NCBI GenBank assembly: GCA_036172665.1
Contig: CM069875.1
Location: 13,596,001 to 13,660,000, forward strand
Direction of reading: 5' to 3'
DNA from: Prosopocoilus inquinatus
Lineage: Eukaryota; Arthropoda; Insecta; Coleoptera; Lucanidae
Length of the DNA: 64,000 nt
A program made the translations under genes and the position numbers. The notes beneath the pieces are model-generated. The model ran no database searches and was not told the origin of the DNA. It saw only the letters and a list, made by a program, of their open reading frames with translations. Shown here piece by piece: positions 1 through 64,000 of the stretch; position 1 is the first letter of the stretch, and every line of letters begins with the position of its first letter.

Positions 1-2790
1 TTTAGTGTAAACACTAAATAGTGTTTTCTCAGAAATAAAGAATTTATTTCAAAACGTATTGGAAATTGGAAGCGAGAGTTGTCATTTTTATATCCTTTAA
101 TAAAGGCGGAGAAGAAGTCTTCGTCAAAAAGATGAAACATTTTCTATAATTACTCACTGGGAGTTGTATCCTTAATAATTATGGAAGGTAAAATGTAAAC
201 AATATGGAAACAGAATTAAAAAGAAAAAACAAAATGCATTGAAAGAATTAGCTACAAAGTTTAATGCAAAATAAACTGAAATAACTAGAATGTTAACAAT
301 CTGCAAGCAAACAAAATTATCTCCTGTTATTAATAATCCACACAACAATAGCTGCTTTCTTTTGTTCATAAAATGTAAGGCGTTTTATATACATTTTTAC
401 ATACTCTACAGAAATAATTGTTTGTCATGTATTTCCAAATACACCAGACAACACCAGACATCTTACGTTAAATAATTAAAATTGTTTCAGAAAGCAAAAA
501 AAAAAACGTTGTCACCTCGAATTGTGCGCGATAGTTCGATCACATCTTGGAAAGTAAATTTGTTGACCGATTAATTGTGCATTACGATCACCGCACACTA
601 TCATGTAATCGTCGTCGGAGATAATAACTGCATTTCTTTTTCTGCTGATTCATTTTCATTTCTTTCCAAATTTTATTTATCCAAATTATATTCCACCTTT
701 TTCACCTTATTTCGTACAATCACTTCTCTTTCCCTTTTATCAAATTATACTATGTATAAGTTCATTCTCGCGCTCTTAAAATGCATTGTTTCTTTCTATG
801 CATTTGTTTTTCCATGTTCGTTTTTGGTTTATGAACGAATTAATGAATAAAGAGCATTTGAAAAATGAACAAAACATTTTTTTGCTGTTTTACATTTAAG
901 GCAAACTTGTTTCGTTGGAGTGGACATTATTTTTTTAGAATTTTTTTTACCTCATTCGCTTGAAGATAGTCTTCAATCTTTAATTAAATGAAGTCTCAAA
1001 TAAAAGAAAATTTCTCGTAAAAATTAAAACACGGTTCGTCGTTTGTAAAACAGCAATTATTGTTGTTTACGAAAATAGCTTTTGATTTTTCTTTTCTTTT
1101 TGCTGGCAAAAGTCACTTACTTGTTTTGTTTAATCAAACATGTTTAATCTGAAGGCAGATCATCTGACCAATCTTAATTACAGACAATATTTCTTATGTA
1201 AGAAATTATAAAACAATCGTATTTTTATAAAATTGCAAGCGAACCGTAAATATCCTCTTCAAACCTAGGATGTCAGAAGATATTCTCAGACCCAAACTTA
1301 TCGCTGACGCATATTATTATATATATTTGTCATATTAATGTCCCTTTAATACGTTCGTTAATTCATAAATAAAACACGAACATGGAAAAATAAATGCATA
1401 GAAAAAAACAATGTTTTTTTTTAACAGCACGAGTTAACTCATACATACTACAAACTGATAAAGCGAAAAGAGAGGGTAACAAAAGTGGAATACGATTTGG
1501 ATAAATTCAATTTGGAAAAATGAAAACGAATCAGCAGAAAAAATTTAAGAGCAGTTATTCTCTGTAACATATGAAATATGTATTTTTTAGCATTTCAAAC
1601 CTTTTTCTGATTTGAAGCAAAAGAATACCATTCTGTTTTAAAAGGTCATCGACCGTTCACAAAAACTAGTCCTGTTCATACATGTTCACAAATTATTTCA
1701 CCTTCCTTTTTCTTGAGAAAAATCAAACATATAGACGTAAAAATTAAAAAAAAAAAACATATTTGATAAGTATTGCATATTATAGTATTAATGAATGCGA
1801 CCTAACAAAATTGTAAACATCGAATTTATGTATTTGATGCTATTACTAGTTGCTTGACAAGTGTATTACGAACTGTAGACCTACACAATAAATATACCAT
1901 TATTTTTACTATTTAAAATATTTTTTATCGTACGCTTTGCTATTTACCAACATTTGTAGTTTTAAATGACACACATTAACGTAGCAGCATTCCAATAAAA
2001 TTTTTGCTGAATTTGCGTTTATCAGAGTTTATTGACTCGATAGTCCTACTCAATGTTTCTGTATGGAGAAGAAAAAACACACCCTTGTAGTCACCTCCCT
2101 GTCGGCTACAATCAATAATGATTAATAGAGTAAAATCTTTAAATATTGAAAAACTGAAACACATTACGAAAGGCTTTACAGATTGCTGAAATTGAGCATA
2201 CATATCATATAAAATAGAAAATGTGTGCTTATCAAAATCTAAAACTTAAATTGTCATAAGGATATACTTAAAACATTTTTGAAAATCATTTCTACATGCT
2301 TGACATTTCTAATTCTAGATCATTCGAGCGTTACACACAATCATCATTCGCACCACCACCACCACCAAAACAATTCCTAATTTTTAATATCTCAATATAT
2401 TTCTTAAATAAAAAGAAAATTAAAAAGGAAACATCTTCCTGTTAAAACAAGCGTGAAATAAAATTAGATTCTAACGAAGCGTCTTAACATTTTCATGATC
2501 CTCGCCTGCAGTCAAGGGACTTAACAAGAAGACTTGTCGATTTAGATCAATTTAACGGTTCTTATTTAAAAAAGTTGAAATGCAATTTTATGGGCTTAAA
2601 TAAAAAATAATCATCAAAAAGTTACATTCTAAATTAGTATTTTAATTTTGGTTTTATACAAAATTCAGCGTGTTTTGGTTTGACAAAAATTGTTTTTGTG
2701 TTTCATCAAATCAAGTGTAGGTTCAAGGGTTCTATACGAAGAAATAAATCGATAAAAAAATCAACATAAAAATATTTCAGAAGAGAAAAC
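1..2790. other. AT-rich non-coding DNA with inverted-repeat element
   Basis: No supported gene; the open frames here are short, low-complexity and start or stop at random. The segment at about 423-618 has an inverted relative at 10950-11110, and 1140-1250 has a direct relative near 11300-11390, so this stretch is probably an old repeat copy. A CACCACCACC-type short repeat lies near 2350-2365. Confidence 0.6.
630..1550. repeat. Foldback repeat with arms of about 220 bp
   Basis: The arm at 630-865 is the reverse complement of the arm at about 1330-1550. For example TTTCTGCTGATTCATTTTC near 636 is matched by the complement of the sequence ending near 1547, and TATGCATTTGTTTTTCCATG near 796 by the complement of 1381-1400. 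The roughly 470-bp spacer is not obviously coding. This is consistent with a foldback or long-TIR DNA element; no transposase is seen. Confidence 0.75.
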
Positions 2791-2799
2791 TTCAACAAA

Positions 2800-3300
2800 T
2801 AACAGTGACCTGTTTAAATAACAGTTAAATGACAGGTAGGAGATTATTGACAACAGTCATCAATTTACGAATAACAGCTAGCATTTCATAAATAACAGGT
2901 CAAAAACAGGTCAGTTTATAAATAACTGGTATATAACAGGTAAAAGTTTATTAATATTATATTTTATTAGAACTTATGTAATATCCATGTTTCTTTTGTT
3001 GAAAGACACATTGATATTATAGAAAGCTATAATAAAATATAAGAGAAAATTGTTTTGAGCATAGAATAACAGATGAAAAATTGTTTGCAACAAACTTAAA
3101 TGATATGACAGAAATAATTTTCTCTTTTTACCTAAATTATTTTCTCACGTCATTCTTATACTTAAAGTAATTTTCAAATTATTTCTGTCATTTCATTTAA
3201 GATTGACGCAAATAATTTTTCATCTACTATTCTATGCAGTTTTCTTGTTGAAAGGTACATTGATATTTTCAGGAAGCTCTAATAAAATGTAAGAGATTTT
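2800..3300. repeat. Nested inverted and direct repeats
   Basis: Positions 3058-3120 and 3175-3238 form an inverted repeat of about 62 bp with about 55 bp between. Outside it, 2995-3045 and 3243-3297 are direct repeats (TTGTTGAAAG, then ACATTGATATT, then TAATAAAAT). Upstream, 2800-2945 repeats short AACAG/ACAGGT motifs, some of which recur at 3530-3580. Confidence 0.7.
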
Positions 3301-3764
3301 TTCAACATTTAAAGGATTGCGCACACGTACAATTATTTTTTCACAAGAACGAGAACTCTCAAATCATTTAGAGTTTAGAAAACGTCAAGCAAAAAAGAAA
3401 ATAATTTTCAATTTTGAACTCATTAAACTGCGTAAGATTGCGTAAAAACACACTTTGTTTTACTTTCTCATTATAAAAGTCTATCAACTTCAGAACAGTT
3501 TTTCTGTACAGTTGTTATTTTTACACAAATAACAGCTAGGAGATTATTCATAACAGTTATCAATTTACCAATAAAAAATAAAAGATATAAGTATCAATAT
3601 AATATATACCGATTAAACATTGTAATGAATTACAATTACAATACAATACACTGAGAATCTTATACACTGTGAACGTTTAGAGTGGAATAATCCATATAAA
3701 TAAGTGCCAGATCATCTGCCGCTAAAATCCTCGTACAGATATTTTTATTAGCGCGAATATTTTT

Positions 3765-4240
3765 TTAAAGACGTCATCGACTTGTTTTTTAATAGCACGC
3801 CCCCAATTTTTCGCAGATTTGAGTAGATTTGAAAATTCTGATTTCATCAATATGCATAATTTGACATTCGCACTGTCGGTACCCGAGAAATTAATTACGA
3901 AAAATACACACAAAAAATGGAGGTTCCACGGAAGAAAAATTATCAAGATCTGTCAAATTTACTTGATGATACTTTTTATCATTTATTTCAACTAAGGTGT
4001 TGAAACAAATGATTATTTGCCGGTTCGTGCATCAGTTGTTCACTTTGTCTGAAATAAACCGTAGAAAATTTTCCATTTTTTGTTTTTCTTTCGTAATTAA
4101 TATCTCGGGTAGCGTCAATGCAATTGTCAAATTATGTATATTGATGAAATCAGAATTTTCAAATTTACCCAAATCTGCTAAAAAATTGTGGGCGTGCTAT
4201 TAAAAAAAAAATGTCGATGACGTCATTGCGGAAAGGGTTA
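3765..4240. mobile_element. Foldback element abutting truncated Gypsy element
   Basis: Arms at about 3769-3925 and 4060-4225 are inverted copies with some indels. Both carry GACGTCATCGAC near the outer end and a GGGCGTGCTATTA or TAATAGCACGCCC motif further in. Between them lie about 135 bp of unique sequence. The two small open frames in the arms mirror each other and are not genes. The right end meets the broken integrase frame of the Gypsy element near 4240. Confidence 0.75.
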
Positions 4241-5591
4241 CGTACGTGTCCCAGTCCCTCTGATGATTGGAAACGACCTTGGACAAATGTCGGTTGATGG
4301 TTCTATTGAACCTTTCCACCATTCCGTCCGACTGTGGGTGGAGTGCAATTGTTCTAGTTTTTCGTACGCCGAGCAGAGTACACACGTTCTTGAACAAGGC
4401 CGATTCAAAGTTCCTTCCTTGGTCTGAATGCAGTTCCATAGGTGCACCATACCGACTAATCCATTCCCTGACAAGGACTTCCGCAATAGTGACTGCCTCT
4501 TGGTTAGGTAGGGCGTAAGCTTCAACCCACTTGCTAAAGTAGTCCATTACCACGACGATGTACTTGTTTCCACCATTCGTTTCCGGAAACGGGCCGGCTA
4601 CATCGATGGCAACTCTCTCAAAAGGACTTCCAACGTTGTACTGTCTCATGGGAGCCTTACCCCGCCTGTGGGGACCGTTACTGGCTGCGCAGACTGTACA
4701 CTTTCTGCACCAATCCTTCACGTCTTCCTTGCAGTTCACCCAGTAAAATCTTTCGCGCACCTTCTCCATAGTCTTCTTAACTCCCAGATGCCCTCCGGAA
4801 GTTCCATCGTGAAGTTCCCTCAGAACTTCTGGCACCCTATTCTTGGGGATCAGTAACTGTGTCTTCTGTTCCATGCCTTCCTGATTCTCTATGCTTCGTC
4901 TCAGAAGACCACGATCCAACACTATGGAGTCCCACTGCGCCCAGTATGATTTTACGGACGGTGCACATGGTGCTACCTCTTCCCAGGTAGGCCTCGCGTC
5001 CCTGATTTTCCACTCTAGCACTAATTTCAAATCCGGGTCGTTCTCCTGGTCTCTTCGCAGTTCTTCGCCTTGCCATTTGTCATCAACAATGGCTGTCCTC
5101 GCAGTCGTGGCTACTTTCTCGTCCAAACGACTACAGTGCTTACAGTCTTCGGCACAGGGTCTTCTCGACAGAGCATCGGCATTTCGATGGCTAGTTCCTG
5201 CCCGATGCTGAATTTCAAAATCGTACTTCTGAAGTCGTTCGATCCATCGTGCAACTTGCCCTTCTGGGTTCTTGAAACGGAGAAGCCATTTTAGAGCGGC
5301 ATGGTCGGTTCTCAGCAGGAAGCGTCTACCATACAAGTACTTGTAGAAGTGTTCTATCGTTTTTACGACGGCTAGCAATTCCCTTCTTGTGACGCAATAG
5401 TTTCGTTCCGGCTTTGATAGGACTTTACTGAAGTAGCCGATCACCTTCTCTTGCCCCTCTTGTATCTGGGAGAGTACGCCACCAATCCCAACGTTGCTAG
5501 CATCTGTGTCCACGACGAACTTGCCTTCCGGGAGAGGATAACTCAAAATAGGAGCACTAATCAAGTACTGCTTTAGTTGTTCAAAGCCAAT
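4226..5591 (-). pseudogene. Gypsy RNase H and integrase, truncated
   Basis: Continuation of the same frame after the stop at 5592-5594. RNase H begins with FVVDTDASNVGIGG and includes LLRTDHAALKWLL. Integrase shows an HHCC zinc-binding region (GGHLGVKKTMEKVRERFYW, then CRKCTVC), and the catalytic core has all three acidic residues: D in VAIDVAGPFP, D in LHSDQGRNF and E in DGMVERFNR. The frame then runs RDWDTYV and passes into unrelated foldback sequence near 4240. The C-terminal integrase domain is absent. Confidence 0.92.
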
Positions 5592-8142
5592 TTAACACTG
5601 TTGGTCCCATTCAAATGGACGACCTTCTTCAGTGAGTTTTGTTAACGGCTTAGCAATGTCTGCAAATCCAGGAACGTAGCGCCGATAGTAAGTGCACAGG
5701 CCAAGGAAACTCCTTATTTGGTGTTTATTTCTGGGAGTTGGCCATTTTTTCACCACCTGAATCTTCACAGGATCCACGGCGATTCCATTTCCATTAACAA
5801 TGTGCCCCAGGTAATTCACTTCCTTCTGGAACAGGTGACACTTCTTGAGGCTAAGCTTTAGTCGAGCTCCGCGAAGCCGCTGGAACACTCCTTCCAGGTT
5901 CCTTAGGTGGTCGTCGAACAGCTTTCCCACGACAATTATGTCATCAAAGTACACCATGCACGTTGTCCAGGACAGACCTTTCAGAACCGTCTCCATTAAC
6001 CTCTCGAATGTCGCTGGGGCATTACATAATCCGAATGGCATCACTGTGAACTGCCACAGACCCATACCAATGGAAAACGCCGTCTTTTCTCGATCTTCGG
6101 GCGCCAGCTCCACTTGCCAATATCCACTTTTTAAGTCCAAAGTTGAGAAGATCTTTGAGCCGGCCAGGGTGTCCAGGGTATCATCAATCCGTGGCAGGGG
6201 ATAGCTGTCCTTCTTGGTGACATTATTGAGTAACCGGTAGTCTACACAGAACCTGGTGGACCCATCCTTCTTCTTCACAAGCACTACTGGTGACGCCCAC
6301 GGACTGCTTGATGGTTCTATTACATTATCCTTTTCCATCTCGCGAATAATGCGTTCCGCTTCCTCACGCTTCGCCAACGGTAATCGCCTTGGAGCTTGAC
6401 GGATAGGTCTTTCTTCTCCAGTCTCTATTTTGTGTTTCACGACATCAGTTCTTCCCTTGGATCCATTTTCTACCTCAAATACATCTTGATAGCGGCCGAT
6501 CAGATTCTTTGCTTTAGTCTTCTGGTCTGGAGTCAATTCCTGGGCTGTTGACATAACCATTTCCCATAATTTCTTTGGGACTTTTGGCACGTTTGTTTCA
6601 AGTTGCCGGGAGATGGAGGACACCATGGTGCAGCTTCCCAAGATTGTTCCTTTCTTGATATTGACAGAGAAACAATTGACGTTCATCAGGCGGACAGGTA
6701 CTTCCTTCTTCGCCGTCAACAACATTTTCCCAACGAGGACTCCTCTTCCAATCCTTTGATCATCAGTATTAGGTTCAACCATAATGACTTGCCCATCTTG
6801 AAAAACACCGTCCAGTTTTGCGTCGACGATAACCTCAGTCCTGCTGGGTAATACAACGTCTTCAGCGAGGACTACTCGAGCGGCCACGTCCCCTCGTTGA
6901 TGTAGAACCAACTCCTCATTATTGACCGCCATCACGCCACGCTTTAAGTCCAATTGGAACCCGTGGGCACACATGACGTCCATGCCCAAAATTGCCTCGT
7001 CCTCTATATCTGCCACCAGTGCACGGTGTTTTATTGGAGTTGAACCAATGGTGTTGATAACCTCTACTTCACCGTGGACAGTTGCTGATGTTCCAGTTGC
7101 AGTTTTCAGTCTCCACTTGGTCGGCTCGGTGCGTCCAGATGACTTAATGACGTCGGGTCTTAGGATGGTCTTCGTCGCACCCGTATCCAACAACATGGTG
7201 TGAGGAATGTCATCAATGGTGACATCCAAGAAGACACCGCTGGTTAACTGCCGTAGGGATATTACTTGTTTGGCTTTCGTCTTTGGGGGCCTTTGAATAC
7301 GGGTCGTCGTTTGCCCCTCTGCACCGGCCCGGCTTAGTTTAACTGTGGCTTCCTTGGATCCTGTCTGGGCTTTGGACATCGCCTGCGAACATGTCCTTCG
7401 TCCTGGCATTTCCAGCGGCTTCTTCTGCTTGAAGACCTGTTCCACAGTGCGGCGAACATCCTCGGCGGTGGTATACTCCCTGGGTCGCTCCTTTATAGCA
7501 GATCCCACGTTGGCGTTAGCGGATTCTTCCTCTTCTTCCTCTTGGAAGTCCATAGCCGCTCGCACCTTGACATGCCCTCTTAAGACTCGTCTCGCCGCTT
7601 CAAATTCCAAGGCATAAGCCAATGCGTTCTTGGACGTCTTCGGATTGGTCATTCTCAATGCCTGCTGGTTGTCTGGGTCACGGATTCCATCTATGAAAGT
7701 CTGCACCGTCAAACATTTGAGGAATTCAACAGGAGCTGTGGGATATGCCAACTGGGCCAGACGCGCTACGTCCGCTTCGAATTCCTGAAGACTTTCTCCG
7801 GATTTCTGACAGCGATTCCTCAACTGCGCATGGTATACCTCGGTCAGATGGGCCTGTCCGTAACGCATTTCCATCCTATTCACCAGCTTGTCGAAGTCTT
7901 CTTGTTCCTCTGGCGGCATCGTCTGTAGCACATCGATAGCGTCCCCTCTCAAGGCCACAATTAACGAAGTGGCTTTTTCGCTGGCCGTCCATCTGTTTGC
8001 CTTTGCTGCTGCTTCGAACTGTTTGAAGTAGTTGGGCCAAAAAGACTTTCCATCGAACGTTGGTGGTTTTATTTTCAATTTCGAATTTTCTGCTGGTCCT
8101 TCCCCAATTAGGGTTTCATTGTTTTCTAGTGTTTCTACTGGT
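5592..8142 (-). pseudogene. Gypsy gag capsid, protease and reverse transcriptase
   Basis: Open minus-strand frame of about 830 codons. It begins with a retrotransposon gag capsid-like region (the FWPNYFKQFEAAA segment, then REY-type linker). Protease follows, with the active-site triad in MLLDTGATKTIL. Reverse transcriptase has FCVDYRLLN, FSTLDLKSGYWQ, the GLCNAPATFERLM segment and the catalytic MVYFDDIIV. The C-terminal connection (KKWPTPRNKHQIRSFLGL) leads toward RNase H but is cut by an in-frame TAA at 5592-5594. The same frame continues downstream as RNase H-integrase, so this was one polyprotein. No clear zinc knuckle is visible between capsid and protease. Confidence 0.92.
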
Positions 8143-8851
8143 GGCTAATCCCCGAACACTCGCAACCCCGCCATGATTTGTTCCAGATTTTTGACTTTGT
8201 TATCCTGCTGGAATCCACATTTTCTTGCAGGTTTCTTGTTTCTTCTGATATTTTTACCACTAGTTTATCTTCGAGTCCTTTCGTCTGTTCTAGAAATTCA
8301 CCCTTTAAATTTCCGGACTGTTCTAGAAGTTTCTCGTCGAAATTTCTGGATTGCTCTAGAAATTTCTCGTCTAAGTCTTTAGATTGTTCCAACAATTTAT
8401 TTTGTAATTTGTCGAAATTTCCAGATTGTTCTAGAAGCTTCTCCTCTAAATTTCTGGATTGTTCCATCAATTTAGTTTGCAACTCGTCTTTGAAATTTAC
8501 AGATTGTTCTCGAAGTTCGTCCTTGAAATTTCCAGATTGTTCTAGAAGCTTTTTCTCTAAATTTCCAGACTGTTCTTGAAACTTCTCGTCCAAATTTCTG
8601 GATTGTTCTCGAAATTCATCCTTCAAGATTTTATTAAAATCGACGGGACCACACGAAATTTCGAAAAGGAACGTCTCTGGATCTTCACCAGCTGTCAACA
8701 AATCGGATCGGAGACGCTGTTGAAGTGCGCCTTTCAAACCACAGGTTTCTAACTCTCCTTTCAAACCACAGGTTTCTAACTCTCGTTCTTCCAATTCGGT
8801 TTTTAATTCGGCCACTTTTAGGTCTTTCAACAACACTTTTCTCGTAGCCAT
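8135..8851 (-). pseudogene. Gypsy gag N-terminal region with hendecad coiled coil
   Basis: Starts at an ATG (8851) followed by a short helical segment (MATRKVLLKDLKVAELK) that resembles the SAP-like start of some insect gag proteins. ELETCGLKG is duplicated in tandem. From about 8640 down to 8270 come ten EQS/EQT-containing repeats, mostly 11 residues apart (for example LLEQSGNFK), predicting a long coiled coil. The frame then shifts near 8210-8240: the downstream gag capsid lies in another frame, and that frame also has a TAG at 8145-8147. I infer one indel plus one nonsense change, not programmed frameshifting. Confidence 0.85.
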
Positions 8852-8930
8852 TGTTTTTTTCCGATACTGTACTTATTTAATAATCTGATTAAATTTAATT
8901 TACTTTAAATTGTTTATTTATTTGCACAAA

Positions 8931-8947
8931 CCCCACACCTGACACCA
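8931..8947 (-). promoter_or_regulatory. tRNA-Leu-type primer binding site
   Basis: One base inside the LTR the minus strand reads TGGTGTCAGGTGTGGGG. TGGTGTCAGG is complementary to the 3' end (CCTGACACCA) expected of a leucine tRNA, and the following GTGGG partly fits the T-arm side. This is where minus-strand DNA synthesis would be primed. Confidence 0.75.
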
Positions 8948-8948
8948 C

Positions 8949-9224
8949 TGTTACGTTTCTAGGGTTTATGTTTATTTATTTAAACGAATAAAACACTCGA
9001 TAAGAACTTAACCGTAATTTAATAAAGCTTAAAAACTAATTTATTTGTAATAATTTTTTTCACACTAAAATCTAACTTCGACGTTCGCTGTTAGAATTCG
9101 ACTGCCTAGTGAGTCAACTCCGGGCGATTTTATATCATTTGCTGGCGTCTGGAAGTCTCTACGCTGGAAGATTCTAGTTTGTTCGATGTAGGCCCCGACC
9201 GCGTGACGGCCGATGACACATAAC
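8949..9224 (-). repeat. 5' LTR of the Gypsy element
   Basis: Lies immediately upstream of the primer site. Read on the minus strand it runs from TGTTATG (9224) to CGTAACA (8949), giving the TG...CA ends expected of an LTR, about 276 bp long. AATAAA-like signals lie near 8975-8985. The outer boundary rests on the terminal inverted match only, since no second LTR survives for comparison. Confidence 0.65.
9128..9134 (-). promoter_or_regulatory. TATA box in the LTR
   Basis: TATAAAA on the minus strand, inside the LTR and upstream of gag, at a position suitable for the element's own RNA polymerase II promoter. Motif and context only. Confidence 0.5.
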
Positions 9225-9343
9225 AGCGGACCGACTTCTTGACGCCTTGGCTAAGTCAGGTTGGCTCGCCACAATACAATATTTCTGAAAGAAGAAGAAA
9301 AACACTTTAATTTCAAATGCAGCGAAAGAACTTTTAAAGAGAG

Positions 9344-10095
9344 ATTATTGATAGCAGTCATCAATTTACCAATAAAATTACACAAAAATGTCTCAAAATT
9401 AATATCTGAAGCACTTAAAGTATGAATCTTTTCCCAGAACATTTTCAAATACTGCTGTGCTTAGGTCGAATCATCCTAAATGCAGAAGAATAAATCTTTT
9501 GACATTAATAAGATATTATGAAATTTGCGAAATTCTGTGTCTGACAATTTTCCGTTTTAATTATGCATGTCTCTAAAACCTCTAAGGTATATGAGAAACC
9601 TACACAAATCTGTCCAAATATATAATAATATATAGGGCGTTCCGTTAGAAATAAATATATTTTCTATACCCAAGAAACTAAACACTTTGTAAAGTGCCAA
9701 GTGCTTCGCGAAACATCTTGCTGAATCGTCGATTTAAAAGTATGATTGACCGAGGGCCGTTCGAGTTGGCTATTTTAAATTTCGGAAGAAAAAAGAATTC
9801 TTATTACAGCTTCCTGTAATAAGAATGTTTCCTTATAATCAATTAGATTTCTTTTTATCTTGTTTTTCAAATTTTTTTCAAAAATTTTATATTTTATGAG
9901 TTATCAATTTAGCAATAAAATTACACAAAAATGCCTCAAAATTAATATCTGCAGCACTTAAATGCATTTAAAGTACGTAAGTACGTAGTAAATTGAAATT
10001 CCAATTCTTATTTAATAATATTCTTTTGTAGAACATTTTCAAATACTGTTATGCTTAGGTTGAATCATCCTAAATGAAGAAAAATAAATCTTCTC
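9344..10095. repeat. Direct repeat pair of about 165-200 bp
   Basis: Copies at 9344-9505 and 9895-10095 share AATAAAATTACACAAAAATG and, after a gap, GAACATTTTCAAATACTG and TGAATCATCCTAAATG-type sequence. The second copy has an extra stretch of about 40 bp. Origin unknown. Confidence 0.75.
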
Positions 10096-11636
10096 AAAAG
10101 GTGAATAACCAAATAAATAATTTTTAGCCTGAAAGTAGTGTAAAATTATCACTAAGAGTTTTTTTTAGTTCCTGTTCCTTCGTTAGCGTTAAATTTTAAG
10201 CATTTTGATTTCGTGAAGTACGTAAGGTTCTGCTAATTGGTTTTTAAATTTTGAGAAAATATAATTTTATATTGTTGGATTTCTTATTTCAAGAGTTCAT
10301 TCAACTCAACGAATTTGAATTATTTTTATTTCTCCTGAAAAAATAAACTTCCGCTTATTTTTCAAAAATTAATTAAACGAGAATCTCATTCTGTAAAACG
10401 ACAGTTATTTATTAATTAATTTTTTTCTAAAATATCATTCACTTTTCTGACCCAACCGGATGTAATTAGTTGTTTTGTTCAAACACGTTGAATCCTGTCT
10501 TTGCAGGTAAATGACCTCTTTCTTTTCTTTTTCTTTTTTTTTGTAATGCCGATGTTTTAAAAAAAATCAAAAAATGAATTATTTAACCACACAACAGTTT
10601 CAATTATTTGCAGTTGCTCAAAGATAACTTTATCAGGTAAGCTTTTCAATATTTTTCTTTTTCCTATCTTTACAATTATATTTCTTCCTATCTGTAGTCG
10701 CAAACAAACAACACCTACCACAGAAAAGTTAAAATTTAACTACGCTACGAAAGAATCAACCAAAGCTGCTGTCTACGATTTAGGAAGAGCATATGTAATA
10801 ACATAGGCCCAGCAAGAGACAAAGAAATTATCAATGTTGAGATAAAAAAAAAATTCAACTTCCTGTGTAGCACCAAGATTGCATTCAAACAATTTTACGG
10901 ACGTTGGAGCAATCATCGATGAAGTATATCGTGCTACATTTTAACCATTCCGACGATGATTACATGGTAGTGTACGGTGATCGTAATGCACAATTAATCG
11001 GTCAAGTGACCGAACTATCGTGAACAATTCGACGTGACAACGGCTTTTTGCTCTCCGAAACAATTTTATTATTTAACATAAGATGTCTGGTGTATTTGAA
11101 AATACATGACAATTATTTCTGTTGTAGAATATGTAAAAATGTACATTTAGCTTTTTCTTTAAAGAAATATATAAATAAATAGACAGTTTATCTACCGCGA
11201 AAATTTTCTCATTTTCTCTCCTGACCTATCCTAAGGTAAAATTGCAACGTCGTTCAGTCATTGCTCGAACAAGAAAGAATTTTGCTGACATTGCTTCTGA
11301 AATACCACACTTACGAATCTTAATTACAAGCAGTATTTCTTATATAAAAGAACGAACATATTATTATTACAAAATTGCAAGCGAGCCGAGTTTACTTTTT
11401 TCTTTCGAAATTTAAAGATTTTTAATTTAGTTTATAAATTATTGATATTTACGTATTATTTAGTTGTACAACGTTTTGCAGTTTCATAAAAATACATAAA
11501 TGACAATTACAAAAAATACACGTAATTTCTTTGATGGGAAAGAAGCGTCCTTAAAAATATTTTCTTGTAATATTTACAGAAATAAATGTAAATAATTTCA
11601 TTAAAAAAATTTAAGCAAGCTTGCACTTTGACAAAT

Positions 11637-11637
<1 letters not shown>

Positions 11638-11667
<30 letters not shown>
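11638..11667. repeat. (AC)n microsatellite
   Basis: About 15 AC dinucleotides in a row. The open frame that reads it as a run of Cys-Val is not a gene. Confidence 0.95.
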
Positions 11668-11671
<4 letters not shown>

Positions 11672-11969
11672 AGTGGGTTCGATAAAAAAAAGCCTTGGAC
11701 TAGTTTTGTTGAATCTGCACATTTTTCAAAGTTCATTGACTCGTTATACTGAACGAACCCGCCGGATAAAATTACAACCCTTCTTCAAAAACTAAACGGG
11801 GGTTAGATTTATTTATTTTCTCAACGACCTCTTCTGGTATTATGACGTCATTGCCAACATTCTTCAGAGCTGCAAGAAGTAAAGATTTTTCTGCAACGGC
11901 CTCTTCGACTCAAGAACTAAAGGGGTAACTTCTTCACCTCTTAAACCACTCCCCTAACTTAAGGGATGA

Positions 11970-12950
11970 CCTTCAACGATGGTCACTTCGGATGGACACA
12001 TGCCATCCGGAATTTGTTTCAAGGTCAAACTGTTCTAGTATCCCGCTAGCTATACTACTTTGTTCATCTGAATGAATACCTTCGCCATCAATTACATGAC
12101 CTAAATATCTTACTTTATTTTGAAAGAATTTACATTTACTTAAATTTACTTTCACATTGTATGTTTCAAGTCTTTTCAGGCATTCATCGCATTTTTGACG
12201 ACACGACTCAAAATCTTATCTTTCCCACCTTCCCACCGATCAAAATATCATCCAAGTAACAAAATACAGATTCCAGACCACTTAAAATCTGATCCATGAT
12301 TCCAAAACACAATCTGGTAAATCTGAATAACCCTAAATGTGTATTAACGGTTAAATATTTTTGTGATGTTTCTTTAACTTTCAATTGCTGGTATGCTCCC
12401 TGTAGATCCAATACAGTGAAGACTTTGGATCCTGCTAGAGATGCAAAAATGTCTTCCGGCACAGGAAGCGTGTAATGGTCTATTTCAATAACTTTATTGA
12501 CCGTTTTCTTTAAGTCAACACATAAACTAATTTCACCGTTACTCTTTCTTACTACTACAATAGGACTAGCCTAATCACTTTGACTAACTGGTTTAACAAT
12601 ACCTGCTTCTATTAATCTATTTATTTCCACCTCCACCATTTCTTTAATTGGATAAGGGACAGTGTATGCCTTACTAAATACTGGAGTTGCCTCCTTTTTA
12701 ACATTGAATTCCACTACAAACTCTTTTGTACAAGTTGTCGGGTTATTTCTAAATACACTGGGAAATTTATTTGTATCAATACTTTTAAAAATTCAGTAAT
12801 CTCTTTTATATGTGACTTTAAGTGAAGAGCACACGTTTTTCTCCAATTAGGCCATAAGGTCTCTAACCAATTGCGCCCTAACAATGGTACAAAATTTGCT
12901 ACCTACCTGTACAGGTATCAACAAGTGATCGCCGTGACAGACGTTTCGGC
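11970..12950 (-). pseudogene. Gypsy pol fragment (protease end to RT), degenerate
   Basis: Minus strand, from the end of protease (VPLLGRNWLETLWPNW near 12905) through reverse transcriptase. RT pieces include ASPIVVVRKSNG, YTLPVPEDIFASLAGSKVF, LDLQGAYQQLKV and the catalytic CYLDDILIGG, then KVNLSKCKFFQNKVRYLGHV. Several frameshifts and stops separate these blocks, and RNase H and integrase do not follow. The block wording resembles the K02A2.6-like Gypsy elements common in insects. This is a different lineage from the element at 4240-9224. Confidence 0.85.
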
Positions 12951-14290
12951 GTCGCCGGCCAGCCCTAGTGGGATAGGGTTGGTTTATACTAAATCTTTAC
13001 TAACAAACAACAACAACAAAGAAAAAGGCGCCACTTAATTTCTTTTTGGCTATGGGGAATCGCGGGAAAAAATTAAGAAAAACGCGACTCATCCAGGATA
13101 CTAGTAATATTTGGATTTATTTAAAAACAATTGAAACAATCCAACAAAGTAATTGGACACAAGTAACCAATTATAAAAAAAAGAGAGCGCAAATGCGTCT
13201 TATACGTATCAAATACAACAAAAAATAAATAAATACGATATTCAAATGTAATTAAGTTTACCACAAACGCTACGGCGACAATAAAATTAACATTATATGA
13301 CACAAATATCGACTCTATTTTAAAGCGATACAGAATGTAACTAGAGCGTTACGCAAAATAAATAAATAAAAACAAATAATAAAAGGTAAGCAAACTTTGT
13401 CCCACCTGTGGGCGTCGTGACAGCGTCGCACGGAGGCGTCAATCGACGTGTTGTCTGGCGGAGAATGGAAGAGAGCTGGGGCACATCGCCGCTTGGGATG
13501 TATCCGAGTCCGAAGACCTCTAATTCAAGTCGACGGGAGCGGGCGCTGAGCCCGAAGACACCGCATCTACAGCGGCGAAGCAAGCAGCTCCAAGGGAGGT
13601 AGGTTAATGTCCACGGGACCGTGAAGTTACGGCAAACGGGCCGGCAACGAATACAGCATATTCGTAAAGAATAAGGGGCAGAGGTAAAGATACAATTAAA
13701 GCCTGTTCACAGAACAACCTAGGGAGGAACAGGCGTAGACAATACGAACGTATTCATATTCTCTCGACTCAACGAATTAATCCAGCAATGCAGCTGTAGA
13801 TGAATTCCCCAACACAAATTCTGAGCGAAAACACACACAAAAAAAACACAACAACGCGAGACGTGTTGTCACGTCGACAGAAGCAATCTGAATTGCGTTC
13901 TGAAATCGCTCCGCGCGGACGAGCGGAAAAGAGACGGGGTAAGGGAAAAGAAGAGGTGAAATGAAAATCACCAACCGCTACAGAATCTTACGTCAACGAG
14001 GACCAATGGGCTTGAATACCAAGGTTCAATTTCTAGACAACTTTCGTGGGAACGGAGACGTTGATTTCACAATATGGTGCAATAATGCGTAAATCTAAAA
14101 TGCTAAATAAAGAATCTATTCGACCGAAAAATTAACTTTCAAAACCCGAATGTTCCTTATCTTTAATTTTTACAGGAAAACTCATAGGAATGGGAAATTA
14201 CTTTGAAAGCAAATCGGCGAAACGCAAAGAGTTCACCGGGCGGTCTGCGAAAATATTTCACGGGAAGCAATATACAGGGTGATTCGGGGT
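12950..14290. other. Unidentified segment between two Gypsy fragments
   Basis: No gene recognised. The middle (13400-13660) is clearly more GC-rich than its surroundings. GTGACAGACG near 12960 and GTGACAGCGTCGC near 13417 hint at repeat ends, but I found no matching terminal repeats or target duplication, so I do not call it an LTR. Confidence 0.4.
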
Positions 14291-15459
14291 CGGGCAGAAA
14301 TTGAACGGTAACAAATCACTGCCTCTTCTAACTACAAAAGGTAATTTCACTTTTCTTCCCGCTGCTACTACTGTAACCTGTATTTCCCCTAGTACCCACA
14401 CTTTTTCACCCGTTAATACTGACAAATTACAATTACTAGGTTCTAGTTCCAAATTTACAAAATACTTTTTTTGACTACATTCAGACATTATGGTACGACT
14501 AGCACCAGTATCTAATTCAAATACAACTGTTTTACCGTTTACTTTTACACTTTGATGCATGGGCTTTTCTAACTTATTTACAGAACTTACACATCCTAAT
14601 CTTAAACTATAAGTTGATTCTGATGACTCATTCATTACATTTACCTTAGATTTACACAATCTTTTTGTATGTCCTACCTTTTTATACTGAAAACACTCCC
14701 ATATCTTCGCTGGATATGAGTGCGCTTCATGATTACCACCACAACGATAGCATCCCCTTCGAAGCTGCTGCGAAGGTTTCTTTCTTGCCCCTTGCTGAGC
14801 TTCTTTTGGGTGTTTGGTTCCTCGACTGCTACTTGTCGAACCTCCTATAGGTGCTCTGTATATCTTTCGCTGACTCCAGATCTTCTCTTGGGGATCCTGC
14901 CGATCCAATTTGTTCACTCTTCCTCCCAGGGTTAATATTCGAGACTGTTGCATTGCAAGCTCCACTGCTTTTGCAATGTTCACTGCCCTTTCGAAGGTCA
15001 AGTCCCTTTCTGTGAGCAACCTACCCTTAATTTGTTCCTCATAAAAACCCCATACAAACTTGTCTGTGAGAGCCTCCTGCAGAAATGTTCCAAAATTACA
15101 GCTCTTCGCAAAATTTTTTAACTTGACCACATAGGCCATACCTTCTTGTTTACAGCTGCGAAATTTCACTCGTTCCGCAATAACTAATGGCTTGGGACTG
15201 AAGTGACCCTTCAAAACTGCTGTAATCTGAACATAACTTTGATTACTTGGCAACTCCGGTCCTAATAAGTCTTCGCCGTGTATGTTTTAACGTCAATAGC
15301 ATGCAGACTTTCCTTTCTTCTGCTACATTATTACTCAGAAACAACTGCTTAACTCTTTCCAAGTAACTCTCAAAATCACCATTTTTTTACATCAAAGTGT
15401 TCAAAATATCCGAACCACGCGGCCGGTGCATTACCTGCCTGCTGGCTTCCTTGCTGCAT
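14258..15459 (-). pseudogene. Gypsy gag and protease fragment, degenerate
   Basis: Minus strand from an ATG at 15459 (MQQGSQQAGNAPAAWFGYF) through broken N-terminal gag, then an open frame of about 330 codons from 15253. It carries a capsid C-terminal-like region, two zinc knuckles and a protease (VVFELDTGASRTIMS). Each knuckle has lost one cysteine to tyrosine: CYRCGGNHEAHSYP lacks the last Cys and CFQYKKVGHTKRLC the second. The frame departs from the family just after GSDLLP. That protease end is also represented at 12905-12950, so the two fragments overlap by about 20 residues and are probably not one simply interrupted element. Confidence 0.85.
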
Positions 15460-17399
15460 TTTCACTGCTTCTTTTTCGGTATTCTATTAATCTGGCGTAT
15501 AACTACAGTCTCTATGAACTACCCTTTTCCGCCCTCTATCTCGACACCTCACAAACAAGTTATTATAAAAACCACTAAACATATTGCGTTTAGCCAGAAA
15601 ATGTGTTTAGTCCAAAGGAATTTATTCGGTAACTTAAAAGTAGTTAAGCTACTTAATATCTTTTTTTAATTTATTTACCGTCGAATTATGCCGTGATAAT
15701 TTAAGGAAAAAGTGGTACTTATGCAAGTAACTAAACTTTGACAAAAGTCATTTTGGCTTTGAGTTTGAGGTTACTGCGAATGAAACAATGTTGGAATATT
15801 TTCTTTTCGTCACAAGGTTTTCATTTCTCAAATTATATTGCTGGGATAGCTAAAAGTGGAACGCGGCCGCCTCTTGAATTACTACCCGAAGCCGAAATTG
15901 GGGTCAGGGTCAGTGCCTTATCGGAACTTGAGGAGGAACCGCGTAACTCTCGCCGCTACGATCAGCTGATCCGTCAACGTGTTTAAAATTTAAATTAACT
16001 TCACTGCAAGTATATTATTTTTAAAAGACTAAATTTTACATTTACTTTGTTTCCAAGGACCGTAAGTAGTAATACTTTCATTGTTAGCAGCGAGATTGCA
16101 GCAAAAGTTTATTTAGGTAAAAGAGTGAAGGAAGAACATTTTTAACACGCTTGCCTAATTGGTGCATAAATATTCGGATTTATTCGTCGATAGTTGATAT
16201 CGTAAAACATTACTTCGCTCAGTGAATTAAAATTTTAAATAAAATAATTAATAAACGATATCAGTGATTGTTATTACGAAACTCTGCGTTGAACATCGAG
16301 TACGGTATCGATGGGCGTGTTCATACCGAGAGGAAGACGAAGTTGACTTTCCTATCTTTCTCGCACATTTCAGCGGTTATTTATTGCTTTATGTTTGCTT
16401 TATGTTTTGTTTATAATGTAATATTTTGCTTAGAAAAATCCACACACCATCGGTCAGAGGTTCTCAAACAAAAAGACTCCGGGCTCTTGTGGGGCTTTAA
16501 TTTCTTTCATTTTTCACCAAAAAAATTAAGATATGCAGAATTCGTTGTGTTAGGTCATGAAGAACTTACAGTTTTAATATGTGAAACTTATTTGATGACA
16601 CCCTGTTTATCCCCTATACACTTTTGTGACATCTACTATAAGTATTTCTTTCATTCTCCTCAAATCTGGCCTCCCCGTTTGGTACCTTACAATAACTTTT
16701 TGTATAGCAATTTTCATGTCGGGTCTTACAATTTTCACCATTTTGACATAAAATAATTAATTATTTACATAACAAATTGACTAGTACAATAAACATTACC
16801 TATTTTAATAGATACAAGCGGATATTTCTTAAAGTTGAGAGTTGACAACATCGGCTGATCTATTTGATTTGAAGCGTCACATTTTGGTATATGTTTTAAT
16901 GATATGAAATTAATTTGTCTAATATTACTTTAATAGCCAACTTATAAAATATAATCAAGATATATTTGATGGTAAATAAATAAGAAAAAAACAGATATTA
17001 ATAGTAACTTATAACTTTTGAATGTATCTAATTATTTCACTGCAATAATTGAATATTTTCGTAGAATTTCGTAATTGCTAATTACTTAATTAGTTACTTT
17101 TATTGAAGAATAACTTGATTAAATTACTTTAACTTAATTTGTAACTACATAACTACTACCCAGCTCTAAATTTAATCTAATTTGTTATCTAGATTTTTGG
17201 CCGAAGCAATCAAGATGACTAACAGCAGGACTGCGTTCACGAAACGTACGGACTCATAATTAATTAATCAGTTACTCAATTTTCTCGTAATTGTTAATAC
17301 AGATTTTTACCTTCCTCTGTAAATGTAACAGTGTACCTAACAATGAATAAAAAATAGAAATTCCCTTTTTCTAAAATTTTAGATAGGAACATACAAATA
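15460..17399. other. Non-coding DNA, with one lone TIR-like segment
   Basis: No supported gene. 16445-16605 matches the right terminal repeat of the TIR element at 19739-20856 (shared AACTTACAGTTTTAATAT and GAAACTTATTTGAT, ending ACACCCTG), but I found no left partner, so this is a fragment. The 162-codon open frame across it shares residues with the one over the other copy only because of the repeat. The rest is AT-rich. Confidence 0.6.
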
Positions 17400-18190
17400 C
17401 TCTGAAAATTAACACACTAGGATCAAGTAACCTTTCAAACTAAAATATTTTCATTTTTGTATCACTTCCGGTTATATCGCAATTTTGAGTGTACACGTTA
17501 TTCCAAGTAAAAGTTCTTAAGACTTCCCTATACTTAAATGCAACGATTTTTGAGATATCTTCGAATTTCTGAAAAAAATTGTTTCGGTGCCATTTCATTT
17601 AAGAAAATGTATTTACGACACTTCAAATTTCAAGTTTCCTGCCGTTTGAAATAATAATATTCAGCCTTTCAAATCATATCCTAGTTATCATTGAAAAATT
17701 CACAGGGTGGTCAAAACATTTTATGAATGATTCTGAATGTCCTGATGCAAAAATATACAGGCTGTTCCATTTACGAAAACTGAGTCTTGGGCAGTTGAAC
17801 AGAACAAGGTTCGACACCGTATTTTGACCAGCCTGTGAATTTTCCAGTGATAACTATGATATAAAAGGCTGAACATTATTCTTTCAGACGACGGGCAACT
17901 TGAATCTGGAAATTTAAAAGTGTTGTAAATACATTCTCTTAAATTAAAGGCCACCGAAATATTTTTTTCAGAAATTCGAAGATATTTCAAATATCGTTAC
18001 ATTTAAGTATAGGGAATCCTTAACAACTTTTTCTTGGAATAACGTGTAGAATCAGAATTTGAAATAAAAGTATAGATTCCATTAAAAATAAGAAAGTTAA
18101 TGGTGACTTCCGATATAACCGGCAGTGACATAAAAGTGAAAATATCTGAAAGATCATTTCCTACTAGGACAGTGTGTTAATTTGAAAACT
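17400..18190. repeat. Large imperfect palindrome (arms about 320-350 bp)
   Basis: Left arm 17400-17715 and right arm about 17830-18190 are inverted copies. The right arm has an insertion of roughly 50 bp near 18050-18110. Matches include TTCCGGTTATATCG near 17467 against CGATATAACCGG near 18110, and ATTCACAGGGTGGTCAAAA near 17698 against the complement of 17825-17843. The spacer is about 110 bp. It would make a long hairpin if transcribed. Confidence 0.85.
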
Positions 18191-18497
18191 TTTAATAGGC
18201 CACTCAATTTGGGAGACCGTGTATATTGCTTTTGCTTAAATATTTAGATATTTCCGAGATTTTGAGTATCACATTGCTGCAATATGAATTCTTATATTCA
18301 TTGTAAATAAAATTGTTGTGAGTTTATATTAATCACTTATTTTTTTTTTAATTCTAAATCTACTTATTTAAGAAAGTATCTTTTACGTCTTTTCCGCTTT
18401 AAAATATTTGTAAAACTGAATTAGATATAAAGTTCACAACATAGAGGTAGATATCTGAGTAGCTATTGGTATGAGCTGTAAATCGATTTTATTCAAG

Positions 18498-19209
18498 TCT
18501 CAACCTGAATCCTCTCGAAACTCCATCAACTCTATTTTACAAATTAGTGAACAGTGAAAAAATCAATTTCTTCGATTTATTGGATTTAACTTACAACGTG
18601 AGCATGAAAAATCTCTTCAATAAAATCTGTAAGTTAAGTGACGCCGTTCTAGTTTTGAAATTGATGCCGAAGGAATTTGAAGAAACTCAGGACATCGATA
18701 AGCTGCTGGAACTTTTGTTTAGTTGTTCTAAAAAATATTATATTCCGGCAAAACCCCTGGAAATGACAAACAATTTTCGATGTCTACGTAAAGCAGAAGA
18801 TTGTGAACTACACTTGTAAGTAACTTTAATTTCTTATTTGTAAAAGTAAATTAAATAGGTGTAATTTAAAATACAGATTAAAGTACAATTAATTGAAGGG
18901 CTTAAAATAAAAGGTATAAGTGCATTTTTGAACAAATCTGATTTATATTCATTTTTGACTACCTGAAGTTAATATCTGTTTGGTAGGGAAGAGATTGAAG
19001 CAATTTCCGGATTTGGCGCGAACTATTAACTATTAGAAATACTATTTCTTCGCGACTTCCTATTAATCACTTATACGGTGAGTTTTTTTTAACTCTGAAC
19101 ACACAATGTAAATATTCTCATATTCAGTTTCAGGAAAAACGCATTAATGCATTGCAAGATATGCAAACAGGGTTCAATAAAACAAATGTGCTATTATTGT
19201 CAGTTATGA
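18498..19209 (+). CDS. Candidate last two exons of unrecognised protein
   Basis: An open frame at 18498-18815 follows a plausible acceptor (TTTTATTCAAG) and ends at a good donor (CTT|GTAAGT). Splicing to an acceptor at 19133 (TTCAGTTTCAG|GAAAAAC) keeps the frame and adds 24 codons before TGA at 19207-19209. About 130 residues result. The first part is non-repetitive and globular-looking (LNLNPLETPSTLFYKL start). The second exon supplies CKICKQGSIKQMCYYC, a C-x2-C-x8-C-x2-C arrangement typical of a small zinc ribbon or knuckle. Without splicing the frame stops right after the donor. I do not recognise the family, and no upstream exons or start codon were found; the large palindrome lies directly upstream. 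It could be a host gene tail or an old element ORF. Confidence 0.45.
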
Positions 19210-19531
19210 AATATGATGAATTACGTTTTCAATATTTAAAATATATTACGAAGGCATTTGATTATCGTTTAGCATCATTTTTTAAAACATGAAAGAGGAC
19301 GTTTAGAACAGTTATAATATTTTTATTTAAAAAATAAGTATTAATATTCCTTGACTGAAACTCATCTTGTTTCATCATAGATAGCGTCCAGTGCATTGGC
19401 CCTTTTTTCCTAAAACTGAACATAGAGATATTTAGATTGTGTTCAGTGTTAAAAAAAAAAACGTTATATGAATAATTGCACTTATACTTCTTTTAATTGA
19501 AATTAACCTCCGCCCACAATAATTTTTTATC

Positions 19532-19574
19532 CGTAGATACATATTTCGGCAGCTAAGCTGCCGTCTTCAGTACG
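19532..19574 (-). ncRNA. Hammerhead-like motif, dispersed repeat copy a
   Basis: On the minus strand: CGTA, CTGAAGA, C, then GGCAGC-TTA-GCTGCC hairpin, GAAA, ATG-containing palindrome TATGTAT, C, TACG. The order is that of a type I hammerhead: 4-bp stem I (CGTA/TACG), core CUGANGA, stem II, GAAA, mini stem III and an AUC triplet. A single extra base between CUGANGA and stem II is not canonical, so activity is uncertain. Confidence 0.4.
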
Positions 19575-19738
19575 CTACCAACTTAAAAGCACTAAAAAAT
19601 GTATAAAAGCAACCTAATCACACTGACAAAATCATGAAAATGTTAAACCTAACAACAAGCTAATCATCCTAAAAGATATATATGTCTAAATGTAAGTAAA
19701 TATAAATTAATACGTGAAAATCTAAAATAAACTATATA

Positions 19739-20856
19739 CAGGGTGTAATCAAATTAGTTTCACATATTAATACCGTAAGTTCCTCATCATGTAAGAGAAT
19801 TAATGCTGCAACTACCAAAAGTCTAGCTCAAAAATAAAAAAAATGACCTAGTGGAGGAGTATTGACTCTTTTGTTTCAGAACTTTTGGTCGGCCGTGCAC
19901 AAAAACAACGTTATAAAACAAAATTCCAGCAAAATTCAAGGTCAATTGCTTGATCGCATTTTAAAAACTTTATGGGAACACAATAAAATAGAATCACCGA
20001 CCCATTAAACAACCTCTCGGTCGTAGCCCGTGTGTGCATTATAATTAAAGGAGAACAATTTAAGTCTGCTTGCATTGATCAGAATTAAATCTGTTTCATT
20101 AGATAATCGACAATAATTAGATCTTGACACCTGGTCTTTGCAAACCAATAGTACACATGATTTACAGTGCTAATTTCGCTTATGAAAATGATTAAAAAAA
20201 ATATTAGTCGCTTTGATTGATTGTCGCTTTGTTAATTATTTCCACCAACGAATACGTTTCTTCGTAGTTCGAGTTCGATGACACTTTATTGTTTTGGTTA
20301 AACAAAATAATAAAAGCGATGACTGCGTTCAATAATGATTTTCCGAAATGCAGAAAGAAAAAACATTCTTAAACATTTTGCGCAATAAAGAAATAACAAT
20401 GCAGTTTATTGACGACCAGCAAATAAAGTACACGATGAATACGTATGAATTAGTAAAATAATTTTAGAAAATGGAATTTCTAATTTTTATTTATTTTTAC
20501 AGTTTTGTGAGCAGAAAACTATTAACAATTACGTGAAAATTGAGAAAATTGATTCATTTAATAAGCAACGCGATGGATATTTATAATTCTATTCCGTTAT
20601 GGAATTACATAAGCGATGATTTTAACCCAGTGCCCTTCAGTTCGATGACGCTTTATTGTTTTACAACGTTTTATGATGCGCTTGTAGAAACTGATACACG
20701 GCCAGTCAGAGGTTTTCAAACAAAAAGTTTCCGGGCTCTGGGGGGTTTTAATTTCTTTATTTTTTCACCAATAAAATTCATATTTGCAGAAATCACTTTC
20801 TTAACTGATAAAGAACTTACAGTTTTAATATATGAAACTTATTTGATTTCAGGCTG
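19739..20856. mobile_element. TIR element with TA duplication (Tc1/mariner-type MITE)
   Basis: Ends are CAGGGTGTAATCAAATTAG (left) and the complement of the sequence ending TTTGATTTCAGGCTG (right). The terminal inverted repeats extend about 165 bp (19739-19905 and 20690-20856) with divergence. TA lies on both sides (19737-19738 and 20857-20858), and the flanking repeat is intact without the insert. No transposase is visible inside, so it is non-autonomous. The 131-codon open frame near the right end reads the TIR and is not a gene. Confidence 0.85.
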
Positions 20857-21091
20857 TATGTTATGTATAAATCGGGAAAAAAAATTATGTGAACACCTAA
20901 AATTTATTGTCAGATATCTTACAAATAAGAGCTAACCAAACAACACGGAAATGCGAAAATAAATAGTCCAAAGATCCGAAAAAACTTCTTATTCTAACGA
21001 ATAAATAAGAATATAATTCCCTGTTATTTGATACCTAAAAATCCTAGAAATAAACTATGTGTGTTATGTATAAATAGGAAGAAAAAAAAAA

Positions 21092-21111
21092 TATATATAT
21101 ATATATATACA
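21092..21111. repeat. (AT)n microsatellite
   Basis: Uninterrupted AT dinucleotides at the edge of the dispersed repeat. Confidence 0.9.
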
Positions 21112-22051
21112 TTTGGCTACCTTTACCAAGCCCGGTACGTTTCGCAGGCACTCAGAAGCCCGCGCTTTCCTCTATAGCTACAGCTTAATTGATAATTGCG
21201 TATAACTGGTGGGACCATGAGAGGGGTAAAGTATTTTGACATACAATTCAATATGTATCATACAAGTCTTAGGAAGCCACACTCGTCTTTCGTAGTATAC
21301 GAAGCCCATTTGTATATTTGTACATGCAGCGCCGATAATACGAATCCCAACACTGTTGCCTAATTGTTCGCAAGTGAGTCATTCTTAAGGTGCAGTTTTC
21401 TGAAGTTTGAAAAGATTATATTATTTAAAGTAGGTCAGCTATAAAATTATTGTAATTTCGATATGCCGGTGTGTTTGCATACCGAGTGTCCACTTTGAAT
21501 ACATGCCACAGCAATTTCAATGCATTTTTGTTTTTAATTGTAAATGCCTGTTTTCCCATTATTATTATTTATATTTATCCCAATATTTCAAATTAAAAAT
21601 TAATGAATTCTTAACACTCCTGCTTAATTATTTTTCATCGCAACTCTTCAAATGTTTTCACGAGTCGTTGATTGATTTAAGTCCAGAATCTCATATTCTT
21701 TTCCTAAGCGTCGAATAAATATCGTTAGTTATAGAAACCGCTGCTCGATACTCAGCTCTAGCGGTAGATTTGGGCCCTTTCAGATATTCAAAATTCGGTT
21801 AAACATTTTTCCATAGCTTATCACGGGCTTCGTAGTGAATCTGCTCAGATAATTTACTGCAAATATTTTTTTCTACGACCATTTATGAAAAGACATTTTT
21901 TTTGTCACCGAATACTTCCTAGTGAGGAAAAATTTGATAACGTTAACTTTGACACAGACAACAACTAAAGCAGACCTGTCACCTGTAGAAATTTTGCACC
22001 AGATTTATGTATTAAAATTTTACCGCGAGATGACATACACTTAGTTGGTTG
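21112..22051. other. Non-coding DNA
   Basis: No gene, RNA or repeat recognised. The last four bases (GTTG, 22048-22051) are the target-site duplication of the following retrotransposon. Confidence 0.6.
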
Positions 22052-22194
22052 TGTAGTGATTTATATATTAAATCACATTAATGCTTTTTTTAATTAGCAA
22101 ATTTTTTATACAAAGAATTGTATTGACAATTAAGTTGTTTTTTTTTCTTAATGACTACTACGTTTTTTATTTAAAATCATTGCCAGTCGCCACA
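22052..22194 (-). repeat. 3' LTR (143 bp)
   Basis: Partner of the LTR at 26178-26322. The last codons of pol run into it, so the integrase C-terminus ends inside the LTR. Confidence 0.95.
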
Positions 22195-22565
22195 GTACTC
22201 CCCCGCGAGTGAACTGGTTCCAGGAACGATACTCTTTTCTTCTTCGCTCCAGGGTATGTTCGTAGGGTGGAATTGTCTCGTTCATGGTCTATTTCTGTAA
22301 AGGCTGGTTTTAAACGATCAATTGAAATGTTAGATGGTTTTCCGTCTAGGTCAACTTCAAAACAGCAATCATTTATTCTGCGAAGAACTTTGTAAGGTCC
22401 TTTATACGGTTGGTCTAGTGGTTTCTTGACTCCATCCATTCTCACGAATACATGAGAGCATGTGTGAAGAGTTTTATTCACGAAAATTCTTGGTTTTTGA
22501 TGGTGCGAAGTTGGCTGAGGTCGGATTTTCCTCATGGCTTGTCGGAGTTGTTCTAAAAAAATGGT
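22167..22565 (-). pseudogene. CsRn1-like integrase C-terminal domain (GPY/F)
   Basis: Last part of pol, in the same frame as the preceding piece but after the TAA at 22566-22568. It shows the GPY/F module (LDQPYKGPYKVLRR, then FEVDLDGKPSNISIDRLKPA), which binds DNA and aids multimerisation in Metaviridae integrases. The frame ends inside the 3' LTR (GNDFK). Confidence 0.9.
22199..22207 (-). promoter_or_regulatory. Polypurine tract
   Basis: CGCGGGGGAG on the minus strand, a few bases before the 3' LTR, suitable as the plus-strand primer. It lies within the coding end of pol. Confidence 0.6.
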
Positions 22566-24014
22566 TTAGTCTTGCAGAAATTGTTCTTGGTGGAAGTATT
22601 CTCCTGGCAGTCTTAGGGTTGTACCATAAGTCATTTCTGCTGCCGATGTTCCTATATCTTCTTTGAGACTGTTTCTTAAACCCAATAGTACGATTGGGAG
22701 TGCTTTTGTCCAGTTTGCTGTCTCATGGCATTTTATTGCAGATTTCAAAGTCCTATGCCATCGTTCTACAGTCCCATTTGATTGTGGGTGGTAGGCTGTT
22801 GTTTTCACTGTTTTAGCTCCTATTATTTTCGTCATGGCATCGAACAGTTGCGAATCAAACTGTGTTCCTCTATCCGTGGTGATGATGGCCGGTGCTCCGA
22901 ATCTTGACACCCATGCATTGAAAAATGTGTCCACGATAGTGTCTGCGGTGATGTCCTTTATAGGCACTGCTTCTGGCCATCGCGTGAAACGGTCTATCAT
23001 TGTGAGGCAATAACGAAAACCTTGGGATGTTGGCATTGGACCAATGATGTCCATGTGCACGTGGTAGAATCGTTCATCTGGTATCGGGATATGTTCAGGT
23101 CGACGTTTTATGTGTCGGCTGATTTTTGATCGTTGACATGGTAGGCATGTGCGAGCCCAATCGATGATATCTTTATTCATCGATGGCCAGACGAATTTTT
23201 CCGCAATTGCTCTTCTGGTAGCTCGTCCGCTGGTGTGTGCAGTGTTGTGCACAGTATCGAAAATCTTCTTCCTCAACGCTACTGGTATGTAAGGTCGAAT
23301 GGAATCCGTGGATATGTCACAATATACTTTTGTTTCGGTTCCGTCGAGTCTTAATTGTTTAAGATTAAGTGACCCTGCATCTTGTAGTAGCTGTTGGAGT
23401 TCACCATCAGTAAGTTGACTTTCAGCGATATCTTCGGTCGTTACGATCACAGGTAACTTGATGCTATCAATCCGAGATAGAGCGTCAGCTATGCAGTTGT
23501 CTTCTCCTGATATGTGAATAATGCTTGTGGTGTATTGTCCAATGTAATCCAAATATCTTTGCTGCCTTGGAGAAGCTTTAGATTGTTTCTGATTGAAAAC
23601 ATAAGTTAACGGTTTGTGATCCGTAAAGATTACCGTATTTCTTCCTTCAATCATATGCTTAAAGAATTTCACAGACAGATAAATGGCTAACAATTCACGG
23701 TCATAAGCACTATATTTAGTTTGAGTTGGAGACAATTTCTTTGAAAAAAATCCCAGTGGTTGTCTTTTTCCATTGTCGATTTGTTCTAAAACAGCGCCTA
23801 CTGCAGTGTCTGAGGCGTCGGTGACCAAAACTAGTTTGGCTTGTTCAGCTGGGTGTGCTAATAATGTTATTTCGGTGAGTTGCTTCTTACATTCGTAGAA
23901 TGCTTTCTCAGCTGTTGGTGTCCACTGGATTGGCCTTTTGTCCCGTTTCTTTGCTCCAGCCGTCAGCGCGTGAAGTTCTGCTTGTGGTTGTGCAGCGTTG
24001 CGCATAAATCTCCT
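22566..24014 (-). pseudogene. CsRn1-like RNase H and integrase core
   Basis: Continues the pol frame. RNase [45 protein letters not shown]. Integrase: zinc-binding [11 protein letters not shown] and CLPCQRSK, then the catalytic D in [11 protein letters not shown] in [10 protein letters not shown] and E in NGTVERWHR. The frame meets an in-frame TAA at 22566-22568 after HQEQFLQD; the integrase C-terminus continues in frame beyond it. Confidence 0.93.
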
Positions 24015-25295
24015 CTAGAAATTTAACATTCCCAGAAACCTTCTTAGTTCAAAAATATTTTTGGGTCTAGGTAGTTCCTGAAGAATCTTCACACGGTGTT
24101 CTAAAGGTTCAGTCCCCTTGATTGAGACACGGTGTCCCAAGTACTCGACGCTTGATTTTCCAAGGAAACATTTGCTTGTTTTGATCGTGAGTCCGTGGTG
24201 TTGTAGCCTTGCGAAAACTTGGTCCAGATGATCTTTGTGTTCTGCTTCTGTCCTCGAAGCAATAAGAATATCGTCAATATAACAGAATGCAAAATCAATA
24301 CCTCGAAGAACAGTGTCCATGAACCGTTGGAAAGTTTGAGCAGCGTTCGCTAAACCAAATGGCATCACTTGGAATTCAAACAGGCCAAAAGATGTTATGA
24401 TGGCGGTTTTCTTACTGTCTTCGGGTGCCATCGGAATATGAAAGTAGGCTCTTTCCAGGTCAATAGTTGAGAATATTGTGCATCCATGTAGCCTGTGGGC
24501 GAAATCTTGTATGTGCGGCACCGGGTATTTATCAGGAATTATAATTTTGTTCAATGCTCTGTAATCCCCGCAGATTCGCCAGTTACCATCTTTCTTCATC
24601 TTCATAAGTATAGCGCTGGAATACGGACTGTTTGATGGTTTGACAATGCCCGTAGCTATCCAGTTTTCAATTTCCTTTTTCGCTTGTCTGTACCTCTCTG
24701 GTGAAAGGCGTCTAGCATTGTCGGTGCATGGTGGTCCTTTAGTTAGGATGTGATGCTGAACGTGGTGTTTAGGCTGTCGCAATTGAACTGGCTGTGTAAC
24801 TTCAGGATACTTCTTCAAGACTTCATGAAACCTCATTTCACTGCTTACTGTAGTGAGTGTGGGTATTGTCGTTCTGGTGAATGATCCAGGCGTGGTTCTG
24901 CATGTCGTGTTATCCACCAAACGTTTATTCCTTAGATCAGGTAACAATTGGTATTCATGGAGAAAATCGTTTCCTAAGATGGGTAGACTGACGTCGGCGA
25001 CGAGGAATGTCCAGGTGAACAAACGCTTCAGCCCTAGATCCAAAGTTAGTTGTGTTTCTCCGTATGTGTGAATCCTTGTCTCGTTTGCAGCGTAAAGGGT
25101 TTTGTTTGTCCATTTGGTATGTTTCACGCGGTTGCGTGGTAATACTGATGCGTCGGCGCCTGTATCCACTAGGAAACGCAGCCCTGTTTTTTTATCAGTG
25201 ACGGTGAGGCGTTTTGGTGAGGAGTTACCACCAGCGGCTGCCTCAACGCACGCCAGTGATCTTAGTTTTCCTGGTGCTGCTTTTTCCAAGAACAA
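24015..25295 (-). pseudogene. CsRn1-like protease and reverse transcriptase
   Basis: Frame of about 426 codons overlapping gag. Protease has FLVDTGADASVLP. Reverse transcriptase has WRICGDYRALN, FSTIDLERAYFHIP, FGLANAAQTFQRFMD and the catalytic CYIDDILIAS, followed by EYLGHRVS. It ends at LRRFLGMLNF with an in-frame TAG (24015-24017); the same frame continues at once as the tether and RNase H. A single nonsense change is enough to explain the break. Confidence 0.93.
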
Positions 25296-26125
25296 GGACG
25301 TCGACAGCGATACGCCTCTGCTCCAAATCTATTGTGGTAGTAACAAAATGTGGGGTTGGAGTGTCCTTCTGTTTTGTGTTGAATTCGTGACTTGCTCCGG
25401 TGTCGTTGACGTCCTCGTTGGGCCTTTAATTCAGCGACTTCTTGTGTGAGTGCTTCAACTCGAGCTACGAGTCCTGTAATTTCAGTTGATTCATGCGATG
25501 ACGTAGGCGGAAGAATGTGCGAATCCAATGAGGTGGTGCGCTCTCTAGGTATCCAATGTGATTGGCTTGTAGTTGCAATATGGGGTTGAAAAACGTCCAT
25601 AATGCGATCGGCCATCACGGCTATAGTCGCGAGATCACTGTCAGTGCCCACCGCTAAAATTCCTCGAGCATTCTCTGGTAGTTGTTCCAGGAATATCGTT
25701 CTCAAAATTTCTTCAGGACATTTGGCGCCCGCAAGGTTGCGAATGCGTTGGAGATACACGCTTGGCTTTTCATCTCCCATGGGTTGCCCACGAAGAAGTT
25801 TGCGTAATTTAGTCTCAACGGAATCGGATAAAATGCTTATGATTCGATTTTTTACCGCTTCGTACTTGCCTGTGGATGGCGGTGCGTCCACTATGTCCCC
25901 GATCAGATCCAAAATATCTGATTCTAAGCTAGTCACTACGTGACGGTACATTGATATATCACTTTTGATGTTGTGTGATTCAAAAATCATTTCGCATAAA
26001 GTGAAATAACGTGCTGGGCAATTTCTTAGAAAAGGTTGCGGCATTTTAATTAATTTGAATGTTCCTACGTGGTCTCCGTTGCTCGTGCTTTCAATAATTG
26101 GCGTCTGTTGTGGAGTAGACATCAT
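25262..26125 (-). CDS. CsRn1-like gag
   Basis: Minus strand, ATG at 26125 (MMSTPQQTPIIES), 287 residues, uninterrupted. The capsid-like region contains YFTLCEMIFESHNI and later LEQLPENARGIL, typical of arthropod Gypsy gag. A short coiled-coil segment (VARVEALTQEVAELKAQ) precedes a basic tract and the C-terminal FCYYHNRFGAEAYRCRRPC, an unusual C-H-C-C arrangement instead of CCHC. It packages element RNA in cytoplasmic particles. The end overlaps the pol frame by about 34 nt (25262-25295) in another frame, so pol was presumably made by -1 frameshifting. Confidence 0.92.
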   Translation of the reverse strand: MMSTPQQTPIIESTSNGDHVGTFKLIKMPQPFLRNCPARYFTLCEMIFESHNIKSDISMYRHVVTSLESDILDLIGDIVDAPPSTGKYEAVKNRIISILSDSVETKLRKLLRGQPMGDEKPSVYLQRIRNLAGAKCPEEILRTIFLEQLPENARGILAVGTDSDLATIAVMADRIMDVFQPHIATTSQSHWIPRERTTSLDSHILPPTSSHESTEITGLVARVEALTQEVAELKAQRGRQRHRSKSRIQHKTEGHSNPTFCYYHNRFGAEAYRCRRPCSWKKQHQEN

Positions 26126-26157
26126 CAGCTGCTCTTGAATACTCTTGTACTCACTTA

Positions 26158-26174
26158 TCACGTCGGGGTCACCA
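26158..26174 (-). promoter_or_regulatory. tRNA-Trp-type primer binding site
   Basis: Three bases inside the 5' LTR the minus strand reads TGGTGACCCCGACGTGA. This matches the tRNA-Trp primer site known from CsRn1, Kabuki and related elements. Confidence 0.9.
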
Positions 26175-26177
26175 ATT

Positions 26178-26322
26178 TGTAGTGATTTATATATTAAATC
26201 ACATTAATGCTTTTTTTAATTAGCAAATTTTTTATACAAAGAATTGTATTGACAATTAAGTTGTTTTTTTTTTTCTTAATGACTACTACGTTTTTTATTT
26301 AAAATCATTGCCAGTCGCCACA
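26178..26322 (-). repeat. 5' LTR (145 bp)
   Basis: Begins and ends with TG...CA on either strand (TGTAGTG at 26178, GCCACA at 26322). Near-identical to 22052-22194 apart from about two extra T in a poly-T run. Very short for a Gypsy LTR. Confidence 0.95.
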
Positions 26323-26326
26323 GTTG

Positions 26327-27411
26327 TACTTCGGAAATTAATTTTGAGCCTAGAGCAACCGAGAACTAAGACCGGAGGACTTAAAAATATCTTCCTCCCC
26401 TTCTGCGCGGATGTTTTAAAATTGAGATAATCTATGATTGAGATTGAGAATATGCCCACTAGAGTCTAGTCTATCATTTGTAGAATTAGTAGTGTCTACC
26501 AATACCGCCAGAAAACTATACCTGAGCCAACCTGAGCAAAGAAACACAACTTTACTGAGCATATACGCGAAACTGTCAAAGAAGCCGACATCTGTCAAAA
26601 ATGACATCACGGATATAAATCCGTTTCCAGTTTTTGGCGAAGTGGCGTCAACGCAGAAACACTTGAACTAACAAATTGCCCAGGCCGTATAGGGACGTCG
26701 TCTCGTGAAATCTAGTAGGTCGTGAATAAAACAATCATATGTCGTTTATGTCCAATGATGTAATAAGGTTAGATGGAGTCTAGCGTCATTTTGAATAAGT
26801 TTTAACATTACAGAGAGAAAGATAATATGAGCATTCCCTAAGAGTAACAAAGATCAGAAATGGCAGATACCTCGTGGTTTGGGGCAAATGAAAGCTTAGT
26901 TCAGATGCATCCGGATACGCAAAACACTAGCCAATCAAAAATAAATCGCAATAAATATTTTGCATATTCGGAATCACAGGGGTTTATATCTGTTGCCACA
27001 GTTTTAAACGCAATTATAATTCCCCCCAGGTCGCTGGGATGGCAGTGATGGCACTGTATTTACAGCAAGCTGTAATCCTTAGCATATTTTTAAATTATCA
27101 TGGTTACCTTTCATTGATTTTGAAAAGTTTGGAATCGGTTGTCAGAAGCCAAAGTATTAATTCCATTTCTTATTTAATTGAACGTTTAAATTTCGTTTGC
27201 GGCCATCCCAGGCGAACGAACAGGACAATTTGTGATAAAAATAAGGTAAGAGAGAATGCTAAGCGAAGAGTGTACTTTTTCGGCTATCATGGCCGCGCGG
27301 CCTTATTAAGCGCCGGAACGAAAAACGATCCGAGCAAACGTGGTCGTAATTTATAGAAAGAAAATCACAAATTGTCCGTTTATTCTTCTGGAATAGCCCA
27401 GGGGAATAGCC
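26327..27411. other. Non-coding DNA
   Basis: No gene supported. A short inverted repeat is present: GGACAATTTGTGAT at 27224-27237 and its complement at 27363-27376, with similar flanks (CCCAGG on both outer sides), possibly a small MITE. Confidence 0.5.
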
Positions 27412-27427
27412 CTAAAGTTTTTGGGTT

Positions 27428-27516
27428 GCAGTGAGAATGTTGAGCTACGTCTCTGCTGATGAAGCCCCAAGCAGGGCTGAAACAGCTGTCCAGAGGCTGC
27501 TCGAGGTTCTCACTGC
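27428..27516 (+). ncRNA. Hammerhead ribozyme A (type I)
   Basis: Stem I outer helix GCAGTGAGAAT/GTTCTCACTGC, inner helix TTGAGC/GCTCGA, loops TACGT and GCT, closing CTCTG/CAGAG. Core CTGATGA at 27456-27462. Stem II AGCCC/GGGCT with loop CAAGCA. GAAA at 27479-27482. Stem III is ACA/TGT with a 2-nt loop (ACAGCTGT is self-complementary). Cleavage is predicted after the GTC ending at 27490. All conserved core residues are present. Confidence 0.9.
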
Positions 27517-27739
27517 AATCAAAAACGATTTGCACAAAATTTTTCTAAAATCTTTCATTATGCTTTGACAGCAAGCATGGCCGCCTTGCATGGGGGACTC
27601 ATTAGGAGCAAATCCCGCTTCAATTTGTCTATCCTACTGCAATGTTAGGTCAAAAAGCGATAGTAAGATGTCGCTATTTTATATGTTCATCATTCTTACA
27701 TCGCATTTGCGAATAAATTGGGCAAGTCGTTTTTGGTCT

Positions 27740-27828
27740 GCAGTGGGAATGTCGAGCTACGTTTCTGCTGATGAAGCCCCAAGCAGGGCTGAAACAGCTG
27801 TCCAGAGGCTGCTCGAGGTTCTCACTGC
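27740..27828 (+). ncRNA. Hammerhead ribozyme B
   Basis: Same fold as copy A. Core CTGATGA; the closing pair of stem I is T-G (TTCTG/CAGAG) and one outer stem I pair is G-T in place of A-T. Predicted cleavage after 27802, exactly 312 nt from copy A. Confidence 0.9.
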
Positions 27829-28051
27829 AATCAAAAACGATTTGCACAAAATTTTTCTAAAATCTTTCATTATGCTTTGACAGCAAGCATGGCTGCCTTG
27901 CATGGGGGACTCATTAGGAGCAAATCCCGCTTCAATTTGTCTATCCTACTGCAATGTTAGGTCAAAAAGCGATAGTAAGATGTCGCTATTTTATATGTTC
28001 ATCATTCTTACATCGCATTTGCGAATAAATTGGGCAAGTCGTTTTTGGTCT

Positions 28052-28140
28052 GCAGTGGGAATGTCGAGCTACGTTTCTGCTGAAGAAGCCCCAAGCAGGG
28101 CTGAAACAGCTGTCCAGAGGCTGCTCGAGGTTCTCACTGC
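28052..28140 (+). ncRNA. Hammerhead ribozyme C
   Basis: Core CTGAAGA: the variable position 7 is A, which the CUGANGA consensus allows. All paired regions as in copy B. Predicted cleavage after 28114, again 312 nt on. Confidence 0.88.
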
Positions 28141-28363
28141 AATCAAAAACGATTTGCACAAAATTTTTCTAAAATCTTTCATTATGCTTTGACAGCAAGC
28201 ATGGCCGCCTTGCATGGGGGACTCATTAGGAGCAAATCCCGCTTCAATTTGTCTATCCTACTGCAATGTTAGGTCAAAAAGCGATAGTAAGATGTCGCTA
28301 TTTTATATGTTCATCATTCTTACATCGCATTTGCGAATAAATTGGGCAAGTCGTTTTTGGTCT

Positions 28364-28452
28364 GCAGTGGGAATGTCGAGCTACGTTTCTGCTGAAGAAG
28401 CCCCAAGCAGGGCTGAAACAGCTGTCCAGAGGCTGCTCGAGGTTCTCACTGC
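28364..28452 (+). ncRNA. Hammerhead ribozyme D
   Basis: Core CTGAAGA, GAAA and GTC intact. Predicted cleavage after 28426, 312 nt from copy C. Confidence 0.88.
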
Positions 28453-28671
28453 AATCAAAAACGATTTGCACAAAATTTTTCTAAGATATATTTATTGTCA
28501 TCAAAAAGTACACGATATGTTCAAATATAAAAGAACAAAGCTTTTATTTGTAAACAAAAGAAAATATACAAAAATTAGTAGCTATTATAATATAATATGG
28601 AATCTGAAGTGCTTCGATATAATACATTTAAGAAAAGATTTACAGATACAAAGAAAGTAAACGTTGCATAT

Positions 28672-30123
28672 TTAATCACTCTTACTCTCTTCGCTACTAG
28701 TGCTGGAATCATTATTTACTGATATAATTAACGGATGAACGTCTTCGGTGTCAAATACTACTTCTCTGTCCCACCATTTTTTAATGACATTATCAGTATG
28801 AGTGATAGTATTCGCCCACATTTCTGGAGTCACATGGTTCAATGCCTCCTTCCACATATCCACAGCTTTTACCTGACCATATCCATCTCGTCCAACATGT
28901 CTGTTGTAATAAGTTTTACAAATACCCCAAATGTTTTCTATGGGGTTAAATATGCAGTGACTTGGTGGCAATCTTAGTACACGATGTCCATATTCTAAAG
29001 CTAATTTGTCAACTTTGTATGTTTTCGCAGGCTTATTGCTAAAACAAGACCATCACTAATGTTACTGAATAATTTGTAATAATTGCCAATTACCGTGACA
29101 CTAATTCCAACAGTTCCAGTTTTAGCAAACAATCGTTTACTTGAACATTATGCTGCTGAAGCCATTCTTTTATTCTGGCCTTTGACCAAGAACTATTAGA
29201 ACTTTTTGTCACATAAACTGCTGTGATAACTGGCATTGTCTATAATTATCAAAGAAGGTTCTTCTAAATTTTTTAGTAACTGGTTTTCAAACCACTTTAA
29301 GAAGTTATTTTCATTCATTTCTCCATGATAATCAGGGTTCTTTGAATTTGACGAAAATACTAATGAAGCTCCTTCAATAAAACCGTTAATGTTGCCTGCA
29401 TGTAGTACAATAAATCTGAAAACAATAAATGATTCATGCAAATACAGGAAATTTAATATCGATTAACTAACCTTTTGCCATTACATTTCATTCTTTTTAC
29501 ACTCTTATGGCTGTCATCTTGCCAAGACCGTGTCACTGTACCATTCTCAAAAATCCATGTTTCATCTACATATACTGGTTGCCAGGATTTTCCAGAGTTT
29601 AAATTCTGTACATACGATTTTAAAAAATCGATTCTTGCTGAAGCAACATGTTGAAGCTCCATTAAGGCTCGGCGAGAATCATCTTTCTTGTATTTAAATC
29701 CAATCTTTTTCAAGATTCTACCTAATGAATCTACTGATCCATTAAAAATTTGCCGTTCCTTCAGATACAACAAAAGTGAATGACGTGTAACGTGTTGCTC
29801 TGCAAATAAATATAACGAAACACTTTTATACTTGCACTGAACACAAAAGCTTACTTGATCTGTACATATCATAAATTCCATCTCGTATTGCCCCCTGTTC
29901 TGCTTCACTAATGTCGCAAATAGGTTTTGTACGTGAACGTTTTTTAGGAGGGCTTTGTAAAGGTATATTCTCTTTCACGGCTTTCGATATGGAATGTACT
30001 GTTCGTAGACTGAGATTCAATGCATCAGCAAACTCTCTGTCCACCGTTAACCTTTTCTCTCTCAAAATATTTAATCAAAGAGGCAACCAATTCCTTGGAT
30101 TGGCTATGCAGTGGTTTTGGCAT
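28672..30123 (-). pseudogene. Intron-containing DDE transposase, copy 1
   Basis: Minus strand, four exons: 30123-29855, 29799-29472, 29415-29094 and 29038-28672, with introns of about 55 bp bounded by GT/AG. Exon 1 starts MPKPLHSQSKELV and holds a helix-turn-helix region (DALNLSLRTVHSISKAV). Exon 2 has the first catalytic Asp (PVYVDETWIF). Exon 3 begins IVLHAGNINGF and has the second Asp (IIIDNASYHS). Exon 4 carries the third acidic residue in FNPIENIWG. This is the IS630/Tc1/mariner DDE_3 fold. Frameshifts near 30065 and just after SYHS break it. A related copy at 37862-38983 shares intron positions, so this is a repeat family and not a unique host gene. Confidence 0.82.
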
Positions 30124-32996
30124 TTTAGTCCTAAGAAGAACTGACACGAAACAATAAGAAAACGAATATAATTTAAGAAACTTGTGCGCTCAAATAGTTG
30201 CTCAAATACCATAACCACAATTGTCAAAATCACGAAGTCGCACGAACGGCCGATAAGTAAACGTATAATCAGGATTCCAACCCTCAAGCATAATATTACA
30301 TTCGTTTTTATTTATTTATTTCATTGTTACTTAAATAAGAATAAATTGCTGCAGTAAATATCAAACTTATTTACCAACGCTATACAAATGCATTAAATTC
30401 TGTATGTTAAATGCTCAAATAATTTATTGTATTTTGCTTTCATTGAATTGGTACGAAATACGTCACTAACTGCGTAACTGCAAACTTAGCTGCGTTTCTC
30501 TATAGTAATCACGTTGCTACATTTTATGCGACGCAGTTCAAACCCAGAAGAACTACTATCTTTAAATGTTTAAATATTACAGAAGTTTGTTAGATAATCT
30601 ACAGACCGAATACTACTATGAACCACAATAAATAGAATGATTCTTGCTTCGGCTTGTTTTTTCTTCAGATCATTAACTTTTGCATACATTTTTGATTTGC
30701 AGTACTTGCAAAATATCGGGATTTGTTCCCATTTTTTTGTAACTTTGCTTGTATGTCTGTTGTTGCATTTTCTGTATTAGAAACTAGATAATTAATTTTA
30801 AATATTGTATAATAGAAAACGTTTTACTTATTCATCTGCTTCAGCTCTGTCAAACGGTAACACAAGTACAGATATGCCAACATAAAAGATATGACATGTT
30901 GCATACGCCACGTCAATAAAATTTATGCAGTTAATAAAACATATGCTGCAACAATTTACCATTAATATTTGTTTAGCGGAAGAACCGTGGAAAGTAAATT
31001 TAGTTAAAATGCGCTGAAAACGCACAAATTCAAAACAGAAATGCACCAAAATACGCGTTAGGCGCTAAATGCTGTTGAAAACGCGCTTTGTAGTATCAAA
31101 AAGCACTAGATCTAGCGGAAAGGCGCTGAATGTGGCAGCCCTCTTCAAGTTTACATACCCTGATTTTCTCCCATCTCAAGACGTTCTGCGGCATTTCTAT
31201 ACCAGTGTAAATTTTGCAAGACAGATTACAGAACGCTACGGTCATAGCCATATTTTAGCCATGGATATAGTAGTAAAAGATACGCCTTGCCCTATAAGTC
31301 CACGGAAAACACATCACCGACACCAGTACATCTCTCTATTTCACTCGATACAATGTCAAAGTGTTTAACCTCTCTTTCTTGCTTATTATTCATATGTGAA
31401 TACGAAGTTTGAAATATCAAGATGGATGGCACGAAAACCCGGTACAATTTTTCAAACGGCAATTTTCCAGTAGGGCAAAACGAACTTTTTCAGCACATGG
31501 CCGGCATTCGGCATCGAAATTAATAATATTATTTATTACACCCATCAGAGTGTCACATTGAAAGTTGTTTTCTGATATTTTTAGGGCCAGTAATGTATAT
31601 AAGAGAAGAGCAGGTACCTAAACTTGAATTTTAGCAATCTCTATTTTGCCCATTTCAATTATTGAATATTTAGAGTGTGAAATTCACCTGGACTATAAGA
31701 TTTACTAACATTCACATTGTGAATGTTAGCAAATCTTATAGTCCAGGAAAGTCTACTTTTTTGACAATGTTAATCGTCACTGTTCCCGGGTAATTCTAGA
31801 GGAGTTTTAACAACTGAAACGTTTCTCCGAATCTAGATTCGAATCTGTCCACGGCAGCTACTTTCCAATTCAAGTTGTGACGCCCCAGGTCTTCAATCCT
31901 GGAGCTGCTCGAAGTTAGTTGTTCAATGGAAAACTGTTTTGTGAAACGGAATATAGAGCTTGAAGTCCTTGAAGAGTATGGAGCAGCTCCTTTGTGTAAA
32001 AGGAAAAAATCTGACGCATATCGTTCCTGCGGATTCTAACGTATGAACCCGGTTATCAAGAGTAAGCGAACGATTGGTCCCTGGGTTCACAGAAGGAACG
32101 GTTAAGAACATCTGCACTCTAAAGTTAATCTACTTTCAATGATTGACTTGTTGTATAATAAAAAGGTCGTGAAGGAATAATGCATATAAATTCATTAAAA
32201 ATATTGCTACACATAAATTCGTTGAAGCCTAGAGAGAAAATGGCTTTTCAGATTCAATACAAACACCCTGCTTAAGTTTGCCAGACGTCCTTTGTTTTAA
32301 AGGACGTCCCCATTTTTAGACTCAAAAATAAATCTTATCCCATATTTTAATATCAAGACTAGAGGACAATAATAGCTATTTTTATTCTTGTTCGTAATTA
32401 AATAAAATTAAGTACTTACTATTGGTTTCAATTAACTACTACGTTACGTTGCATATTAAAATCGCTCTTTTTATTGCATACAAAATAAAGTAAAAAGCAG
32501 CATTTAGGTACCTACGGAACCCTCAGTGCTCGAGTCTGATTTGCACTTAACCAGGTTTTTATTAATGTCGTTACCGATACCATAAAAGAGAATTTTATTG
32601 AAAAGAACGATGTCTCTTATTTTCATCCTTGGTTAATAATTTTCTTTTATCAAATCCTCTAAATACAAAACTGGGAACCGAAAACCTTAACCTCACTTTA
32701 TGTAAACGTCCAAACATTAAACGCTAAAATTTCCTAATTTCTCGCACACGGACATGTTAGGGATTGCTGAAATACAGGATTACCGTTTTTATAAAAGTTA
32801 TTGTATTATTTGACCTTATAAAAATTTCCACATGAAATTGCAGACGTTTAAGCAATTTTATTATTTACGCTACCTAAATATTACACTGGCCGTGTGACCG
32901 GCGCATGGCCCTGCCGCCGCTGCGCAATAAATATGTATAAGATACAACGTGCTGTTTTTGCAAGCGAGAAAGAGGGGAAATGCATCGAAATCATAT
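30124..32996. other. Non-coding DNA
   Basis: No supported gene. Contains the 61-bp palindrome at 31687-31747. Other open frames are short and match nothing I recognise. Confidence 0.55.
31687..31747. repeat. Near-perfect 61-bp palindrome
   Basis: From CCTGGACTATAAGATTT to AAATCTTATAGTCCAGG with only about two mismatches and almost no spacer, centred on TTCACATTGTGAA. Would extrude or fold as a tight hairpin. Not a terminator in this context; possibly a small foldback repeat. Confidence 0.9.
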
Positions 32997-33654
32997 TGTC
33001 ACGATAAGGATTTAATTTTTAGCCTAAAATTAATAATTATAAAATGTAAAGGAGTCGCGACGAAATATTTCCGCGAGGAATAAAGTAGAACAATTAAGAC
33101 AGCAATCTTGCGAAATCTAAGCTATAAGCGGTTCACGTTTCATAACAAAACATCGGTGGCACGCGCTATATGTGGGACAAATTAATACAACAGGTGACGA
33201 AAGGAGAACACAGAAACATGTCATAACAGTCGAATAGACAGATTTTCGCCTATATAACGTGCGGAAGAAGATGGGAAGGCGGTCGAACCCGACTCCGGTA
33301 GGCTTAGTGCCTACTGTAGGAAGGGCAGCCGCCCTCGCAGTCGAACCCGCCGTCGACTCAAGTAGGCCTAGTGCCAACTTCCCCAGGAGGACCTTCCTCA
33401 CCGACGCCGTGCAACCGCCACCCGCATCAGGACGCTGCCGTTTCCAAGAAGGATCATCATCACCGACGCCTTGTTGCCGCCACCCTCATCAGGACGCTGC
33501 CCGTTCTACGGAGGCATCCTCACCCACGCCTTGCCGCCGCCCTCATCAGGACGCTGCCCGTTCCACGGCTTAATAAAGGTATACATTGTTTTGGTAAACT
33601 GTGTTTTCAAGCTCTACCACTGAGAACCCGCTACCTACCCCTAACCACGTGACA
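32997..33654. mobile_element. Solo LTR with ATAT target duplication
   Basis: Starts TGTCACGATAAGG and ends CACGTGACA, giving a TGTCACG...CGTGACA inverted terminus. ATAT flanks both sides (32993-32996 and 33655-33658). No internal retroelement sequence remains, as after LTR-LTR recombination. It is much richer in G and C than its surroundings. A TTAATAAAGG signal lies near 33568. Open frames of 90-104 codons inside it are not genes. Confidence 0.88.
33397..33565. repeat. GC-rich minisatellite inside the solo LTR
   Basis: Three imperfect units of roughly 50-60 bp built on CACCGACGCC, CCGCCACC and CATCAGGACGCTGCC. The unit length shrinks across the array. Confidence 0.8.
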
Positions 33655-33658
33655 ATAT

Positions 33659-34400
33659 CGAGTGAAATGGAGAGATGTAAAGTATTCTGTGATATGTTTT
33701 CCCAATAAGCGACGTACGTTTACATGGAGACGCCGTATCTTTACTTATATGTCTATGATTTTAGCCAAAACTTCGCGCCATCTATCCCTGAATTTCAAAA
33801 TACCTGTGGTGCCATCTATATCTCAGTTGCATTGCCGCTCACGCATAAACTCGTAAGACTGGGTAACTTAATATACTCTTACATAATCATTAGTATTTTT
33901 TTATAGAACGGTATGATTCAGTATGATTCACAATAATGTCGCGGTTGACTGAGATGCTCGGACACAATGCGCACGGGAATGTGTTGCAGATGCGCATCGT
34001 GCTTTTCTATTTAATTCAAATCAACTAAATGTTGTTTCTAAATTCAAGAAAGAGCTATATAATCGTCTGGAATTCTGTCACACCTGAAAATCCCCATAAA
34101 CTCTATAACTTATTCTGTAGAGTCAACCCGGAGATGGTATAGCGTACCGAGGCAGGTGAAATGCATAAACAGAAATCGTAGCTGTTACTGCCCCTAGCTC
34201 AAAATCGGCGCTGGGAGGGGTTCAAAAAAAATATCTTTTTCTTTTAATTGATTAAAAAATGATGTTAGGTGGTAAATTGGGAGTCACACCCTTTAAAATT
34301 CAGAGAACCCAACAAAATATCAGCCCAAGCAAAGAAAGAACACGGTGAAAAATATCGGATTTTGTACAGTAATGCATTTCCCATAACAAAAAATTTTTCT
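33659..34400. other. Non-coding DNA
   Basis: Nothing recognised; AT-rich spacer between the solo LTR and ribozyme array 2. Confidence 0.5.
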
Positions 34401-34506
34401 AGATTAGGATTTGCTCCTAATATGTCCCCCATGCAAGGCGGCCATGCTTGCTGTCAAAGCATAATGAAAGATTTTAGAAAATTTTTTGTGCAAATCGTTT
34501 TTGATT

Positions 34507-34592
34507 GCAGTGAGAACCTCGAGCAGCCTCTAGGCTGTTTCAGCCCTGCTTGGGGCTTCTTCAGCAGAGACGTAGCTCGACATTCCCACTGC
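34507..34592 (-). ncRNA. Hammerhead E, cleavage site deleted
   Basis: Core CTGAAGA, stem II and GAAACAG are present, but a small deletion removes GCTGTC-type sequence, so the cleavage triplet is lost (GAAACAGCCTAGAGG). Predicted inactive. Confidence 0.8.
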
Positions 34593-34816
34593 AGACCAAA
34601 AACGACTTGCCCAATTTATTCGCAATTGCGATGTAAGAATGATGAACATATAAAATAGCGACATCTTACTATCGCTTTTTGACCTGACATTGCAGTAGGA
34701 TAGACAAATTGACGCGGGATTTGCTCCTAATACGTCCCCCATGCAAGGCGGCCATGCTTGCTGTCAAAGCATAATGAAAGATTTTAGAAAAATTTTTGTG
34801 CAAATCGTTTTTGATT

Positions 34817-34905
34817 GCAGTGAGAACCTCGAGCAGCCTCTGGACAGCTGTTTCAGCCCTGCTTGGGGCTTCTTCAGCAGAGACGTAGCTCGACATTCCC
34901 ACTGC
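34817..34905 (-). ncRNA. Hammerhead ribozyme F
   Basis: Complete fold with CTGAAGA, GAAA and GTC. Predicted cleavage between 34843 and 34842 on the minus strand. The inner stem I is CTCTG/CAGAG, all Watson-Crick. Confidence 0.88.
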
Positions 34906-35129
34906 AGACCAAAAACGACTTGCCCAATTTATTCGCAATTGCGATGTAAGAATGATGAACATATAAAATAGCGACATCTTACTATCGCTTTTTGACCTGA
35001 CATTGCAGTAGGATAGACAAATTGAAGCGGGATTTGCTCCTAATATGTCCCCCATGCAAGGCGGCCATGCTTGCTGTCAAAGCATAATGAAAGATTTTAG
35101 AAAAATTTTTGTGCAAATCGTTTTTGATT

Positions 35130-35218
35130 GCAGTGAGAACCTCGAGCAGCCTCTGGACAGCTGTTTCAGCCCTGCTTGGGGCTTCTTCAGCAGAGACGTA
35201 GCTCGACATTCCCACTGC
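35130..35218 (-). ncRNA. Hammerhead ribozyme G
   Basis: Complete fold, core CTGAAGA. Cleavage between 35156 and 35155 on the minus strand, 313 nt from copy F. Confidence 0.88.
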
Positions 35219-35443
35219 AGACCAAAAACGACTTGCCCAATTTATTCGCAATTGCGATGTAAGAATGATGAACATATAAAATAGCCGCCTTGCATGGGGG
35301 ACATATTAGGAGCAAATCCCGCTTCAATTTGTCTATCCTACTGCAATGTCAGGTCAAAAAGCGATAGTAAGATGTCGCTATTTTATGTGTTCATCATTCT
35401 TACATCGCAATTGCGAATAAATTGGGCAAGTCGTTTTTGGTCT

Positions 35444-35532
35444 GCAGTGGGAATGTCGAGCTACGTCTCTGCTGAAGAAGCCCCAAGCAGGGCTGAAACA
35501 GCTGTCCAGAGGCTGCTCGAGGTTCTCACTGC
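35444..35532 (+). ncRNA. Hammerhead ribozyme H
   Basis: Complete fold on the plus strand in the inverted half of the array. Core CTGAAGA, cleavage after 35506. Confidence 0.88.
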
Positions 35533-35694
35533 AATCAAAACCGATTTGCACAAAAATTTTTCTAAAATCTTTCATTATGCTTTGACAGCAAGCATGGCCG
35601 CCTTGTATGGGGGACATATTAGGAGCAAATCCCGCGTCAATTTGTCTATCCTACTGCAATGTCAGGTCAAAAAGCGATAGTAAGATGTCGCTAT

Positions 35695-36399
35695 TTTGTT
35701 TAAAAAATTTTTCAAAAAAAATTTTACAATTGACAGAAATATTATTGCTCGTTTATTACAATTAAATTAAAAAAAATGAGAGATAAAGAAAAATGAAGGA
35801 TGGATTAACGTTAATTTAAAATACCCTATGGCCCAAAATAATACTCGGCATTCAGTCTAACTAGGCAATGACGTCAGTGAATCTAATGACGGCACACGAT
35901 CACGTTGTTGCCAAATTTCTATATTGACAAATAGAGGCTAAGGTTAAGTACTAATCTTTGAAATCAATTTTATTCATTGTATTTTTTTTTAATTTATTAT
36001 ATAATTATACATCAAATACAGTGCAGACTTATTTCCTGAAGATGTACCTAAATTGTACATGGATCATGTCAGAAACCGACAGACACACATTTCTAATTCG
36101 GTATGAATTAATCTATTACATACAGCGTGGAAACTAAGTAGCGGATAAAATCCATAACTCCGTTAATATTTGTAATAAACCAAAAATCTAAAAGGGGTAT
36201 AGCGATTCAAATTACAGCGCATAAAAAGAAATATATTTTGAGATATTTTCATGATTTTTTTTTAAGTTATGACGTCATCAAGATTTTTTTTAAATGACAA
36301 CCTATATTTTTTATTTTTTATTTCCGTGGGTTTTTTTAACCTACTTTCAACAGTATAAAATTTTAAATCGATTACATAACAAAAAATTCAAGAAAAACA
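35695..36399. other. Non-coding flank of a Tc1/mariner element
   Basis: AT-rich, no gene. GTGGAAACTAAGTAGCGGA with TAACTCCGTTAAT near 36126-36172 looks like the end of another DNA-transposon family, without a partner found. Confidence 0.4.
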
Positions 36400-37765
36400 A
36401 CCACAAAAGTTTAATTGAAAAGTTGAAGAAATTAACAGAATATCTAGTTAGCTAGGTGTAAAACAAACAAAATTTGTTTGATTGACAAGAACTTGTAAAT
36501 ACCTATCGCAATAAAGTGAGTATTTTTATTCCCTGTGGATAGTAGGAGTTACACTAATTATTAAAAACCTTTTACCAAAATGGTGTTGCTGACTGAAAAA
36601 CAAAGAATTGAAGAATTGGCGATCGAATTAGAACTCATCAAGAGGTGTGTCGACTTTTTATAGACAAATATCCTGATCAGCAAATAAGTCAATCCACAGT
36701 CAGCAGAATAGAAAATAAATTTCGAAATTACGGTATTGTGAAAGACCTTCCAAAAACTGGCGACCCTAAGACAAAATTAATTGACGATGTGCAGCTTGAT
36801 ATTTTACTAGAAATAGAAAATAATCCGCATTCGACTAGTCGAGACATTGCTTTAGAGCACAACCTGAGCCATACCTCGGTACTGACACTTTTAAAAATGC
36901 AAAAGTTTCATCCGTATAAAGTAAAATTAGTCCATGAGTTAGCAGAAACTGACTATGATCATAGACAAGAATTTTGTGAAGAAATGTTGGAAATTTGCAA
37001 TCGTGATCCAATGTTCTCGCAGCGTATAATTTTTTCTGATGAGGCAAGTTTTACTTTACATGGAACTGTTAACAGACATAATTGTCGATATTGGTCTAGG
37101 GAAAATCCCCACTGGATGCAAGAAGCTCATACTCAACATCCCCAGAAGCTCAACGTATGGACAGGAATTGTCGGTGACAGAATTTTAGGTCCATTCTTTA
37201 TCGAAGGTAATTTAACTGGTGAGAAATATCTACACTTCTTACAATTCGAATTAGTACCTGCATTGGCGATATTATTTCCTAATGAAAATGACTGTGACGT
37301 ACCAAACAATAACATTTGGATGCAACACGACGGTTCTCCGCCACACTACGCAGTTGATGTGCGACGTTATTTGGACGAGATGTTCCCAGGTAGATGGATA
37401 GGAAGAAGAGGTCCAATGGAATGGCCAGCTAGATCCCCTGATCTAACGCTATTAGACTTTTTTCTATGGGGGTACTTAAAAAGCAAGGTGTATAAAAATA
37501 GACCTAACAACTTAGACGATCTTAAAGAAAGAATTCGACAGGAGTGTAGGTTAATAACACCTCAAACTATTCAAAATGTAATAAATGAATTTTATGAGCG
37601 TCTTGGGTATTGTCAGTTGGTGCATGGTCGTCAGTTTGAACATTTATTGTGATTTCAATGACTGTCAAAATCAAATTTTGTTTATTTACACCTTAATTTT
37701 GTTTCGTTTTAAACCTAGCTAACTATATGTTCTGTTTATTTCTTCAACTTTACAATTAAACTTTT
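36400..37765 (+). mobile_element. Tc1/mariner element with TIRs of about 90 bp
   Basis: Left TIR about 36400-36490 and right TIR about 37670-37765 are inverted copies (shared AAAAGTTTAATTG, AAGTTGAAGAAAT and TAGTTAGCTAGGT, with some indels). They enclose the transposase frame. The exact tips and the target duplication are unclear because similarity fades outward. Confidence 0.78.
36580..37652 (+). pseudogene. Mariner-like transposase, N-terminal frameshift
   Basis: An ATG at 36580 opens MVLLTEKQRIEELAIELEL, then the frame shifts near 36640 and continues uninterrupted for 335 codons. Two helix-turn-helix regions (QISQSTVSRIENKFRNYG and STSRDIALEHNLSHTSV) precede the catalytic domain: Asp in IIFSDEASF, Asp in WMQHDGSPPHY and a third Asp in PDLTLLDFFLWGY. 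There are 41 residues between the second and third Asp, which fits the DD41D group of insect mariner relatives. The C-terminus ends GRQFEHLL as usual. Apart from the frameshift it looks complete. Confidence 0.88.
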
Positions 37766-37861
37766 ATGGCCGTTATGACCATTTAAAAGTAAAAACTGTA
37801 AAAAGTAAGTAAACTTTTCACTCAGTTAAATGTCATTTGTTGTGTAGAATGAAGGACTACA

Positions 37862-38983
37862 TCACATGTCTTTGTCTTCGGACCATTCAGAATCCTCACT
37901 GTCCCCATTTAGATTTATGATAAGAGGAGAAATTCTCTTACATCAAACTGAATTTCTTTGTCCCACCATTTTTTCATTTCATTTTCAGCATGTCTTATGC
38001 AGTTTGTCCATATTTTAGGAGTAACTGTGCGTACCGCTTCCTTCCACAAATTGATACAGTTTTCAATTGACCTACCTTCGCGTCCCACATGCTTATTATA
38101 ATAAGGCTTTACAATGCCCCATACATTTTCAATGGGGTTAAAAATATAATGATACGGTGGAAGACGCAGTACTTTATGTCCATACTTTTCAGCCATAGTG
38201 TTAGCCACACAAGTTTTTGGAGATTTATTGCTAGAATCAAAATTCATTAATTACTTATTAATCAACAAAGGAAACCGTTACTTACGGTAGCACCAGTTGT
38301 AATAATTGAAGCTTTAGAAAATTTGTATCTAAATCAATGCCATTGTTCCTGAGCCTTTCTCCAATCTGCATCTTTCTCCAAGATGAAGTTGGGGTATTAT
38401 TTTCTAATGTGCTGTGATAAGATGCATTGTCCATTATAATCATTGAAGGTTGTTGTAAATTTTTCAATAATTGATTTTCAAGCCATTTTAGAACATTTTC
38501 TTTATTCATGCAGCCATGATAATCCTCATGCTGTTTAGAAGTAGAAAATATTAATTCCGAACCCTCTTCAAAGCCATTTTCATTACCAGCATGAAGAATT
38601 ATGTATCTAAGTAATACAAAAATTATTTTCATGTCTGTTATTCATTTCAACATACCTTTTGCCTTCAACTTTGGTAGACTTCACACTTTTAACGTTGTCA
38701 TCCTGCCATGACCGACCAATTGTGCCATCTTGGAATATCCAAGTTTCGTCAAGAAACACAAATTGATACAAATTTTCATGCTTGTTGTTAATGTATGAGC
38801 TCAAACAATTGCCACATATGACATGCTAAACTGCCGCTGTCTCAAATTGGTTTCAGGCTGTTTACTTTTTCGATTCCGCTGTTTGGTGATAAAATTTGGC
38901 TTGAGTATTCCTATTTGATTTTTTATTATTTGATTGGCAGCACTGACCACTGAGGCTAGTTTAGTGACGCAGCATATGCGCAA
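37862..38983 (-). pseudogene. Intron-containing DDE transposase, copy 2
   Basis: Relative of the transposase at 28672-30123 with the same exon order. Exon 2 remnant ends at 38656 (FVFLDETWIF, RSWQDDNVKSVKS), exon 3 is 38606-38286 (ILHAGNENGFEEG, then IIMDNASYHS), exon 4 is 38230-37862 (IFNPIENVWG). Introns are 49 and 55 bp with GT/AG ends. Most of the region between the N-terminal helix-turn-helix remnant (38983-38805) and the first catalytic Asp is missing, and a one-base frameshift near 37935 precedes the acidic tail. Exon 3 is better preserved here than in copy 1. It lies 280 bp upstream of Ubc9 in the opposite direction. Confidence 0.82.
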
Positions 38984-39262
38984 TTGTGGCAGTACTTAAC
39001 TATTAAATAAGAATATCCCTAAACAGAAATTTCCCCCCATTGTCGGTGGTTTTACCTCGTTCTTGGTTAAGTTATCCGAGCGCCATTATTAAACCAAGAT
39101 TTTGTTTGTTGCTTAAACGTCGCAACTAATATTTTTTACTAAACGAGCCTGGTAAATAAATAATATCTTAGGTAGGGTTTGTAGTCACTAGGATTATTTC
39201 GGGGTTATTTCGAGTTATTTCCTCCTCGCAACGAAAAGTTCAGTGTTACTTATTTTTCTAGA

Positions 39263-39731
39263 ATGTCCGGAATTGCAGCAGCTCGTTTGGCCGAGGAACG
39301 GAAAGCGTGGAGAAAGGAACATCCATTTGTAAGTGATTTTAAATATGTTGTCAAAACCTATTAATATGTTAATGCTTTTTTAAGGGTTTCGTAGCAAGAC
39401 CATCAAAAAATCCAGATGGAACCTTAAACCTCATGAATTGGGAGTGTTGTATTCCTGGTAAGAAAGGAACACCGTGGGAAGGCGGCCATTACAAACTGAG
39501 GATGATATTCAAAGATGATTACCCCAGCAGTCCTCCCAAATGCAAGTTTGAACCTCCATTGTTCCATCCAAATGTGTATCCCTCTGGAACAGTGTGCTTA
39601 TCATTGCTTGATGAGGAAAAAGATTGGAGACCTGCGATAACTATCAAGCAAATTCTTCTAGGCATCCAGGACTTGTTGAACGAACCCAATGTTAAAGATC
39701 CAGCCCAAGCTGAAGCATATACTATTTATTG
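39263..39731 (+). CDS. Ubc9: SUMO-conjugating enzyme Ubc9 (first two coding exons)
   Basis: Ubc9 takes SUMO from the E1 enzyme as a thioester and passes it to lysines of target proteins, mostly in the nucleus. Exon 1 (39263-39328) encodes [20 protein letters not shown] plus PF. A 56-bp intron (GTAAG...TTTTTTAAG) follows. Exon 2 (39385-39731) covers the UBC fold with HPNVYPSG, the catalytic cysteine in TVCLSLL (residue 93, as in the human enzyme) and [16 protein letters not shown]. It ends at AEAYTIY with a split codon TG|GTGAGT, which the family resolves as Cys. The last exon, about 20 residues, is missing from the sequence I could inspect. CTAG just before the start codon may be a 5'-UTR splice acceptor. 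No frameshift or stop is seen, and this looks like the live host gene. Confidence 0.95.
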
Positions 39732-41030
39732 GTGAGTTTAGTTATGTGATCAAAAAGACGTAAAGTAAAATCACAAAGGTATTAACTTATTAAAAGAATC
39801 ATTTTTTTAACAAATTGATTGAAGGGATTGTTGGCTCTTGGTGAAACATTTCTTGCATCTAACAGAATCTATAGCATTGCAGCAATGTGACTTCTAGCAT
39901 TTGAAGCAATAGCTTAATTTGTAGCAAATGCATTAGATGGCATTTATTGACAATTAGATCAAGGTAATGATATTGCATCTAGCGGTTGTCTCGTTCCCAT
40001 TTTATATGCAGTTTGAAATATCCTCCCCGCAAATGTAACTCGTGACATCACACGAAACTTCTATCCATCAGGGTGATGTAGATAGAGTAAGTGTTAATCT
40101 GTTTTCTAAAGCTTAATCTAATTCACTAAAAATGAAATCAATTCTCTGGTCCTATTGATCAATTAATGCATAAATCTCGTTAATATGCCCAATGGAATTT
40201 ATCACGTAACGAGATATGCACTCTCTGTCCCCTCCGCTGATCAAGGCAACCTTCTAATACACAGTCCAGCTCTACCAACCTTGAATTAGATGGCCTTTAT
40301 TGACAGTGCTTTAACAGCATCCAGCGTAAACATTATATGCTAGATATTCTGTAGCTGTTCCTAGAAGCATTGTAGTCTAATTTCAAAGCTGTCAAATCAT
40401 CTAGCTGCTTTATGTGCTAGATTCTGTTAGTCGCAAATATTGTTAAAAAATTAATAAATGTAGACACTTGGTATTTTTTTACTTATAGCATTTTCAGTTA
40501 AGTACTCTGGTGCACTCAGAACATTCTAGTGTTGTGCAGCAATTCATAATAGGGGGCTGTGAAAGGTTTTTAGACTAGGCTCAAAAATTCTAATAAAATT
40601 TTTTAGCCTATGATATCTTTTCAAATTTTAATACTTTTTATATTCCCAGGTTTACGATTTCTGCAGTTTATTGTGTTAAAATTATACCTAAATGTTGTAT
40701 TTTCGAAACATAAATTACATTTTTAAATTTCAAATAAAAAATTTAGTTGCCGGTATGTCAGATTTCAAACTTATTATTTAAAATAAAAGTACAGATTGCT
40801 AGTGTGGAATTGTCATAATATTTTTCAGGTCAGATTCTGGCATCTATTAAAACTCATGTAAGCAACCGAAAGTAACTAGAATACAGCCTACTCTGACGAG
40901 AAAAAAGATACTATCTGTTTACTTCTGTATATTTTGTTTGAAATTGGTTGGTACTTCACGTTGTCACTAATTTTTACGTGTCAGTCAAAATTTAAATTGT
41001 CATATTTGCAATTTGCATCAAATTTTAACG

Positions 41031-41150
41031 ATGCCGCGAAAACGCGGAAACCTTTTAAGTGCGTAGTTAAAGGAAACTCTTGTCAAAGTTTATAGTGAAA
41101 CTGAAAATTTAATGGAGCGACAATTAGAGAAAAAGTCACGGACCTTTTTC
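41031..41150 (+). pseudogene. N-terminal transposase remnant
   Basis: ATG followed by MPRKRGNLLSA, a TAG, then TLVKVYSETENLMERQL. This resembles the N-terminal start of the intron-bearing DDE transposases in this window (MPKPLHSQSKELVASL) and similar insect elements. No catalytic part follows. Confidence 0.4.
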
Positions 41151-44100
41151 GGTAATTTTTGCCTTAATTTACTTCCTTTTCTTTTTTCATATTAACGTTG
41201 AACGTTTGCATCATTTTGTAATTATTGCTGATAAATTTGTTTGAAGTTAAACCACGAATTTTATATTTTTTTTACTTTACGCTAATAATTGTCTTTCTGG
41301 CAACTTACAATTGTCAACTTGGAACATGCTTGACACATAACCTTACATTTCTTCTCTCTAAATTGATAACTAGCGCGTTTTTGCAGCAGTGTTGCCGTTT
41401 GTGTCGAGGAGGTAAATTGCGAGGTTGGTGGTTTCTTGATTTTGAAACAGACAATATTGATGAAAAATTTCGGTTGCAACTTATTTATTCATTCTTGCAT
41501 TTTTTCACAAAATACTTTATTCCTTGTCTCATTGATTTCAAAAATATTTCAATGATAACTGAATTTTTAGGATTGATGAAGGATTTTTAATACAACTCGA
41601 GAATTTTGTGAAAAAGTCATTCAAGACAAAGGGGTCTATTCTGTAAGATTGATTTGGATTTGATGCATATCAATTACTGTTATGTATCCCGTGACCTTGC
41701 AATACCTGGCGGTATTCTGTAAACAGTTTCTTAGCAACTTGCAATCCGTATCAAGTGTGATATCAAGTTCATATGCATTTCTCTTCAGTTGGCGGTCGGC
41801 AATCCACTTGAATTGTTATAAAATCACATCAAGTTCTCTTCAATTATTGAAGACCATATCAATTGATATGCATATCACTGTTATAGAATAACTATATATC
41901 TTAAGAGCGAGGCTTGCGTGCAGGAAATGCTTTTAGTTGTAGATAAGAGTACTTTTCGAAAATTTTGATATAAAATAAATTTAAAATTGATTAACTTAGA
42001 TTTAGTATTGATGTACAGAGTGATTACGCGAGAATTCTCACCTCCATTAACTTTTTCATTTTTGAAATAAGACAACTTAAATAGACTATTTCAAAATCTT
42101 TGCTGATGTTTACAGAACAACAAATGCACATCGCTTAACCGAAATATAAACTGGTGTGTTTTTTTAAATAGAACAAAACATGTATATTTGGACGTATTTT
42201 TAGCTCAAATTTAATTCTGATAACACTTTCTCGAACTAATTTTTGTATAAAATTAGTAGTTTTCGAGCTATTTATTTTTAATAGTACACTTATTTGCAAT
42301 AAAATCGCGTACACCTTCAAAATCAAGTAGCCGAGTTTTTACCTATTTTTTGGTTTGTAAATGGGTATTTTGAGAATTTTGTCATGTTTCCAAACGTACA
42401 GGTTAGGAACTGAGATTGAAATGAATACTATTTCACCAGATATGAGTCAGACAGTATGATTTGTTCAATAAATATTACACTATTCCATAAATATGGCCCA
42501 TAAATATAATTTAATCGAAATAGAATTGTCGATTGCTTATATTCTGCTATTAATATAATTTTTTAACATTTGACAAGACTTCAAAGTTGAATTTGTAATT
42601 TTCGACATGTTGGTGCCAAGAGTATTGGAAAATTTCTTAAAACATGGAATCCCTTGAGGTTTATATTGGAGTTCTCTTAATTCAGAAGGGCATTATCGAA
42701 TCGTGAATCGATATTTTTGGACATCTATCTGCAACCATCTTTTCTAATTGCAAATATTTCTTCTTCCCACATATTATTTGTGCATCATAGTATTTTTGTT
42801 TAAGCTATAATCATTCGATACTACTGAGAATCACTCCTCGTCTTCTAACTTACTTGTTTTCTGTCAGTCTGAATTTCAATTGTTTGACACTGACAAATTA
42901 AATCTCAAGACCAACTTAATACAACGAAAAGCAGGTGTACGCGATTTTTTTTGCAAGCCACAGTACAAGTTCTAATACAAGTGATTAAATATGTCCGAAG
43001 GTATACAGAGTGAAAAGTCGTTTTTTGGACAAAACTTTAGAATTTATTTGAACAAAATTTTAAAAATAAATTTGTTAAAGAAAAGTTATTATTTAAATTT
43101 TCAAAAATTTTTTTCATAAAATCATTGGATTTGTGTACAATAGACTAGAAAAGTAAACGTCACAGAAGGCGGAGCTGAGTCGTTTACTATCTTTGTCTAA
43201 AGAATCAAACGTATGTCGTAAATTACTGTTGCTGTAATGCCGGAGTTGACCTGAACATAACCTAACATTTAAGAATGTTAAGACAACGAGATTAAACAAA
43301 ATATTACAGTTTCATAAGTTGGTATCTTGTATATTGTATTAGAAAATTCTTGACAAACTCATTGCATGCTTTCCCAGACATTTTTTAAAATTTTGTTTTG
43401 TTAAGTTATGTTTATTAATGGTTTGTTGACCTACAGCTGAACTAAGCTCAGACAAGTATTTTATTCATTTTTTTTACTAACAAATATATTACTAATTACC
43501 AAACGGAGGATCTAAGAAAGTGAACTGGAATCAACCGGTTTTAGACAGCGGCAGCCCAGCACGGAACCTGCGTTATGTTGTTAGCCGCGCTCATATCTCA
43601 TGATAGATGACTACTTGGGCTTTCGCGCAGTTAGATATCCTCAGAATATTCACAATTGCAAATTCCAATAGATAACAATAACTCTTCGCTGCTTTTGAAT
43701 AGGTAAAATATAATAAATTATTATATAAATATGTATTTAAAATCCCACGGAGCCCGACCGCTACTGACAGTGAGGTTGATCGCGCATCTCTGGGCGGACA
43801 TCTATTTAACCAGTACAATATTGTGAGTAACGCCGCTTTCATTAATGCATTACTTCTCTGACTTGCCGATTGTTCAATATTGCCAGTCGCGCGAAGCCAG
43901 CAAATACGTAGAGCCGCCTAGATGTTGTATTTATAATATCTCGCCGCTTCGTTGCAATAATAATCCCAACCACTTTTTTTTAAATTCTTTCAGTGCTAAT
44001 TACATACAATAAGCACAACTAAAATAATTTTATTGAAGCTTTTCATCCAAAGTTTTAGTGGTAAGAAAAAATTTCCATAACAGCTCTCTGTGAAGTGAGT

Positions 44101-44870
44101 ATTTTCAGTGGCGTAACCCATGCATTTTTACAGTCCAAGAGATTCTGTTTCAAATTTCGCGCCAGCTTTAGGACAGCCCACTTTCCTAATCTATTAAGTT
44201 CATTAACAAGTTTTGATTTTTTGATGAATGAAGAGCGAAAAGGGTTGACTTCATGAAGTAACAGAAATTTGCCTCATCGTCCCCTGAGAATTATAGTATT
44301 CTATTTGCATTTTCTTCTGAAAACGAGTTAAGTTGTGTTTTGACTTCTATAGGATCTAGGATCATATCATTCTATCTCAATATAATTCATCATTATATTG
44401 TACGGTTTAGAGGAAAGGTATATAACTAGATACTACTACTCCTACTACTACACTACTCCTAGAGTCCCTAGATTTGATTGACATTTAACATGTCGGACAG
44501 AGTTCGGAAGTACGCCATTTCGTAGTAATGTCAGATTTCGTAGTTGGCTAACTTAACTTGATATGACTTTCCCGTGGTTTAGAAATAATAAAACCTAGTA
44601 TTACTTAAGGTTCTAAATAGACATACTTCGTGTTCAGGTAGCGACATTAGTGATTTTTTCTATCTATCCTTGTCGCACAATAAACTTACCTAGGGTTAAA
44701 AATACAGTCGAAAGTTTATTATTCAAAGTGACGTTTCACTTTTAGTTTCACAAATGGCAATTTATTATTGCTGCGTAGAATAACATAACCTTACATTTTT
44801 GACTAGACATTCGGCTGTAAACAAGGACGTTTGTATGGACTAACAACTGCAATACATTAGCCATACGCTA

Positions 44871-45050
44871 ATTCTCACATGAGCAGCGCGTCGCGTCGCG
44901 TTGCGTCATATTTTTACATGTAATTTTTTGACATAAAATGCTGTCTAGTGAGAATTGCTTCATTTAAAATCATGGCAACTTCTAGAGGCAGGAAAATGGC
45001 GTGACGTGACGCGACGTGACGCGCTGCCGTGTGAGAACTGGGCTATATAC
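44871..45050. mobile_element. Small MITE with CpG-rich TIRs
   Basis: TTCTCACATGAGCAGCGCG at 44871-44890 is mirrored by GCGCTGCCGTGTGAGAA ending near 45042; the inverted repeats run about 38 bp through GTCGCGTCGCG. Total length is about 175 bp, with no coding capacity. The CpG density stands out against the AT-rich surroundings. Confidence 0.75.
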
Positions 45051-46250
45051 TGAAATGAAGCAAGCGCTGGCAATCGGTCGCCATTTGTATTATGTCAAAA
45101 AAAGCACGGGAACGCATTTACTTACTATAGAGAAGCGAAATTTTTATTTCTTTTTATTCAAAATACAAGACATTTCTATAATTTTTTTTCATTAACGTTT
45201 TATATACAAATGTTTACAATATGGACACATTCGCAATAATCAAATTATTTTTAATCTTTGTCAGACACTGTGGCAATTACAAAAATGTTCAATATTTCAC
45301 TATCGGTTGAGAGTTACTTGCCCAAACTATCACGCTATCAAATTTGCATGGTGTCCAGCAAAAATTAAAAATAATTTTCATCGGATATCAGTCGACTTAA
45401 ATTATTAAATATTTTATTGATTCAGTGAATAATATGACTTCATAATTAACCATTAATAAGTAATAAACAAAATTCTTACCTTACAGACAATTCTTGTTTC
45501 TTGTTAACAGTTAATCAAGCCGGCAATACATGTTCCAATAATTTCACGTTAAAATTCATGTAAACGTGTGTATAAATTCATGAATTGTAATTTGCACTAC
45601 ACATGTCAATTATATTAATAAAAAGATGTTCTGCTAAATAGTAATTGAGAATGTTAATGTTGGTGAAAATGGTAACTCATTAATGCTTCTAACTTCAAGC
45701 TATTTTCGTTGAGCAGTTGGGAATGTTGGATTGTGTTATCAAGGGCATCATCCAAACGGAGAGCACATGGTCATCACTGATTAAACTGTCTTGAAGCTAA
45801 AATTATTTATAAACATATATATATCCACACAAACTAGCTGAAGTCGTTCTTTATTGATCTGAGGCAACAGCAACAATCAAAGTCACTACAATTTACTAAA
45901 ATTTCACGTCAAAAACCTTGAGAAATAGAACTTGTTCTTTGTTATCAATTTTACATGTATAAATTCATGTAATTCTTTTTGCTCGCTATACAGGTTGAAA
46001 AATAGGTTTTATCGTAAATTACATGCAATTTATGATCGTGTATTGCTGGCATTAATCATAACCAGGGTTGAAAAAAAATTGTCTTTTTTTAAAAAGAACA
46101 AAACTTCTGTTTTTTTTTTGTTTTAAACAGTTTTTTAAAACATGTTTAAAATGGATTCTAAATTAAACATGTTTTAAACAAAAAAAAACAGCTGTTTAAA
46201 ACAGCTTTTACATGTTTAAATTGCCCTTACAGCTTACATAAAAAGATACA

Positions 46251-46273
46251 TATTATTATTATTATTATTATTT
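46251..46273. repeat. (ATT)n microsatellite
   Basis: About eight ATT triplets. Confidence 0.85.
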
Positions 46274-46839
46274 GATATTTGTGTAAAAAGACGAATTTAT
46301 TAAAATTCGATCTCTATTTAAAAGAAACATGAAAAGTTTGTAATGTTAGATTATGTTCCCTTTTAAAAATAATGTATGTACTTTGATAATAATTTAAATC
46401 ATTTAAGGCAGAGCTTGATTTATTTAGGATCTACGGTCGCGGTGTTTTAAATGATTTTCAAAGAAAGTATGAAGTATTTGGTATCAATATACTGAGAAAA
46501 ACATTCCCAATAAAAACTAAAATCAAATACAATCCAAAGTATTTTTTTTTCAAATTACTTGATCGCGTTAGAACTAAAATACATGACTCGTGGCTTTCAA
46601 TGCTGGAAAAAAAAATTTCAAATATGTAAAAACATGTAGGGTGTTTTATTTAAAATAACAAAGTTGATATTACTTTCGGCGAAACCAAAAGTTCAGTAGG
46701 TATGTCTGAAAATTTAAATTAAATTTTTGTTTGTTTTATCGTTTTCAAATTTCAAACAAACCTTAAAATTCCAGAAGGGCGAATATATGGCCTTGGGACA
46801 CACGGCAGGAATACAAATGAAACGATAACGTTATAAATA

Positions 46840-46925
46840 GTTTAAACAGCGACATCCTTCCATCACATTTTGACCTAACATTGCATTAACAATGACAAAT
46901 TCAAGCCAGTTTGCTACATAATAAC
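46840..46925 (-). repeat. Decayed fragment of the 312-bp ribozyme repeat
   Basis: The minus strand matches the part of the unit around TTGTCTATCCTACTGCAATG through AAAAAGCGATAGTAAGATGT, with many substitutions (plus strand AGCGACATCCTTCCATCACA at 46848). The hammerhead part is absent. An old copy. Confidence 0.65.
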
Positions 46926-47611
46926 TTATCCCGTAGCCCATAGTATGAACAGAGGAGCGGAGGACCCAGTATGTTTCAAAACTTAATGTAATAATAAAAG
47001 GTTAAATATTGAAAAGGTATTTTAAAATTTTACAATACAAGTATTATTCTAGTGTAATAATTAATGAATTGATTATAATCAATCTAATGCAATTTAAATT
47101 TAGTTCAAATCAGAGCTACAGTGTAGTCATCACGTCATCAGCTCAGCCACGCATTGTCTACAATTATTAAATAATGGAACAGCCCATATATTATTAAATT
47201 TTTGAATTCCCCATTCAGTTTTACATCTTTTGTATACACATACGTTATAGCTAAAACGAACTGTTTTGATAATATTAATTTTTTTCTAAAAATCTTGGCG
47301 ATTACAATGGTCACAATAAATTGGAATATTTCGAAAACTAAAAAAGATAGAGAATTGTACTTTTCTCTGCTTGAACACAGAGATGAAGTAACACTTTTTT
47401 GGTAAAAGACACAGTACACTTTGCAATGAGCTTACAGGGGATCCACAGAAGTTGACAGTTTTCAACTATGATTAACTTGATTTTTTTAAATGCGACCATT
47501 AACTTTTTTCTGTGGCATCTGATGCATTGTGTAATTTTCCATATAATGGTTATCTCTAATGGTTTCCAATATATTTGCGTACAAATTGATTTCGTGTTAT
47601 ATACTGACACA

Positions 47612-48146
47612 ATAATTGAAAATTAATCTCCGCCCACAATAATTTTATATTCGTAGATACGTATTTCGGCAGCTAAGCTGCCATCTTCAGTACGCTACCA
47701 ACTTAAAAGAAATTAAAAATATCTAAAAACGACCTAATCATTCTAATAAAATCATAACTAACAACAATCTAATCATCCTAAAAGATGTGTATGTCTAAAT
47801 GTATGTAAATATAAATTGATATATAAATATCAAAAATTAACCGTCAGATAAACCTTACAAATAAGAGCTAACCAAACAACACGGAAATACGGAAATAAAT
47901 AGTCCAGAGACCCGAAAAAACTATTTATTCTGACGAATAAATAAATATATAATTCCCTGTTATTATATACCTAAAAATCCTGAAAATAAAATAAAATATA
48001 TATGTTATGTATAAATCGAAAAAAAAATTAATCTGTAAACACCTAAAATTAACCGTCAAAAAAACCTTACAAATAAGAATTAACCAAACAACACGGAAAT
48101 CGGAATACGGATATAAAATTATGGGCTGAGATTAATTTTCAATTAT
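47612..48146 (-). repeat. Dispersed repeat copy b with terminal inverted repeats
   Basis: Left end ATAATTGAAAATTAATCTC is mirrored at the right end (the complement of the sequence ending at 48146), about 28 bp. The interior has the same hammerhead-like hairpin as copy a, and a block (47825-47905) repeated about 220 bp later. It includes the uninterrupted TATGTTATGTATAAATC site where copy a carries the TIR element. Confidence 0.8.
47652..47694 (-). ncRNA. Hammerhead-like motif, dispersed repeat copy b
   Basis: Minus strand: CGTA, CTGAAGA, T, GGCAGC-TTA-GCTGCC, GAAA, TACGTAT, C, TACG. Same layout as copy a; the base between core and stem II is T instead of C. ATACGTAT is a perfect mini stem III palindrome. 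Confidence 0.4.
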
Positions 48147-48222
48147 TACTTAAACCACAGTCTCCTTTACTATTTTAGTTTTAAACACTGACAACATAAA
48201 TACGCAAGTTCTTATTATAAAC

Positions 48223-48565
48223 AATAATTGAAATTAACCTCCGCCCACAATAATTTTTATATCCGTAGATACGTATTTCGGCAGCTAAGCTGCCATTTCA
48301 GTACGCTACCAACTTAAAAGCACTAAAAAGATATAAAAATCATCCTAAAAGATATATATGTCTAAATGTAAGTAAATACAAATTAATATGTAAAGATCTA
48401 AAATTAATCGTCAGAAAAACCTTACAAATAGGTTCTAACCAAAGAACACGGAAATACGGAAATAAATAGTCTAAAGACCCGAAAAAACTTATTCTATCGA
48501 ATAAATAAGTATAAAGTCCCTGTTATTTGATATCTAAAAATCCTGAAAATAAAATAAAATATATA
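48223..48565 (-). repeat. Dispersed repeat copy c
   Basis: Same family as copies a and b (AATTGAAATTAACCTCCGCC start). Its hammerhead-like core is damaged at 48264-48305: two bases of CTGAAGA are lost (minus strand CTGAAATGGCAGC). Ends near AAAATATATAATAACACG. Confidence 0.75.
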
Positions 48566-48581
48566 ATAACACGTCTTTATT

Positions 48582-48630
48582 ATGTTGGCGGAGTTCAGCT
48601 GACGCTGCTCTACCACTCAACCAACCTCAG
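48582..48630 (-). other. Possible tRNA-derived SINE head fragment
   Basis: Minus strand GGTTGGTTGAGTGGTAGAGC resembles a tRNA 5' half with an A box. There is no B box or cloverleaf, so it is not a tRNA gene; at most a SINE remnant. Confidence 0.25.
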
Positions 48631-48719
48631 AAAAAAAAAATTCAATGTAAACAAATATATGTAGATGTCTTAATATAAAACTGAAAAGTATGCAGTACGG
48701 AAATACATTTATATTAATA

Positions 48720-51512
48720 TTAATGTGCAATCACTGCTGAAGAGTAAAGAGCTGATTTCGGTATTTTTTTTAAAGTAGTCAACGTTGACGTACGAGTATC
48801 ATGGGATATTTTATTGTAAATTATTGAAGAATTATAATTAAAGGACCTTTCGAAGAGGGTAGTATTGTGCATAGGGATATGTAATCTACTAGTGCGTCTT
48901 AAACTTAAATCATGTAGTCTGTATCTAGTTATTAATAAAGCACTTAGATAAGCAGGACACGAAGTTACAAAAACTTTATGAATTAAACAGGCCATATGAA
49001 ACAATCTTCTATTTCTCATATTTAGCCATTTAGCTTCCTTTAATTTATAAGATACATGGCCCCTTCTCCTCTATCCATAAACGAATCGAAGACACGAGTT
49101 TTGGATTTTTTGAATTCTTGCAGCAGATAGAGCATCTAAACAGGGGCCATAGACAGCATCACAGTAATTGAAGCAAGATAGAACTAACGCTTCACATAAC
49201 TGAATTTTCAGATTAGTAATAAGGAAATGCTTTAAAGTTGAATATGATTTTTGAATTAATTTCTTGACATGAGATGAAAATCTTAAATCACTATCAAAAA
49301 GAACACCTAAGTTTTTTATAGATTCACTGAAAGTCAGTTGAACGTTATTAACTGTGATTTTCAAACTGTCTGTGGCCCTCTGCCGATCTTTAGATCCACC
49401 AAAAACAATTTCCGTCGATTTTACTGGATTAATATGCAACGAATGAGAGACAGAAATTTGACATAGTTGTTCAATATCTTCATTAATCAGGTCAGAATCA
49501 ATGTTTAAGTAAGAATCTTTGAATCTGTAATATAGCTGAGTGTCATTAGCATAAAAGTGAACTTTACAGTTTTTAACCTTCGTATAAAAATCTGCGGTGT
49601 AAAGAGAATATAAAAGGGGAACAAAAATAGAACCCTGAAGAGCTCCCAACTCAACAGCCTCAAAATTTGAGTGTTTGCCATTCACAGTGACAGCCTGCAT
49701 TCTGTTACTTAAATAAGACGATATAAACTTTATGGCCGAATCATCAAAACCAAAATAATGTAATTTAGCACACAACATTTTATGATTAATAGTGTCAAAC
49801 GCTTTCGAATAATCAATGAGAACAAGAACAGTTAAATCACTTTTATCGCAAGCACTAAGTATATCGTCCGTAACTTTTAGCAAGGCGGTACTAGTACTGT
49901 GTCCGGACCTGAAACCAGATTGCATGGGAGGCAATATATTAACTAAATTAATATATTCCCTAACCTGGCCAACTGCGAGTTTTTCGAGAACTTTCGACAA
50001 TATAGGCAAAAGTGAGATGGGCCGTAGATGGGCTGAAAGATGTCACTTGCTTTACTTTCGAAATCGGAGTCAGCAAAGCACGCTTCCACACCTCTGGAAA
50101 TTCACCACGGGTCAAACAAACATTAATTACATGATTAATATATCTGCTTAAGAATGGTAAACACAACTTTATCATTTCCATAGAAATACCATCATAACCA
50201 CAAACATTTGATTTAATACTAAAAATTCCTTTTTCTACAACGTCTTCCGTGACCGATTGGAACTTAAAAAGCGGATAATGATTGTTATTACAGCGATTAT
50301 TTAGATAAAACGATAAAGTATTTAAATCAATATCGCTGCTGACTGAACGCACACAATTTAAGAAAGACAAATTTATTTCATTTGGGTTACTGAAACTATT
50401 AGGTAGAGGTTCCTGAATTTTAGAGCTGATAACATTTAAAGATTTTAGTGTTTGCCATGTCAATTTTTGATTATTCTGACCACATATATATTTTAGATAC
50501 GCCTTCTTCTCGCGTCTGATGGCATTATTAACAAAATTACGCAAATCTTTATAGTGATTCCAATTAGCAACAGATTTAGAGCGTTTGAATTTATTAAGTG
50601 CGTTGTTACGCAATTTTATCATACGCCTGATGGCATCAATTAACCAAGGAGCCAGAACTTTACTGATTCTAACAGTTCTATACGGAGCAAAAATATCAGA
50701 GTTAGGAGGTTATCATTTATAAATACAACTTTGTCATTTAAGTTAATCAAATTGTATAAATTGTTCCAAGGTATGGAGCGTAAATTATCATAAAATTGTT
50801 AGAAATCTATATTACGTAATTACGGTAAGTATACAGTCGCGCGGAAAAACCATGTGTTGAAAAATCCAGAAGGCACAATACTAGTTTATGATCAGAAAAA
50901 TGCACATCAATGACATCCGACTGCAAAACCAATTCAAGATTACTGACGACAAGTACGTCAATTAACGTACTGCTGTAAGCATTAACTCGGGTCGGTTCGA
51001 CCACAATCTGAGTAAGGCCATACGTATCAATCATTGACAAAAAGCGCTTAACGTTTTTACTTACTATATTAAAGAGATTAATGTTAATATCTATATATGT
51101 ATATAACTTCATCCACTGTCGGTAAAATTGTAGTAAGAGATGTTTCTAAGTTTTGGATAAAAGAATTAATATCGGTATGAGGTGGTCTGTAAACTATCCC
51201 AAATGCAATGGACTTTCCCGATAATTTAATATTCAGCCATAATTGTTCAAGAGATAGAGAAAATTCAGTATCTATTATCGAATAACGATAACTATTTTTT
51301 ACGTAAAAACCAACACCCCCACCTCGAGTATTCCTATCCACACGTAGAAAATTATAACCAAGAATTTTTACTGTATCAGAATCAATACCGTGATTTAACC
51401 ATGTTTCCGATACCCCAACTAAATCAAAATTATTACTTAGAACAAGATCTTTAAGCCCGAAAAATCCTGTACCCAGTGATTGCACATTTACAACAGCAAA
51501 CTTAAACGGCAT
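48720..51512 (-). pseudogene. LINE ORF2 (endonuclease and RT), multiple breaks
   Basis: Endonuclease starts at 51512 with NVQSLGTGFFGLKDL, then VGVSETWLN, FGIVYRPPH and, in a shifted frame, TLIDVLVVSN and the catalytic histidine in HFSDHKL. Linker and early RT are at 50622-49960. The main RT block is 50009-49071: PMQSGFRSGHSTSTALLKV, LVLIDYSKAFDTINH, ALQGSIFVPLLYSLY, catalytic HFYANDTQLYY (YAND where most relatives have YADD) and IKNLGVLFDSDL. A C-terminal piece at 49019-48720 has MARL-type wording (RRLFHMACLIHKV). At least four frameshifts separate the blocks. It nicks target DNA and primes reverse transcription when intact. Confidence 0.88.
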
Positions 51513-51973
51513 TAATGAATATCAGCCCGACCTAAAAAACAAAAGAAAATATAAAGATCTAATAAGCATTAATTATGTAATAAAAATCAATCTTGAATCA
51601 GAAATAAATGTAATTCAATGAAATACATGCATTATAGGCATTTAAAAAGCAAAAAGGATGAATGCAAAGAAAGGTGCACACATACATGCATTACTAATAA
51701 TATTAGAAAATAAGTCTTCTTAACTCTTCGACTATAATAATGTAAATTGATAATTTTGTGTAAAGGAGGGCATGCGTGAAATATTAATTCGAAAGCAAAG
51801 TATTAAGATCGTCTGCAGTAAGTAGCCTTGTGGACCTTGCCTGCATCGTTCCAAAAAATGGATCCATCGCTTGTCCAACAACGTGAGACTCCATATTTAC
51901 CAATTGCTTTCTGATACGCTCTATGACGCAAATTAGTCAAATCTTCTTTCAACACTATTTTACTACCTTTTAA

Positions 51974-52419
51974 TTATTTCTTAGAGGTATACACTTGCGC
52001 TCTTTTTCTGTATGAGCAGAATTTTATAATAATCGCTCTCGGTTTTTCCCCCGATTCACTAAAACGGCCAACTCTGTGTGTTCTTTCAATATCCTCCGAA
52101 GAGATTTTAACTTCAAGAGTATCATTAATGACTTTGAAAACAATGTCATCTGTGTCCTCAGAAGCACGCTCTGGGACTCCGAATAATCTCAAATTATTTC
52201 GGCGTGTGTACTGTTCCAGTTGATCAGCGCGTGCTTTATTTGAGTTAAATTGTTGTTATTTAAATTGGTTAAATCAGTAATTTGGCCATGAACAGCATCA
52301 AATTTGGCATTTATATCCTCTAAAATAGATTTTGATACAGCTTCAGAAATTTGAGTAATAATTAGCTGCATGCTTGTATCGTCCAGCGTGACGGTATTGG
52401 AGCGCAAATTTTTAGACAT
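51974..52419 (-). pseudogene. LINE ORF1 (RNA-binding protein), frameshifted
   Basis: Two overlapping frames. The first (from 52419) begins MSKNLRSNTVTLDDTSM and has coiled-coil character (ILEDINAKFDAVHGQITDL). The second, from about 52192, continues LRLFGVPE-type sequence with DIERTHRVGRF and KPRAIIIKFCSYRKRAQVY, the RRM-like core typical of LINE ORF1 chaperones. A one- or two-base shift near 52190-52200 separates them. Confidence 0.75.
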
Positions 52420-52502
52420 TGCACCAGGTAAATGAAAACTGGTTTAATAGAGTTCGAAGTTTACAAAACCGACCCGTTTGTAATTAAAAATTAAGTTTTC
52501 AA

Positions 52503-53334
52503 ATAACTATAGCTGTTAAAAATTTTTTGTCAGAAATACTTAATAAAGCCTTCAGTTTAAAAACTAGGTACAATATTAAAGATACCTTTAACTTTGTAGA
52601 TCAAATGAAAAATGTCATTCTTCCAAACGATTATGTGTTGATTTCGCTAGATGTAGTTTCACTGTTTACTAACATTCCAATTGATTTGGTTGTTGATATC
52701 ATCACAGAGCATTGGCACAGGATCGAACCTTATTGTAAACTCACTCTTGAACAATTTTTGAAGTGTTTGAATTTCATTTTTAACAACAATTATTTTTCAT
52801 TCAATAACGTAATTTACTTACAAAAATTCGGTGTACCTATGGGTAACCCCATTAGCCCCATATTAGCCCTTATGGTGATGGACAAATTATTAGATTTTGT
52901 TATAGATAAATTAACGTTTCAACTTCCATTTATTTATAAATATGTTGACGATTTGATTACTGCAATCACTTTCAATAGTTTTAATGAACACCTACAATTT
53001 TATATTGAAGAAGAGAAAAATAACAGTGTACCTTTTCTTGACACACAAGTAATTAGAATGGAAGATCAGAGTATACCACTAAACTGGTATCAAAAACCAA
53101 CAGCCTCTGGCAGATATATTAATTTTCATTCTAGCCATACAATGAAACAAAAAATGAATGTAATTATTTCAATGAAAAACAGAGTTACTCATATTAGTCA
53201 TCCGGTCTTTCTGAAAGAAAATTTAGATAAACTATTCAAACTTTTCACTAATAATGGTTTCCTCAAAGCATTAACTTACAGATTAATTTACCAAAACAAC
53301 AAATTGCCATGTCATCTGTATGATAACAATAATG

Positions 53335-53337
<3 letters not shown>
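52503..53337 (+). pseudogene. PLE reverse transcriptase, 5'-truncated
   Basis: Open from about 52500 (AVKNFLSEILNKAFSLK). RT motifs appear in order: LISLDVVSLFTNIP (motif A, first catalytic Asp), KFGVPMGNPISPILALMV (motif B), FIYKYVDDLITAI (motif C, YVDD), then VPFLDTQV and WYQKPTASGRYINFHSSH, which are characteristic of Penelope RT. The N-terminal part of a usual PLE ORF is missing. The frame enters the insert at LYDNNND and would continue as poly-Asn only because of the AAT microsatellite. On the far side of the insert the same frame resumes. Confidence 0.9.

Positions 53338-53403
<66 letters not shown>
53338..53403. repeat. (AAT)n microsatellite at the insertion edge
   Basis: About 22 AAT triplets joining the left target duplication to the ribozyme unit. 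The duplication itself contains AATAAT, a possible seed for the expansion. Confidence 0.95.
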
Positions 53404-53406
<3 letters not shown>

Positions 53407-53553
53407 GGGGACTCATTAGGAGCAAATCCCGCTTCAGTTTGTCTATCCTACTGCAATGTTAGGTCAAAAAGCGATAGTAAGATGTCGCTATTTTATATGT
53501 TCATCATTCTTACATCGCATTTGCGAATAAATTGGGCAAGTCGTTTTTGGTCT

Positions 53554-53642
53554 GCAGTGGGAATGTCGAGCTACGTTTCTGCTGAAGAAGCCCCAAGCAG
53601 GGCTGAAACAGCTGTCCAGAGGCTGCTCGAGGTTCTCACTGC
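53554..53642 (+). ncRNA. Hammerhead ribozyme I
   Basis: Complete fold inside the PLE insertion, core CTGAAGA, GAAA, GTC; cleavage after 53616. The strand is the same as the PLE coding strand, so a PLE transcript could cut itself here. Confidence 0.88.
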
Positions 53643-53829
53643 AATCAAAAACGATTTGCACAAAATTTTTCTAAATTCTTTCATTATGCTTTGACAGCAA
53701 GCATGGCCGCCTTGCATGGGGGACTCATTAGGAGCAAATCCCGCTTCAGTTTGTCTATCCTACTGCAATGTTAGGTCAAAAAGCGATAGTAAGATGTCGC
53801 TATTTTATATGTTGATAACAATAATGATA

Positions 53830-54330
53830 GGAAATTCAGAAAATTAATGCACATTAACTCCCTAAGTAATAAAGTCATCAATATTTTTAAAGATTTTAAA
53901 TTTTTGAACATTGTACAATATAATAATCATACTATCAATAGTGTTTTCACTAAAACAAAGGACAAGACACCTTTTCTGTTTAACAGCGGTCTAGTTTACT
54001 CAATACAATGTACTGATTGCGAAAAGGAATACATTGGGCAAACGGGACAATGGTTAAAAAATCGCATTTCCCAACATAAAAGCGACATTAGAACAGGGAA
54101 GGTAGCTTGTGCCTTGGCATCTCATGCTGGAAAGTGATCACCGATTTGATTTTGACAATACTAGCATTTTAACCCTTGAAAAAAATCTAAAGAACAGACT
54201 TTTCTTAGAAATGATTCTTATTCAAAAGAATGAACATTCTGTCAATTTCAGGTCGGATATTGACAACATCAGCAACATTTATGCTCATATTCTTAGGTTT
54301 GTTAAAAATAAAAAAAATTCATCAAAATAG
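53830..54330 (+). pseudogene. PLE GIY-YIG endonuclease, frameshifted
   Basis: Resumes the PLE frame (RKFRKLMHINSLSN). The nuclease core has SGLVYSIQCTDCEKEYIGQT (the GIY-YIG pair as VYS...YIG, with the PLE-specific CTDC), then the arginine and histidine in LKNRISQHKSDIRTG. The frame breaks near 54125 after ALASHAGK. The other frame continues HRFDFDNTSILTLEKNLKNR to TAG near 54330, so one small indel separates them. It would nick target DNA for reverse transcription. Confidence 0.87.
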
Positions 54331-54639
54331 TTTTCAATTCAGTTAATTTTTTTTTTTTTTATGAACTTCCCTCATTTCGTTACTTAGGGTAATTAGTTTT
54401 CTTAAGTTGTTCAGTTGGTTACTTGATGCTTTGACAATTACCGCCAGTTCCGCCATTGTTCTTGTGCACATGTCTGACTTAAGTAACGTAGTACGACGTT
54501 TTTATATATATTTTTTTTTTTCTTGTAATTTTAACATGTAATCACAGCCCAATTGTGGTTTCAATGATTGTATTTGTTGACCAATTCATCCATCTCTAGT
54601 TGTAAGTAGTGTAACCTTAAGATTTGGATTATTTAACCT

Positions 54640-54706
54640 CTTGTTAACTTTATAATAAACCTCCTGATGAAGTTGTTAAATACAACGAAATATTGAGGCC
54701 TTAAAC
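54640..54706 (+). ncRNA. Candidate minimal hammerhead of the PLE
   Basis: CCTC (54660-54663), CTGATGA (54664-54670), stem II GTTGT/ACAAC with loop TAAAT, GAAA (54687-54690), TATT, GAGG (54695-54698). Stem I is CCTC/GAGG, extended by TTTA/TAAA across an internal loop. Stem III is only about two A-U pairs, so activity would need a dimer. Such minimal type I hammerheads are known from PLE terminal repeats. The AUU triplet would be the cleavage site. Confidence 0.6.
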
Positions 54707-54720
54707 AAAGGAGTTGCCTT

Positions 54721-55989
54721 TTACTAATCGTCCAGTGACCATATCCCGTTAGATGTTCAACTTACTTCCATATAGCTGTTAACACAGAAAAAAATTGCCA
54801 CAAATTACTCACAATTATATGTCCAGTCTATTGCACAGTTAGAAAAAAATATTGGGCTGACAACAACGTGCACTACTCTTTCACACCGTACATGATCGAT
54901 ATATAGACAGGCTGTCCGTTTTTCGAGCCCAAACATGGGGATTTCACTTATCTTAAGATACGAGATACGAGGTCGGTTAAATTAGGCCAAAGTTGCGTTT
55001 TTTCATGCAAATTAATAATCTGAAAAGCAATTTAAATTATTCCTTTTCGTTTTGAAGATATTGAGAAAAAACTAAAATTTTTCATTTCCGTTTTAATTTT
55101 TTAAATCGAAAAGCGATAAAGCTAGACATTTATAACTTACACATTATTAAGGCACTTTTATACGTAGAATCGAAATCTGTCATTACATTTACCCGAGCTG
55201 TCAAAATTACAGAGATACAACTGTCAACTTTTTTTCTTCTTATGGGCGCCATATTGGATCTTCATATTTCTAAATAAAGATTTTTTCTACGATTCTAACA
55301 ATGTATCACACATTATGGTTGATTCGACTTTTTGGCCGAAATTTCAATTTTTTAATTTCGGCTTTTAGAGTTCATAATTCCAGCCACCCAGCAAAATTCT
55401 TAGCAATTTACGTCAAAAAAAGTATCCACTTTTTTTGGCCGGGACAGTATAAACCATGGCTTCGAAGATTTTTATAGAAGTCTCGGGTAAAATGCAGCTC
55501 GGCTAAAAAAAATATCTTCGCACCCTTGGTGTATAATTAACAAGGAGCGGATGACCTGAGGTTTTACTTAAGGTTATTCAAACCGTAATCATTATATTAA
55601 AATTATTTTTATGGAATCTTGTAAGTAAATTTATTTTATATTATATATACATTCATTCATTCAACGACTTATAAGGTCTCGGGCAATGCAAATCGGCTGC
55701 ATTCGTCATCAAAAACCTCAATTCCGCCGCTCACTGATAATTAGTAATTATACATCTCTTTTTAATGAGACGTCAGTTATTTTAAATTGTCAGACGATGA
55801 GTAGTCAAGGTTATGCCGATTATTTTTGTGGTGATGACATTCGACAGCGTCGTTGACATGAGTTGCATCACCGCAAAAGTGATTTGCACAACATTGACTA
55901 CGAATAGTTTTCCGAGGACTATTTAATGAATCAAATTCTTCAATCCTGTTTTACGCAAATTAAATAAACATTTTCATTTCTTTAAAACT
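54721..55989. other. Non-coding DNA
   Basis: No gene. CAGGCTGTCCGTTTTTCGAG near 54909 looks like a DNA-transposon terminus, but no partner was found. 55793-55850 is repeated directly at 58553-58610. Confidence 0.5.
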
Positions 55990-56172
55990 TTGGGCCAGTT
56001 GTGCAAAGGAAGTTTAATGTGACGTTCAACTGAACAAAGTGAACAAAATCGCATCGAATTTTGTTTATGAATAAATTAATTGCCGTAAGTCTTTAAGATC
56101 CTGTGCGAATTTGTTACTTTGAACTTGGTTCAGTTAAACTTATGTTTAAACCGCCTTTGTACATACATGCCT
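55990..56172. mobile_element. Small MITE, TIR about 45 bp
   Basis: GGCCAGTTGTGCAAAGG at the left is mirrored by CCTTTGTACATACATGCC at the right. Similarity continues inward through GTTTAA and AACTGAAC. About 183 bp, non-coding. A related GGGCCGGTTG/GCACCAAT segment lies inverted near 58480-58520. Confidence 0.65.
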
Positions 56173-56391
56173 GATTGCACCAATATTTTAAGTAGAACTT
56201 AAGCTTAAGTCAAGCCTTAATAATCGAGGGTGTTGCGGCTTTCGTTTTCTATAATTTTTTTTTTTAGCTGTACTTGGATACGTGGGGTAGCTTCGCCGCG
56301 CTTCGCATAAGTGTGCGCATTCTCATAAGAATACAGCAAAAGAAATTTTCGGCGCCGCGGTTCGCTGCGATATGTGTGCGATAACCCTTAA

Positions 56392-57262
56392 GGTGCGTTT
56401 AGATTTGAGCACGCACGCACTGATCCTCCGCGAACGCTCAAGTGTAAACGGCTATGCGCGCACGCTCACGTTGTGTTTTCCTGTGCGCGAGCTCGAATAG
56501 CCGTAAATATAATTCCCTTTGGTGCATTTAGACGAGCACGCACGCACTGATCCACCGCGAATGCTCAAGTGTAAACGGCTATGCGCGCACGCACATCATG
56601 CGCGAATGGCTGGCAGAGCGAGCCGCTTGGTGTCGGTCTCGGGTACGTGCTCAAAGGAATTAATTGCTTCACGCATGAATGCGTAGTTTGAACGAGAAAA
56701 AAGTCGCATATTGAAAGCCAAGCGACACAGTCCTCGCAGAAAAGGTTTCTGAATATTCAGTTAGCCATGGAATGGACCAATAAAACAGCTTCGTTGCTTT
56801 GCAAGATTATGAAAAACTGCCTATTTTATGGAATGTGAAGCACGCAAAATATTATTTTTAAAAAATGACCTACCAGGAGCTTGTGAACAAATTAAATATT
56901 GAAAATTTAGACAGTGCGGAAGCACAAAAAAAGATAAAATGTTTCTTGGAGCGATTTTAGTCATTGTAGTAAAATTTTTGAATTACTTATGACAACTCTC
57001 TGACACTAAATAATAAGTAGAGTAATTTATTTTGTCTCTTATAAAAATTAGGCGTTTGCCACGAAAGTCGATGTCTCGTTCGAATTTCTTTTTTTTATTA
57101 AAATATAAATTACAATTATACAGCCGCTGCTATTTTGTCGTCCGTTGTGTGCGCGAACAACTGGATCAGCCCATGCGCCAGAAAATAAATGCTGGTGAGC
57201 GCGAACGAATGCCGTGCGCGTATGCTCAGCTCGTTCGTGCTCAAATCTAAACGCACCTTTTT
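56392..57262. mobile_element. Non-autonomous TIR element, GC-rich ends
   Basis: AAGGTGCGTTTAGATTTGAG at the left end (56392) and its complement at the right (ending near 57262) form the TIR. Just inside the left TIR a block of about 72 bp occurs twice (56394-56465 and 56520-56592). No transposase is seen. CpG-rich words such as GCGCGCACGC contrast with the surrounding DNA. The target duplication is unclear (TTA on the left, TTT on the right). Confidence 0.78.
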
Positions 57263-57386
57263 ACACCCGTGTGCCGTACGCCATCCGGGCGGCCATAAAT
57301 TCCCAGATGGTTTATTGTTTTATGGCGAGCAAATTAGGCACGTTCAGTTTCTGAATAGATTTCAGATTGTCCAGGTCAGGATCAGA

Positions 57387-58188
57387 ATGAATGCTTACAC
57401 AAATGACGAAATTGTTGACATTATTCTAACGTACGGAGAATGCAGGTGCAATGCACGTGCTACAGAACGCACATACCGGCGACGGTATCCCCAGCGTCGT
57501 GTGCCGAATCAACACCAACCAATTGTAGCAGTAGTGCAACGGGCAAGAGATACGGGACACCTTCAACCATCACATCAGGACGCCGGAAGACAACAAACTC
57601 TTGATGTAGACGAAATGATTCTGAAACGCGTAAATAACGACCCCACAGTCAGTACACGTCAAATCTCTCGTGAAATTGGAGTATCACACTGGACTGTCTG
57701 GCGTACATTGCACGAGCAATTATTATACCCCTATCACGTGCAACGGATACAGGCACTACAACCACCAGACGGAGAAATTCGGTTACGATTTTGCCATTGG
57801 GTACAACGGACAATTACGCGGAATCCTGAGTTCGTAGCCAAAGTCTTATGGACAGACGAAGCTTGTTTTACGCGAAATGGTGTATTAAATTTTCACAACT
57901 CACACGTTTGAGCAGACGCAAATCCACATATCACTCGTAGAAGACATTTCCAACACTGATTTTCTGTAAAATGTGCTTCCAATGCGTTTAACGGGCGCCG
58001 CATATTTAAAAATCAATTGTTTATGCTACCGAAATACTGACAGAGAATGAACTTGTGTTCGAATTTTTGACGCCGCTGCTGAAATTCAACGGGATCCCGT
58101 TGCATTTGACCGTGTGCGGGCAGCTTTACAGCATCGCGTCGATTCATGCATTCGAGCTGACGGCATGCATTTCGAACATCTGCTTTAA
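57387..58188 (+). pseudogene. Mariner-like transposase with deleted core
   Basis: ATG at 57387 (MNAYTNDEIVDIILTYGEC) begins a frame with helix-turn-helix regions (STRQISREIGVSHWTVWRT) and the first catalytic Asp (VLWTDEACFTRNG). A TGA at 57909-57911 follows HNSHV. Remnants continue to about 57970, then the sequence jumps to the C-terminal part (58048-58188, ending DGMHFEHLL and TAA). The stretch with the second and third catalytic Asp is gone, so this is an internally deleted, non-functional copy. A family member different from that at 36580-37652. Confidence 0.82.
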
Positions 58189-58552
58189 CAGGCGCTCGCT
58201 CCGTAAGTACTATCAGCGGTCCCCAATAGTTCGCTCTTTTTGCATTTTTTCAAAATGTACCGAAAATTTATCTTGTCTAGGAACTTTCTGATCACATTTG
58301 GCATCCTTAATTTACAGTTTTAATTTGTCCAAGCAATTACCTAACATCCTGTATAATGACAATCACATTCTGACTGACATTTACTTGACACTTAAACTTC
58401 ATTTAAGTATTAATTACAATGTGTTTGATATTTTGTTGAACTGGCCCAAAATGTCATATTCTAAACACAGTTAAGTTTAAGCTTTGCTTAAAACATTGGT
58501 GCAACCAGCCAACAACCGGCCCTTAAAGTATAGTACAATGATCAGATGTAAC

Positions 58553-58610
58553 ACGATGAGTAGTCAGCGTTATGCCGATTATTTTCGTGGTGGTGGTACG
58601 AATGTCAACG
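58553..58610. repeat. Direct repeat of 55793-55850
   Basis: Both copies read GATGAGTAGTCA, GTTATGCCGATTATTTT and GTGGTG in the same orientation, 2.76 kb apart, bracketing the MITEs and the deleted mariner. About 58 bp with some divergence; too long for a simple target duplication. Confidence 0.7.
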
Positions 58611-58989
58611 GCGCTAAGATATGAATTTGTCGAGCGCACAGCATGAGTCAATTTTGAAAGCGCTGTTGACATGATCGCCAAAAAGTCCGCTTCATATGGA
58701 ACATACTGTATATTATGGTTTATTTCGATTCGTCTTTAAGAGTAGATAAATTAACTATAAACCTAATAGTTTTTGAGATATTGACATTTAAATGTAAAAA
58801 AATGGTATTATTTGTTGTTTTACAGATTAAATGTTTATTAAAATTCGGCATTTAAATTTTATAGTAACAATACATAATCTCTATGGAACAGAAAACAATT
58901 TCCATCTCGAACATATTCCTATTATTTTACACAGGGTGATTCATAAACCCGATGTTTATTTTACTCGGTTAGAGTAAATGGAACACTCC

Positions 58990-59090
58990 GCATGTCAAGC
59001 ACGTCTCTGCTGACGAAGCCCCAAGCAAGGCTGAAACAGCTGTACAGAGGCTGCTCGAGGGTTTCGCTGCAATCAAAAACGATTTGCACA
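58990..59090 (+). ncRNA. Hammerhead J, diverged ribozyme-unit fragment
   Basis: Only the ribozyme part of a unit survives. Core CTGACGA (position 7 is C, allowed), stem II AGCC/GGCT, GAAA, ACAGCTGT and a GTA cleavage triplet followed by CAGAGG. The outer stem I is degraded. Core residues are all present. Confidence 0.65.
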
Positions 59091-59322
59091 AAAATTTATT
59101 AATACCAACATCGAAACTTTTCAAAATGATAACCGTGGTGCTCTTCACATCGTTTTCTATGACAAGGAGATTGATTCACATTTAAATCAACTGTTATAGT
59201 TATTTGTATTATTACTGTTATTTTTATTGGTACTGTTATTGTTGTTGGGTGTTGTGTATTTAAAATAATCAGATAACGTGGACAAAATTAAAATTATTAT
59301 CAGAAACTCGTCGTAACGATTA

Positions 59323-59600
59323 TTATGTCATGTGATCCCAGCGCTCAGTCCAGTTTTCCCGCAGAGTTAAGCGTAATACGGGCCCTTTAAATCTACCCCC
59401 TCCGTGCCTCTCCCTTCTCCTGAGGCACATAGGGTTGATATTTGCCCACATTTTCAGAGGTGACTGGCGCGCGTACAGGGCCTGTTCCACAGAGGGCCCC
59501 GGTGTATCCTTCGCCCCCGGGAGCGTTTTCGCGCCAATTTTTTGCACCTTGCGTACAGGTTGCCTACTTTCGAAATGAATTATTTTAGAAGACCAGTTAT
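59323..59600. other. GC-rich segment, unidentified
   Basis: Noticeably GC-rich (for example CCGGTGTATCCTTCGCCCCC). A 93-codon open frame on the minus strand matches nothing I recognise, so I do not call a gene. Perhaps part of a decayed retroelement. Confidence 0.3.
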
Positions 59601-60095
59601 GCATGTTTCGTACGGCAAGTGAAGGTCACGCGGCATTTTACCTGAATTTTAGATATTTTTAATATATTGTTACGGGAGGCGGCGGGCATCGATGGAATGT
59701 TTAAAAATGATTTTCATTTCTAAAAATTCTATGAAATCTGTAGAATTGTATTTATAAAAAGAATTTTAGAATAATTTTCGAGGCATATTTCCGTGCTTTC
59801 GAAATGAATTCTCTTATTAGAAAATAGGACTCGGCAGATAAATTACTTAATTTGTGGGGATGACTACCATTTTATAGAATTTCGGATATTTAAGGAATAA
59901 ATATATCGTTACTGGAGGCGGCGGATATCGCTGGGATATTTATTTTATTTTTTTTTTATCTGTGGTTGCCCGACGGACAAATGACTTTCATTTCTAAAAA
60001 TTCTACGAAATCTGTACAATTATATTTATAAACAGACTTTTACGATAATTTTCGAGGCATATTTCCATGCTGTCGAAATGAATTGTGTTTTGCCA
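59566..60095. repeat. Diverged tandem repeat, period about 240-270 bp
   Basis: GGAGGCGGCGG at 59676 and 59916, CATTTCTAAAAATTCTA near 59715 and 59989, and TTTTCGAGGCATATTTCC near 59776 and 60047, all in the same orientation. CGAAATGAATT occurs at three points (about 59569, 59798 and 60074). The second unit has an extra stretch of about 30 bp. Confidence 0.8.
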
Positions 60096-60586
60096 AAAAG
60101 GGAACGAAAATAAATTAAATTTTTAAGAAACTATTGCTCGTATTCAGAATGAAGACTACAGTCTCTTTATTTTTAATGAAATACGAGTCAAGTACAAATC
60201 TTTGACTGTAAATGACAACCAAAATTTATTGCTCGCGACAGTACCTATATTATTGTTTTATTTGTATGAAATGCTGTAAGCACTGAATAACTTCAGAGAA
60301 ACTGTAACGCGTCGCCTAACCTTTACTTACTACCTTAATGCTTAATGTCGTTATTGTACAAGTGCATATATGTGACGTGACGGTTAAATTATTGAGTAGG
60401 TTTAGTTTATCTATGTTAATCACAACAGAGTTTACTTCATCTTTGACTTGCGATCATATTCGTCGCTGTATTATCTAAATTCAAACCATGCACAGACACT
60501 TTCTGCTCGGCAAATTCAAAATAAGTTTCATGAAATTTCTGAGTGCTGTGAAATATTTCAATGAAATGAAATTTATGTGAAATATT

Positions 60587-60889
60587 GTCGCTATTTTATC
60601 TGTTCATCACTCTTACATCGCAATTGCGAATAAATTGGGCAAGTCGTTTTTGTTTGCAGTGGAAATGTCGAGCTACGTCTCTGCTGACGAAACCCCAAGC
60701 AGGGCTGACACAGCTGTACAGAGGCTATTCGAGGTTTTCGCTGAAATAAAAAACGATTTGCACAAATTTTTTTTTAAAACTTTCATTATGCTTTGACAGC
60801 AAGCATGGCCGCCTTGCATGGGGCACTTATTAGGAGCAAATCCGCTTCAATTTGTCTATCCTACTGCAATGTCAGGTCAAAAAGCGTTA
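60587..60889 (+). repeat. Single diverged copy of the 312-bp ribozyme repeat
   Basis: Nearly full length, from GTCGCTATTTTATCTGTTC to GGTCAAAAAGCG, with scattered substitutions. Contains hammerhead K. Confidence 0.88.
60656..60742 (+). ncRNA. Hammerhead K, mutated core
   Basis: Core CTGACGA is intact and the cleavage triplet is GTA, but GAAA has become GACA, which changes an invariant core adenine. Predicted inactive. Confidence 0.75.
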
Positions 60890-61437
60890 CTTAATCTTAC
60901 TTAAAATAATCAAGCAATGTTGGTAAAATAAAAATTAAGTATGCATATGGTCTGTGACGTCATAAATCAAATGAGTGTTATTTCTAACAGACCAGAAACT
61001 AGAAACAGACCCAATACAGATTTTCTAAATAAAATCAACGATATTATCGACAAAATATTCCATTAGAAGATGGAATAATGCTGTTTTATGAATTTACAAA
61101 TTTTAAATTTTACTGTGTGTAGGCTTGTTGTGTAACACATACCGAACCTTATATCATCGTAAAGCTTAATCAAAGACGTATTAAATTTAGTCATAAAATA
61201 TAGGGTGTTCCATTTAAACTAACCGAGTAAAATAAACATCGGAGTTATGAATCACCTTGTGTAAAATAATAGGAATATGTTTGAGGTGGAAATTGTTTTC
61301 TGTTCCATAGAGGTTATGTAATGTTACCGTAAAATTTAAATGCCGAATTTTAATAAACATCTAATCTGAAAAACATTGAATAACATCATTTTTTTACATT
61401 GAAATATCAATATCTCAAAAACTATTAGGTTTAGGTA

Positions 61438-61943
61438 CAGTTGCGGAAATAGAAAGCGGGACAAGTCTTATAACGAAATATCCGATTACTTTGATAGTGT
61501 GAAGTTTCCTTCAGTCGTGACCCTTCTAATTAATTTATTACCGTCAGTGAATGTCAGAAATAACTTGTCAAATTGAGTTCTTAAGAATGTATCGTCTTTC
61601 CAAGGGAAATGTAAGTGAAAATTTTCGACCAGTGAATTAAATGGAATTAGTGGAAGCCTTTGGAAGAACTATGTGACATTTTGGATGTGGAATATGTATA
61701 TTAGAAATCTTAATTCAATCAATGTCCGGACATTTGCATTCAATAATTCAATCGCTAGTTAATTCAATCACTAGTATGATTTATTTCTATGAGGTATTTG
61801 TTTGTTATAATATTTAATTATAAACGGAATGATTAATCATTTTACTTAATGTGAAGGTCGACAAATTACCATAGTTACCGAAATTTAGAAGTAAGATTTA
61901 AACTAACGAAAGTTTACTGTCCCGCTTTCTGTTTCCCCAACTG
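61438..61943. mobile_element. 506-bp TIR element with TA duplication
   Basis: Left end CAGTTGCGGAAATAGAAAG, right end the complement of CTTTCTGTTTCCCCAACTG; TIR about 26 bp ending GCGGGACA. TA lies on both sides (61436-61437 and 61944-61945), the Tc1/mariner signature. No coding capacity. It interrupts one arm of the inverted repeat. Confidence 0.88.
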
Positions 61944-62353
61944 TACATAATATCCTTATAATAAATTTATCTACTCATAAAGACGAATCGAAATAAACCA
62001 TTATACACAGTATGTTACATTAAAAAAAAACATAACTTTGGTCTGGCACAGCCACACGGAACACTCTGTATAATTGTAACTAATTTTAAATCATGCATCT
62101 ATACCATAGGTAAGTAATAGCGAAAACAGATTTTAAAGATCTATATTAATACAGACGTTATCTACCGAATACGCACTATTGGCCCACCCTGTATATAATA
62201 GCCAATAGTTTGTGCGTGTTCGATAACCAAATATTCGAAAATTGCTAGTATAAAAAAACTATGGCATCTGGAAGTCCTAAGAAATCCAAAAAACTCATTT
62301 TTTTTAAATTTTTTATTTTCCATAAAGTAACACTATATCCGTCATCTCATTAT

Positions 62354-62401
62354 CACAGTCACAAATCGGTACATTGTTATTACCGATTTGTGACTGTTGT
62401 G
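62354..62401. repeat. Hairpin-forming inverted repeat
   Basis: CACAGTCACAAATCGGTA at 62354-62371 and its complement at 62381-62401, with a loop of about 9 nt and one extra base. Context unknown. Confidence 0.8.
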
Positions 62402-64000
62402 ACAGGCTTGTTACCTTAATTCACTGTCGCAACAACAATTTTAGCAAATTTTTTTTCTTTTTAAAGAGCTTTTATTAGATTTTTTTGCCAATGATTTCTA
62501 CTCATCATCACCAACTACCAATTTTTTTTTGTACTAGCAATTTTCAAACACCAGGTATAGCTAAAAATAGCACTTATTGAAAAATTTAAAATACCGAAAT
62601 TAAACAAAAGTTGTAATTTTGAATTGTTGGACTTATTAGACAAATAATTAAATTAAATAAGTATTGGGTCATTCCATGCGGACCAGGGATCCCCACTCGA
62701 CCATCTCCATATCTCATGAAATTTTATAATTATATTCTGTGGAGTCTTAAACCGTACTGTACCAAATTTTAGTCGTCTATCTGCCGGGGTTAATTTTTTA
62801 CAGCCTATTAAGGAAAATGTGCCCACCCACGTTTTGCGCGTTCACTGGAAAATGTTTCAACTTTCAATAATTATTGTGAAAGAAACAGCAAAGCTGTCAG
62901 CTTCAATTTTTGTACCATTCATATACCTTTCAAGTTGAATCAAAATTTGACATTCACTAATTTTTTCATTTATTCTACTTGTCATTGAAACATGAAAAAG
63001 AATGTTAAAATGTACATGAAAAATAATGTTAAAAATATCGTAAACAAAAGTTTATTACTTTTTTGAAAAATGTTGTATACATGTAATGTAAAAAAATTGA
63101 TTAGCATTTACATACTTTTGATATTGAATTTCTCCAGCCCTAACAAGAAAAATAATAAAAGATTCGTTAAACTAATTGTAGTAATTGTACCTGTCAAAAT
63201 ATATTTTAAATGTGTTAAACACAAATCAAGGGTTCAAAGAGTTGAGTTTAAATTGACAGAAAAATAAAGCCCGTAGAGGAATTTTATTTAGATAACTTTA
63301 AAACTGTTTGTTTCTTGTTGATATCCTGAAAAGTAAGCATTTTCACATTCGTTAATTACATGTGGTGACGACGATATCCACTTATGATTAATTTGATAAA
63401 AAAATATAGAAATAAATCGCAAAGCCTTGATATTATAGTTGGAGAGCTCTAGTTGGAACACCTGTATAAGAGGAAAGCTAGAAATTATAACTGTTCCAAT
63501 AAATTAACGCACCGTGCAATAAAATAAGAAATTTTCGATTTTTTAATCAAAATTTATAGTAACTGGTATTGCTATGAATTAGCTAAGTATACGAAGTTTA
63601 TTTTCCAATATTTATATAGATTTGATTATCCCTTAAGGGTGATTCCATAAAATTAAATCACATGCAAGCTCATTAGCCAAAAATCTATTTCAATTTTAAT
63701 GTTTAAATTTCGGTTTTATTTTTAAAGTGACTTTATTGTTTTTTGTTTTTGTGTTTCTTCGTCATTACGAACTTCGAAACTTGACCAAAGAAGAATGCAC
63801 TCAAGTAGAGGTATAGTTAGAATAAGACTGAAGCTCTTGTCGAGTAGGAGGAAGATTCAGTGTGTCCCAAATATCGGTGTGTGGTGCGAAGATATAGAGA
63901 GATTAGTAATTATTGTCGAAGGCCTAGGAAAAGCAGATATAGTGAAACAACCAGTGTTCAGACCATTTTTTTGACACTTTTTGCTTTAGAACAGAGGTTC
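62402..64000. other. AT-rich non-coding DNA
   Basis: No gene, RNA or clear repeat recognised up to the end of the window. Confidence 0.5.

What the first reader, a model, noticed from the sequence alone, without database searches (positions are those of the whole stretch)
27412..28484. Tandem 312-bp repeat in which every unit is a complete hammerhead ribozyme
Seen directly: four units with CUGANGA, a 5-bp stem II, GAAA, a mini stem III and GUC, plus a long stem I formed by GCAGTG/CACTGC, TCGAGC/GCTCGA and CTCTG/CAGAG. Predicted cut sites are 27490, 27802, 28114 and 28426, exactly 312 nt apart, so a multimeric transcript would be cut into 312-nt linear RNAs that could be circularised. Known: such arrays define hammerhead satellites and metazoan retrozymes. 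Inference: this is a retrozyme family of this genome. The stem I pair changes A-T to G-T between units, and inner C-G to T-G, so pairing is preserved despite substitutions.
Basis: partly seen in the sequence, partly recalled or inferred. Interest (0 to 1): 0.95.

Follow-up and report, generated by a model that had tools for sequence, protein, structure and literature searches.

The report
Ribozyme retroelement inserting from both ends
This repeat, whose units match the RNA-cutting hammerhead ribozyme, belongs to a very large family scattered through a probable insect genome, and most of the copies sampled are two opposed arms that end at two fixed places, which suggests that a likely circular RNA was copied into both sides of one cut in the DNA.

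Summary
Four type I hammerhead motifs lie 312 nt apart at 27418-28487; 0 of 200 shuffled windows gave such a motif. Rfam's hammerhead models reach only sub-threshold scores. The repeat is a dispersed family: 18,088 exact cores in the 650-Mb genome, reversed control 0. It matches published metazoan non-LTR retrozymes.

New is the insertion architecture. Of 79 islands (75 genome loci plus the window), 51 are head-to-head arms whose outer ends are both sense-3' ends, one near unit 133 and the other near unit 272; one island is alpha/alpha, one beta/beta. The sites fall in the only two unpaired runs of 10 nt or more of the predicted circular fold. Direct repeats of 10 bp or more flank 44 of 51 (26 exactly 12 bp). 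All 51 inner junctions differ, 30 have an arm longer than one unit, and the two arms share rare variants. Best reading: one circular RNA, reverse-transcribed from both 3' ends of a staggered cut, probably by Penelope-type machinery, whose elements show a similar head-to-head signature in print. Self-cleavage, circles and the helper are untested. None of the window's own six islands shows the full alpha/beta pair.

The parts
27418..28487 (+). Array A: 3.4 units of 312 bp (unit 1 = 27730; ends at unit 134, site alpha); single arm, no target duplication found
27428..27516 (+). Hammerhead motif 1 (CTGATGA, cut predicted after 27490)
27740..27828 (+). Hammerhead motif 2 (CTGATGA, cut predicted after 27802)
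28052..28140 (+). Hammerhead motif 3 (CTGAAGA, cut predicted after 28114)
28364..28452 (+). Hammerhead motif 4 (CTGAAGA, cut predicted after 28426)
27850..27871 (+). Site alpha loop in unit 2 (unit 121-142): one of the two long unpaired runs of the predicted circle; one outer end of most sampled genomic insertions
27988..28012 (+). Site beta loop in unit 2 (unit 259-283): the other long unpaired run; the other outer end of most sampled genomic insertions
34407..35285 (-). Copy B, left arm (minus strand), 2.8 units; two intact hammerhead motifs and one with a 3-nt deletion (34507-34592)
35281..35697 (+). Copy B, right arm (plus strand), ends at unit 263; head-to-head with the left arm; 12-bp direct repeat AAAAAATTTTTC on both sides (7 and 4 nt away from the arms)
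53404..53816 (+). Copy C: 413 nt (1.3 units, unit 173 to about 270-273) inside a Penelope-like ORF
53321..53337 (+). 17-bp direct repeat TGATAACAATAATGATA left of copy C; the right one is 53813-53829; an (AAT)n tract lies between the left repeat and the copy
52488..53324 (+). Penelope-like reverse transcriptase segment (RVT_1; insect relatives), interrupted by copy C
53832..54134 (+). GIY-YIG endonuclease segment of the same Penelope-like element; the frame continues across the empty site of copy C
54660..54698 (+). Minimal hammerhead-like motif downstream of the Penelope-like ORF (read by eye; one extra A between core and stem II)
   Evidence: sequence; fold of 54635-54700, z -2.8
58992..59097 (+). 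Copy D: old fragment that still fits the descriptor, GUA cleavage triplet
60586..60889 (+). Copy E: old near-unit-length copy (304 nt); GAA of the core changed, GUA triplet
46844..46915 (-). Copy F: 72-nt relative of unit 190-262 inside another AT-rich repeat family

Best explanation
The array is one copy of a dispersed hammerhead retrozyme family whose sampled genomic copies are mostly two head-to-head arms ending at two fixed unit positions, a structure that likely arises when one circular 312-nt RNA is reverse-transcribed from both 3' ends of a staggered DNA cut by Penelope-type machinery. Shown by sequence: a hammerhead motif in every unit of the array; 18,088 cores in the genome; in the sampled copies, fixed outer ends at unit 121-142 (alpha) and 259-283 (beta), usually one of each per insertion, mostly 12-bp target duplications, inner junctions all different, arms longer than one lap in 30 of 51, and rare variants shared by the two arms of one insertion. 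Predicted: transcripts cut themselves into 312-nt RNAs that a host ligase closes into circles, the route published for other animal retrozymes (PMC7229834). Inferred: a dimeric endonuclease/reverse transcriptase cuts both strands 12 nt apart, each 3' overhang starts cDNA synthesis in one of the two unpaired loops of the same circle, the polymerase may run round more than once, and the two cDNA ends are joined, often at 0-6 nt of microhomology. The helper is most likely a Penelope-like element with a GIY-YIG endonuclease.
For: Hammerheads: 9 descriptor motifs in the window, none in 200 shuffles. Family size: 9,090 + 8,998 exact cores, reversed-pattern control 0. Architecture: of 79 uncut islands from 75 genome loci and the window, 51 are alpha/beta, 1 alpha/alpha (L049; its right flank is the reverse complement of the left flank of L048, so probably a rearranged duplicate), 1 beta/beta, 8 have an end elsewhere, 18 show one arm. 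In the sample not chosen by overall similarity (first 30 core-pattern hits on contig C1) 22 of 32 islands are alpha/beta and none alpha/alpha or beta/beta. Among islands of at least 93% identity, 109 of 117 sense-3' outer ends lie in unit 121-142 or 259-283; these are the only unpaired runs of 10 nt or more in the predicted circular minimum-energy fold. Target repeats: 44 of 51 alpha/beta insertions have 10 bp or more (26 exactly 12, 13 exactly 13) against 8 of 1,008 for mismatched flanks. Nick motif: for the 26 exact-12 cases GTT stands right of the repeat in 10 and its complement AAC left of it in 5, together 15 of 52 edges against 1.8% background. Circle: 30 of 51 have an arm over 312 nt; 0 of 102 arm 5' ends lie within 3 nt of the ribozyme cut (2.3 expected) and they are spread evenly. 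Same template: 20 of 83 rare-variant observations are shared between the two arms of one insertion, permuted mean 0.8%, largest 6.5%, 0 of 500 permutations as high. Mobility: copy C interrupts a Penelope-like frame that reads through at the joined empty site. Penelope link: endonuclease-bearing Penelope elements are most often head-to-head, optionally carry a tail on one of the inverted ends, and have 8-10-bp duplications in the cases described (PMC3846280, passages and discussion); a purified one cuts and extends both strands, starts inside the RNA at two sites and is predicted to dimerise (PMC11167929, parts 1-2 of 4).
Against: No RNA, cleavage or circle data. Rfam gives only sub-threshold hits. 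In all five motifs recomputed, the minimum-energy fold pairs GCUG of the core with CAGC of stem III and lies 6.0-6.1 kcal/mol below the hammerhead fold (the 8.6 left out one stem I pair); the energy model omits core and tertiary contacts. 0 of 6 window islands are alpha/beta: array A is a single alpha arm without a target repeat, B has one end at unit 198. 7 of 51 alpha/beta insertions lack a repeat of 10 bp; 13 of the 26 exact-12 cases have neither GTT nor AAC at their edges. The end windows were set after seeing the ends, and the loops are not unpaired in the whole ensemble (for example about 0.5 unpaired near unit 125). Uncleaved multimers could replace circles as template. The helper rests on likeness: this genome's own Penelope copies could not be examined (and repeats unanswered), published duplications are 8-10 bp, the purified Penelope protein showed no difference in start site between top and bottom strands, and its ribozyme was not needed for insertion in vitro (PMC11167929).
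Confidence: 0.7

Rival explanations
1. Ordinary satellite DNA: the 312-bp unit spreads by unequal crossing-over, and the hammerhead is incidental.
For: Units of array A are 98% alike and in register; tandem runs occur in many loci.
Against: Copies are dispersed over the genome with target duplications, one interrupts a Penelope-like frame, and most outer ends are fixed.
Confidence: 0.04
2. A foldback DNA transposon with fixed ends and an internal satellite, moved as DNA by a transposase that makes 12-bp duplications.
For: Fixed outer ends and a nearly fixed duplication length.
Against: All 51 inner junctions differ and arm lengths run from 25 to 1,718 nt, whereas DNA copying would pass on junctions; the outer ends are two different sequences, not inverted repeats of each other; rare variants differ between insertions but are shared within one.
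Confidence: 0.08
3. LINE-type target-primed reverse transcription with twin priming (mechanism recalled from L1, not from a call).
For: Twin priming also yields inverted arms inside a duplication; LINE-like frames lie in the window (49071-51521; RVT_1 in 49071-50042).
Against: The two-armed structure is the commonest (51 of 79); both ends are internal and fixed; the nick motif appears at both edges; duplication length is nearly constant.
Confidence: 0.15
4. Head-to-head arms arise by self-priming (hairpin), as proposed for rotifer Penelope elements (PMC3846280).
For: Head-to-head copies are the most frequent in Penelope elements (PMC3846280); a few junctions here are near-palindromic.
Against: Self-priming makes the two arms meet at nearly the same unit position; only 7 of 51 meet within 15 nt, 5.1 expected by chance, and it does not explain different ends on the two sides.
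Confidence: 0.08
5. The hammerhead is not active in this family, which spread through uncleaved tandem transcripts.
For: No cleavage data; sub-threshold Rfam score; competing fold; in a Penelope element the ribozyme was dispensable for insertion in vitro (PMC11167929).
Against: Core positions differ less than the rest of the motif in similarity-chosen copies (8 of 1,100 against 144 of 7,600), and 92 of 100 of those copies keep the core.
Confidence: 0.15

Closest known systems
Metazoan non-LTR retrozymes (Cervera and de la Pena 2020, PMC7229834; parts 1-3 of 6 and discussion read)
   Same: Type I hammerhead in each unit, about 300-bp tandem units, low GC, predicted highly paired circle, target duplications longer than 4 bp when present, co-existence with Penelope elements.
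   Different: That paper describes dimers to multimers; a word search of its main text finds no 'inverted', 'head-to-head' or 'twin'. Here most sampled insertions are two opposed arms with two fixed, different ends and mostly 12-bp duplications.
Endonuclease-bearing Penelope-like elements (PMC3846280 passages and discussion; PMC11167929 parts 1-2 of 4 and passages)
   Same: Head-to-head copies, an optional tail at one of the inverted ends, short duplications, AT-rich targets, internal starts at two RNA sites, both DNA strands cut and extended.
   Different: Penelope elements encode RT and endonuclease; three open frames of this repeat give no Pfam family at its cut-off. Their tail is 30-40 nt, whereas alpha and beta lie about 139 nt apart; the rotifer duplications described are 8-10 bp; the purified protein showed no strand difference in start site.
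pDo500 hammerhead satellite of Dolichopoda cave crickets (PMC2837043, passages)
   Same: Insect satellite with a hammerhead linked to processing of multimeric transcripts to monomers.
   Different: Described as satellite; no insertion architecture in the passages seen. Not compared by sequence.
Plant LTR retrozymes (PMC4918200, search listing only; described in PMC7229834)
   Same: Non-autonomous elements with hammerheads and circular RNAs.
   Different: Type III hammerheads, LTRs, 4-bp duplications (as described in PMC7229834).

Membership tests
Type I hammerhead ribozyme | CUGANGA ... GAA core, stems I-III, NUH at the cut, open stem I | tested here: met
   9 motifs in the window, 0 in 200 shuffles
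Type I hammerhead ribozyme | Curated covariance model reaches its gathering score | tested here: not met
   Best 19.8 bits against 52 for RF02275; no hammerhead at E<=1 in the whole window
Type I hammerhead ribozyme | Loop I - loop II tertiary contacts | not testable with these tools
   Internal loop in stem I and 6-nt loop II seen, no test of contact
Type I hammerhead ribozyme | Self-cleavage at the predicted site | not testable with these tools
   Needs in vitro transcription
Metazoan non-LTR retrozyme | Units of about 170-400 bp in tandem, each with a type I hammerhead | tested here: met
   312-bp period, 3.4 copies; motifs in each unit
Metazoan non-LTR retrozyme | GC below 50% | tested here: met
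   42.9%
Metazoan non-LTR retrozyme | Target duplications longer than 4 bp when present | tested here: met
   44 of 51 alpha/beta insertions have 10 bp or more; array A itself has none
Metazoan non-LTR retrozyme | Highly self-paired circular RNA predicted | tested here: met
   Circular folds -110 to -115 kcal/mol; linear unit z -7.7
Metazoan non-LTR retrozyme | Linear and circular RNA of unit length in tissue | not testable with these tools
   No RNA data
Metazoan non-LTR retrozyme | No LTR, primer binding site or polypurine tract | not tested
   Not searched for; insertions are arms of one unit
Mobilised by Penelope-like machinery | Head-to-head copies with two different ends | tested here: met
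   51 of 79 islands alpha/beta
Mobilised by Penelope-like machinery | Both strands cut by the same endonuclease in AT-rich DNA | tested here: inconclusive
   Same motif enriched at both edges, but 13 of 26 have neither; repeats 85% AT against 64% of the loci
Mobilised by Penelope-like machinery | Penelope copies of the same genome share duplication length and nick motif | not tested
   The own-genome search did not complete (and repeats)
Penelope-like element (as a member) | Encodes RT and GIY-YIG endonuclease | tested here: not met
   Unit of 312 nt; three open frames of the repeat give no Pfam family at its cut-off. It would work as a passenger, not a member
Plant LTR retrozyme | Type III hammerheads in LTRs with 4-bp duplications | tested here: not met
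   Type I topology, mostly 12-bp duplications

The most novel reading that the evidence does not exclude
A ribozyme-made RNA circle acts as a two-port template: a Penelope-type RT/endonuclease dimer docks on two unpaired loops of one circle, cuts both DNA strands 12 nt apart, and each subunit starts cDNA from its own loop, so that every insertion is built from both sides at once and bears one alpha end and one beta end. This would make obligate bilateral target-primed reverse transcription of a circular RNA a distinct insertion mechanism and would name the mover of animal retrozymes.
Probability: 0.5. Interest if true: 0.9.

Novelty: new variant of a known kind. Interest (0 to 1): 0.8.

Why it matters
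Whether LINEs or Penelope-like elements move animal retrozymes, and how a circular RNA becomes DNA, is left open in print (PMC7229834 discussion; PMC11722881, passages of a 2024 review). The two fixed ends, their pairing, the 12-bp duplications and the shared variants give a sequence-level record of both steps and a precise prediction for biochemistry: two start sites in two named loops of one circle. It also offers a simple reading of the inverted copies that are usual in Penelope elements.

Tried and rejected
Satellite-only, foldback transposon, LINE twin priming and self-priming were weighed and set lower (see rivals). A viral or prokaryotic relative: an exact 26-base piece of the core gives 0 stretches in viral contigs; a looser pattern gives 18, and 0 of 18 have stem II of more than 1 bp, so they read as chance; a pattern in genome contigs gave 0. 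The four Rfam matches of the window (mir-577, MIR169_2 on both strands, CrcZ) were not followed: three sit on the palindrome of copy B, one on a simple repeat. Early on, a test on six window ends suggested starts in unpaired RNA; it was post hoc and is replaced by the genome set. Rows dropped: 94 raw islands became 83 after removing duplicates by flanks, and 4 touching a locus end were left out, leaving 79. Of the 18 one-arm islands, three are relics of copy F's repeat family, two (both in L040) are probably halves of one insertion, and one (L092) hides a short beta arm; I did not reclassify them. The end-class windows (120-146, 262-283) were chosen. The shared-variant test used 51 of 51 alpha/beta insertions and left out unit positions around the two ends. 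The arm-mismatch test used 34 of 51 with at least 96% identity (1.4% within, 2.6% between); it is confounded by age and not relied on. Arm lengths are weakly correlated (Spearman 0.35, p 0.012), unexplained. Copy D was left out of the pair count because its left flank is not part of the copy. L019-L063 were chosen by similarity, L064-L093 by an intact core from one end of one contig, so neither is a random sample.

Full report
What is there. The window holds a 312-bp tandem repeat at 27418-28487. A descriptor of the motif finds nine hits in the window and none in 200 dinucleotide-preserving shuffles. A 92-nt motif folds at z -5.7 and a 312-nt monomer at z -7.7. Rfam is weak: no hammerhead at E<=1 in 64 kb, HH9 at 14.5-19.8 bits against a gathering score of 52 in the 1-kb stretch. 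I read this as models that fit the short stem III and long stem I badly, but that is inference. The best energy fold of the motif hides the core in a GCUG/CAGC helix, 6.0-6.1 kcal/mol below the hammerhead fold in five motifs; whether the real RNA does so is not known.

Other copies in the window. B (34407-35697) is two arms head-to-head; C (53404-53816) is 1.3 units; D, E and F are old pieces. C lies within a Penelope-like reading frame: reverse transcriptase before it, a GIY-YIG domain after it (PF01541, E 1.5e-5). The flanks repeat 17 bp, and joined at the empty site they read through in frame. An (AAT)n tract lies between the left repeat and the copy. A paper on rotifer Penelope elements reports an insertion of one element into an asparagine-rich stretch of another and a preference for simple AT-rich targets (PMC3846280, discussion). 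Among the 120 of 144 protein relatives listed, the rows that bear an organism name are insects, so the host is probably an insect; the genome has 650 Mb in 173 contigs.

Family size. The core pattern occurs 18,088 times in the genome (9,090 and 8,998 on the two strands); the reversed pattern occurs 0 times. These are cores, not insertions.

Insertion architecture. I mapped the unit on 75 own-genome loci and the window. After removal of duplicates and cut islands, 79 islands remain. 51 have two sense-3' outer ends, one near unit 133 (alpha) and one near unit 272 (beta), with the two arms head-to-head. One is alpha/alpha and one beta/beta; L049, the alpha/alpha case, shares an inverted flank with the neighbouring L048 and looks like a rearranged duplicate. 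Eight have one or both ends elsewhere, and 18 show a single arm. Three of those 18 are relics of copy F's family, and two in L040 are probably halves of one insertion. Two single-arm islands of the C1 sample (L092, L093) have the 12-bp repeat 14 and 19 nt beyond the arm; in L092, 12 of the 14 filler nt read, by eye, as the end of a beta arm. L041 has a 12-bp repeat and no second arm. In the C1 sample, 22 of 32 islands are alpha/beta and none alpha/alpha or beta/beta. If the two ends chose sites freely and equally, half of the two-site insertions should be same-site; 51 of 53 are not (p 3e-13). The window's own islands are atypical: 0 of 6 alpha/beta.

Where the ends lie. In the predicted circular minimum-energy fold of the consensus unit there are just two unpaired runs of 10 nt or more, 121-142 and 259-283. 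In the ensemble some of these positions are paired about half the time. Among islands of at least 93% identity, 109 of 117 sense-3' outer ends are in these runs (54 and 55), 8 elsewhere, and 9 outer ends are sense-5'. Inner ends do not mark the ribozyme cut: 0 of 102 arm 5' ends are within 3 nt of it, 2.3 expected, and they are spread evenly over the circle (KS p 0.30).

Target repeats and nicks. 44 of 51 alpha/beta insertions are flanked by exact repeats of 10 bp or more, 26 of exactly 12 and 13 of 13; mismatched flanks give 8 of 1,008. A one-base chance extension of a true 12 would explain many of the 13s (inference). For the 26 exact-12 cases the base after the nick is G in 30 of 52 edges, followed by T (34) and T (37). 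GTT stands right of the repeat in 10 of 26, AAC left of it in 5 of 26, both in 2, neither in 13; 15 of 52 edges against 1.8% background. The likeness of the two edges suggests one enzyme, perhaps a dimer, cutting both strands.

Template. 30 of 51 insertions have an arm longer than one unit, up to 1,718 nt. This needs a circle or an uncut multimer. Rare variants seen in at most two insertions are shared by the two arms of their own insertion in 20 of 83 observations (a shared site counts once from each arm); the mean over permuted partners is 0.8%, the largest 6.5%, and 0 of 500 permutations reach the value. So both arms most likely came from one RNA or from RNAs of one locus. Later gene conversion between arms is a caveat. 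Inner junctions show 0-6 nt overlap in 34 of 51 and are all different.

Constraint. In copies chosen by overall similarity, core positions differ in 8 of 1,100 cells and the rest of the motif in 144 of 7,600 (Fisher p 0.004); copies are not independent, so this is supportive only. Over 51 distinct copies, stem cells hold 8 compensated, 59 one-sided and 23 broken changes; on the ten window copies the covariation does not beat shuffles (80 of 500 as high).

How it likely works. Transcription of an array, self-cleavage and closure, most likely by a host ligase, is the published route for animal retrozymes (PMC7229834). For insertion, the sequence record favours both sides of one staggered cut being extended on one circle, one from each loop. 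Published Penelope work fits in several points: both strands cut and extended, internal starts at two RNA sites, a predicted dimer (PMC11167929, parts 1-2 of 4), and inverted ends with an optional tail on one side plus 8-10-bp duplications (PMC3846280). It fits less well in others: no strand difference in start site was seen in vitro and the ribozyme was dispensable there (PMC11167929). The 12-bp length and the lack of data on this genome's own Penelope copies keep the helper at the level of a good inference.

Novelty. The class is known. The two-site, two-armed layout was not found in print by these searches: retrozyme, head-to-head, inverted and target-primed reverse transcription (three of four terms) gave 7 papers, 6 listed, all 6 with no occurrence of retrozyme; the main text of the central retrozyme paper holds none of 'inverted', 'head-to-head', 'twin'; Penelope with twin priming gave three papers, each naming Penelope once, not read; wider searches are. 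Only open-licence papers are held, and no supplements were read.

Noticed in passing
window 54660-54698: A minimal hammerhead-like motif lies downstream of the Penelope-like ORF, in line with the minimal hammerheads published for Penelope pseudo-LTRs; one extra A sits between the core and stem II.
   Followed up: partly
window 58890-61310: Old copies D and E lie, by eye, inside a roughly 2.4-kb stretch with inverted terminal sequences (about 58930-58980 and 61190-61250), so a DNA element may have captured retrozyme pieces.
   Followed up: no
window 46844-46915; L045:2836-2900; L072:2274-2344: Another AT-rich repeat family carries a 65-72-nt relative of unit 190-262 with shared flanks in three loci; this part of the unit lies between sites alpha and beta.
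   Followed up: partly
window 35204-35458: Rfam microRNA matches (mir-577, MIR169_2) are below their gathering scores and sit on the palindrome of copy B.
   Followed up: partly
window 27200-27400: An inverted pair ACAGGACAATTTGTGAT / ATCACAAATTGTCCG lies just left of array A, possibly a small foldback element.
   Followed up: no
C1 pattern hits: Cores with GUA at the cut, often with CTGACGA or AAATA loop variants, recur among the places listed and look like an older subfamily.
   Followed up: no
window 39373-39735: A ubiquitin-conjugating enzyme exon (PF00179; Ubc9-like by eye), one of few host-gene signals in a window full of retroelement frames.
   Followed up: no
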